Source of the DNA: Sphingobacteriales bacterium
Lineage (GTDB): Bacteria; Bacteroidota; Bacteroidia; Chitinophagales; JADJOU01
Length of the DNA stretch: 38,822 nucleotides
Assembly: GCA_021297855.1 (NCBI GenBank)
Contig: JAJTHM010000021.1
Location: 1-38,822 of the forward strand
Direction of reading: 5' to 3'
A program made the position numbers and the translations under genes. How positions within the stretch are numbered: the stretch's first letter is position 1; each line of letters begins with the position of its first letter. The notes below the pieces were generated by a model. The model did no database searches. It saw only the letters and a program-made list of their open reading frames with translations, and was not told where the DNA came from. Positions 1 to 38,822 of the stretch are shown here, in pieces.

Positions 1-299
1 AGATGCGAGAAAATGTAGAATCATTTATGAAAGAAAGAAAGAAAAATAAAAAGCAAGTGCAAAAATACTTTCACGCAAAGCACGTCAGATATGCAGCTTA
101 GAAATTATAGTATCACTAAATATCTAAACGATTAATAATATAGGGCCATAATCTAATACTATCGAGACCAAAATTTTCTATATTACATTTTGTTGAGCCT
201 CTATCTATTTGAGAGATTGATGATTTGCAAATTAATGTACTTGTAGTAAGTAAATAAATTAGTTTTATTGTCTTAATAAACATGGTTTAATTAATAATT
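1..299. other. Left-edge non-coding region
   Basis: No gene is supported in the first 299 bases. The stretch is very AT-rich, with a purine-rich run near the start (about 27-55). At 69-84 there is a word, TTTCACGCAAAGCACG, of the ACGCAAAG kind that recurs elsewhere in the window. A lysine-rich open run of 33 codons ends at about 104 and could be the tail of a gene lying outside, but nothing in it is recognisable. The region lies downstream of the minus-strand PorP gene, and I see no clear terminator hairpin. Confidence 0.5.
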
Positions 300-1355
300 T
301 TAAAACCAAATATAAGGGCAGAAGTCATAGTATCGCTCCTTCTCAGGGCGAGTGCGAAGGACATAGCCAAAAGATAACTCTAGCCCTCCATAACTATTAC
401 TTGCTGTGCTGAGTGGAGAAGTATTCATATCATAGCTTAGCTGAATTGAACTTCGCTTAATATCATATTGAACCCATGGGATAAATGCATCTCCTGCCCT
501 CCAGCTCACACCGAGTTTTAATTTATTGCGTTCTCTGCTTTTAGGCGCTAGATTCATTCCTATTCCTCCTCCAAAAACGACTTCATATTTTTTGTCTTGA
601 TGCTGATAGAAGAAAAGAGGTATGAGGCTATATCCTTTACCTATTCTAAATTCACCATTGATATAGGCATTGATTCTATTTTGCAATAACGTATTGGTAG
701 ATTTTCGTAAAAAATTTTGTTCAGAGGATAGTAAATGTTGCATGGATCCTCCAATAGAAATGACATGCTGTTCCATAAATGTTTGCTGATAGTTCAGCCC
801 TAGTCCAAAATCAAAAAAGCCAAGGCTGAGTCGATCAAACTGCTCAGTGACTGGTAGATTTGGGTCGAAGTAGTCTCCGTTGAATTGCTCAGGAAATCGC
901 AAGAGCTCTGGGTTATAGCTTCGATTGATATAATTGACATTGGCGCCGATGGAAAGAATCATAAAATTCAATCCAGAGGTGACGAGATGATAGGCTCCAG
1001 ATCCAGTAGCTTGGAAAGTGGTATACTTGGAGTCACCGGCACGATCCGCCAGCACTTGAATTCCTAATCCAAATTTATCTTTCGTGACTTTAAAGGGAAA
1101 ATTCATGTCAGCACTCATGCCGAAAGAATTATAGTTGACGGGAATGGTCGCCCATTGGTTTCTGGCTATAGCCATCAGTCGTATGTCTTCCTCCATAGCA
1201 CCTGTATTGGCTGGATTTAGGAAAATCGGAGTTCTGTAGTATTGTGAAAAGTGTAAATCTTGACAGTAAGTATCGCTGTACTTTGAAGATATCAGAATAA
1301 TTAGAACTGCTAAATGCAGAGATCTGAATACTGTATTCCTTTTTTTGTGACACAA
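300..1355 (-). CDS. PorP/SprF family type IX secretion membrane protein
   Basis: Outer-membrane beta-barrel protein of the PorP/SprF family, which helps export or anchor type IX secretion (T9SS) substrates. The hallmark follows the signal peptide: DLHFSQYYRTPIFLNPANTG, the family's 'FSQY...P.LNPA.TG' opening. Alternating hydrophobic and aromatic strands run to an aromatic C-terminus ending in IWF. A reading frame is open up to 1505, but its first 50 codons cover intergenic-type word repeats (TTTGTG units and a 'CACTA' word). I therefore prefer the TTG codon at 1353-1355, which gives a 352-residue protein beginning with a normal signal peptide; GTG at 1385 is the alternative. It lies just downstream of the giant T9SS type B protein on the same strand. 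SprF-like proteins are usually paired with such substrates, so it is probably that protein's dedicated partner. Family call firm, start uncertain. Confidence 0.88.
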   Translation of the reverse strand: MCHKKRNTVFRSLHLAVLIILISSKYSDTYCQDLHFSQYYRTPIFLNPANTGAMEEDIRLMAIARNQWATIPVNYNSFGMSADMNFPFKVTKDKFGLGIQVLADRAGDSKYTTFQATGSGAYHLVTSGLNFMILSIGANVNYINRSYNPELLRFPEQFNGDYFDPNLPVTEQFDRLSLGFFDFGLGLNYQQTFMEQHVISIGGSMQHLLSSEQNFLRKSTNTLLQNRINAYINGEFRIGKGYSLIPLFFYQHQDKKYEVVFGGGIGMNLAPKSRERNKLKLGVSWRAGDAFIPWVQYDIKRSSIQLSYDMNTSPLSTASNSYGGLELSFGYVLRTRPEKERYYDFCPYIWF

Positions 1356-1390
1356 GGTTTCACAAAGTCTAGCACAAAGTCTCACAAAGT
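1351..1390 (-). repeat. Four-copy ACTTTGTG word array
   Basis: On the minus strand, ACTTTGTG occurs three times and the variant ACCTTGTG once; the plus-strand copies CACAAAGT/CACAAGGT start at 1351, 1361, 1373 and 1383. Spacing is 10, 12 and 10 bases. This looks like non-coding repeat text and argues that the downstream porP-like gene starts near 1355 and not at 1505. Confidence 0.7.
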
Positions 1391-1462
1391 TAAAGAATGT
1401 GTATTGAAAAATCTTACGCTCAATTTGTTTACTAATATTATTTTGGTAATCAATATCGAATT

Positions 1463-1511
1463 CTGACCACCGCTCACTATTGACTATCCGCTGACGTCTG
1501 TCCACTACCCA
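1463..1511. repeat. Degenerate 'CACTATTGACTA' word array
   Basis: A run of related short words (CTCACTATTGACTATCCGC, then TCCACTACCCACTA) fills the gap between the giant secreted-protein gene and the porP-like gene. Its last word runs into the TAG stop codon of the giant gene (1512-1514). The array is degenerate, so copy boundaries are approximate. Confidence 0.5.
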
Positions 1512-4500
1512 CTATTTTAATATCGTAATATTCCCCTTCTTAGTCATATTGGCTCCACCTATGCACTCTACATAGAGATGATAAGCAAATACACCAGGCT
1601 CTAACTCTATTCCTTTATAAGTGCCATCCCACCCTTTTTTCTGATTGGTACTTTCAAAGACAAGCTGCCCCCACCGATCATAAATCATGAATTGCATTTT
1701 TTGGATATTATCTCCCATCACATAGAGGGCATCATTTTTTCCATCCTTGTTGGGAGTGAATCCTGTAGGGACATATACTTCTGGGTCATCGCAAACTTCA
1801 TAATATACAGTGACTACGACAGAGTCCCCGCTCCGGCATCCTAGCGGATCTCTCACCTCTACATAGTAGGTGGTCGTCGTATCAGGTGAGGCTTCTGGAC
1901 TAGGGATAAACTTATTGTCCAAAGTCCTGGATGGCGACCATAAATAGCCGACGACATTTGAAGCACTCGCTTGTAAAATCGTTTTCGAACCGTATTCTAT
2001 TTTATCAGGATTGGCAGTGACACTCAGGTCATCTAAATATCTGCTATAATCTACTTTAATGGAGTCTCTATATTGACATTTAGTAAAAAGACTACTCAAT
2101 GCTACGCATCGAATAAGTGCGGAATCAACAATCTTATAACTGACAATGTTCTTGTTATTAGCAATCCAATTCGTCGGATTCCAATTGTAGGTGAAGGTAG
2201 GATTAAAATTAGCATTGAGAGTTAAGGTATCTCCTTTGCATACTAGTTTATTCCCTGCAATTTTTAAGAACAAAGTATCTTTTCTCATAGCGATGCTATC
2301 TATCACAGAACATCCTATTCCGCGATTCAAGTTTGCATTGATATAAAATTTTGTATCCTGATTTATCCAAGCTCTAATTTTATTTGTCCCTTGACCAGTC
2401 AAAATGGGTTGTGATGGAGCCCATTGATAGGTTACCTTTGATAGGTTGGGTACTTCTAATTTCACTGTATCAAATTTGCAGACAATCGAATCTCGCGATA
2501 GAAATTTAAAAATAGATGCATTGAAAATTTGAATTCGCAAGGAATCATTTAATCTACAATTATTCGAATCTATTACCGTGAGTCTGTATGTGGTAGGTTG
2601 TGTTATAGTCACTATCGTTTTATTGGTATTGGCTCCTGTTGACCATTGATAGCTGGCTCCATTCAATTGTGTGGCATTGAGCGAGACCGTATCGCCTGCG
2701 CAGACCACGGTATCGGCCCATAGTTTTAAATTAGGGTTTCCCACAAAAACGAAATGTGTATCTACAGCAGTACATTGATTCTTAAATCGGGCAGTAACAA
2801 AATAATTTCTACTGACATCGGTTTTAAATACAGCCGTATTGAGAAGAGAATTGAAAAGGGCATTGATAGGTCCCCAGACATAAGACGTATTAGGAATCAA
2901 ACTTGCCGATAGACTCACAAAACTATCTTTGCAGTTGCTGAGGGGGCCTTGAATTTGGATGAGGTTTTCAAATAAACGAACCCTAGCCGTGTCTCTATAC
3001 ATACAAGCTGGTCTGGAGATGAGTGTCGCTTGAATATAAATACTACTATCATTGCTAAACGGCCCAAATCGCGCAGGACTGACCCCTTGCGTGGTCTGTA
3101 ATAGAGCATTTGGATTCCAAATGAGTGCCCACCTAGAGTTTAAGTTTGCAATGACATCTACACTCTGCCCTCTGCATGTTATGGTATCGGGGTTCCAATT
3201 TACAGCGTCCTGTAATAGTTTAAAAGAAATTGTTTTGTTCGCGTAGCAGGCATTATTAACCCTATATTCAATATGGATGGTTCGGGTGGTATCTACTCGA
3301 AATTGGGCCGAGGTTGCATTTTGAGAAATGATATTCGAACTAGGATTAAACGTATATTGGCCTCCTAATAAATTAGATGAATAATTTATCGTTAAAATCT
3401 CATCCTTACAACCAATTGAATCCATCTGCAAGTTTAGAGCGGCATTGACTACTTGGACTTGCATACTATCATGCGAAATGCAATTAAAATCTGAGACATA
3501 GCTTAATTTCACCTTGGTATTGGTATTGATAATTAATCTAGCGCTATCTCTATTTTGAAATGCAATCAGATTAAATGGTTCCCATTGATAAATTCCATTG
3601 GGATAGTTTGTACCTATAAATAATGCGTCCTCTAACTTACAAACAACACTTGGACCATTTATAGATAAAGGTTTAGGAGTGTCTATGAGGACTGTTTGCT
3701 CTAGAGTATCGGTACACCCATTTTTTGTGAGATAAGCTCTAAACGTGGTTTGTGTATTTACTTTTACCTTAGGAGAAAAAGTAGTACTCCCAGACATTTG
3801 ACTATTCGGGGTCCAGGAAATAGTGGCACCTGGATCAATAATTCCCCTTAGACCTATGATAATAGAGTCGCCCTTACAACTTTTGACGGGAGGTAGAGTA
3901 GTAAAAGCGTTGTTTAGAATATAAATTGATTTCCTAATCGTGTCCGTTTTGTTACATGATGAATTATCATTAATGATTAGAGTCACATTTTGCAAACCAT
4001 AGCTTGTAAAAGTAAAACTTGGATTGGTTTGCGTAGAGGTTCCTTGACCATTAAAGTTCCACAAATAATTAGGACTTGCCGATACAGCTCTCGAAGTGTT
4101 CGTAAAGTTTATTGATAAATTTTGACAATTGGTGTTGGCTGTAAAATCAGCTTTGGCAGTTTGAGAAGTATCTAAATGCCGCACATAGAACGAATCGAAG
4201 ATATAACATTTTTGGGTATCTTGAATATGTACATAAAAATATTGTGATTGGCTCGGTTTGGCTTTTATTTTAGCCGTATCCACCTTGCCTATTATGGGCG
4301 GGAAGGGTGTCCATTGATAGGTAGCGCCATTCATCTGGGTAGCTTGAATGTATGAAGTATCACCAGGACAAATCACGGAATCTCCGGTTATTTTTATTAA
4401 ATCATTCACAATGCGAATACGAATCGAATCCGTTTCTACGCAGTTATTATCGACTACCGTCATGCGATAAAATCCAGTTTGTGGAACCCTAAATGTAGCT

Positions 4501-7500
4501 GTTGTATCCGTTTGATTGAGAAGAAGAGAAGCGGGACTCCATTGCACATTAGCGCCTTTAGAACTGCTGTGACGAATCGTCACAAGACTGTCTTTGCATT
4601 TTAAGGTATCCGCAGTCAAATTCATAAATAAATCAATGAATTTTACCAAAGCAGAATCCTTAAATTGACAATAACTTTTAAGATTATGCGTAGCTTCAAT
4701 ATATACTTTTCTATTGGTATTGCTAAAATTAAAGCGCGCAGGGCTGGTGCTTTGAGGTGTGACTAAAGTCGCAGCTGGTTGCCACAATATCGTATAGTTT
4801 AGATGCGTTGCGGCAGTAGCTACTATTTCTTCATTCCAGCAGACGATGCTATCCACCTGCCAATTTACCTGATCCTTTAACAACTTGAAGCGAATCGTAT
4901 CACGGGCAATGCAGTTGGTTGAAATTGTTTTTGTCGCTATGAGACTAAAGGTGGTATCTAGTATAAATCTCGTGGTATCGCCATTTTGAAATAGTGGGCT
5001 TATAGAAGGAGAAAAACTAAGAGTACCCCCTTGAAAATTTGATTTCGCCAATAAAGTGATAACATCTCCTTTGCAACCTATTGTATCTGCTTCTATAGTT
5101 AAGGTCGGTGTGCCGGCTACAATCGTCTTTTTGGTAGTGGAAATACAACCATAAATACTCGTATAGTTTACTGTGATATCCAGGGGTAATGTTGTAAAAG
5201 TAAATTCAGCAGTGTCTCTATTTGATTTCGTTAAAACACTTTTTGGCAACCAATCATAATTGCCTTGAGAATAGAGATTCGTGGTGAATAAAGTTTTAGC
5301 TCCTACACAAGAAATGTTGTCTCCTACTATGATGAGATTCTTAGGGGTATCTACGATCACTCTCTGGTAAAAGGTATCCGTGCAACCTGTCTTTTTAATA
5401 ATAAGACGATATTGGGTGGTATTCGATGGGGAAGCAAACGGGGACAGGATACTGGTATCGTCAATGCTTGAAGTGGGTGTCCAAGTAAAGGTCATACCTG
5501 TATCCTTAATATTCGTGAAGCCTATTCTCACAGAACTACCTGCACAGATAGTTTTATCGGATAACGTATCTGAAGTAGTTCCTAAAACCACTATAGTTTT
5601 AAAGATTGTATCTGCAATATTACAGGAAGTGGTATCTCTGACAATCAATCTAGCAGAATAGAGCCCTGGATTTGTGAAGGTTATTGTTGGTTCTTTGACT
5701 GAGGATGTGGCCCCATTGCTAAATAGCCAGAAAAATTGAGTATTGGTACTGACTGTATGGCTGAAGTTATTCATCTTGATATTCGCCGGAGCACAGGCTG
5801 GGGTGTAGGTGAAATCTGCTTTCACCGGAAGCCCGAAGTCGAATTTGAAAACGCCAAGGTTGCAATTGCTGCTATTGTTTGTAGGGCCCACTACAGAAGC
5901 TGCATTTGGATATATTGGGAAATTTTGTTGTCCACCACAGCCAGCGCACACGGCATGATAGACAATCCCATTTTTGTCAAACCTGCTGGTTCCGCCATCC
6001 ACATGTTCTTCTGATAAAGCAGTAGTTCCGCCGAAAAAGCTGCCATAATACAAGGCACTCAAATCCCCTTCCAATATCATCATATAAAATCCATTGCCAA
6101 GAGTGGTGGATTGAAAAGCATTTGAAGTCACTGGTAAACCAGATGTATTTAGAGAAAAAGTATTAAAGGATCCAAGATTACTACCCCATCCAGTGATGAA
6201 TATTTTATCACAATAGTCCACCAAAAAGGCTGTGGGAGATATGTCTGGGTTTTGATTTCCTCTGCCAAACATGGTAGAGCGAAGTTTAGCGCTCACAGTC
6301 GGATTTAAAACAGATACAAATTGACCTGTATGTGGAATTGAATAAGCAGCACTTACTAAAAAATAATTCGTACTACTATGGGTCGTCTGCCCTAGCACAT
6401 AAACTTTGCTACTGTCGCCAGATTCTACAAAATAGATTTGATCATAATCTGAAGTTCCGTAATAGGTTGCATAGCGCAGCGAGGTCAAATTGTTATTGAG
6501 CGATACAACCATGCCATCGGTACCTCCACTATAGGTTCCATTGACTACCCCGCTCGTAGCGCCTATGTTAGAAGAAGCTGTTCCTCCAGCGGCTATAATG
6601 TTTCCTGCCTTATCAAAACATAAGTCATATAGCGCATCGTCTCCCGATCCTCCTATGTAGGTAAAGCTAAGTAAGGTTGTCAGATTGGTATTAAATTTAG
6701 CTAGAATACCATCGTAGCTGCCAGAGTTAGTCGTTTTAAAGCCCCCAGTCACGGTAGGTAAATTATTTGAATTGGATAGCGAGGCTAAATAGATATTCCC
6801 CAAAGTGTCTGTTTCTATTTCTCCGCGAATACCATCGCCATAGTTTTTCACCAAGTCGGTGCTAATTCCTACTCCATCTGTACTAGAGCCTCCAAAGTAT
6901 GAAGAGCCGACAAGTCCTGTTCCTGTGGGATTAAATTTTGTAATGGCTATGTCCGCACCATTTGGATATGAAATACCTAGCCCATTCAAAGAAGGTATGC
7001 CAGAAAGTGCGGGTCCTCCTGCATGTGTTCTTCGAAAGGCACCTACTGTGGTTGGGAAATTTGTAGAACTTGTCGTAGAAAGCAAAATGAGCCTATTATT
7101 TTGGTCCACGACAAGGCTATGAGGCACATCAAAACTAGTGCCACCAATATAAGTAGAATAAACTCGTGCATTACCCGTAGGGGTAAATTTTGTAATTCCA
7201 ATATCGGATTGACCACCAAAGGTGGTCTGATAGGCACCCATTGTCGTTGGGTAGCCAGCAGCGAAAACCAAGCCTGTTCCGTATAGGTGACCAGCAAAAT
7301 CATAGGTGGCCGACGCTCCAAAATTGTCTCCAGTAGAACCGCTATACGAACTAAAAATAATTTGAGGATCGATTTCTAATACTTGACTTCCAATGATTTC
7401 CTTTATATCTACCTGAAAGCTCAATACATTGTTTTCGAGAATAAAATTACTGCTGATGTCTCTTATCTGACCTTCTTGATGCAGAAAGGTAATTGGTTTT

Positions 7501-8150
7501 TCATCTACAACATCGCCGAGGACAGTCGTTGAAACTAAATCACCTTTGGTATTGAGATATAAATTGGCAAGACCATTAAATTTCATTTTTATATCACTCA
7601 CTTTGGCTCCAGCGCGGAGGTAAAAGGTGTATTTGGGTTGAAAATATTTAGAACTGATCACTAAATCAATGTGAGGATAAATATCTTTGTACCGGACATC
7701 TTCAAATCCATGACAACCTCCTTTCCACTGTGATGGGTCTTCTCCAAGGAAATAATTGAAATACTCTTCAAATTTCTTCTCAGGGTAGATTTGTGGATTA
7801 GGATGACTATTTAAAAATTCTATATTGTACGCATGGGCATTGCAGGGTTTGCTGAAATCAAAGCTAGAATCAAACTTATGACTATTATTTTCCGCTACAT
7901 TTACTGTGATTTTATTGTTCTCAAGGTATATAGCCCCATTTTTAATATTTGTCTTAAACCGCACATTTTGATGCCATTGACCTTTATTTTCTATATAAAT
8001 TAGCTTACTCGATGAGCCATTGTGTGCGAATGCCTGCAATTGATAGATAAGTGTGAAAAGAAAAACATGGAATATTCTCACGAATATGTTTTGTCGTTTA
8101 GAAATATTATTCACACAAATATAGGCAATTACGAGTAAAACTCCAAGCAT
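1512..8150 (-). CDS. Giant T9SS type B secreted protein (SBBP propeller, PKD, Ig-like modules)
   Basis: Secreted or cell-surface protein of 2212 residues. A hydrophobic export segment lies near residues 24-42. Residues about 48-270 match the N-terminal domain (ENKGQWHQNV opening) that precedes SBBP repeats in Bacteroidota surface proteins. Residues about 270-775 are SBBP-type beta-propeller repeats (for example YSTYIGGTSFDVPHSLVVD). Two PKD domains start near 778 and 1334, each followed by short Ig-like modules opening with a CxGDxxxL-like motif (14 counted). The last ~95 residues (from about 2118) are the gliding-motility C-terminal domain, with VPTGFTPNKDGKNDALYV and IYDRWGQLVFES, the type B sorting signal for T9SS. 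The PKD-plus-six-module block is duplicated with a 556-residue period. The PorP/SprF-like gene follows directly. Likely an adhesin or filament; ligand unknown. The ATG start puts about 23 residues before the hydrophobic segment, so the start could be slightly different. Confidence 0.93.
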   Translation of the reverse strand: MLGVLLVIAYICVNNISKRQNIFVRIFHVFLFTLIYQLQAFAHNGSSSKLIYIENKGQWHQNVRFKTNIKNGAIYLENNKITVNVAENNSHKFDSSFDFSKPCNAHAYNIEFLNSHPNPQIYPEKKFEEYFNYFLGEDPSQWKGGCHGFEDVRYKDIYPHIDLVISSKYFQPKYTFYLRAGAKVSDIKMKFNGLANLYLNTKGDLVSTTVLGDVVDEKPITFLHQEGQIRDISSNFILENNVLSFQVDIKEIIGSQVLEIDPQIIFSSYSGSTGDNFGASATYDFAGHLYGTGLVFAAGYPTTMGAYQTTFGGQSDIGITKFTPTGNARVYSTYIGGTSFDVPHSLVVDQNNRLILLSTTSSTNFPTTVGAFRRTHAGGPALSGIPSLNGLGISYPNGADIAITKFNPTGTGLVGSSYFGGSSTDGVGISTDLVKNYGDGIRGEIETDTLGNIYLASLSNSNNLPTVTGGFKTTNSGSYDGILAKFNTNLTTLLSFTYIGGSGDDALYDLCFDKAGNIIAAGGTASSNIGATSGVVNGTYSGGTDGMVVSLNNNLTSLRYATYYGTSDYDQIYFVESGDSSKVYVLGQTTHSSTNYFLVSAAYSIPHTGQFVSVLNPTVSAKLRSTMFGRGNQNPDISPTAFLVDYCDKIFITGWGSNLGSFNTFSLNTSGLPVTSNAFQSTTLGNGFYMMILEGDLSALYYGSFFGGTTALSEEHVDGGTSRFDKNGIVYHAVCAGCGGQQNFPIYPNAASVVGPTNNSSNCNLGVFKFDFGLPVKADFTYTPACAPANIKMNNFSHTVSTNTQFFWLFSNGATSSVKEPTITFTNPGLYSARLIVRDTTSCNIADTIFKTIVVLGTTSDTLSDKTICAGSSVRIGFTNIKDTGMTFTWTPTSSIDDTSILSPFASPSNTTQYRLIIKKTGCTDTFYQRVIVDTPKNLIIVGDNISCVGAKTLFTTNLYSQGNYDWLPKSVLTKSNRDTAEFTFTTLPLDITVNYTSIYGCISTTKKTIVAGTPTLTIEADTIGCKGDVITLLAKSNFQGGTLSFSPSISPLFQNGDTTRFILDTTFSLIATKTISTNCIARDTIRFKLLKDQVNWQVDSIVCWNEEIVATAATHLNYTILWQPAATLVTPQSTSPARFNFSNTNRKVYIEATHNLKSYCQFKDSALVKFIDLFMNLTADTLKCKDSLVTIRHSSSKGANVQWSPASLLLNQTDTTATFRVPQTGFYRMTVVDNNCVETDSIRIRIVNDLIKITGDSVICPGDTSYIQATQMNGATYQWTPFPPIIGKVDTAKIKAKPSQSQYFYVHIQDTQKCYIFDSFYVRHLDTSQTAKADFTANTNCQNLSINFTNTSRAVSASPNYLWNFNGQGTSTQTNPSFTFTSYGLQNVTLIINDNSSCNKTDTIRKSIYILNNAFTTLPPVKSCKGDSIIIGLRGIIDPGATISWTPNSQMSGSTTFSPKVKVNTQTTFRAYLTKNGCTDTLEQTVLIDTPKPLSINGPSVVCKLEDALFIGTNYPNGIYQWEPFNLIAFQNRDSARLIINTNTKVKLSYVSDFNCISHDSMQVQVVNAALNLQMDSIGCKDEILTINYSSNLLGGQYTFNPSSNIISQNATSAQFRVDTTRTIHIEYRVNNACYANKTISFKLLQDAVNWNPDTITCRGQSVDVIANLNSRWALIWNPNALLQTTQGVSPARFGPFSNDSSIYIQATLISRPACMYRDTARVRLFENLIQIQGPLSNCKDSFVSLSASLIPNTSYVWGPINALFNSLLNTAVFKTDVSRNYFVTARFKNQCTAVDTHFVFVGNPNLKLWADTVVCAGDTVSLNATQLNGASYQWSTGANTNKTIVTITQPTTYRLTVIDSNNCRLNDSLRIQIFNASIFKFLSRDSIVCKFDTVKLEVPNLSKVTYQWAPSQPILTGQGTNKIRAWINQDTKFYINANLNRGIGCSVIDSIAMRKDTLFLKIAGNKLVCKGDTLTLNANFNPTFTYNWNPTNWIANNKNIVSYKIVDSALIRCVALSSLFTKCQYRDSIKVDYSRYLDDLSVTANPDKIEYGSKTILQASASNVVGYLWSPSRTLDNKFIPSPEASPDTTTTYYVEVRDPLGCRSGDSVVVTVYYEVCDDPEVYVPTGFTPNKDGKNDALYVMGDNIQKMQFMIYDRWGQLVFESTNQKKGWDGTYKGIELEPGVFAYHLYVECIGGANMTKKGNITILK

Positions 8151-8178
8151 TTTTTGAAGGTTAAATTATTTTTTTATT

Positions 8179-8186
8179 TACATTTG
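8179..8186 (+). promoter_or_regulatory. Bacteroidota -7 promoter element (TACATTTG)
   Basis: TACATTTG matches the Bacteroidota -7 consensus TAnnTTTG exactly. A TTG preceded by a T run lies at 8154-8156, 22 bases upstream, close to the usual -33 spacing. The ATG of the OmpA-domain gene is 22 bases downstream. Confidence 0.65.
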
Positions 8187-8207
8187 CTATAGTTTTAAAA
8201 TAGAAGC

Positions 8208-8999
8208 ATGAATCTAAAGAGTGTATTACTCCTAATTTTTTTCATTATTTTTACAATCCTGTGTTGGAGGAATTATGTTTGTGACATAAAAAACCTTTGT
8301 CCAGAGTCTGGTGAAGAGGGTATTGTGCATGCGCATCCTATTCAGTTTTACAAGAACTCCGATAATTACCTACTCGGAAATTTTGACATTTATGCAGACT
8401 CCATTATCCGATTAGGTCAATCGCAGAATATTGAAATCGTAGGCTATTATCATCAAGACGAGATCAATACGACAGAATATGAAAATTTAGGTATAGCCAG
8501 AGCGCACTCTTTAAAAGAGTTGCTGATAAATAGAGGACTCGATTCTAACAGAATAAGTGTTTTTAGCATGAGCCAGAATTTGGATTTTAAAGATAGTTTT
8601 GATATAGCCACAGCAGTCGTTGGGGCGACCCAAATAGACATGAATACTAATCAGGTGCAGTTGGTAACCCACCATGGTATCACAGAGGTCTATTTCCCTT
8701 CGAATTCAGATGAGGAGATTGAAAGTGAATTGCTCGATTCTTTTTTAAAAGAATTGGTGCAAAATTCAAAGGATAAAAAGATGAGACTCCAAGGTCATAC
8801 AGATAATGTCGGGGACGAAGAGTCAAATAAAAGTCTGTCCTTAAAAAGAACGTATACTATTCGGGATCGTCTTTTAATGCTTGGTATGCCTGAATCTAAT
8901 ATCGAATGCATAGGCAGAGGTTCAAGCGCTCCGAAAGTCAATAATTCTACACCTGATAATCGCGCATTGAATAGACGTGTGGAGATAACTATTCGTTAA
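8208..8999 (+). CDS. OmpA family protein with two OmpA-like domains
   Basis: Membrane-anchored or exported protein of 263 residues. Residues about 4-20 are a hydrophobic anchor or signal. The C-terminal ~90 residues are a classical OmpA peptidoglycan-binding domain: RLQGHTDNVGDEESNKSLSL with RAL-NRRVEI at the end, and the expected Asp and Arg that contact diaminopimelate. Residues about 50-125 look like a second, weaker OmpA fold (IEIVGYYHQDE, then RAHSLKELLINRGLDSNRIS) with the usual GHTD motif replaced by GYYHQD, so it probably does not bind peptidoglycan the same way. A TAnnTTTG promoter sits upstream. The helix-hairpin-helix membrane gene follows after 19 bases, so the two are likely co-transcribed. 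Role inferred: linking the envelope to peptidoglycan. Confidence 0.88.
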   Translation: MNLKSVLLLIFFIIFTILCWRNYVCDIKNLCPESGEEGIVHAHPIQFYKNSDNYLLGNFDIYADSIIRLGQSQNIEIVGYYHQDEINTTEYENLGIARAHSLKELLINRGLDSNRISVFSMSQNLDFKDSFDIATAVVGATQIDMNTNQVQLVTHHGITEVYFPSNSDEEIESELLDSFLKELVQNSKDKKMRLQGHTDNVGDEESNKSLSLKRTYTIRDRLLMLGMPESNIECIGRGSSAPKVNNSTPDNRALNRRVEITIR

Positions 9000-9018
9000 T
9001 CAGTCAAATATTTACTTT

Positions 9019-9684
9019 ATGATAAAATTGTTTTTAATTTTAAATGTGTTTGGAGAAAATCTATTGAATCATTATGATGGGAAAGATGCCACCTTTGAGA
9101 TACTGGCGATGCTTCTGATTTCCGCCATTTTCGGTTTTCTGTTCCGTCATTTCATTGGATTTAGAAAAAAAGAATTTATCATAGAGCAGGAAAAGAGTTA
9201 TGGTGATTCAGACAGCGGAGATTTATCGTCTCAATTAGCTAGATTGACAGAGGAAATAGATCGATTGTCAACGGTATGCTCTAGAAATCCTTCTATGGAG
9301 GATTCGGAAAAAAACTCCTTAAAATCTGGTACTTCGAATAGTAAAGAGAAGATATCTCATAAAATCCTAGCACAAGAAGAAGTTCGAGTAGAACAAAAAA
9401 ATGATAAGGCAAAAGTTGGCAACTCTAAGAAAGATGACCTCAAAGTCATAGAGGGCATCGGACCAGCATTAGAAAAAATGTTGAACGAAAACAATATATT
9501 TACCTATAGTCATTTAGCCAATCATTCGGTGGCTCAACTTGAAAATATGCTTGATAAAGCTGGCCCTCGATTTAGAGTTCATGTGCCTGAGACGTGGCCA
9601 GAACAAGCCAGTCTTCTCCGCGATGGTGAAATCGAAGCCTTCAAAACTCTTACGGAGAGATTGAAAGGTGGAAGAAGGGTTTAG
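9019..9684 (+). CDS. Membrane-anchored helix-hairpin-helix protein
   Basis: Protein of 221 residues. A hydrophobic membrane stretch at about 28-46 (ILAMLLISAIFGFLF) is followed by a charged, coiled-coil-prone linker (about 50-135). The C-terminal domain opens with DDLKVIEGIGPALEKMLNEN, a helix-hairpin-helix signature (I-x-GIGP), and continues with FTYSHLA and then AGPRFRVHVPETWPEQA. This C-terminal unit is familiar from Bacteroidota proteins, often behind a membrane helix, and resembles the HhH modules of DNA or RNA binding proteins. Its true ligand is not known to me. It probably shares a transcript with the OmpA-domain gene upstream. The fold is fairly sure, the function open. Confidence 0.8.
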   Translation: MIKLFLILNVFGENLLNHYDGKDATFEILAMLLISAIFGFLFRHFIGFRKKEFIIEQEKSYGDSDSGDLSSQLARLTEEIDRLSTVCSRNPSMEDSEKNSLKSGTSNSKEKISHKILAQEEVRVEQKNDKAKVGNSKKDDLKVIEGIGPALEKMLNENNIFTYSHLANHSVAQLENMLDKAGPRFRVHVPETWPEQASLLRDGEIEAFKTLTERLKGGRRV

Positions 9685-9739
9685 TATAAACTTTGTAAAT
9701 TCTTGATAAAACCACCAGCCAAAGGTATATCTAGTAAAA

Positions 9740-10012
9740 ATGAGGCTTTGTTTATCGATTTGTTTTTTTATATCATTTATTTTAGTAGTATTTATATCAT
9801 TTTCATATAGAAATTTAAATATTATAACAGAAGACTTTTATGAGCAGTTTGAATATGTAATTGTAGGAATAGTATTAGTTAGCATAATAAATTTCGGATT
9901 TGGTTTAATGTCTGATGAGAAGAAAATAATAAAATCAATTTTAGCGGTGTTTAGTAAAATAAATGTCTTGATAGCACATTATTCTTATAATGCCTACTTT
10001 AATCCTTATTAA
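9740..10012 (+). CDS. Small two-helix membrane protein, unknown
   Basis: A 90-residue open frame that I do not recognise. Two hydrophobic stretches are visible: residues 3-22 (a signal-like or transmembrane helix) and about 38-56 (YVIVGIVLVSIINFGFGL). The tail is short, basic and aromatic. Codon use is very AT-rich, more so than in its neighbours. It lies 55 bases after the helix-hairpin-helix gene on the same strand and could be read through from it. It is short and without known relatives, so it may be a spurious frame, but the paired membrane helices and an ATG start in a gap favour a real gene. Confidence 0.5.
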   Translation: MRLCLSICFFISFILVVFISFSYRNLNIITEDFYEQFEYVIVGIVLVSIINFGFGLMSDEKKIIKSILAVFSKINVLIAHYSYNAYFNPY

Positions 10013-10229
10013 CTTAAGACATAATACTTTTTTCCTAATAGCACAGAGATGTATCGCTGAAGTCTAGCGCAGATTTAAATGAAGGGTCTCCGTGCATTCA
10101 ACTAAGACGAATGATAGATGGGAAACTAGAATACACTCTGGTGATGTGGCTAGTGGTATCTCCGCTCAAAGTAAGTAATATAAAATTCGTGAATTCGTGG
10201 CAAAACCCTTCCATTTTTCCAAAAAATTG
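10013..10229. other. Intergenic region with decayed repeat words
   Basis: No gene is seen in the roughly 215 bases before the carboxylase promoter. The region holds scattered fragments of short-word repeats (CACAGAG, CTCCGTG) and a perfect two-copy AATTCGTG array near its right end. Confidence 0.5.
10184..10199. repeat. AATTCGTG tandem pair
   Basis: AATTCGTG occurs twice without a gap (10184-10191 and 10192-10199), followed by GCAAAACCC. It is one of several short-word repeat families in the gaps of this window and sits just upstream of the pccB promoter. Confidence 0.6.
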
Positions 10230-10237
10230 TAAGTTTG
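10230..10237 (+). promoter_or_regulatory. -7 promoter element of pccB (TAAGTTTG)
   Basis: TAAGTTTG fits TAnnTTTG exactly. Transcription would start near 10243, which places the TTG codon at 10235 inside the promoter and rules it out as a start. The first usable codon is the ATG at 10259. No convincing TTG is seen at the -33 position. Confidence 0.6.
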
Positions 10238-10258
10238 TCTTTTATCGAATATAGACAG

Positions 10259-11797
10259 ATGAATGCATTTGAAAAATTAGAGCACTATAGGCAATTAGCG
10301 AAGAAAGGTGGCGGTGATAAGCGCATAGAATCTCAGCACAAGAAAGGTAAGCTCACCGCGAGAGAGCGTCTAGAAATATTATTAGACCCTGATTCTTTTG
10401 AGGAAATAGGGATGTTTGTCGAGCATAGATGTACCGACTTCGATATGCAAAATGAAAAATACCTCGGCGATGGTGTGGTAACGGGTCATGGCACAATTGA
10501 AGGTCGGCTAGTTTATTTTTTTTCTCAGGATTTTACTGTATTTGGAGGCTCTCTTTCAGAAACGCATGCAGAGAAAATTTGCAAAATTATGGATTTGGCG
10601 ATTCAGAATGGTGCGCCGATTATAGGTTTGAATGACAGTGGAGGTGCTCGAATTCAAGAAGGTGTCAGTTCGCTCGGTGGCTATGCTGATATTTTTTGGA
10701 GAAATACGAAAGCTAGTGGAGTCATACCACAAATATCGGCTGTTATGGGCCCATGTGCAGGCGGGGCAGTTTATTCCCCCGCCATTACGGACTTTATTTT
10801 TATGGTGGAGAAGACAAGTTATATGTTCGTCACGGGACCAAACGTAGTCAAAACAGTGACCCACGAAGATATTACGAGTGAAGAATTAGGCGGCGCGGAT
10901 ACGCATGCGAGCATTAGCGGGGTTACCCATTTCAAAGCGCCTAATGAAGTGGAATGTCTCCGAATGATAAGAAAATTGGTGGGTTATTTGCCGCAGAATT
11001 GTGAGGACACAGCTTATCAAAACGAGTTTAGTATTGGAAATGAATCTAGAGAAAAACTAGATACTCTTATTCCTGCCAGTCCTAACCAGCCTTACGATAT
11101 GCACGAGGTGATTGAGGGAATTATCGATGAAGGTAGTTTTTTTGAAGTGCATAAGGATTGGGCTGAAAATATCATTTGTGGCTTCTCACGAATTGGAGGA
11201 CGCAGTGTAGGTATTGTCGCTAATCAGCCGAGCAGCATGGCGGGTGTTTTGGATATCAACTCAAGTAGAAAGGCAGCGCGTTTCGTTCGTTTCTGCGATG
11301 CTTTTAATATTCCATTATTGACCTTGGTCGATGTCCCTGGCTTTCTACCTGGAAAGGATCAGGAGTGGCAAGGGATAATAACGAATGGGGCTAAATTATT
11401 ATTCGCTTTTAGTGAGGCCACGGTGCCTAAAATAACCGTGATTACGAGGAAAGCTTATGGTGGTGCCTACGACGTCATGAATTCTAAACATATTGGTGCG
11501 GATGTCAATTTAGCTTGGCCCACAGCAGAAATAGCCGTGATGGGGGCTAAGGGAGCTGCGGAGATTATTTTCAAAAATGAAATCAATACTTCGAATGATA
11601 AAGAAGCGACATGGAAAGAAAAAGAATTAGACTATACGGAGAAATTTGCAAATCCTTATAAGGCAGCAGCTAGAGGGTTTATTGATGAGGTTATCTTCCC
11701 TCGAGAAACCAGATTGAAAGTGATTAAAGCATTCACCATGCTAGAAAATAAGGTAGTCAATTTGCCCAAAAAGAAGCATGATAATATTCCGCTTTAA
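10259..11797 (+). CDS. pccB: Propionyl-CoA (acyl-CoA) carboxylase beta subunit
   Basis: Carboxyltransferase subunit of a biotin-dependent acyl-CoA carboxylase: it moves the carboxyl group from carboxybiotin to propionyl-CoA (or a related acyl-CoA), giving methylmalonyl-CoA. About 512 residues, the normal family length. Both crotonase-like halves carry their oxyanion-hole motifs: [16 protein letters not shown] and [12 protein letters not shown] in the N-half, [16 protein letters not shown] and [19 protein letters not shown] in the C-half. The Asp in GGAYDVM fits, by my recollection, the residue that favours propionyl-CoA over acetyl-CoA. The ATG at 10259 is chosen because the promoter overlaps any earlier start. 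The biotin carboxylase/BCCP alpha subunit is not adjacent. Family certain, exact substrate inferred. Confidence 0.93.
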
Positions 11798-11819
11798 TTT
11801 TGAATGTTGAATTTTTAAA

Positions 11820-11860
11820 TTTAAATATGGATGCGATGTGGGTGTTTATGCATATTTAAA
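11820..11860. repeat. Inverted repeat downstream of pccB
   Basis: TTTAAATATG (11820-11829) and its perfect complement CATATTTAAA (11851-11860) enclose a 21-base loop. The stem is AT-only with no T tract after it, so it is a weak candidate for a plus-strand terminator; it may instead be an operator or a remnant element. Confidence 0.4.
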
Positions 11861-11884
11861 AACACAAAAGATAATTCTAGCTGC

Positions 11885-11913
11885 AACTAACCACTATATT
11901 AACTAACCACTAT
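11885..11913. repeat. Direct repeat AACTAACCACTAT x2
   Basis: The 13-base word AACTAACCACTAT occurs perfectly at 11885-11897 and 11901-11913, three bases before the ATG of the methyltransferase gene. It resembles the ACCACTA/CCACTA words at 1463-1511. It may simply be repeat text at the gene's 5' end. Confidence 0.6.
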
Positions 11914-11916
11914 TAC

Positions 11917-12702
11917 ATGTACGAATTTCATACAAACACACAATGGTATTACGAAATGCAAACTCTCAATGCAGAGAAGGCTGTATTGCCATTTATTGAA
12001 GAGGCTTTTCCAATTCAGGACGGTTTGAAGGTATTGGAGGTGGGCTGTGCAGAAGGAGGCGTTCTCAAAGCCTTTATAAAAAGAGGGTGTTATGGAGTGG
12101 GCGTAGAGCTTGATGCGCCGAGACTGGAAACGGCAAAGGAATTGAACGCTGAATATATCCAAAACAATCAAGCTCAGTTTATCGCAAAAAACATTTATGA
12201 TGCTAGTTTTCAGACAGAATTCAATGAGTATTTTGATTTAATTATACTAAAAGATGTCATAGAGCATATCCATGAGCAGGAAAAAGTTATGCCAGTACTA
12301 AAACAATATCTCAAAAAAGGAGGGTGTATATTTTTCGGGTTTCCACCATTCAATATGCCTTTTGGAGGTCATCAGCAAATTTCAACGAATAAATTTTTTG
12401 CCAAGCTTCCCTATTCTCATGTTTTACCAATGCCATTATTTAAACTATTTCTAAAAGTATTGGGAGTGCCTTCCCCTGAGGCATTTATAGAAATAAAAGA
12501 AACTGGAATATCTACGGCTAGATTTGAGCGAATAGTGAAAGACACTTCCTTAGAAATAATCAATGAAAAACATTTTCTATTAAATCCTATTTATGAATAT
12601 AAATTTGGACTCAAGCCTCGGGTTCAGTTTTCCATTATCAAGGCTATTCCATATTTTAGAGATTTCTTGACGACCTGTGTTTTTTATTTGGTAAGAAAAT
12701 GA
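11917..12702 (+). CDS. Class I SAM-dependent methyltransferase
   Basis: Methyltransferase of 261 residues with a Rossmann-like SAM fold. Motif I is VLEVGCAEGG (39-48). The acidic residue that binds the SAM ribose is Glu65 in GVELD. The post-motif IV region DLIILKDVIEHIHEQEK and a motif V-like LKKGGCIFFGFPPFN follow. The C-terminal third is long and hydrophobic, as in methyltransferases acting on lipids, glycans or small molecules, but the acceptor cannot be told from sequence. It is the first gene of a six-gene overlapping cluster: its stop overlaps the start of the peroxidase gene (ATGA at 12699-12702), so translation is probably coupled. No TAnnTTTG promoter is obvious upstream. Confidence 0.85.
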   Translation: MYEFHTNTQWYYEMQTLNAEKAVLPFIEEAFPIQDGLKVLEVGCAEGGVLKAFIKRGCYGVGVELDAPRLETAKELNAEYIQNNQAQFIAKNIYDASFQTEFNEYFDLIILKDVIEHIHEQEKVMPVLKQYLKKGGCIFFGFPPFNMPFGGHQQISTNKFFAKLPYSHVLPMPLFKLFLKVLGVPSPEAFIEIKETGISTARFERIVKDTSLEIINEKHFLLNPIYEYKFGLKPRVQFSIIKAIPYFRDFLTTCVFYLVRK

Positions 12703-13697
12703 AACGAATAATTTTTTTAATATTTTCAGTTTTAATCATGTCCTTGTTGAGTACCAAGGTCAAAGTTTTAAACAAGGCAGATATTGGTAAAAAGCTATTT
12801 TTCGACACGCGTCTCTCAAAAAACAATAAAATAAGTTGTGCTTCTTGTCATAAGCCCCAGTTCGCCTTTGCTGATACATCAGCGGTGAGCATAGGGGTAT
12901 ATGGCAGAAAAGGAAAACGCAATAGTCCGAGTGTCATGAATATGAGTTCACGTGAAGTCTTTTTTTATGATGGACGTGCGAAAACGTTGGAAGAGCAAGC
13001 TTCATTCCCTATCCAAGATCATAACGAAATGGATATATTGGTGGATGCTGCATTCGTTAGAATAGTTCAAGACAAGTCCTATCAAAACTACTTCAAAAAA
13101 ATATATGGCGAATCGCCCAATCGAATGAATATACTCAATGCTATAGCTGAGTTTGAGCGAACCTTGGAGTCAACGAGCCCGTTTGATAAGTATATGGCAG
13201 GAAATGAAAATGCAATAAGCGCCTCAGCCAAAAGAGGTCATCAGTTGTTTCTAGATCCTAAAAATAAATGCTTTGAATGTCATTTCTCACCAGATTTTAC
13301 AGGGGATGAATTTAAAAATATAGGCTTATTTGATGGCAAGAGATACAATGATAGCGGGCGATACAATATCACAAAGAACCCTTTTGATTTAGGTAAGTTT
13401 AAAGTGCCAGGATTGCGAAATGTAGCAGTCACAGCCCCCTATATGCATGATGGGAGTTTGAAGACACTCAAAGAAGTTATGCGGTATTATAATGACATAT
13501 ATTCTGTAGTGTCTCATCCTATCAATGAGGACAGTTTGGTAAAAGGAAAATTGAAATTAACGGAAACAGATATAGTGGATATCGAAAATTTCTTAATTTC
13601 GCTGACTGATCCACAATTTAATCATCTACTTCATGGAAAAAATATTAATCATAGGCGAAGAAAATTTAAGCCAATTACTTCGAAAAAAACTCGATAA
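12699..13697 (+). CDS. Di-haem cytochrome c peroxidase (CcpA/MauG family)
   Basis: Exported di-haem peroxidase family protein of 332 residues. A signal or anchor helix is at 2-17. The two covalent haem sites are CASCH (47-51) and CFECH (191-195). The C-terminal haem region has VPGLRNVAVTAPYMHDGSLKTL, whose Met249 is the likely distal ligand of the high-potential haem; MauG-type enzymes have Tyr there. Known members reduce hydrogen peroxide or oxidise protein or small-molecule substrates in the periplasm. Cytochrome c maturation would be required, and a CcmE-like gene lies at 37850-38239. The last ~22 codons overlap the next gene in another frame by 65 bases; the conserved domain ends before the overlap. 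Confidence 0.9.
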   Translation: MKRIIFLIFSVLIMSLLSTKVKVLNKADIGKKLFFDTRLSKNNKISCASCHKPQFAFADTSAVSIGVYGRKGKRNSPSVMNMSSREVFFYDGRAKTLEEQASFPIQDHNEMDILVDAAFVRIVQDKSYQNYFKKIYGESPNRMNILNAIAEFERTLESTSPFDKYMAGNENAISASAKRGHQLFLDPKNKCFECHFSPDFTGDEFKNIGLFDGKRYNDSGRYNITKNPFDLGKFKVPGLRNVAVTAPYMHDGSLKTLKEVMRYYNDIYSVVSHPINEDSLVKGKLKLTETDIVDIENFLISLTDPQFNHLLHGKNINHRRRKFKPITSKKTR

Positions 13698-14286
13698 TAA
13701 GGGCTTTGAAATTGAGATTTCTGATGGAGATGATGAAGAAGATTTCAAGGAGTTCGATGTTATTTTTGATTTAAACTTTGATGATGATTCAGAAAATTTT
13801 CCCATCTATGCAGGATTGAGGGATAAGCTTCTCTTTCTATCCTCCGTAAAACAAAGTCTGTCAGAGGCCTCTTATATCTATCCAGCCAAGGTTCGATCTA
13901 GAATTTTTGGCATCAATGCAATCGAACATTATCTGAAGTTGGATACAATAGAGTTATCTGCTTTTCGCAAGAATGAGTGGAACTTTGCGCAGGATTTTTT
14001 CTCCAAGTTTGGACTCAAAACGATGCAAGTGGAAGACATCGTTGGTATGTATCGACCGCGTGTCGATTTTCTGGGATGGAATGAAAGAATCAAGTTGCTC
14101 AATGAAAACATCATTTCTCTTGAACACAATTGTTTTTACAAAGATTTCCAATTTATTGATCAAATAGGCGTTACCTCCATATTTGAAGTGCTTATGGCTA
14201 TCTATGAAGATACAAAAGATACCTGTTATCTGCCCTCGCCATTACTCAAGAGAAAATATCTGAGAAATCATAGTTTTGTGAAATGA
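13633..14286 (+). CDS. Degenerate 3-hydroxyacyl-CoA dehydrogenase-like protein
   Basis: A 217-residue protein that I read as a decayed relative of 3-hydroxyacyl-CoA dehydrogenase. The C-terminal end fits that family's helical domain: IDQIGVTSIFEVLMAIYED, then YLPSPLLKRKYL, matching the usual 'D.IGLD..L.VM..LY....D..Y.PSPLL'. The middle FGLKTMQVEDIVGMYRPRVD corresponds to the 'LGK.PV.V.D.PGF..NR' stretch. The N-terminus ILIIGEENLSQLL sits where a GxGxxG NAD-binding loop would be, but the glycines are gone, and an acidic insert (DGDDEEDFKEFD) follows. NAD binding is therefore doubtful. It starts inside the peroxidase gene (65-base overlap) and overlaps the next gene by 4 bases. It may be a structural or regulatory paralogue. 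The relationship is by eye and needs a profile search. Confidence 0.6.
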   Translation: MEKILIIGEENLSQLLRKKLDNKGFEIEISDGDDEEDFKEFDVIFDLNFDDDSENFPIYAGLRDKLLFLSSVKQSLSEASYIYPAKVRSRIFGINAIEHYLKLDTIELSAFRKNEWNFAQDFFSKFGLKTMQVEDIVGMYRPRVDFLGWNERIKLLNENIISLEHNCFYKDFQFIDQIGVTSIFEVLMAIYEDTKDTCYLPSPLLKRKYLRNHSFVK

Positions 14287-15524
14287 TGCTAATTTATATT
14301 TCTGCTCCTAGTTCACGCCTGCACTATGTCTTTGACTTCGTGTTGCGTGAAACTTTGGCTACGGAGTATGAATTTACGTCTAATTTAGATTTTTATAATT
14401 CCTCAGACAATAGATTCAAATGGTCTTATGGGCAAGAATTAAATAATACGCCTTCACTGCCAGCAGCAGCTATTTTGTGGCAGACGAACATTGATCATCA
14501 GCCTTGTTCGAAATTAGTACGAGAAGATATTATTCCTATTTTTGAAACGGAGGCCTACGGTGAAATTAATTTCGATGTATTGGCTTCTATTTTTTATTTG
14601 ATTTCACGTTATGAAGAGTATTTGCCTTGTGTCAAGGATAAACATGATCGTTATGCAGCCATCCAGAGTATAGCTTATCAATATGGATTTCTAGAAACGG
14701 CTATGGTCAATCGCTACATACTATGGCTAGTGCGATGGCTGAGAAGTCATTTTCCTGCTTTAGATATAAGAATACCTAAACCCAAAGCGCTCCTAACGGT
14801 GGATATAGATCACCCATTTTATACTAAAGATGTATCGTTAGGGAAATGGATCAAACGCAGTTTGAAAGAATTCAGTTTTCTGAGTGAGACTGACAAGTAT
14901 GATACAACCGATTTTATGTTGGAAACATTAGGCGAATTGGCATCTATATTTTTCATACTGTGTCCTAAGAATCCAAGCGATATGGATCATTTCAATCAAA
15001 GGGACTCATCCGCTTTCATAGATTTGATAAAAAAGTTAAAAGCTAAGACGAAAATGGGTTTGCATCCATCCTACTTTTCAGAAGAAAAAGGTCTTCTCGA
15101 AGAAGAGTTGTCATGGTTGTCGTCCTATCATGAACGCCCACTGAAATCCACTCGTTTTCATTACCTGCGTTTTGATATAGAGACTACGCCGAGCTTACTA
15201 ATGAAAGCGGGAATTCAAAATGATTTTTCACTTGGATATGGAACGCATGCAGGTTTTAGAACGAGTTGCAGTCTGCCTTTATATTTATTTGATTTGAAAA
15301 AGAACCGAAAAACAAATTTGAAAATATATACCCCATGCATTATGGATAGTGTTTTTAAATATGGAGAAGTAGATAATTTTGATGAAAAATCAAATCAATT
15401 GATAGAAGAAGTACAAAATTATGGAGGCGTTTTTATCCCTATTTTTCATAATGATATAGTGGCTGATGAAGAGTGGCAAAAAAAATTCTTAAACTGCGTG
15501 GATAAAATGAAAACCCTAGGATAA
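14283..15524 (+). CDS. Polysaccharide deacetylase family protein (DUF7033-type)
   Basis: A 413-residue protein. The N-terminal half has the signature FDVLASIFYLISRYEEYL (near residue 98), typical of the DUF7033 domain that precedes an NodB-like deacetylase fold in Bacteroidota. The second half carries LLTVDIDHPF (the Asp-containing first motif of the fold), GLHPSYFS (the metal-binding His motif) and RFHYLRFDIETTPSLL followed by GYGTHAGFRTSCSLPLYLFD. Such proteins probably deacetylate an envelope or exported glycan, but the substrate is unknown. There is no signal peptide, so a cytoplasmic site is suggested. It overlaps the gene before by ATGA and lies 2 bases before the HAD gene. Confidence 0.83.
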   Translation: MMLIYISAPSSRLHYVFDFVLRETLATEYEFTSNLDFYNSSDNRFKWSYGQELNNTPSLPAAAILWQTNIDHQPCSKLVREDIIPIFETEAYGEINFDVLASIFYLISRYEEYLPCVKDKHDRYAAIQSIAYQYGFLETAMVNRYILWLVRWLRSHFPALDIRIPKPKALLTVDIDHPFYTKDVSLGKWIKRSLKEFSFLSETDKYDTTDFMLETLGELASIFFILCPKNPSDMDHFNQRDSSAFIDLIKKLKAKTKMGLHPSYFSEEKGLLEEELSWLSSYHERPLKSTRFHYLRFDIETTPSLLMKAGIQNDFSLGYGTHAGFRTSCSLPLYLFDLKKNRKTNLKIYTPCIMDSVFKYGEVDNFDEKSNQLIEEVQNYGGVFIPIFHNDIVADEEWQKKFLNCVDKMKTLG

Positions 15525-15526
15525 CT

Positions 15527-16114
15527 ATGTTATTTTTATTTGATATCGATGGAGTAATCAATATATCGACTTATTTTACAGAAAAATATACGGAAGAATT
15601 TGGTGTAGAAATGGCTGTGTTTGATGATTTCTTTAAAAATGAATTTCCTTTTACGTTAACAAATGAAACAGATTTGCTCTCTATTTTGCCAAAATATTTA
15701 GCTACTTGGAAGTGGGATAAGAGTCCAGAAGAATTTCTTGCTTATTGGTTTCAAAATGATGTAAAAATAGACAAAGAACTTTTACTTATTATTCGACACT
15801 ACCGAAGTTTAGGCATTAAAATTGGAATGGCATCACAACAAGAGAAGTACAGAAAAGATTTTTTGTTGAGCCTAGACGGACTTGGAGAAGAGTTTGACTG
15901 TTTTTATTTCAGCTGTGACCTAGGTTATTTAAAATCAGATAGAAAATTTTATGAGACGTTATTAGAGAATGAATCATCTCCTATTTTCTTTTGGGACGAC
16001 ACTCCTGCGGTGGTAGAAAAAGCAAATCAATGCGGATTTCAGGCTTATCTTTATCATGACAATCAAAAACTGAAGCAACAAATTGATGACATTTTAAAGC
16101 ATAATGAGTTTTAA
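15527..16114 (+). CDS. HAD-like hydrolase
   Basis: A haloacid-dehalogenase superfamily phosphatase of 195 residues with the full catalytic set: motif I FDIDG (Asp6 nucleophile, Asp8 acid/base), motif II GMASQQ (Ser103), the motif III lysine in GYLKSDRKFYE (about 136) and motif IV FFWDDTP (Asp157/158). The helical cap sits between motifs I and II, as in subfamily IA. The substrate is not predictable. It lies 2 bases after the deacetylase-like gene and overlaps the following acyltransferase-like gene by 11 bases, which points to one co-translated unit and a possible role in sugar-phosphate or acyl-phosphate handling. Confidence 0.85.
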   Translation: MLFLFDIDGVINISTYFTEKYTEEFGVEMAVFDDFFKNEFPFTLTNETDLLSILPKYLATWKWDKSPEEFLAYWFQNDVKIDKELLLIIRHYRSLGIKIGMASQQEKYRKDFLLSLDGLGEEFDCFYFSCDLGYLKSDRKFYETLLENESSPIFFWDDTPAVVEKANQCGFQAYLYHDNQKLKQQIDDILKHNEF

Positions 16115-16967
16115 AGTTATACATAGTTCTAAGCTAGACGCAGAGAAATGGAATCTGTGCGTAGAGAAATATCAAATGGATATTTATAATGAATATCATT
16201 TTTTGAATGCTGTCTGTCTGGACAATTGGTATGGTTTTGTATGGGGAGATTATGAAAAAATTCTACCCTTTTATCAAAAGAAAAAATGGGGTATTATACC
16301 CTATGTCTGTATGCCACCTTTTTGCCAGAAGTTTGATAATAGATGGTTGTCTAACAAAGAATGGAATTCGGCTATGAAATTTTTGAAAGCGCGGAATCTA
16401 AAAATTGATTATTCAGTAGTCGATAGAAAAAATGAAGCTGAATATTTAGAACGATTCAATTATGTTTTGGATAAAACAAAGATGTCTTTAGAGGAAATAA
16501 AGCACAATTATTCTTCATTACTAGTCAAAAATTTGGCAAGGGCAAAAAAAGAAATAGAGTTAAATATAGAATTTTCTCATGTTGCTCTCGAGATGTTTCT
16601 TAGCAGTTTACCTAGTTTTGGAAAATTAGTTTTGAAAAAATATGCTTCAAATTTTTGGAACCTCAAAGCTAGGCGGCTAAAATATTATTATGCTCTTGAT
16701 AAAAATAACAATAGACCTCTTGCGATTCTTATGTATGCGCAGCTTGGCAGTAAGGTTTATTTACTTTTTCCCTATACCACGGAGGAGGGAAAGAAAAAAC
16801 AAGCTATGAGTTTTCTAATAGATTCATTAATAGAAATGACTGAAATTGAAGTTGTTGATTTTGAAGGATCTAGTATAGATTCTATCGCTAATTTCTACTC
16901 TCAATTCGGTGCTCAGAAGCGATCCTATTGGGTTCTTCATTGGAAAAATCGCTTTTTCCCATTTTAA
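16104..16967 (+). CDS. FemAB/GNAT-like acyltransferase
   Basis: A 287-residue protein with the layout of Bacteroidota FemAB-like (GNAT fold) proteins. The N-terminus has WNLCVEKYQMDIYNEYHFLN, where this family places a 'W...I..sp.g.iY....yLd' segment. The C-terminal GNAT half has LKYYYALDKNNNRPLAILMY, then VVDFEGSSIDSIANFYSQFG, close to the common 'DFEGS...GVA.FK..FGA' ending. FemAB relatives add amino acids to peptidoglycan or transfer acyl groups to glycans or lipids; the substrate here is unknown. It is the last gene of the overlapping cluster; ribosomal protein S1 follows with its own promoter. Sequence divergence from textbook FemAB is high. Confidence 0.7.
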   Translation: MSFKVIHSSKLDAEKWNLCVEKYQMDIYNEYHFLNAVCLDNWYGFVWGDYEKILPFYQKKKWGIIPYVCMPPFCQKFDNRWLSNKEWNSAMKFLKARNLKIDYSVVDRKNEAEYLERFNYVLDKTKMSLEEIKHNYSSLLVKNLARAKKEIELNIEFSHVALEMFLSSLPSFGKLVLKKYASNFWNLKARRLKYYYALDKNNNRPLAILMYAQLGSKVYLLFPYTTEEGKKKQAMSFLIDSLIEMTEIEVVDFEGSSIDSIANFYSQFGAQKRSYWVLHWKNRFFPF

Positions 16968-16992
16968 TCCTTCATTTTTAATAATTTATGGA

Positions 16993-17000
16993 TATCTTTG
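16993..17000 (+). promoter_or_regulatory. -7 promoter element of rpsA (TATCTTTG)
   Basis: TATCTTTG matches TAnnTTTG and is followed by CA, giving a predicted start near 17005-17006, at the base of the hairpin at 17004-17023. No clear TTG at -33. It separates rpsA from the upstream cluster. Confidence 0.65.
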
Positions 17001-17003
17001 CAC

Positions 17004-17023
17004 TCCCATTTTTTGGAATGGGA
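17004..17023 (+). promoter_or_regulatory. 5'-terminal hairpin in the rpsA leader
   Basis: TCCCATT (17004-17010) pairs perfectly with AATGGGA (17017-17023) around a TTTTGG loop. It falls at the predicted 5' end of the S1 mRNA, about 40 bases before the start codon. A stability or autoregulatory role is possible but unproven. Confidence 0.45.
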
Positions 17024-17062
17024 ATAAACCCTATTATTTAACCCTTAAAAATCAAACTTGCA

Positions 17063-18871
17063 ATGCAAGACACAAACAACAAAGCAGCGTATAACACTGC
17101 ACACGATGACTTTGACTGGTCAGTAAGTAAAAGAAACGTAACCACTTACGATGAGTCCACAAGAAAAAACTACGATGAAATGTATGGAAACTCATTAAAC
17201 ACAATTAATGAGCACGAGATAATTTCTGGAAAAGTAGCCGCTATTACATCTTCGGATGTGGTTTTGAATGTAGGCTTTAAATCAGACGGATTGGTTCCAT
17301 TATCTGAATTTAGAGATATAGAGCAATTAGAGATAGGTCAAGAATATGAGGTCTATGTGATGTCAAAAGAAGACAAAAAAGGTCACCTCGTATTATCTAG
17401 AAAAAATGCGAAATTATTCAAAGCTTGGGAGCAAATCAAAACGTCTCATGCTAATGAAGAAATCGTTACTGGTCTTATTAAATCTAAAACTAAAGGTGGT
17501 TTGATCGCCGATGTATTTGGTTTGGAAACTTTCTTGCCTGGTTCACAAATCGATGTAAAACCTATTACTGATTACGATCAGTATGTAGGAAAGACGATGG
17601 ATCTTAAGATTGTAAAAATCAATGAGCTAATTAAGAATGCGGTTGTATCTCACAAGGCGCTAATCGAGGCAGACTTAGAAGGACAGAGAGCAGCTATCAT
17701 TGGTCAATTAGAAAAAGGACAAGTTCTAGAAGGTGTAGTGAAAAATATCACAGATTTCGGAGCATTTATGGATCTAGGAGGTGTAGATGGACTACTCTAT
17801 ATCACCGATATTTCTTGGGGTAGAATACAGCACCCTTCCGAGATTCTTGCTATTAATGACAAAGTAAATGTCGTAGTGCTCGATTTTGATGATGATAAGA
17901 AAAGAATTTCCCTTGGTATGAAACAACTTTCTAAACATCCTTGGGATGAGATGATGGAGAAATTGAGTGTAGGTGATACTATCGAAGGTAGAGTAGTCAA
18001 TGTAGAAGACTATGGTGCTTTTCTAGAATTAACACCTGGAGTAGAAGGTCTAGTGCACGTTTCTGAAATTTCATGGTCAAATCAGCCAGTAAATAGCCGT
18101 GAGTTCTTTAAAGTAGGAGATACACACAAAGCTAAAATCATGACGATTGAAAATGATGATAGAAAAATGTCATTATCTATCAAGCATCTTCAAGAAGATC
18201 CATGGGCTGGTATCGCAGATAAATTTGCAAAAGGAACGAAGCATACAGGTCTAGTGAAAAATATCACGGCTTATGGCGTGTTTGTTGAATTAGCGGAAGG
18301 CATTGGAGGTATGGTTCACATATCCGACCTAAGCTGGACGAAACGTTATGGACATCCAAGTGAGTTCACTGCAGTAGGAAAAGACATCGACGTCATCATT
18401 TTAGAAATCGACAACGAAGCACGCAAAATCACACTAGGTCACAAACAAATAGAAGAAGATCCATGGGATACATTTGAAAAAGTATTCCCAGTAGGCAGTA
18501 TTCATGAAGCCACGGTGATTAAGCGCGATGAAAAAGGTGCTGAAGTAGCTCTCCCATATGGATTAGAGGCATTTTCTCCTACACGTCATGCAAAAAAAGA
18601 AGACGGTTCTATCATTGATATTGATCAGAAATATGAGTTCAAAGTCATAGAGTTTGATAGAAATGATAAGAGAATCTTAGTTTCGCATACCCGAGTATGG
18701 GAAGAGGTAAAAGCTGAAGAAAAAGAGGCTGAGCACAATGAGAAAAAGGCAGAAGCGTTAAAAACCAAGAAGGCTGTTCAGAAATTGAATTCATCTACAG
18801 ATAAGTCTACCTTAGGTGATTTGGACTCACTCCAAGCGCTTAAAGAGCAAATGGATAAGAACGAGAATTAA
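17063..18871 (+). CDS. rpsA: 30S ribosomal protein S1
   Basis: Ribosomal protein S1, which brings mRNA to the 30S subunit; in Bacteroidota it is important because most mRNAs lack a Shine-Dalgarno sequence. 602 residues with six S1 (OB-fold) repeats at about 52-115, 130-200, 217-288, 302-375, 389-462 and 476-545. Repeats 3-5 are the most typical (GVVKNITDFGAFMDLGGVDG, GRVVNVEDYGAFLELTPGVE, GLVKNITAYGVFVELAEGIG), and repeats 1, 2 and 6 are divergent as usual. The N-terminal ~45 residues and a Lys/Glu-rich tail lie outside the repeats. The ATG follows an A-rich leader with no Shine-Dalgarno. Promoter at 16993-17000 and strong terminator at 18893-18924, so it is probably monocistronic. Confidence 0.96.
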   Translation: MQDTNNKAAYNTAHDDFDWSVSKRNVTTYDESTRKNYDEMYGNSLNTINEHEIISGKVAAITSSDVVLNVGFKSDGLVPLSEFRDIEQLEIGQEYEVYVMSKEDKKGHLVLSRKNAKLFKAWEQIKTSHANEEIVTGLIKSKTKGGLIADVFGLETFLPGSQIDVKPITDYDQYVGKTMDLKIVKINELIKNAVVSHKALIEADLEGQRAAIIGQLEKGQVLEGVVKNITDFGAFMDLGGVDGLLYITDISWGRIQHPSEILAINDKVNVVVLDFDDDKKRISLGMKQLSKHPWDEMMEKLSVGDTIEGRVVNVEDYGAFLELTPGVEGLVHVSEISWSNQPVNSREFFKVGDTHKAKIMTIENDDRKMSLSIKHLQEDPWAGIADKFAKGTKHTGLVKNITAYGVFVELAEGIGGMVHISDLSWTKRYGHPSEFTAVGKDIDVIILEIDNEARKITLGHKQIEEDPWDTFEKVFPVGSIHEATVIKRDEKGAEVALPYGLEAFSPTRHAKKEDGSIIDIDQKYEFKVIEFDRNDKRILVSHTRVWEEVKAEEKEAEHNEKKAEALKTKKAVQKLNSSTDKSTLGDLDSLQALKEQMDKNEN

Positions 18872-18892
18872 TATAATTTTTTTTGGCATTGT

Positions 18893-18924
18893 AAGCCACC
18901 CCTATTGGGGTGGCTTTATTTTTT
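18893..18924 (+). terminator. Intrinsic terminator of rpsA
   Basis: AAGCCACCCC (18893-18902) and GGGGTGGCTT (18907-18916) form a perfect 10-bp stem with a TATT loop, followed by TATTTTTT. A GC-rich stem plus T tract 22 bases after the rpsA stop is a textbook intrinsic terminator. Confidence 0.93.
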
Positions 18925-18969
18925 GAACTTAAATCTATTTAACTAATTCTTTTAAAATTAATTTTTCCT

Positions 18970-18977
18970 TATCTTTG
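18970..18977 (+). promoter_or_regulatory. -7 promoter element of the CorC-like gene (TATCTTTG)
   Basis: TATCTTTG, identical to the rpsA -7 element, lies 28 bases before the ATG at 19005 and after the rpsA terminator. The -33 TTG is not evident. Confidence 0.65.
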
Positions 18978-19004
18978 CTATAAATATTTCTATTCTAAAT
19001 CTAT

Positions 19005-20315
19005 ATGGATCCCGAACCCCAGAGTTATTTCGATATTTTTTTAACCCTTTTCCTTGTTTTTTTGAATGGTTTTTTTGTAGCAGCTGAGTTTGCTATAGTG
19101 AAAGTCAGAAACTCCCAATTGGAGACTATAGAGAAAGGGTTTTTATCTAAGACAGCTAAAGGCATTGTTCAGCATCTTGATGGATATCTCGCCGCTACCC
19201 AGTTAGGAATTACTTTAGCCTCATTAGCTTTAGGATGGGTAGGTGAGAGAACAATGGAGCATTTGATACATGGAATCCTATCAAATGTGAGTTTTATTGA
19301 CGCTGCTCAAGCGAAAGATTGGTCAGATAAGTTTGCCTTGCCAGTCGGCTTCTTCATCATCACTATGCTGCATATTGTCTTTGGAGAGTTGATTCCCAAG
19401 TCCATGGCTATACGCAGTCCATTGAAAACAACCTTATATATTGCAGCACCTTTGAAGGCTTTTCGAACGCTATTTTTACCCCTTATTTCCTTTATGAATG
19501 GGTTAGCCAACTTATTTTTAAAAATAATGGGCATGCGAACACACGAAGAGTTAGTGCATAGCGAAGAGGAATTAAAATTAATTATATCCGAGAGTGCTGA
19601 AGGCGGGGCGATCGAGGACAGTGAGCGTGAACTCATCCAAAATGTATTCGATTTTGATGATAGATTGGTCAAGCAAATTTTTGTACATAATTCCAAAGTG
19701 GTAGGTATTCCAGTAGAAATATCAACGGAAGAAGCTTCGCGAATCGTCCTTGAGCAAGGCTACTCTCGATATCCAGTATATAATGTGTCGCTTGATAATA
19801 TTATTGGAATGGTGCATTCTAAAGATGTTCTCAAGCACTTAATTGAAAAACAATCCAAAAAACTGAGTGAAATCAAGCGCGATGTTTTATTTATAAATGA
19901 AAATAAACGAGTAATGGATGTTCTCCGTTCTTTTCAGAAAAATAAAACGGAGTTTGGAATTGTGGTGGATGAATTTGGCGCAACCATAGGTATTATTACC
20001 ATGGAGGATATTTTAGAAGAACTTGTCGGCGATATTCAGGATGAGCACGATGAAGAAATAAGTATTGTAGAAAAGATAGATAGTACGACATTCAGAGTAT
20101 ATTCATTGAATAGTTTGGACGATATTAATGAGCTACTACCTCATGCTATACCCCAAGATGAGACCTATGAGACCTTATCAGGATATATTGCATCGCTTAG
20201 TCCAGAACTCCCAGAAAATGGGGAAGATTTTGAGGATGAATTCTATCATTATAAGATATTAACAATGAGTCGAAAAAGCCCTGAGTTAGTGGAGGTCAGG
20301 TTGAAGAAAAATTGA
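19005..20315 (+). CDS. Hemolysin-family/CorC-type membrane protein (CNNM-CBS-CorC)
   Basis: Membrane protein of 436 residues in the HlyC/CorC (CNNM) family, implicated in Mg/Co ion efflux or homeostasis. Residues 1-200 are the DUF21/CNNM domain: a first helix with FLNGFFVAAEFAIVKVR, then GYLAATQLGITLASLALGWV and HIVFGELIPKSMAIRSP. Two CBS motifs follow (about 205-330; RYPVYNVSLDNIIGMVHSKD and FGIVVDEFGATIGIITMEDI), which usually bind adenine nucleotides. The last ~90 residues are the CorC/HlyC acidic domain (DSTTFRVYSLNSLDDINELL and YETLSGYIASL). The promoter is its own. The name hemolysin is historical, and no lytic activity is implied. Confidence 0.93.
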   Translation: MDPEPQSYFDIFLTLFLVFLNGFFVAAEFAIVKVRNSQLETIEKGFLSKTAKGIVQHLDGYLAATQLGITLASLALGWVGERTMEHLIHGILSNVSFIDAAQAKDWSDKFALPVGFFIITMLHIVFGELIPKSMAIRSPLKTTLYIAAPLKAFRTLFLPLISFMNGLANLFLKIMGMRTHEELVHSEEELKLIISESAEGGAIEDSERELIQNVFDFDDRLVKQIFVHNSKVVGIPVEISTEEASRIVLEQGYSRYPVYNVSLDNIIGMVHSKDVLKHLIEKQSKKLSEIKRDVLFINENKRVMDVLRSFQKNKTEFGIVVDEFGATIGIITMEDILEELVGDIQDEHDEEISIVEKIDSTTFRVYSLNSLDDINELLPHAIPQDETYETLSGYIASLSPELPENGEDFEDEFYHYKILTMSRKSPELVEVRLKKN

Positions 20316-20353
20316 TGTGGATTTCTTTCGTGAATCTATAGTTTTATTCTGCT

Positions 20354-20361
20354 TATTTTCG
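20354..20361 (+). promoter_or_regulatory. Possible -7 element (TATTTTCG)
   Basis: TATTTTCG is one base off TAnnTTTG and lies 7 bases before the ATG of the SDR-like gene. The leader would be nearly absent, so this is a weak candidate for the 20369-25981 operon promoter. Confidence 0.3.
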
Positions 20362-20368
20362 CATACTT

Positions 20369-21040
20369 ATGTCAAAGGATATACACGCTATTGTTATAGG
20401 AGCTAATGGATTGATAGGTGCAGAACTTACCAAGCAACTATTAGAAGACGAAACCTACACTAAAGTCACTTTGGTTGTGCGCAGATTTCTGGATTTGGAA
20501 CACGACAAATTAGAAACTAAAATAGTTGATTTTCGCGATATTCACAAGGATTGGAATGTATTCGTTTGTGATCATTTATATTACTGCCTAGGTACTACTA
20601 AATCAAAAACCCCAAAATCAGAAGAATATCAAAAGGTAGAATACGACTATTGCATCAATATTGCGAAAATTGCCCACCATAATAAGGTAAAGAAATTTCT
20701 TTACTTGAGTTCATCAGGTGCTAGTCCATCTTCTTGGTTTACCTATCTGAAATTAAAAGGAAAAACAGAGAATGAACTTATTAAGATTGGATTCGAGGTT
20801 CTTCATATCTTTCGGCCCTATGTTTTAATTGGAAAACGATCGGAAATACGGTTCTTTGAATCAATCGTTCAGTTTTTTTTGAAAATATTCAATTTTATGA
20901 TGATTGGCTTTTTGAAAAATATAAAAGGAATGCCAGCAGGTCAGTTAGCCAAGGCCATGATTCATAATGCCAAACTCAGCTCCAAAGGAGTCTTTATTCA
21001 TTCAAATAAGAGTATTCATGATTTTTTTCCTAAGAAATAG
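20369..21040 (+). CDS. NAD(P)-binding SDR-like oxidoreductase (HTATIP2-like)
   Basis: Atypical short-chain dehydrogenase of 223 residues. The nucleotide-binding loop is IVIGANGLIGAELTKQLL (GxxGxxG at about 9-14), followed by VTLVVRR, where the basic residues suggest NADP preference. The catalytic-type YxxxK is YLKLK, after the serine-rich YLSSSGASP strand. RPYVLIGKRSE is typical of the NmrA/HTATIP2 subgroup, which often has redox-sensor or assembly roles. The substrate is unknown. Its 3' end overlaps the beginning of the next gene by about 20 bases, so it is co-translated with the CapA-like gene and probably heads the operon reaching to 25981. Confidence 0.85.
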   Translation: MSKDIHAIVIGANGLIGAELTKQLLEDETYTKVTLVVRRFLDLEHDKLETKIVDFRDIHKDWNVFVCDHLYYCLGTTKSKTPKSEEYQKVEYDYCINIAKIAHHNKVKKFLYLSSSGASPSSWFTYLKLKGKTENELIKIGFEVLHIFRPYVLIGKRSEIRFFESIVQFFLKIFNFMMIGFLKNIKGMPAGQLAKAMIHNAKLSSKGVFIHSNKSIHDFFPKK

Positions 21041-23030
21041 TTTAGTTATAGTACTACTTTTCTTAGTTCAAAACACTTATGGCCAGTTTGAGAAAATCTC
21101 TGTTCGCAATACGTCCATTGAGTACGAAAAAGATCTCATAGCGGATACCTCTGCGCATTATCTCAAATTAATGCTCTGTGGAGACTTGATTCATAAGAGC
21201 CAATTGCTCAAAAAATATGCTCAGCCTAAACCCGATCAATATAATTATAGAAGTTGGTTTAGACAGGTAAAGCCCCTATTTTTTTACCCAGATTATGTTG
21301 TAGGAAGTTTGCGATCCTTCTTTCCTAATCGTGCGAATGTATCGACTTTTCCAAATAGCGCCCCCGATGAGTTTCTGGCGGAGTTGGAATACACAGGATT
21401 CAATGTGCTCATGATGTCAAATGCAGATGCCTTGACCGATAGAGAGCATTTGAATCAAATGACACTGAAAAAACTTAACTATACGGATATCTTTCGTGTG
21501 GGTTCATACAGTGATACATTGGATAAAAAATCCAACTTCCCGCTCGTTTTAGAAAAGAAGGATATGCGAATAGCTTTCTTAAACTATTCCTGTGACTCAG
21601 TGCTATTAGATTTACCCTCTCATCAGGTTAGTTTTTTTCATTTGGACTCTATTCGAAGCGATGTCAAGAAAGCCAAGGACACGATGTTGGCGGAATATGT
21701 TATCACCTATATTGATTGGGCAAAACAAGATTCACTGAAATTAGGCAAGGTGGCGGAGTTGCTCAATATGGGAATAGATGTTATTATCGGTACTGGAAAT
21801 GGACAAGCTTTCACGAGCGCAGATTTATTATCGTTTTCAGATGGCTCTTTGAAACTGCATGTGGATAATATTGGATATTTCAATGCTGAATCTAATGAAA
21901 GAGAACGGGATAAGTCAGCGGTAGTAGAGATTGTACTAAAAAAGGATAAAGTATCGAAAAGAGTGACAACCCATGACATGGGTTTTATACCACTCTGGAC
22001 TCTAATTGATCATGATCGATATGCCGTTTTACCTATCTCCAATGTAGAAGAAAAACATATAGAAGATATCAATCTAAATATTGTGCAATACTCCACAATG
22101 AAGGTAGCCTTGACCGATTTGCGATATGCATTTTTCGATAAAATTCCAGAACTTCATTATGATTTCAATGATCGCGTCGTTGAAAATGTAGAACAAACGG
22201 CGTTTATTCGAAAGACTCTCATGCGCGAACAGGATAAAATCAATGAGGTAGTTAAGAATAATGCTATTGCAGAATATGTCAATCTATTTGGTTCTAAACC
22301 GCCTTCTCATGGCTCATTAGATATACCTTATGAAGATATTTGGGACATGTATCCTAAAAAACCAAGAAAAAAGAATAATGAAAGCACAAGAGATACTATA
22401 GAAATCTATGGAGAAAAAGATGAATTATCACCACGCGGGATAGTGAGTATAAAAGCCAATCATAAACGCTATCAGCGTGAGCGTGTAAAGGTATTAAGCG
22501 CAAGAGAAAAATTCATCATAGATTCCATTCGTCAGTATAATGAACGATTCATAATTGTGGATAGTATAGCCGAATTAAAAAAGCTATTAAAACGTAGAAA
22601 ACAAGATAGCGTAAGAAGAAGAGATAGTATGTTTCAAGCTAGTTTGAATCCGAATTATAAATCGTCCTATAATCCTACTCCAGAAATATCGAGGGCTCCT
22701 GAGTATAGACCTATTCCTAAATCAGGCGTTTATACTCAACCAGAAGCCACGCGGGAAGAAAATTTGCCAGTCAAGAATATAGAAGAATATTTCATGGTGC
22801 AGATATATACCTTATCAAGTAAAAAATCGATTGATTTAGATAAATTTCCTTATCTATCAGGGTATGAAATAAGGTATGAAGATTCCTACTATAGGTATTA
22901 TATAGGTCGAACCAATTCGAAGGCCTTGGCTATAGAACTTTTGAGGAGTATCAAGGGTAAAGGTCACCCGGATGCAATCTTGGTTAAATATACCGATGGT
23001 GTGCGCACTACAGTCAAAACTAATTTTTAA
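21018..23030 (+). CDS. CapA-like pseudo-metallophosphatase with C-terminal SPOR domain
   Basis: Exported protein of about 671 residues. The ATG at 21018 gives a clean signal peptide (IFFLRNSLVIVLLFLVQNTYGQ); an earlier ATG at 20967 would put 17 polar residues before it. Residues about 44-355 align with the CapA/PGA_cap metallophosphatase fold: LMLCGDLIHKSQ, YNYRSWFRQVKPLFFYPDYV, SAPDEFLAELEYTGFNVLMM, MRIAFLNYSCDS. The metal-ligand motifs are all altered: the usual GNLE is GSLR, NNHxLD is SNADALTD, HWGxE is IDWAKQD and GSHPH is GTGNGQ. Enzyme activity is therefore unlikely. A long charged linker (about 430-580) leads to a SPOR-like domain in the last ~80 residues (EYFMVQIYTLSSKKS, YRYYIGRTNSKALA), which in known proteins binds denuded peptidoglycan. 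Next gene starts right after the stop. Confidence 0.82.
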   Translation: MIFFLRNSLVIVLLFLVQNTYGQFEKISVRNTSIEYEKDLIADTSAHYLKLMLCGDLIHKSQLLKKYAQPKPDQYNYRSWFRQVKPLFFYPDYVVGSLRSFFPNRANVSTFPNSAPDEFLAELEYTGFNVLMMSNADALTDREHLNQMTLKKLNYTDIFRVGSYSDTLDKKSNFPLVLEKKDMRIAFLNYSCDSVLLDLPSHQVSFFHLDSIRSDVKKAKDTMLAEYVITYIDWAKQDSLKLGKVAELLNMGIDVIIGTGNGQAFTSADLLSFSDGSLKLHVDNIGYFNAESNERERDKSAVVEIVLKKDKVSKRVTTHDMGFIPLWTLIDHDRYAVLPISNVEEKHIEDINLNIVQYSTMKVALTDLRYAFFDKIPELHYDFNDRVVENVEQTAFIRKTLMREQDKINEVVKNNAIAEYVNLFGSKPPSHGSLDIPYEDIWDMYPKKPRKKNNESTRDTIEIYGEKDELSPRGIVSIKANHKRYQRERVKVLSAREKFIIDSIRQYNERFIIVDSIAELKKLLKRRKQDSVRRRDSMFQASLNPNYKSSYNPTPEISRAPEYRPIPKSGVYTQPEATREENLPVKNIEEYFMVQIYTLSSKKSIDLDKFPYLSGYEIRYEDSYYRYYIGRTNSKALAIELLRSIKGKGHPDAILVKYTDGVRTTVKTNF

Positions 23031-24200
23031 ATGCAGATAATTTCAGAACCTGGTTGTCAAGTCTTTAAATTGGTGGCCTTGTTTCCAATAGGGCGAAGGC
23101 TAGAGTCCAAGCGAGGCTTGGTCCAATCTGTAGCTGCCATGATGAAAAAATCTACACAGACCAAAACCAATAAGACCTTACATGAGTTTTTAGACAGATT
23201 TAGTATTCAAATTGAAATATATTCTACCCCAACACATGTCACAGCCCAGTTGCATTGCCATAAAAAATTCATTGAACAATCTATACCTATTCTATTTGAA
23301 ATCCTTTTTCAAGCCAGATTTACAAAAAGTCAATGGGAATTAGTTCGACACCAAACGATTGATAATATCGAACAACAAATGAAACAAACAGATTTTTGGG
23401 CAGACAAATTGCTGACGGAACATTTGTTTGGAGAGAACCACCCTTATGGCTATTATAGTGAGCCTAAAGATTATATGTGTATTCATTTAACTGAAATAGA
23501 AAATTTTTATTCCACATATATTCAGCATCAAAAGCCGGAAATTTTTCTAGCAGGAGATCATGTGCAAGTCGCTAAAGGATTCATCCATAAAGAGATGAAA
23601 AAATATAAACTGAATAATAGACTAAAAAAGTCAGATGTAAATATTGCATATCCAGATCCAATCATGCTGGAAAAGAGAATTGAAGGTTCCTCGCAAGCTT
23701 CAGTGCGATTAGGAAAATTATTTCAAAGAAGGTCTTTTGAGGATTTTCAAAAGATGGAATTATGGACAATGCATCTTGGAGGATATTATATGTCAGAGCT
23801 CATGAAATTATTGAGAGTAGAAATGGGATTGACCTATGGAGTCTATACCCATTTGAATCACTTTCCTGGGACTACAATTTTGAACATAGGATTTGAAACG
23901 GATAAAAAAAACGTGCCGCTCGCTCTTGAAGCAATATCTGAGCTATTTGAGCGTTTTCAGAAGGAGAAGAGAATTGAAATATCAGCTGCCCGCAAGGAGT
24001 ATTTCAGCCAATGGTCCAAGAATTCTGAAAAGTCATTGCAAGAAATTATGTATAAAGTTCGAATGTTTAAACTAGGGTATGATTATACATCCTACAGTAA
24101 CTGGGTAAATTCATTAGAGGATACCCCGAATTCTAAAACCATCCTTATGGACCCAGCTATTTTCGATTTCTCTTCCTATTCTAAATCGGTGGTATATTGA
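23031..24200 (+). CDS. M16 peptidase homologue lacking the zinc site
   Basis: A 389-residue protein of the M16B (pitrilysin/processing peptidase) fold. GRRLESKRGLVQSVAAMMKK aligns with the family's 'GSR.E...GLAHFLEHMLFK', so the HxxEH zinc motif reads QxxAA here. The second half keeps the substrate-binding Arg/Tyr region, LLRVEMGLTYGVYTHLNHFP. In bacterial M16B heterodimers one subunit carries HxxEH and the other the Arg/Tyr pair; this protein looks like the non-catalytic kind. No catalytic partner is in the window, and no signal peptide is seen. The ATG directly follows the TAA of the CapA-like gene, and its stop overlaps the next gene, so coupled translation is likely. Confidence 0.85.
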   Translation: MQIISEPGCQVFKLVALFPIGRRLESKRGLVQSVAAMMKKSTQTKTNKTLHEFLDRFSIQIEIYSTPTHVTAQLHCHKKFIEQSIPILFEILFQARFTKSQWELVRHQTIDNIEQQMKQTDFWADKLLTEHLFGENHPYGYYSEPKDYMCIHLTEIENFYSTYIQHQKPEIFLAGDHVQVAKGFIHKEMKKYKLNNRLKKSDVNIAYPDPIMLEKRIEGSSQASVRLGKLFQRRSFEDFQKMELWTMHLGGYYMSELMKLLRVEMGLTYGVYTHLNHFPGTTILNIGFETDKKNVPLALEAISELFERFQKEKRIEISAARKEYFSQWSKNSEKSLQEIMYKVRMFKLGYDYTSYSNWVNSLEDTPNSKTILMDPAIFDFSSYSKSVVY

Positions 24201-25981
24201 GAAAATTGACTTTTCTTTTATTTTGTGTTGTGTTATCTGACTTAATTTGTCAATACAAATCGCCTATTCTGACCTGTATCACCCGAAAGACGGCAGGTGG
24301 TGCGTCTAATGAAATAGAATGGAAAGATCCCAACGAGACCTGCGGTGCGTTTCAAAAATTTGAGATCTACTCCGCCACAAATAAAAATGGACCTTTTACT
24401 TTATTAACCACTATAAACCTTATTACTACCACCACATATAATCATACAGGGATAAACTCCAGCAATACCTATTATTATTACATGACTTCTACATATAACT
24501 GTGCAGGCTCTAGTAATTTCTCCGATACGCTGAGTGATACGCTCATGCCTTACCCCCCATTATTGGCGATTTCGATAGAAAATAATTTCCCAGTATACAA
24601 ATGGAAGCCTGTCCTAGATCAGAAGAAGATATGGGCCTATGTGCTGATTAATTTTGGTTCATCTTTTGTGGATACGGTCATCGGAAGAGAAAAAACGGAG
24701 TATATAGATTCTTCTTTTCAAGCTAGTTCTGGTATATACACGGGGCATATGGTTGGTTCTTTAAGTGCTTGTGGCGAAAAAGGTCTTTCGCCGCCTATTT
24801 TCAGACATAGACCTGTTTTCTTGAGTCTGGCAAGCAATCCTTGTGAGGATGAAGTAGAATTGAGCTGGACTAAATACCAGGGCTGGGGACCCAACGATGA
24901 GGTAAAAGCCTATGAAATATTTGTAACTAAAAATAATGGGCTGGAGGAACTGGTTGGAACCAATGACTCATCTAGTCGTACGTTTAGATACAAGGATTTT
25001 CTATTTGGGGATACCTTATGCATTCGAATAAAAGCATATCACCCGACAGATATGAGTATTCATTCTTTTTCTAATCAGCTGTGTTTTGTATCGTCAAAAA
25101 GTCAGGTGCCAACTTTGCTCCAGGCTTTGAGTGCAAGCTATATTGATAGTTACAAAACAAAAGTGCGTTGGTATTGTTCTCCGGATGCTATTCCCAAGTC
25201 GTTTGATTTATTAGTCATAGATCCACGAAGCAGTGGAGTTATAAGAACGCTGGAAAAGGTAAACTATGTGAAGGAGGGGATTGGGTACTATTCCTTCCTA
25301 GATTCTTTTGGGGAATCTAAAAAACCTGTAGCCTATCGGGTCCGCTATGAGGATTTATGTAATAATAAAAGTGAGGGAGGTCAAGTCATAACCAATTTTA
25401 CTACAGTCAATCAAATTGGCCTTTATAAAAATGAAATCAAATGGCCTAAAAGCTATTTTCATGACACTATTTTATATTCAAAACTAAAATATGAATTGTA
25501 TTTTTCTACCAGTGGAGGTGGGTTTACAAAAATAGCGGAACCAACTATTGCGGATGCTCGCTTTGAACATAATGTAGAGGACTACTATCAGACAGAAGGT
25601 AAATTTTGTTATAAGCTTATCGTCAGCTACAAGTTTGATACCATGAAACCGATAAATGATAGCCTGTTGGCTATGGCTTCTCCTGCCCAATGTATAGACA
25701 TGCGCACTGTTTTATGGATGCCAAATGCCTTCAAAATAAATGGTGTAACGCCTGTATTCAAACCGAAGATGTATTTTTTTAATTCTAACGTTTTCAGTAT
25801 GAAAATTTTCAATCGATGGGGGAGACAAATTTTTGAAACCAATGACCCCGGTCAAGGATGGAATGGCACCATGGATAATGGGCAGTTAGCTTCGGAGGAT
25901 AGCTATGTATATCTCGTTTCCTATAGCGGTAATGACGGGGTAAAAGTGGAAAAAACGGGTACTTTTACTTTGATAAAGTAG
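24197..25981 (+). CDS. T9SS type B sorting domain protein, fibronectin-like
   Basis: Secreted protein of 594 residues. It begins at TTG (24197), overlapping the previous stop as TTGA, and no other start gives the signal peptide MRKLTFLLFCVVLSDLICQ. The body has several fibronectin type III-like segments, e.g. KFEIYSATNKNGPFTLLTT and YEIFVTKNNGLEEL. The C-terminal ~85 residues are the gliding-motility/type B sorting domain: NAFKINGVTPVFKPK, MKIFNRWGRQIFETNDPGQG and a final GTFTLIK, equivalent to that of the giant protein at 1512-8150. It should be exported by the type IX system to the surface. It is translationally coupled to the M16-like gene, which suggests the upstream pseudo-enzymes act in its export or its periplasmic handling (inference). 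Confidence 0.88.
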   Translation: MRKLTFLLFCVVLSDLICQYKSPILTCITRKTAGGASNEIEWKDPNETCGAFQKFEIYSATNKNGPFTLLTTINLITTTTYNHTGINSSNTYYYYMTSTYNCAGSSNFSDTLSDTLMPYPPLLAISIENNFPVYKWKPVLDQKKIWAYVLINFGSSFVDTVIGREKTEYIDSSFQASSGIYTGHMVGSLSACGEKGLSPPIFRHRPVFLSLASNPCEDEVELSWTKYQGWGPNDEVKAYEIFVTKNNGLEELVGTNDSSSRTFRYKDFLFGDTLCIRIKAYHPTDMSIHSFSNQLCFVSSKSQVPTLLQALSASYIDSYKTKVRWYCSPDAIPKSFDLLVIDPRSSGVIRTLEKVNYVKEGIGYYSFLDSFGESKKPVAYRVRYEDLCNNKSEGGQVITNFTTVNQIGLYKNEIKWPKSYFHDTILYSKLKYELYFSTSGGGFTKIAEPTIADARFEHNVEDYYQTEGKFCYKLIVSYKFDTMKPINDSLLAMASPAQCIDMRTVLWMPNAFKINGVTPVFKPKMYFFNSNVFSMKIFNRWGRQIFETNDPGQGWNGTMDNGQLASEDSYVYLVSYSGNDGVKVEKTGTFTLIK

Positions 25982-26629
25982 TTATTCATTAATTCCAAAA
26001 TAAAATATTTTTTTCTTGTTTTTATCATACTGTGAGACGAAGGGAAACACTTCAGATTCCCCTTGAAGATTCCCTCTAAATTCTACATTATGTGGTTCTG
26101 AATTATGCGTAGAGAATCCATCAAAGGTGATATAGGTTATTTGGACATTAGATTGGATTTGCTCGTTCACTGTATTCAGGTTAAATAAATCTTCCAAAGA
26201 AATTTTATCTAAATCAACATACCGGGCATTTTGTTCATTTTGGCCACTGAGAAAATTTTGTAAAAATAAGGTTGTGATATCCATTCCTATTTGATTCGCC
26301 GCCAGATCAGCTATGGGATAGCTGTATTCTAAAATCTGTTGATTGGAGTGGATATTCACCTTTATAAATTGTTGAGATTTTTTATTCATCATGTCTCTAG
26401 CAGTATCTATAAACTGCATTGCGGCCGAAGAGGATTTGAAATCGAATCCCATTAGTGGTGGAGTTTTGTAATAGAGATCGATAACTACGGAGTCCTTGAT
26501 TTCCGCTATTTTTAATTCATCCGCGCCTACATTGAGCCTTAGGTATTCGCTCAAATTTTGGTATGAACTTTCTTTGCAAGAGATGGCTTGGATTAAAATG
26601 AAGAGAATAAGATAGTAATAGAGGCGCAT
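25982..26629 (-). CDS. Putative lipoprotein, unknown
   Basis: A 215-residue protein I do not recognise. The N-terminus MRLYYYLILFILIQAISC ends in a lipobox-like AISC, so Cys18 would be lipidated. The mature part is mostly polar with mixed alpha/beta character, e.g. KIAEIKDSVVIDLYY and VQITYITFDGFSTHN. The open frame extends to an ATG at 26656, but a minus-strand TACTTTTG promoter at 26654-26661 covers that codon, so the ATG at 26629 is chosen. Its stop codon (25982-25984) lies immediately next to the stop of the convergent type B protein gene at 25979-25981, with no base between. Confidence 0.75.
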   Translation of the reverse strand: MRLYYYLILFILIQAISCKESSYQNLSEYLRLNVGADELKIAEIKDSVVIDLYYKTPPLMGFDFKSSSAAMQFIDTARDMMNKKSQQFIKVNIHSNQQILEYSYPIADLAANQIGMDITTLFLQNFLSGQNEQNARYVDLDKISLEDLFNLNTVNEQIQSNVQITYITFDGFSTHNSEPHNVEFRGNLQGESEVFPFVSQYDKNKKKIFYFGINE

Positions 26630-26653
26630 TGGATTTAGTTTATAGGAAGACTT

Positions 26654-26661
26654 CAAAAGTA
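26654..26661 (-). promoter_or_regulatory. -7 promoter element of the lipoprotein gene (TACTTTTG)
   Basis: On the minus strand this reads TACTTTTG, an exact TAnnTTTG match, 24 bases before the ATG at 26629. It rules out the longer start at 26656. The divergent fbaB promoter is about 80 bases away. Confidence 0.6.
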
Positions 26662-26742
26662 GAAACGTTAAAATTAATTTATTGGTATTATTTAAAAGTA
26701 GGAAGACTATGAATTAAATCCTAGTTAAATCCTCAAAATAGT

Positions 26743-26750
26743 TAATTTTG
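26743..26750 (+). promoter_or_regulatory. -7 promoter element of fbaB (TAATTTTG)
   Basis: TAATTTTG matches TAnnTTTG, 16 bases upstream of the aldolase ATG at 26767. No clear -33 TTG. Confidence 0.6.
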
Positions 26751-26766
26751 CTTCAAAATTTCATAA

Positions 26767-27825
26767 ATGAGCCAGAATTATGCTTCAATAATAGGGGATG
26801 AAAAAGCCAATCTCCTTTTAAATTACAAAACACCTGCTATCAATAAATCATTGATTCACATACCAAATGAGGATTTCGTATCTCAAATTTGGTCCCAGAG
26901 CAATAGAAATATTCCAACATTAAGAAGTTTGCAGCAGCTATATGGACACGGCAGATTGGCAAATACGGGTTATATGAGTATTTTGCCTGTAGATCAGGGC
27001 ATTGAGCATAGTGCTGGGGCGTCATTTGCCCCCAATCCTATCTATTTTGATAGCGAGAATATCGTGAAATTGGCCATGGAAGCGGGTTGCAATGCTGTGG
27101 CTTCTACTTATGGTGTACTAGGCTCTGTAGCTAGAAAGTATGCCCATAAAATTCCATTTATCGTCAAGATTAATCACAATGAGTTTTTAAGTTACCCCAA
27201 TACATTTGACCAGGTCATGTTTGGCACAATCAAAAGTGCTTGGGACATGGGAGCCGTGGCTGTAGGCGCTACCATTTATTTTGGAAGCGAAGAGAGCAGA
27301 AGACAGTTGGTACAAGTGGCAGAAGCGTTTGAATATGCCCATCAGCTGGGTATGGCTACTATACTTTGGTGCTATACAAGAAATAATGCATTTAAAGTAG
27401 ATGGTATTGACTACCATGCTTCGGCTGATTTAAGTGGTCAAGCGAATCATTTAGGAGTCACAATTCAGGCTGATATTATCAAACAAAAACTACCTGTGAA
27501 TAATGGCGGCTATTTGGCTACAAAGCATGGTAAAACCCATGATAAAGTGTATTCAGAATTAACAACGGATAATCCTATAGACCTATGCAGATACCAAGTG
27601 GCGAATTGCTATATGGGTCGTGCAGGTTTGATAAATTCTGGTGGGGAGTCCAAAGGGGCTTTTGATATGGCAGAAGCTATCGAAACGGCCATTATCAATA
27701 AAAGAGCTGGAGGTCAAGGTCTGATTCTAGGAAGAAAAGCTTTTCAAAAAGATATGAAAGTAGGCGTTGAATTGATCCAATCCGTTCAGGATGTTTATTT
27801 AGATAAAGGAGTAACTATCGCCTAA
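26767..27825 (+). CDS. fbaB: Class I fructose-bisphosphate aldolase
   Basis: DhnA/FbaB-type class I aldolase of 352 residues; it interconverts fructose 1,6-bisphosphate with dihydroxyacetone phosphate and glyceraldehyde 3-phosphate through a lysine Schiff base, without a metal. Seen: [20 protein letters not shown] (phosphate/active-site opening), [15 protein letters not shown], a central [20 protein letters not shown] and the lysine-bearing [13 protein letters not shown] (Lys239 is the likely Schiff-base residue). [20 protein letters not shown] and [15 protein letters not shown] form the phosphate-binding end. Length and order are normal. It has its own promoter and a strong terminator at 27851-27883, so it is monocistronic. 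Confidence 0.95.
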
Positions 27826-27850
27826 TTAATAAGTTATTCTAAATATATAA

Positions 27851-27883
27851 AAAAAGGACTGTTGAAAAACAGTCCTTTTTTTA
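27851..27883. terminator. Bidirectional intrinsic terminator after fbaB
   Basis: AAAAAGGACTGTT (27851-27863) pairs with AACAGTCCTTTTT (27868-27880) over a GAAA loop, with T tracts on both strands. It can end fbaB from the left and the convergent small gene (stop at 27967) from the right. Confidence 0.93.
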
Positions 27884-27966
27884 TGTGGATTGCTGTGAAT
27901 AAAATGTGGATTAATGCTTTGATTTAGATGCTTAAATCATTGTCCATTGCTCCTAGATTCATGATT

Positions 27967-28302
27967 CTAATTCTTTTTATATTCTCTTCTTTTTTTGCGG
28001 AGTTCCGTCATTTTTGCGTCTTGCTCATTGTTCAATACGCTATCAACCTGCACCTTTTTAGATTGTCTATATGCTTGTCTTTCGCTCTTGGACATAGCCT
28101 TTATTTTCTCCTTATTGGCCTTTGTTTCCTTATGGATTTCTTTCAATCTAGCTTTTTGTTCTTCTGATAGATTTAGGTCTTTTCTCATTTTTTTTAATTC
28201 CGCCTTTTCCTCAGCGGAAATATTTCCTTTAACTGGCTTATCTTGAGCATTTAAAGCTAGGTTAAGAAAAAGAACTACTGCGACAAACATGGTTTTTTTC
28301 AT
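27967..28302 (-). CDS. Small exported charged helical protein (Spy/CpxP-like)
   Basis: A 111-residue protein with a signal peptide (MKKTMFVAVVLFLNLALNAQ). The mature part is almost all charged helix: LKKMRKDLNLSEEQKARLKE, a Ser/Lys-rich middle and SVLNNEQDAKMTELRKKR. The 'L(S/T)xEQ...' pattern occurs twice (LNLSEEQ and VLNNEQ), as in periplasmic Spy/CpxP (LTxxQ) chaperones and related Bacteroidota small proteins (DUF4890-like). A role in envelope protein protection or metal response is possible; the short length makes the assignment loose. It shares the 28303-28459 gap with the divergent ATP synthase operon. Confidence 0.72.
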   Translation of the reverse strand: MKKTMFVAVVLFLNLALNAQDKPVKGNISAEEKAELKKMRKDLNLSEEQKARLKEIHKETKANKEKIKAMSKSERQAYRQSKKVQVDSVLNNEQDAKMTELRKKRREYKKN

Positions 28303-28407
28303 TACTTTTCATTTTAATATGTTAAACAATTTTGAGTCTTTGATTAGTAAATCATCTAATGGGTTTAATGGAGTATAAATTATTCCAAAAACTAAAAATA
28401 AATTCAG

Positions 28408-28415
28408 TACTTTTG
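28408..28415 (+). promoter_or_regulatory. -7 promoter element of the atp operon (TACTTTTG)
   Basis: TACTTTTG, an exact TAnnTTTG match, lies 45-52 bases upstream of the atpB start. It is the best promoter candidate for atpBEFHAG. No convincing -33 TTG. Confidence 0.6.
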
Positions 28416-28459
28416 CAGCGCTTTTTAGCAAAACTAAAGAGTTTTCAATAGTGATTTCG

Positions 28460-29560
28460 ATGATTAATAGATTGATATTCAGTTTTTTATTTTCAGTGTT
28501 ATTTAGTTTTCTTGCATGTGCATCTGAAACGACTTCTGTCCCGCACATAGCGAGTGATACCGCAGCCAAGGCAACTGAACCAGTGTCTAGTGTTGATGCG
28601 ACGCACTCCAAAGGTTTTGACCCCGTGGGTATGATTATGCATCATATTGCAGATGCCAATGAGTTTCACATCCTAGGTCATACAACCCTGCCATTGCCTG
28701 TGATTGTTTATAATAAGGACAAAAAAGAGTGGTTCACTTGCATGTCATCCGCTTTTCATGCGCATCATGGAGAAGGAACTGTAGAGGTGAATGGATATAA
28801 AATGGAAAATAGCAGAGTGCATCCGACAGATGGCAGTCATATTATAGACTTCTCTATCACCAAGAATGTATTCACCATGCTTATGGCTTTGACTCTATTA
28901 TTTATTGCCTTTTTCTCGGTAAGAAAAGCCTATGCTACAAGAGAAAATCAAGCACCATCAGGCTTCCAAAGTATCATGGAGCCCCTAATTCAATTTATAG
29001 CCCATGATGTAGCTAGAGAAAATATCGGGAAAAATTATATGAAGTTCACTCCATTTTTAGTTTGTGTTTTCTTCTTTATTTTGATAAATAATTTAATCGG
29101 ACTTATTCCTATTTTCCCAGGCAGTGCGAATGTGTCGGGAAATATTTCATTTACTTTGGTATTAGGTACAATCTCATTTATCCTTATTAATGTATTTGCA
29201 AAAAGAGATTATTGGATTCACACGTTTGCTATGCCGGGCGTACCTAAGGCATTATTGTTGATATTGACACCTATTGAGATTTTAGGATTGTTTATTAAAC
29301 CAGCTTCCTTAATTCTTCGTCTTTTTGGAAACATCACGGGAGGTCACATAGCAGTGATGAGTATAGCTTCTGTAGTTTTTATTCTGGGCAATGTAGGGAA
29401 GAGTGTTGGAGGCTCCATGTTAGGAGGGGCAGTGGCTGTTCCTTTGTTGATTTTCGTAAATGCTATGGAATTGTTTGTCGCATTTCTTCAGGCTTATGTC
29501 TTTACACTTTTGACCTCCATATTTATAGGTATAGCTCAGGAAGAGCATACGCATCATTAA
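28460..29560 (+). CDS. atpB: ATP synthase F0 subunit a
   Basis: Membrane subunit a, which forms the proton half-channels next to the c ring. About 366 residues: longer than E. coli AtpB because of an N-terminal exported extension of ~110 residues. It starts with a signal-like helix (INRLIFSFLFSVLFSFLAC) and carries a His-rich periplasmic segment (SAFHAHHGEG). The essential channel arginine is in PASLILRLFGNITGGH, followed by the conserved last helices (ELFVAFLQAYVFTLLTSIFI). Such extensions are normal for AtpB of Bacteroidota. The ATG at 28460 is chosen; a GTG at 28451 would add three residues. First gene of the atp operon; atpE follows after 35 bases. Confidence 0.94.
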   Translation: MINRLIFSFLFSVLFSFLACASETTSVPHIASDTAAKATEPVSSVDATHSKGFDPVGMIMHHIADANEFHILGHTTLPLPVIVYNKDKKEWFTCMSSAFHAHHGEGTVEVNGYKMENSRVHPTDGSHIIDFSITKNVFTMLMALTLLFIAFFSVRKAYATRENQAPSGFQSIMEPLIQFIAHDVARENIGKNYMKFTPFLVCVFFFILINNLIGLIPIFPGSANVSGNISFTLVLGTISFILINVFAKRDYWIHTFAMPGVPKALLLILTPIEILGLFIKPASLILRLFGNITGGHIAVMSIASVVFILGNVGKSVGGSMLGGAVAVPLLIFVNAMELFVAFLQAYVFTLLTSIFIGIAQEEHTHH

Positions 29561-29592
29561 ACTTAAAAAATTTCTAACTATTAAATAATTAA

Positions 29593-29799
<207 letters not shown>

Positions 29800-29818
29800 T
29801 CACACACCGAGAAAAACC

Positions 29819-29851
29819 AAAAAGGGCCTAGGGATTGCCGAAGCCCTTTTT
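29819..29851 (+). terminator. Terminator-like hairpin between atpE and atpF
   Basis: AAAAAGGGC (29819-29827) pairs perfectly with GCCCTTTTT (29843-29851) over a 15-base loop, ending in a five-T tract. It sits inside the operon, just after the c-subunit gene. It may act as a partial terminator or as a 3' end that stabilises an atpBE transcript. Confidence 0.7.
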
Positions 29852-29892
29852 AACTTAAAAAAATGTAGTACTAATTATAAATATCTGAAATA

Positions 29893-30411
29893 ATGATCTT
29901 ATTATTTGACCCCATGAGCTTAATAACGCCAGATTTAGGATTTACCTTCTGGACTTTCTTAGCATTTGTTATTTTTTGGATAATCGCTGGAAAATTCGCT
30001 GTAAAGCCAATCGTAAGTTCTATCGAAGCTAGAAATCAAAAAATAGAGGATGAGCTTCTTTCTGCCCAAAAGGCCAGACTTGAGTTCGAAGCATTGAAAT
30101 CTCAAAATGATGATTTGCTTAAAGAAGCAAGAGAAGAAAGACACAGACTGCTTGTAGAAGCCAAGCAGGATGCTGATAATTTTAGAAGCACAGAACTAGC
30201 CAAAGCGAAAGAAGATGCGGCAAGACTGCTTGATCAGGCTAAAAATGAAATTGAGAATCAAAAGAGAGCGGCCATAAGTGAAGTAAAAAAAGAGGTCGGT
30301 GCGATCTCTATAAGTATAGCTGAAAAATTGGTAAGAGAAAAGTTGACTGATAATGCATCTCAGCAATCTTTAGTGACTAAATTGGTTAACGAATCATTAT
30401 CTTCAAATTAA
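29893..30411 (+). CDS. atpF: ATP synthase F0 subunit b
   Basis: Peripheral-stalk subunit b, up to 172 residues. A single membrane helix near the N-terminus (LGFTFWTFLAFVIFWIIAG) follows the family's 'TPDxGLxFW' opening, then VKPIVSSIEARNQKIEDEL and a long charged coiled coil (about 45-150, many Glu/Lys/Ala) that reaches F1. An internal ATG at 29914 (residue 8) would also give a normal subunit b and cannot be excluded. It lies 93 bases after atpE across the hairpin and 6 bases before atpH. Confidence 0.93.
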   Translation: MILLFDPMSLITPDLGFTFWTFLAFVIFWIIAGKFAVKPIVSSIEARNQKIEDELLSAQKARLEFEALKSQNDDLLKEAREERHRLLVEAKQDADNFRSTELAKAKEDAARLLDQAKNEIENQKRAAISEVKKEVGAISISIAEKLVREKLTDNASQQSLVTKLVNESLSSN

Positions 30412-30417
30412 TCTGAA

Positions 30418-32533
<2,116 letters not shown>

Positions 32534-32621
32534 TCAATAGATATAAGATGATAGATGTGAGATATGAGAAAAATAGCTCTATCTCAATACTAATATCTCA
32601 AATCTCAAATCTAAGAAAAGA
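32534..32621. repeat. Repeat-word spacer between atpA and atpG
   Basis: The gap is built from short related words: GATAGATGTGAGATATGAGA, then ATATCTCAAATCTCAAATCT, which are partly complementary (GAGATAT and ATATCTC). It is the only large spacer among the F1 genes. The words could pair into a weak hairpin, but I see no terminator. Confidence 0.55.
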
Positions 32622-33500
32622 ATGGCAGGATTAAAAGAAGTAAGAGAACGTATAAAATCGGTCAAATCGACTCAGCAGATTACCAAAGCGATGAAGTTGG
32701 TATCGGCGTCTAAGTTGAAGAAAGCGACCAATGCTATCACTCAGATGCGACCTTATGCAGAGAGGCTTCAAGAAGTGATGAATAATATTCTTGCAACTAC
32801 CGATATGTCTGAGCTTTCTTTAGGACTCAACGATGTACGACCAGTAAATAGAGTCTTGGTTGTAGTTTTCACCTCTGATAGAGGGCTTTGTGGAGGATTT
32901 AACTCTAATCTTTTGAAATCCGCTACAAAACTTATCAAAGAAAAATATGCTGATTTATCGAAGTCAGATATTACCGTAATGCCAGTCGGTAAAAAAGCAT
33001 TTGACGCCTTCAAGCGTTCAGATTATGATTTGAATGATGAGTTCTATACCTTATTTTCCAATTTGAGCTTCGAGGGTTCTAGCAGGATAGCCCAGTTTAT
33101 AGTCAATTCATTCTTGAGTAAGGATTATGACAAGGTAGAAGTTATTTATTCCAAGTTTAAGAATGCCGCAGTACAAGAATTTAAATCAGAAGAATTCTTG
33201 CCAATAGCCAAAGTGGTAACTACGGCTGGTGTCAGCAAGTCAGATTATATCTTCGAACCTAATAAAGCACAGCTATTGGAAGAACTTCTTCCAAAGATTA
33301 TTAAAACAACCTTCCATAGATTCGCGCTAGATAATAATGCTTCTGAGCATGGTGCTAGGATGGTCGCTATGGATAGTGCAACGAATAACGCCGCTGACCT
33401 TATCAAGCGTCTAGAAATAGACTATAATAAGGCTAGACAAGCTGCTATTACGAATCAGATATTGGAGATTGTGGGTGGTGCAGCAGCGTTGGATGCTTAA
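32622..33500 (+). CDS. atpG: ATP synthase F1 subunit gamma
   Basis: Central rotor shaft of F1, 292 residues. The N-terminal helix has LKEVRERIKSVKSTQQITKA and KLVSASKLKKA, typical of the coiled coil that enters the hexamer. SDRGLCGGFNSNLLK is the conserved motif of the Rossmann-like middle domain. The C-terminal helix ends with ARQAAITNQILEIVGGAAAL. Length is normal. It is the last gene of the operon; the following 218 bases contain repeat words and no gene, and no GC-rich terminator is seen. Confidence 0.96.
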   Translation: MAGLKEVRERIKSVKSTQQITKAMKLVSASKLKKATNAITQMRPYAERLQEVMNNILATTDMSELSLGLNDVRPVNRVLVVVFTSDRGLCGGFNSNLLKSATKLIKEKYADLSKSDITVMPVGKKAFDAFKRSDYDLNDEFYTLFSNLSFEGSSRIAQFIVNSFLSKDYDKVEVIYSKFKNAAVQEFKSEEFLPIAKVVTTAGVSKSDYIFEPNKAQLLEELLPKIIKTTFHRFALDNNASEHGARMVAMDSATNNAADLIKRLEIDYNKARQAAITNQILEIVGGAAALDA

Positions 33501-33503
33501 TAC

Positions 33504-33715
33504 AGTTGCAAGTAACAAGTTTATAGTTATTTCTTTGAAAAACTCTGTGTTTAGGTATTATAATCTAGCAAAAAATTAAACGAAAAGAGTTCAACGTTAT
33601 TCGCAAACCAAGCTAAGGTAATCTCAAGTAAATTCCGTATAATTCTTAAGAAATAATACTTTGCGTCCTTTGTGCCTCTGCGGTTAGAAAAATTCTTAGC
33701 TCACTACTTGCAACT
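33504..33715. repeat. Non-coding element bounded by an 11-bp inverted repeat
   Basis: AGTTGCAAGTA (33504-33514) and its exact complement TACTTGCAACT (33705-33715) bracket about 190 bases without a gene between atpG and the DUF7009-like gene. Inside are repeat words: ACTCTGTG (near 33543) and TACTTTGCGTCCTTTGTGCC followed by TCTGCGGTTA (33657-33686), plus two AATTCTTA copies (33641 and 33691). It could be a degenerate miniature element or simply repeat text. Confidence 0.5.
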
Positions 33716-33718
33716 TTA

Positions 33719-34072
33719 TTAACAACTCGTATTCGGATTCGCATAATTATCGCTCTGGTCTTCATCTGTATGATCTAGACAGACGAAATCTTTTTCAATT
33801 AATAAATTTAGTTTCCCGAAACTATTTTTATACGTAATCTTATCTGTATCATTCCAGATTTTAGCTTCTTGGCTTGGAATGAAAAGCGTTATTTTATCAC
33901 CAACAAATTGTGCTTGAAGTTCCTCGATTCCTTCTTTAGATTCTAAGCGATAGATGAAGTCTTTTTCGGAAAATTCGGTCTTTTCTTCCACCCATCCGAG
34001 TTCAGATAATTGCTTAACTTCCTTTTTTACCAGACGGAAGCGAACTGTGTTGTCTTTAATTCTAATTTTCAT
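33719..34072 (-). CDS. Small protein, DUF7009-like
   Basis: A 117-residue soluble protein. It opens with MKIRIKDNTVRFRLVKKEV, then LSELGWVEEKTEF, and ends with CLDHTDEDQSDNYANPNTSC, a pattern I recognise from small uncharacterised Bacteroidota proteins of the DUF7009 type (beta-rich N-terminus, acidic 'LD...EDQ.D.Y.NP' tail). Function unknown. It stands downstream of fdhD on the same strand, separated by 216 bases of AT-rich DNA with two small palindromes, so it may belong to the molybdenum-linked set or stand alone. The two tail cysteines could bind metal, but this is a guess. Confidence 0.7.
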   Translation of the reverse strand: MKIRIKDNTVRFRLVKKEVKQLSELGWVEEKTEFSEKDFIYRLESKEGIEELQAQFVGDKITLFIPSQEAKIWNDTDKITYKNSFGKLNLLIEKDFVCLDHTDEDQSDNYANPNTSC

Positions 34073-34216
34073 TTGGTTAGTTAAATGTCAATGGTTAAAA
34101 GTTGAAAGTTTCTATCTTGGTTTTTATCTTCTTTAGTCTTTATTTTTTTGTAGCCAATGTTCGTGTCCTTACGAACCTCTTATACCATTTATGTTATAAA
34201 TATATATCAATCAATT

Positions 34217-34264
34217 ATGGTACAATACCATGCCAGAAATCGATAGGTCAATTTTTATTGACCT
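34217..34264 (-). terminator. Two small hairpins downstream of fdhD
   Basis: AGGTCAA/TTGACCT (34245-34251 and 34258-34264, TTTTTA loop) and ATGGTA/TACCAT (34217-34222 and 34226-34231, CAA loop) lie just past the fdhD stop in the 216-base gap. Stems are short and the minus-strand T run is weak. They may end fdhD transcription. Nothing else is seen between 34073 and 34288. Confidence 0.35.
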
Positions 34265-34288
34265 TTACTAATTTCTTATACGGTATTA

Positions 34289-35095
34289 TTAAATTTTTCC
34301 AGTATATACATTAAACGAATCATTTTTTAAAAACCCAATCAAGGTAATGCCAAACTCATCAGCTAATTCTACAGCCAAAGATGAAGGCGCACCTATAGCA
34401 CAGACGACAGGTATTTTAGCCATTATGGCTTTTTGTATTAACTCAAAACTAGCCCTGCCACTGAGTAGTAGAATCATGTCTTCAAAGTCTAGCTTGTCAT
34501 CTACAAAATGATGACCAATGAGTTTATCCAGTGCGTTATGACGACCGACATCTTCGTACAGCGAGATTAAATTACCTTCCATATCAAAAAGTGCTGAAGC
34601 ATGAATGCCTCCAGTTTGACTAAAATTGGATTGATGTTGATTAATCTTATCTTTTAATGTAAGCAGCAAGGCAGGAGAAATCTTGGTCTTTATTATTGCT
34701 TTGGTACCAGAAACTATAGTGCGAATGGCATCAATAGAAGACTTGCCACAGACACCACAGCTACTCGTTGTATAGAAGTTGCGCTTTAGTTTTTCTAGGT
34801 CTATGCTTGCACCTTCTTTTAGGTGAATGGTAATTTGATTATCTATAAAGGAAGTCGTTTTTTCTAATTGTTCAAGACTAGTCATAATGCCTTCCGTATA
34901 TAAAAATCCTAGAGCCAGCTCTTTATCAAAGTCAGGTGTGCGCATCGTGATTGAAATCGATTGACGTTTTTTTTCTCCATTTTCAAAATACTGCAAGCTG
35001 ATTTCTAATGGTTCCTCCACTGCCAAGACATCTTCTTTTTCTTGAAGCTGACCTTGCTTGAATTTAGTGATGGAAACATTTTTAATAGAAGTCAT
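34289..35095 (-). CDS. fdhD: Formate dehydrogenase accessory sulfurtransferase FdhD
   Basis: FdhD passes sulfur from the cysteine desulfurase IscS to the molybdenum (bis-MGD) cofactor of formate dehydrogenases. 268 residues, normal length. The sulfur-carrying CxxC loop is SSCGVCGKSS (Cys113 and Cys116). Other family marks are MRTPDFDKELALGFLYTEGI, YEDVGRHNALDKLIGHH and the cofactor-binding end LLSGRASFELIQKAIMAKIP and CAIGAPSSLAVELADEFGIT. It implies a molybdenum or tungsten formate dehydrogenase elsewhere in the genome. It lies 71 bases after mobA on the same strand, so both probably serve one cofactor pathway. Confidence 0.95.
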   Translation of the reverse strand: MTSIKNVSITKFKQGQLQEKEDVLAVEEPLEISLQYFENGEKKRQSISITMRTPDFDKELALGFLYTEGIMTSLEQLEKTTSFIDNQITIHLKEGASIDLEKLKRNFYTTSSCGVCGKSSIDAIRTIVSGTKAIIKTKISPALLLTLKDKINQHQSNFSQTGGIHASALFDMEGNLISLYEDVGRHNALDKLIGHHFVDDKLDFEDMILLLSGRASFELIQKAIMAKIPVVCAIGAPSSLAVELADEFGITLIGFLKNDSFNVYTGKI

Positions 35096-35166
35096 AGTTC
35101 AAATATCGGAAAATTAGTACAAGTCATATTATGTATGTAATAAACATTAATTATTCAATTTAATAA

Positions 35167-35694
35167 TCATGGCTGCTCAGGATAATCAATACTTTTTATA
35201 ACCTCAAGATTCTTAGGAATAACTTTAGTGACCAAGCTCTTTCTCAATATGGTCTGGAGGGAATTGGTTCCTGTAGATATTTCTGACATTAGAGTTTCTT
35301 TAAACGTTTGTTTGTAAAGTGCCAGAAATGGCTCGAAAAAACCAGTTACTGGATTAAAATAAACATTTGCCAAGGTGTCTGTGGGTTCAATCAATTTTAA
35401 AATATGTTCTTTTGAAAACAATGGGTAATCAATAGCGATCACTAACCAGTCATTATCTTCATATTCAAATGCAGAGATGATACCAGCTATAGGCCCGAGT
35501 GCTTCTAATTCTGGAGAATCGATTAGCGTAGGTAAAGAATATTTATTTTCTTTTGATGAGATAAAAACTTGATCACAATAGTTCTCTAGTAACTTATATA
35601 TATGCAAAAATTGGGGTTGACCGTGATAATCTATCAAGGCTTTATCCTTCCCCATTCTTGTGGATTGACCTCCAGCTAAAACTAATCCGTTCAT
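35167..35694 (-). CDS. mobA: Molybdenum cofactor guanylyltransferase MobA
   Basis: MobA attaches GMP to molybdopterin to make the guanine dinucleotide cofactor used by formate dehydrogenases and related enzymes. 175 residues. The nucleotidyltransferase signature is LAGGQSTRMGKDKALIDYHG (about 5-24), followed by DSPELEALGPIAGIISAFEY and the metal-site strand VIAIDYPLFS, where the usual CDMP/CDxP reads AIDYP, so the Asp is kept. The rest is shorter than in E. coli MobA, as in many Bacteroidota. Its start overlaps the end of the P-loop NTPase gene by 4 bases, giving a coupled pair that could replace a MobA/MobB set. Confidence 0.9.
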   Translation of the reverse strand: MNGLVLAGGQSTRMGKDKALIDYHGQPQFLHIYKLLENYCDQVFISSKENKYSLPTLIDSPELEALGPIAGIISAFEYEDNDWLVIAIDYPLFSKEHILKLIEPTDTLANVYFNPVTGFFEPFLALYKQTFKETLMSEISTGTNSLQTILRKSLVTKVIPKNLEVIKSIDYPEQP

Positions 35695-36197
35695 TCTTCT
35701 AGAAATTTCTCGATAAATAGTTCTAAGGATAAAACCGCTGCCTCTTCGAGCTTGTATTTTTCTATAGCGGCTGCTAGTAGCGTATTTCTTATAACGATAA
35801 TCAAAAGCTTGTTGTTGGACTCTAGTTTAAATTTTTCAATAAACTCTCCTAACTCGGGTTCGAAGCCCCTTCCGTCCATTTCCAATTTACCTAATTCATC
35901 TATGATGATAAGACTAGCCGAGGTTTTATGCAAAGATTTAAATTTTTGCTTTGCAGCTTCAAACGTGGATTTAGAAAATTTAAATCGGCCGATTTCAATG
36001 GAATCCAAATGATTTCCTCCTTCTAGTTCGAAAGGAAGTTCTTCGTCGGTATCTAAAAATATTAGTTTGCGCGATTCATCAATTTCTGGTGTAATGAAGC
36101 CATCGAAGCTAGTCAATCCGCTTTCCCAGAATTCCATGAGAGCGGTCGTTTTTCCACTTTGGATTGGTGCTGAAAGAATAAAAATGTTATGACTCAT
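35691..36197 (-). CDS. P-loop NTPase next to mobA (THEP1/MobB-like)
   Basis: A 168-residue P-loop nucleotide-binding protein. Walker A is APIQSGKTT (10-18) and Walker B is SLIIIDELGKLEMDGRGFEP (Asp100, Glu101). This compact layout with a DE(L/I)GxxE after strand 3 is typical of the THEP1/DUF2478-type nucleoside triphosphatases. MobB, which binds GTP near MobA, is also a small P-loop protein, so a MobB-like helper role is plausible from context. It overlaps mobA by 4 bases and the membrane protein gene by 11 bases. GTP or ATP choice cannot be read. Confidence 0.8.
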   Translation of the reverse strand: MSHNIFILSAPIQSGKTTALMEFWESGLTSFDGFITPEIDESRKLIFLDTDEELPFELEGGNHLDSIEIGRFKFSKSTFEAAKQKFKSLHKTSASLIIIDELGKLEMDGRGFEPELGEFIEKFKLESNNKLLIIVIRNTLLAAAIEKYKLEEAAVLSLELFIEKFLEE

Positions 36198-37170
36198 TGC
36201 GCGAATGGAATACGTTTAGATAGATACTATAATAAATAAAATTGCGGATTTTAGAAAACCCTTTTTCTTTCTGCGCAAGGTCAAAACTTATGAAAAAATT
36301 CTCTTTGATTTGAGGCATAAAGGATAGGGAATGAAGGAAAGAAGATTCATTTTTCTTCATAAAATAGTTTAATATCAAACCTAGTATATATGGTAAAATA
36401 AAGGCTAATAAGATGAACCAAACGATAGCTTTAACTGCATAAATAGTCCAGTGTACTTTGGCCGAAGAAAAATAGATAAAGAGAAAAAAGAAAATAAAAG
36501 AAAATACCAGAATAGATAAGAGAATTTTTTTGTGATTTCTAGCCCTAGCAATAGTTGTGCTATTTGAAGTATGCATCATTGGCATCTCCAATTTGAAACT
36601 TTCAATATTTTGGAGAAATGAACTAGTCCAGTTACCAATCATCATTCCCCAAACACCATAAATAGAGAAATATAAAATAGTCATTCCTGTCAAGAAGTTT
36701 TCTGTGTTTTGAATATTCTTAAAAAATTTATTTACAGTTAGCAGAATGCCTTGTATTAATTCATCTCCAAATATTAAATAAGCCATAAAGGGTTTCTGAA
36801 TCGCATTCTCCATCATCACAATAATAGCATATAAAAGAATAGACCATTTCCTGATACCTGTTAAAGAAAAAATAAGTACAGCCAATATTCCTTGAAAACC
36901 AACTGCAACGTACGCTCCAACTGGACTATGAGGACTTAAGGCAAACTTACATAAAAGTACTAAGCCAAGACTGCTGAGCATAAGTCGGCTGTTTATCTTT
37001 GAGTAAGCAGCAATAAATACGTTGATAATAACTGAAATGCCTCCTACGACGAAGCCCGTCATAGGTATATGCAAAAGGTGCATAATGCCTCCCAGGCCAC
37101 CTTCTGTAAATGCCCATAAATAGGTGAGTCGAAGGATGATTTCTTTATTCTTAGAATAGTCTTCGGCCAT
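36187..37170 (-). CDS. Polytopic membrane protein in the Mo-cofactor operon
   Basis: A 327-residue protein with about eight hydrophobic helices. I do not recognise it firmly. The N-terminal 150 residues resemble small substrate-binding (S) components of ECF-type transporters: LRLTYLWAFTEGGLGGIMHL, PMTGFVVGGISVIINVFIAA, then VGAYVAVGFQGILAVLIFSL. The C-terminal half adds a basic loop (ARARNHKKILLSI) and further helices. It overlaps the NTPase gene by 11 bases and the Coq4-motif gene by 20, so all four genes (Coq4-like, this one, NTPase, mobA) probably form a unit. A transporter or membrane anchor for cofactor precursors or quinones is a hypothesis only. Confidence 0.72.
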   Translation of the reverse strand: MAEDYSKNKEIILRLTYLWAFTEGGLGGIMHLLHIPMTGFVVGGISVIINVFIAAYSKINSRLMLSSLGLVLLCKFALSPHSPVGAYVAVGFQGILAVLIFSLTGIRKWSILLYAIIVMMENAIQKPFMAYLIFGDELIQGILLTVNKFFKNIQNTENFLTGMTILYFSIYGVWGMMIGNWTSSFLQNIESFKLEMPMMHTSNSTTIARARNHKKILLSILVFSFIFFFLFIYFSSAKVHWTIYAVKAIVWFILLAFILPYILGLILNYFMKKNESSFLHSLSFMPQIKENFFISFDLAQKEKGFSKIRNFIYYSIYLNVFHSRNES

Positions 37171-37738
37171 ACATCCAAAAATTATAAACTATGAGTAATG
37201 GGGATAGTATGAAAATAAAAATTTGAAGCATAATACTAAGTAGAATGTGTGATATTAATTTCAAAATTTCTGAAATACTTGGATTGCCTATACTAGGCTG
37301 TTGCTTCAAACCTATTTGTTTTTTCAAGTCGTCAACGGTTGAGTTTTTTAGAGTTTTTTCTTCAATATTTAATTGATAAAGATTCGTAGATCTGCAACCT
37401 AAAAGAAAAGCCTTCGAACTAGGTTTAGCATAAATCAATAAACATGCGATTATGCCAGCAGAGTTTAAGAGGTATGCCGCAAAATAATTCATACACCCTG
37501 AAGCTATCTCCCAAGCGGTTATTTCAAATTCACCCAAAAGCTCACTTTTATAACCCGTCAAGAGATGGTGAATATTATGCTTTAAAACTGCTTTGCGCCT
37601 GTTATCCCAATTAGGGATATATACATTGAATACATTGAAAATTTCATGTGTGACATAGCTTAGGTGATTTCCACCTTCTATGCCTAGATTATAGTCTTGG
37701 TAGAATTTATCTAAATGGTCTGAGATTTTAAATTCCAT
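37151..37738 (-). CDS. Coq4-motif membrane-tail protein
   Basis: A 195-residue protein. It contains HNIHHLLTGYKSELLGE (54-70), which matches the Coq4 metal-binding pattern HDxxHx11E with Asp changed to Asn (His54, His58, Glu70). FEITAWEIASGCMNYFAAYL follows, as in Coq4 'aFe..q' helices. A C-terminal hydrophobic helix (about 168-190) would tether it to the membrane. In eukaryotes and some bacteria Coq4 acts in ubiquinone synthesis; Bacteroidota generally use menaquinone, so this relative should have a different job, perhaps on a quinone or another hydrophobic ring. First gene of the overlapping set ending at mobA. Confidence 0.65.
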   Translation of the reverse strand: MEFKISDHLDKFYQDYNLGIEGGNHLSYVTHEIFNVFNVYIPNWDNRRKAVLKHNIHHLLTGYKSELLGEFEITAWEIASGCMNYFAAYLLNSAGIIACLLIYAKPSSKAFLLGCRSTNLYQLNIEEKTLKNSTVDDLKKQIGLKQQPSIGNPSISEILKLISHILLSIMLQIFIFILSPLLIVYNFWMYGRRLF

Positions 37739-37849
37739 ATGCTATAACTTTTTTGCCACAAAGCTTCAATTCTATCATTTTCAAATCTTCAAATTGACAC
37801 ATTATCCAATCATCATATCATCACATTATTTAATCTTCACATCAAATTA
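37739..37849. repeat. AT-rich repeat-word spacer
   Basis: The gap contains the words TTTCAAATCTTCAAATTGAC, ACATTATCCAATCATCATAT and ATCACATTATTTAATCTTCA, of a TCAAAT/ATCACATTA type that I associate with Bacteroidota intergenic DNA. It separates the CcmE-like gene from the Coq4-motif gene. No gene or hairpin is evident. Confidence 0.55.
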
Positions 37850-38239
37850 TTAAGCATTCACATCCTTGTTTTCGTCCACATACTTACTCGGGCACTTCAT
37901 CAGAATTTGTGTTGCTTTGAAATGACCATTTTCATAATTCCCTGCTACAACTATTTTTTCCGTTTGGTCAAAGCCATCAGGTTTAGTGCCTTTATGTATA
38001 ACCTTAGATTCAACCCCTTTTTCATCCACCATATAGAATTCAAAATGATTCGCATCTTCCTTTGGATTATATACTTGAGGCTTAGATTTATTGAGTCTGC
38101 CTACGATGTGGTATTCTGAAGAAGAATTATCCATGGCTGTATTGAAGTCAGCGTAGGTAGAGTATTCATCACTCTTAGTAAATATAAATCCGATTGCTAC
38201 GGCTATGATGATAAGGGCAATAATATGTATTTTTTTCAT
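37850..38239 (-). CDS. ccmE: CcmE-like cytochrome c haem chaperone (CxxxY type)
   Basis: A 129-residue membrane-anchored protein with one N-terminal helix (2-20) and an OB-fold-like beta barrel (YHIVGRLNKSKPQVYNPKED, HFEFYMVDEK, EKIVVAGNYENGHFKATQIL). It ends in KCPSKYVDE. In CcmE the covalent haem residue is the His of HxxxY; here the motif is CPSKY, i.e. CxxxY (Cys116, Tyr120), as in a known variant of CcmE found in some bacteria and archaea. Haem delivery to c-type cytochromes is the likely role, matching the di-haem peroxidase at 12699-13697. ccmA, B, C or F are not adjacent. Confidence 0.85.
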   Translation of the reverse strand: MKKIHIIALIIIAVAIGFIFTKSDEYSTYADFNTAMDNSSSEYHIVGRLNKSKPQVYNPKEDANHFEFYMVDEKGVESKVIHKGTKPDGFDQTEKIVVAGNYENGHFKATQILMKCPSKYVDENKDVNA

Positions 38240-38275
38240 TCTCCTTTTATTTGTATTTTTAAGTTAAAATAATTA

Positions 38276-38698
38276 TCACTTTGTCATATTGTTCCCAATA
38301 AATGGGGCAATTAAATATTCATCTTTTGATAAGGTTAAAATATCTGTTCTAGTGGGACTCACCTTATACCAAACACTGGCATAAAATATTTCATTATTAA
38401 ACAAAATAATATTCCCTATCATTATACTATTATTAAAAATTGAAATATCTTCGCGAAGTAGTCCACTCTTTATCTTTTTTACTTTTTTGCGATAGTTTAA
38501 GGAGTTAATATTTCCGCCTTTCACAATGTATTTTCTAATAGATCTGGTTTTCAATTTATTAATTGATAAGGATTTAATCGTATCAAGATAAGAAATTACA
38601 ACTGATTTAGCCTCTGCATAATTCTTTATTTCTTGAGAATTGGCAGATTGATAGGTAAGCAGGATTAAAGATATAAAAAAAAATATGAGAGTCCGCAT
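38276..38698 (-). CDS. Exported small protein, unknown
   Basis: A 140-residue protein with a signal peptide (MRTLIFFFISLILLTYQSANS). The mature part begins QEIKNYAEAKSVVISYLDTI and has a basic middle (KTRSIRKYIVKG, LNYRKKVKKIKS) and a beta-rich end (SIMIGNIILFNNEIFYASVWYKVSPTR). I do not recognise the family; it resembles small periplasmic proteins of the NTF2/DUF4878 size range, but that is only an impression. It lies 36 bases upstream of the CcmE-like gene on the same strand and starts 8 bases after the end of the transposase fragment, so its promoter may be inside the insertion sequence. Confidence 0.6.
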   Translation of the reverse strand: MRTLIFFFISLILLTYQSANSQEIKNYAEAKSVVISYLDTIKSLSINKLKTRSIRKYIVKGGNINSLNYRKKVKKIKSGLLREDISIFNNSIMIGNIILFNNEIFYASVWYKVSPTRTDILTLSKDEYLIAPFIGNNMTK

Positions 38699-38706
38699 TT
38701 ATACCA

Positions 38707-38822
38707 CTAAATTGAGTTAAGCAACAGATTATCAAATTTATTCGTATAATTTCTTCGGTTGAGTTTGAAAGCGAACTCATTCAAGTATTCCTGTAGGTAT
38801 CGCTCTTTCACCACATGGTAAA
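38707..38822 (-). mobile_element. IS1595/ISXO2-type transposase, C-terminal fragment
   Basis: The minus strand encodes 37 residues up to a TAG at 38707-38709 and is cut by the window edge. The sequence HVVKERYLQEYLNEFAFKLN, then RRNYTNKFDNLLLNSI, fits the C-terminal end of ISXO2-like (IS1595 family) transposases, whose tail reads like 'kYLq.YLnEF.fr.NRR......F..LL'. The catalytic DDE part lies outside the window, so it cannot be said whether the element is intact. Its terminal inverted repeat would fall within the first bases of the exported-protein gene's upstream region. Confidence 0.75.

Follow-up and report, generated by a model that had tools for sequence, protein, structure and literature searches.

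We found that a whole clade of Chitinophagales keeps a CapA protein that would lack the normal chemistry of its family, is probably docked to the cell wall, and is encoded in a conserved gene pair. The member described here lies in a stretch of 38,822 nucleotides, which we call the window. CapA proteins are widespread and poorly understood outside capsule synthesis. We consider it fairly probable that the window protein is secreted to the periplasm, held there on peptidoglycan, and works as a pseudo-enzyme through binding, in the style of DipM; if so, it is a candidate cell-wall regulator in Bacteroidota. Full-text literature searches for CapA with SPOR, or for a pseudoenzyme with SPOR, turned up nothing on a protein of this kind.

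The initial annotation of this DNA had the coordinates and reading frame of the gene right (ATG at 21018, 670 aa; Table 1). An alternative upstream start at 20967 would add 17 residues ahead of the signal peptide. Cleavage probably occurs before Gln23, which is nearly invariant in the alignment of relatives, and the signal peptide has no lipobox Cys. A helical segment follows the CapA domain and runs to about residue 424 in the AlphaFold2 model.

Table 1. Features of the CapA-SPOR gene and its upstream neighbor, in window coordinates.
Feature	Position	Strand	Basis
Upstream SDR gene, NAD(P)-binding, TIP30/HIM1-like	20369..21040	+	Pfam, synteny
Pseudo-CapA-SPOR gene, 670 aa	21018..23030	+	ORF, Pfam, AlphaFold2 model, relatives
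Putative signal peptide, residues 1-22	21018..21083	+	Hydrophobic N-terminus, N-terminal helix in model
CapA (PGA_cap) domain, residues 46-345	21153..22052	+	Pfam, model, MslH Z 28.9
GD motif, Asp56 = MslH Asp11, retained	21180..21185	+	MslH-mapped alignment
GSLR replacing GNLE, metal ligand Glu44 to Arg99	21303..21314	+	Alignment; ligands from PMC10406935
SNADALTD replacing ANNHxxD, Asn87 to Ala136, His88 to Asp137, Asp91 to Thr140	21417..21440	+	Alignment
IDWAKQD replacing xHWGxE, His259 to Asp233	21711..21731	+	Alignment
GTGNGQ replacing G[SA]HPH, His295 to Gln263	21789..21806	+	Alignment
Charged low-confidence linker, residues 425-588	22290..22781	+	pLDDT 28-50 over most
SPOR domain, residues 590-665	22785..23012	+	Model, structural matches, Pfam 20.1 bits alone

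The CapA fold recognized by the initial annotation is real. The CapA/PgsA capsule-synthesis family (PF09587, PGA_cap) has a calcineurin-like fold, and its Pfam model matches residues 50-259 of the window protein with 60.4 bits (E 2.4e-16) against a cut-off of 27 bits. The AlphaFold2 model has a pLDDT of about 90 across residues 46-345. Its top solved match is the lasso-peptide epimerase MslH (Z 28.9, rmsd 3.3, 290 residues by VIA-align), which Foldseek also ranks first (E 1.2e-12); calcineurin-like phosphatases and other metallophosphatases follow at Z 13-17.

The metal ligands of MslH (Glu44, Asn87, His259, and His261) and its dyads (His88/Asp91 and His295/Asp11) have been tested experimentally (PMC10406935). 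Ordinary CapA proteins do not conserve His261; the Gly of HWG occupies its position. The alignment bears out the initial annotation's claim that GSLR, SNADALTD, IDWAKQD, and GTGNGQ are altered motifs, and mapping the protein on MslH shows the canonical ligands missing except Asp56. That Asp belongs to a fifth motif, GD, which the annotation overlooked when it described all four usual ligand motifs as altered; the window protein and the rest of its family, f1, keep GD unchanged. It is the only member of the motif set of a competent CapA protein (GD, NLE, NNHxxD, HWG, and HPH) that is kept. In place of the MslH dyads stand Asp137/Thr140 and Gln263/Asp56, with Glu at position 263 in sister genomes. 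The altered motifs are fixed across four genomes of the window's genus and align in register. Metal binding and catalysis would be expected to be lost with the canonical ligands.

How far do these losses extend beyond the window? Relatives were gathered by whole-genome searches, and the resulting alignment holds 86 proteins: 37 from the clade, which comprises Chitinophagales families f1, f5, f8, and f20, and 49 CapA proteins drawn from the class and from the order's other families. A scan of genome contigs for close relatives of the window protein returned one locus, in a Chitinophagales MAG, and a scan of viral contigs returned none. All seven mapped residues (D11, E44, N87, H88, D91, H259, and H295) are kept in each of the 49 CapA proteins outside the clade, whereas N87 is lost in 37/37 clade members. 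The losses are mildest in f20, where D11, H88, D91, and H295 are kept and E44 mostly so, and f5 keeps D11 with some of the histidines. The heavy end of the gradient comprises f8 (D11N, E44K, and H295N in 26/26; H259D in 25/26), f1 (E44R or E44S, plus H259D), and genus g6 of f5 (G009 and G064), which is without even the GD motif. At both g6 loci (L137:5546-7003 and L138:5542-6999), the CapA-SPOR gene stands before coaX and the SDR gene is missing. The initial annotation had argued from loss at every site together, an argument that does not hold for the family, where the losses deepen by degrees from f20 onward. It had also named intact homologues in the same clade as evidence against its reading; none of the 37 members is fully intact, but those of f20 are nearly so. 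In this natural series, from near-intact to fully dismantled sites, binding by the CapA fold could be tested separately from catalysis.

In the tree, the clade is separated from all intact CapA proteins by a branch with 99/99 support, and f20 lies closest to the intact proteins. This branch persists at 99/99 when every motif column is removed, and we therefore reject the idea that the clade is an artefact of shared motif loss. A sister relation of f1 and f8 has 82/72 support with the motif columns and collapses without them; the Lys/Arg-Asp pair that these families carry may thus have arisen once or twice.

Fusion to SPOR does not by itself explain the loss of the site. Two proteins of f12 (L076 and L077), and a weaker case in f4 (L078), have the same domain order as the window protein but every CapA motif intact, and in the f12 pair SPOR scores above the Pfam cut-off. 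Fusion and site loss are therefore separable, and fusion as the cause of the loss is rejected. The f12 proteins are placed apart from the clade, so the fusion either occurred separately or was lost in between. No SDR gene was found beside the intact CapA-SPOR genes at G016 or G133.

The gene is under purifying selection. In comparisons with G001 and G002, dN is 0.08-0.11 and synonymous sites are saturated. The CapA domain is 91% identical to that of G001, above the 88% of the whole protein, and 86% identical to that of G002; between families, CapA-SPOR identity is only 20-40%. Nearly all clade genomes searched have exactly one PGA_cap gene, and no second one was found in the window's genome. 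G031 is the sole clade genome searched with a clear second PGA_cap gene, which encodes an extra CapA protein of about 348 aa (L139:3409-4455; 164 bits to PGA_cap) besides the degenerate CapA-SPOR protein. A role for the CapA-SPOR protein as regulator of an active CapA paralogue is unlikely given this distribution.

The initial annotation had described the C-terminus as a SPOR-like tail that would place the protein at peptidoglycan lacking stem peptides. Fold and structural matches support the domain, but its Pfam score (PF05036) stays below the cut-off, at 13.9 bits on the whole protein and 20.1 bits (E 8e-4; cut-off 21) when the region is scanned alone. Folded alone, the region reaches a pLDDT of 92.7 and adopts the beta-alpha-beta-beta-alpha-beta RNP-like fold, with a very short first helix. 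SPOR domains make up five of its six top structural matches (CwlC, Z 7.9; RlpA, 6.6 and 6.2; DamX, 6.0; DedD, 4.9), and a sequence profile ranks CwlC first, weakly (E 0.03). The nearest SPOR domain in the window's own genome, at 34% identity, is C-terminal on an N-acetylmuramoyl-L-alanine amidase (L008:355-1731), the type of enzyme that produces denuded glycan. In-frame stops were counted in that matched stretch or its flank and are probably just the terminal stop of the amidase gene. The Gln through which SPOR contacts glycan, Q270 in RlpA (PMC6895207), is present in the window domain (MVQIYTL); most members have Q at this position, L006 has E, and f20 has K or R. The window domain also shares a basic residue in strand 3 with the SPOR domains of CwlC, RlpA, and DamX, but it reads YTL where GAF stands in those and is attached to CapA rather than to an amidase or lytic transglycosylase. 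Its fold, the conserved Gln, and the amidase SPOR in the same genome make denuded peptidoglycan a plausible target. Glycan specificity is not assured, because the score is just below the cut-off and the GAF segment is changed, and both points weigh against the reading we favor.

As the initial annotation proposed, the best fit remains a pseudo-enzyme that binds or scaffolds, although on grounds other than simultaneous loss: the canonical ligands have been lost, the gene is kept as a conserved single copy, and the window's genome has no intact CapA. The ancestral CapA domain would have been a metal-dependent enzyme on the calcineurin-like fold, and its metal site would have been dismantled stepwise within the clade. 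In f8 and f1, Lys or Arg takes the place of the Glu ligand and Asp that of the His ligand; with no metal present, the site would thereby be neutralized, and the cleft would remain as a surface for binding. Through its long flexible linker, SPOR would hold the CapA domain on stripped peptidoglycan at division or remodelling sites, the septum included. There the domain would control, by binding, a wall enzyme or a protein of the envelope. Two observations pull the other way: most ligands are still present in f20 members, which may have stayed active, and Asp56, Asp233, and Glu/Gln263, which persist in f1, could form a different metal site. The initial annotation had named such alternative ligands as evidence against its reading.

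Could the new residues have a function of their own? It is possible, if doubtful, that the site was rebuilt in f8 and the window's genus, with Lys/Arg and Asp forming a metal-free pocket for ligand recognition that SPOR presents at the wall. Across f8 and f1, substitution of E44 by Lys or Arg is accompanied by Asp at H259 in all but one case. Of 285 columns in f8, 56 do not vary; these include N11, K44, and N295, and D259 is nearly invariant. D11N, E44K, and H295N also stay invariant in a non-redundant f8 set (H259D in 19/20). Position N87 varies freely there, among the 5% most variable columns. This re-fixing in f8 speaks for the pseudo-enzyme reading as well. Because MslH holds one and the same ion with Glu44 and His259, the residues now in their places should lie near each other. 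A rebuilt site would define a regulator class derived from the CapA fold.

Alternatively, the cleft may still catalyze with other residues, perhaps metal-free or with another metal; candidate sets are Asp56, Asp137, Asp233, and Glu/Gln263 with Arg99 in f1, and Asn/Lys/Asp/Asn in f8. The invariance of several f8 replacements and the persistence of acidic residues in f1 would suit such an enzyme, and MslH itself is a CapA-family site rearranged for a new reaction (PMC10406935). However, the equivalents of the catalytic His88/Asp91 and His295 are all gone from the window protein, the residues differ among f1, f5, and f8, so that there is no common new active site, and genus g6 of f5 keeps the gene after losing even GD. 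We regard continued catalysis as rather unlikely.

The genes around the CapA-SPOR gene bear on a further possible role. The SDR gene lies directly upstream in 18 of the 21 clade loci with sequence there, and was found beside none of 11 intact CapA genes whose flanks were checked. In the window it shares 23 bases with the CapA-SPOR gene, and by eye the SDR protein has GANGLIG and YxxxK intact. Downstream, most f5, f8, and f20 loci continue with coaX, an outer-membrane protein gene, and lptC. If this neighborhood is functional, the protein could be a SPOR-anchored structural adaptor, or one for lipid or outer-membrane assembly, in which CapA spaces or docks the wall to the outer-membrane export machinery. 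The same neighborhood is absent from f1, including the window, and from G031, G091, and G012; moreover, coaX has a housekeeping role in the cytoplasm, so that co-expression alone may account for the cluster. We think such an adaptor improbable. The difference in downstream genes between f1 and the other families also counts against the pseudo-enzyme reading.

In f1 the CapA-SPOR gene is followed by an M16-like gene and a CHU_C gene. The adjoining M16-family protein of the window (23031-24200) has no HxxEH zinc motif (it reads KRGLVQSVAAMMKK), and the same holds in sister genomes; judged from these sequences, it is therefore a probable second pseudo-enzyme. Elsewhere in the window, a 2212-aa protein on the minus strand (1512-8150) carries DUF7948, PKD, Ig-like, and type IX sorting (CHU_C) domains and is probably a large surface protein. 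A DUF7033 protein (14283-15524) is encoded among a di-haem cytochrome c peroxidase gene, an orphan ORF, and a HAD-like gene.

It is very improbable that the window protein is an ordinary active CapA whose unusual site is functional and whose motif calls are alignment errors. GD is intact, and f20 members reach 200 bits to PGA_cap, but motifs in register across the four window-genus genomes, with the structural support of the MslH match, all but refute this explanation for the window protein. A decaying pseudogene, which the loss of six of seven mapped residues might suggest, is rejected as scarcely credible: the frame is open in the sampled clade genomes, the operon is conserved, and the low dN against saturated synonymous change, together with intact residues in 49/49 outside homologues, argues against decay or chance.

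The window protein is homologous to the CapA/PgsA family, with the same fold and motif order and the GD motif kept. It differs in that six of the seven MslH-mapped ligand or catalytic residues are replaced, and in being secreted with a SPOR tail; no pgs or cap synthesis genes were recognized beside it. MslH (PDB 8gq9, 8itg) is the nearest solved structure, but it is only 17% identical, the equivalents of its E44, N87, H259, H295, H88, and D91 are all lost, and no lasso peptide cluster was seen around the window gene. The closest analogues in mode of action may be the LytM regulators DipM and EnvC. Their domains (LytM/M23 and LysM) are unrelated to those of the CapA-SPOR protein, in which Pfam finds no LytM (Peptidase_M23) match, and autolysin regulation is drawn from them by analogy only. 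In DipM, a degenerate LytM site keeps one of three metal residues, and the groove around this dead site binds autolysins (PMC10336132). Like DipM, the CapA-SPOR protein would be a periplasmic protein that joins a peptidoglycan-binding module to a metallo-enzyme domain with a degenerate site.

Follow-up and report, generated by a model that had tools for sequence, protein, structure and literature searches.

What brings two proteins of molybdenum cofactor (Moco) maturation, MobA and FdhD, together with a membrane protein, an NTPase and a Coq4-like protein? The question is raised by an operon in the window, the whole stretch of 38,822 nucleotides analyzed here (Sphingobacteriales bacterium, contig JAJTHM010000021.1). 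A preliminary description of this DNA had noted that the membrane protein and the Coq4-motif protein have no known place in the molybdenum cofactor pathway, and had suggested either a membrane-linked way of handling the cofactor or an electron-carrier link for formate dehydrogenase.

Gene organization and core set

Four overlapping genes on the minus strand encode the Coq4-like protein (195 aa, 37151..37738), the membrane protein (327 aa, 36187..37170), the NTPase (168 aa, 35691..36197) and a MobA-like molybdenum cofactor guanylyltransferase (175 aa, 35167..35694; PF12804 6.6e-23, LAGGQSTRMGKDKA signature). The overlaps are 20, 11 and 4 bases, as described before. On the same strand, the gene for FdhD, the sulfurtransferase for formate dehydrogenase (34289..35095; PF02634 2.4e-65, TIGR00129 over cut-off, CGVC motif), starts 71 bases past mobA, and is followed by a gene for a DUF7009 protein conserved beside fdhD (33719..34072; PF22668 7.6e-40). 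The Pfam matches also bear out the earlier naming of MobA and FdhD. The MobA-like protein has an NTP transferase domain with LAGGxSxRMGxDKA, a signature that we take to be the mark of MobA; it stays below the NCBIfam MobA equivalog cut-offs.

Upstream of the operon, at 37850-38239, lies the gene of a protein with a CcmE-like heme-chaperone domain (PF03100 3.9e-13), also found in the congeners G001-G003 of the window's genome (G000; G and L numbers denote genomes and loci). DUF7009 also adjoins fdhD in L004-L006, L009, L069, L083 and L084. At the other end of the window, a PorP/SprF protein (300-1505) adjoins a 2212-aa protein (1512-8150) with DUF7948 and PKD domains and a CHU_C type IX secretion signal.

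The core of the module is the membrane protein (gene and family called mem below), the THEP1-type NTPase (gene ntp), MobA and FdhD. The order mem-ntp-mobA is kept on five of six named Bacteroidota contigs (L004-L007 and L009; L008 stops after ntp), a recurrence that argues against chance, and fdhD and DUF7009 are on the same contig in four of those five (L004-L006, L009).

Coq4 does not belong to this core. No Coq4 match was found on the six named mem-bearing contigs. In G000 and G002, coq4 sits between ccmE and mem, and G001 and G003 have ccmE, mem, ntp, mobA, fdhD and DUF7009, with mem intact, without it. Since only two of the four congeners have coq4, we regard it as an insertion. As a member of the unit it was rejected, being missing in G001, G003 and all other mem loci with labelled ORFs, and the proposed electron-carrier role for formate dehydrogenase loses its footing, because two congeners carry the whole set without the gene.

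The Coq4 resemblance of the window protein, judged from its sequence, is real but remote. Its segment HNIHHLLTGYKSELLGE fits H[DN]xxHx11E, the zinc motif that we take to be the defining mark of Coq4, and its counterpart in G002 has HDIHH; the motif reported earlier is therefore there. A profile of the window protein and two relatives matched the PDB entry 3msq, a 'putative ubiquinone biosynthesis protein', with E 0.005, and one of the two relatives (L003) passes the cut-off of the Coq4 family PF05019. PF05019 did not match the window or G002 protein at E up to 1. Neither the Coq4-like protein nor the membrane protein has a significant family in Pfam or NCBIfam.

The membrane protein has an S-like and a probable T-like part

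In its AlphaFold model, the first ~195 residues of the membrane protein fold like the S-components of ECF transporters (residues 1-195, 36586..37170, minus strand). The pLDDT is 67-86 for residues 11-130 and 71-84 for residues 161-190, with lower values between these blocks, and the model is poor beyond residue ~190, that is, over the T-like part. In a VIA-align comparison the best eight chains were all ECF S-components, with Z values of 8.0-11.8, which helical bundles can reach through their common arrangement alone; the next row, with Z 7.6, consisted of NosDFY chains. The S-component assignment is based on all eight top rows being of one kind, and not on the Z values. Among the eight were 5edl (Z 11.8, rmsd 4.9, 169 aligned residues), 4huq_S (Z 11.3, rmsd 4.7, 157 aligned), RibU 5kbw (Z 11.1, rmsd 3.5, 154 aligned), the folate ECF structure 9kym (Z 10.6, rmsd 5.1, 163 aligned) and PanT 6zg3 (Z 8.0, rmsd 5.4, 174 aligned). 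The top PDB match by Foldseek was also the S-component 5edl (E 0.7, probability 0.94). The eight chains confirm the earlier label of the protein as ECF-S-like, and the gene set does look like membrane-linked handling of the cofactor. Residues W19, E23, G27, H31, P36, G39, K75, P80 and Q93 are conserved across 29 mem homologues.

Residues 196-327 (36187..36585, minus strand) are presumably a T-like coupling domain, as a weak profile match suggests. By HHalign, the C-terminal part of long mem proteins matched separately encoded T-like proteins of ~185 aa with probability 75.9 and E 2.3e-5 (reversed control, probability 0.5). CbiQ was weakly touched by two of five such split T-like proteins, with a best E of 0.49. 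More generally, split forms gave weak Pfam matches to ABC_cobalt PF09819, Trep_Strep PF09605 and CbiQ PF02361, all under cut-off. Compared with PDB sequences, the mem and T profiles gave no meaningful match, and the T-like profile no EcfT match.

The NTPase as proposed partner of the membrane protein

The NTPase (35691..36197, minus strand) matches NTPase_1 (PF03266) over cut-off with 2.6e-9, and has a Walker A motif SAPIQSGKTT and a Walker B motif LIIIDELGKLE. Its AlphaFold model (pLDDT 65.5) gave only generic AAA/P-loop matches, with no THEP1 among the best 50 matches listed. In a comparison of the ntp profile with the PDB, the best match was 1ye8 (UPF0334 kinase-like AQ_1292, E 0.0023), which we take to be a THEP1 protein.

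An NTPase adjoins mem, lies within 2.5 kb or is fused to it in 31 of 45 mem loci; none was found in the fetched region of the remaining 14. The NTPase is first of all a partner of the membrane protein, because the two are fused in four loci and because it accompanies mem in loci that yielded no mobA. That the fusions come in two different orders strongly indicates joint action with the membrane protein, of which the NTPase is the proposed energizer. The same observations weaken the earlier idea that it replaces MobB. MobB itself was also dropped as an identity for lack of Pfam support in the window protein; two NTPase relatives have weak matches to MobB PF03205, below cut-off.

Three architectures, a receptor and a riboswitch

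Homologues of the module come in three architectures. In the window type, a long mem protein (S plus T-like part) is usually accompanied by a separate NTPase. In the split type (L066, L067, L068, L085, L086), separate S (198-235 aa) and T-like (about 181-202 aa) proteins are found with a TonB-dependent receptor and an NTPase. The fused type is a single S-T-NTPase (L088, L089) or NTPase-S-T (L087, L090) polypeptide. Pfam domain checks were made on some of the split and fused loci, and confirmed the receptor domains in three split loci.

The Moco riboswitch RF01055 was detected in all five split loci, with 97.1, 70.2, 67.6, 62.0 and 53.1 bits (Rfam gathering score 36). It immediately precedes the S gene, except in L085, where a small CMD gene comes between the two. 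The available text of PMC2408646 connects this RNA, in E. coli, with the production of Moco and the supply of molybdate, and does not name Bacteroidetes. Rfam detected no RF01055 in the other mem loci of the 46 (40 non-split loci and the window), nor in 10 control regions.

In 13 of 45 mem loci (L042, L043, L045, L047-L052, L056, L058, L059, L085), a small CMD/AhpD-like gene has the same orientation as mem and lies at most 34 bases from it; PF02627 was present in the three that were checked.

Profile comparison joins long and short mem proteins across 180 columns with E 7e-19. The split forms share 16-19% identity with the window membrane protein, so that evidence from split loci extends to the window by remote homology. 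The window operon has neither a riboswitch (by Rfam) nor a TonB receptor, which counts against reading it as an importer. The role of this copy is therefore argued from homology, from MobA and FdhD, and from the missing pathway described below.

Cofactor biosynthesis is missing from many mem-bearing genomes

MoaC, MoaA, MoeA, MoaE and ModA are all absent from genome G000, whose completeness is 99.97%. The one Mo oxidoreductase of G000 is a formate dehydrogenase alpha subunit (TIGR01591, 802 bits versus a cut-off of 666) with the active-site motif CARVCHSP, encoded next to a NuoF-like subunit. A molybdoenzyme in a genome lacking MoaA, MoaC and MoeA is the combination by which we recognize Moco salvage. 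Congener G002 also lacks MoaA, MoeA, MoaE and ModA.

Of 395 sampled Bacteroidota genomes, 31 were positive with a mem profile built from eight proteins. Molybdoenzyme users were defined as the 230 genomes in which PF20256 (Mo hydroxylase) was found or PF01568 matched strongly. Among them, mem was found in 15 of 33 without MoaC versus 11 of 197 with MoaC (p 2.5e-8, uncorrected for phylogeny, the species not being independent). These PF01568 counts exclude 42 matches weaker than E 1e-10, which may include non-Mo relatives; with them, p is 7e-7. A wider profile, A4, gained a match in 6 of the 18 remaining MoaC-minus users, versus 1 of 80 MoaC-plus users negative for mem. The MoaC-plus set of 96 consisted of 11 genomes positive with A1 and 85 tested with A4; in that set, the A4 hits of G385 and G206, which reach E about 9e-4 and cover just the C-terminal part, were treated as misses.

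Part of this association is lineage, as the contrast vanishes inside family f37, where mem is present in about 6 of 8 MoaC-plus and 10 of 14 MoaC-minus users (counted by eye). Other observations also count against an importer: 12 MoaC-minus users are still without mem after A4, 11 mem-plus genomes keep MoaC, and no strong molybdoenzyme was found in 5 mem-plus genomes. So do the 14 mem loci without an NTPase, the weakness of the T-like match and the generic P-loop matches of the NTPase model. Three of the 12 mem-negative users (G273, G414, G422) have ModA, and two of these three are less than 90% complete.

In the 32 mem-plus genomes searched, MoaA was found in 11 and MoeA in 13. In a search for metal transporters confined to ModA, this protein was absent or below cut-off in all 32, and it was over cut-off in none of the 20 mem-plus MoaC-minus genomes.

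MoaE (PF02391) was not found in 9 of the 11 mem-plus MoaC-plus genomes (G091, G102, G117, G128, G202, G240, G288, G346, G445), even though MoaA, MoaC and MoeA are present. In these nine, molybdopterin synthase is thus missing or unrecognized.

Molybdoenzymes are frequent neighbors of mem

A molybdoenzyme, mobA, fdhD or MOSC gene was found within ~6 kb in 24 of 45 mem loci, and in 17 of 38 after thinning of close relatives. Some of these matches arise by construction, since the molybdoenzyme queries came partly from mem loci (L055, L063, L067, L085, L086, L088) and the mobA and fdhD queries from the window. With the same queries, two of 40 control regions gave raw hits; these 13-kb regions were picked by hand, at round coordinates, from contigs of mem-plus genomes. 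From their N-termini, rather than from Pfam, we read both control hits as hydrogenase- or NuoG-like ferredoxin domains.

The neighboring enzymes are Nap-, arsenate-, DMSO- and polysulfide-reductase-like, FdhF-like, or members of the xanthine-oxidase family. The names were assigned partly by NCBIfam and partly by reading the sequences; Pfam was used to check 11 of the molybdoenzymes as well as the MOSC protein. The preliminary description took wide occurrence of the Coq4-like and membrane genes without mobA or fdhD as evidence against its proposal. For the membrane gene, occurrence without an adjacent mobA or fdhD is indeed common; on the other hand, mem is then often beside other molybdoenzymes. 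What survives is a link that extends to molybdoenzymes in general rather than stopping at formate dehydrogenase.

An apparently decayed second mem copy, with six internal stops, was seen in G178 (C1:129872-130531); a Mo oxidoreductase match lies ~6.6 kb away, at C1:137163.

A probable cofactor importer and its alternatives

In our best reading, the module is probably an ECF-like system that imports molybdenum or tungsten cofactor and takes the place of its synthesis. We infer transport, its direction, its substrate and its energy source from the combination of S-like part, T-like part and NTPase, from the riboswitch and receptor of the split form, and from users apparently unable to make Moco. 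The substrate would be the finished molybdenum (or tungsten) cofactor, metal-molybdopterin, and the presence of MobA beside mem fits import of a nucleotide-free form. In the cell, MobA would add GMP to the imported cofactor, and FdhD would supply it with sulfur for use by the NAD-linked formate dehydrogenase. Moving the substrate across the outer membrane would, in relatives, be the task of a TonB-dependent receptor, with the Moco riboswitch controlling the operon. The bacterium could thus run molybdoenzymes without making their cofactor. The more detailed version, an importer of the intact Mo/W cofactor made of an ECF-like S-T protein with a THEP1-type NTPase instead of ABC ATPases, the split form adding receptor and riboswitch, is plausible but falls somewhat short of an even chance.

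Bare metal could be the substrate instead, the module being a non-ModABC route for molybdate or tungstate, and unidentified enzymes standing in for the missing cofactor enzymes. The neighbors would be the same, the Moco riboswitch also controls molybdate transporters according to the available text of PMC2408646, and the ModA result in the 32 mem-plus genomes fits. A molybdate or tungstate transporter was in fact an early idea; it lost ground once MoaC, MoaA and MoeA proved absent, as bare metal would be useless to G000 and to most other mem-plus genomes, which lack these enzymes. Given what is established about ECF and TonB systems, an S-component fold and a TonB receptor are also more in keeping with a ligand of vitamin size than with an oxyanion, and we consider metal import rather unlikely. 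Import of a precursor still lacking the metal (cyclic pyranopterin monophosphate or molybdopterin), to be completed in the cell, would explain why G106 and G405 are without MoaA and MoaC yet keep MoeA, the metal-inserting enzyme, and agrees with the lack of MoaE in nine of the 11 mem-plus MoaC-plus genomes. It would call for another metal-insertion enzyme in 18 of the 20 mem-plus MoaC-minus genomes, including G000, where MoeA is absent too, and is about as unlikely as metal import.

It is very unlikely that nothing is imported, and that the membrane protein and NTPase are handling or storage factors on the cytoplasmic side for cofactor from an unrecognized pathway. The adjacency of MobA and FdhD, the existence of MoaC-plus members and the restriction of the outer-membrane receptor to the split form agree with such a role; the S-component fold does not, and neither does the split form, in which a Moco riboswitch heads a gene cluster that includes a TonB-dependent receptor in five of five loci.

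Import of finished cofactor would explain how bacteria can have molybdoenzymes while lacking the pathway for their cofactor. The available text of a survey of about 5,900 genomes counts 305 bacteria with Moco-dependent enzymes and no complete Moco pathway, most of them without known Mo transporters, and leaves the gap to new biosynthesis components or Mo-independent enzymes (PMC6147048). According to the accessible part of a 2022 paper, uptake of exogenous Moco was yet to be examined or observed outside C. elegans (PMC9793310). A Moco importer would bear on both points. A role of some T11SS outer-membrane proteins in taking up molybdopterin is raised as a speculation in the accessible text of PMC12282271. 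In the portions of the literature on Moco or molybdopterin uptake, salvage and transporters available to us, we found no described bacterial system, and an earlier description may exist elsewhere. The module seems to be part of a widespread, undescribed uptake machine for bacteria unable to make Moco. If so, Moco would be an exchangeable 'vitamin', a good shared among microbes in communities, and a non-ABC energizer would be added to the ECF-like architecture.

Comparison with known systems

The NTPase is like MobB in being a small P-loop protein adjoining mobA, but the window NTPase has no PF03205 match. With the THEP1 / NTPase_1 family it shares the PF03266 domain; it differs in being paired or fused with an S-T membrane protein. 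Acquisition of dietary Moco by Caenorhabditis elegans is similar in that Moco from another organism is used, except that this is an animal, in which the accessible text of PMC9793310 gives the transport route as unknown.

Salvage of B12 and thiamine by TonB-dependent receptors under riboswitches, for which cases in Caldithrix are described in the available text of PMC5317091, also combines a cofactor-sensing riboswitch with an outer-membrane receptor. In our module, by contrast, the RNA element is the Moco riboswitch RF01055, and a component other than BtuCD sits in the inner membrane.

The closest comparison is with ECF transporters, which consist of S, T and two ABC ATPases (for example RibU, FolT, PanT and 5edl). 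The S-component fold and the combination of S and T with an NTPase are common to both. They differ in that no known S-component family matches the module significantly, that one polypeptide of the module can hold all parts, and that its linked or fused ATPase is a PF03266 NTPase_1 and not ABC-type. Because of this different ATPase, we regard the module as a variant of the ECF architecture rather than as a member of the ECF family.
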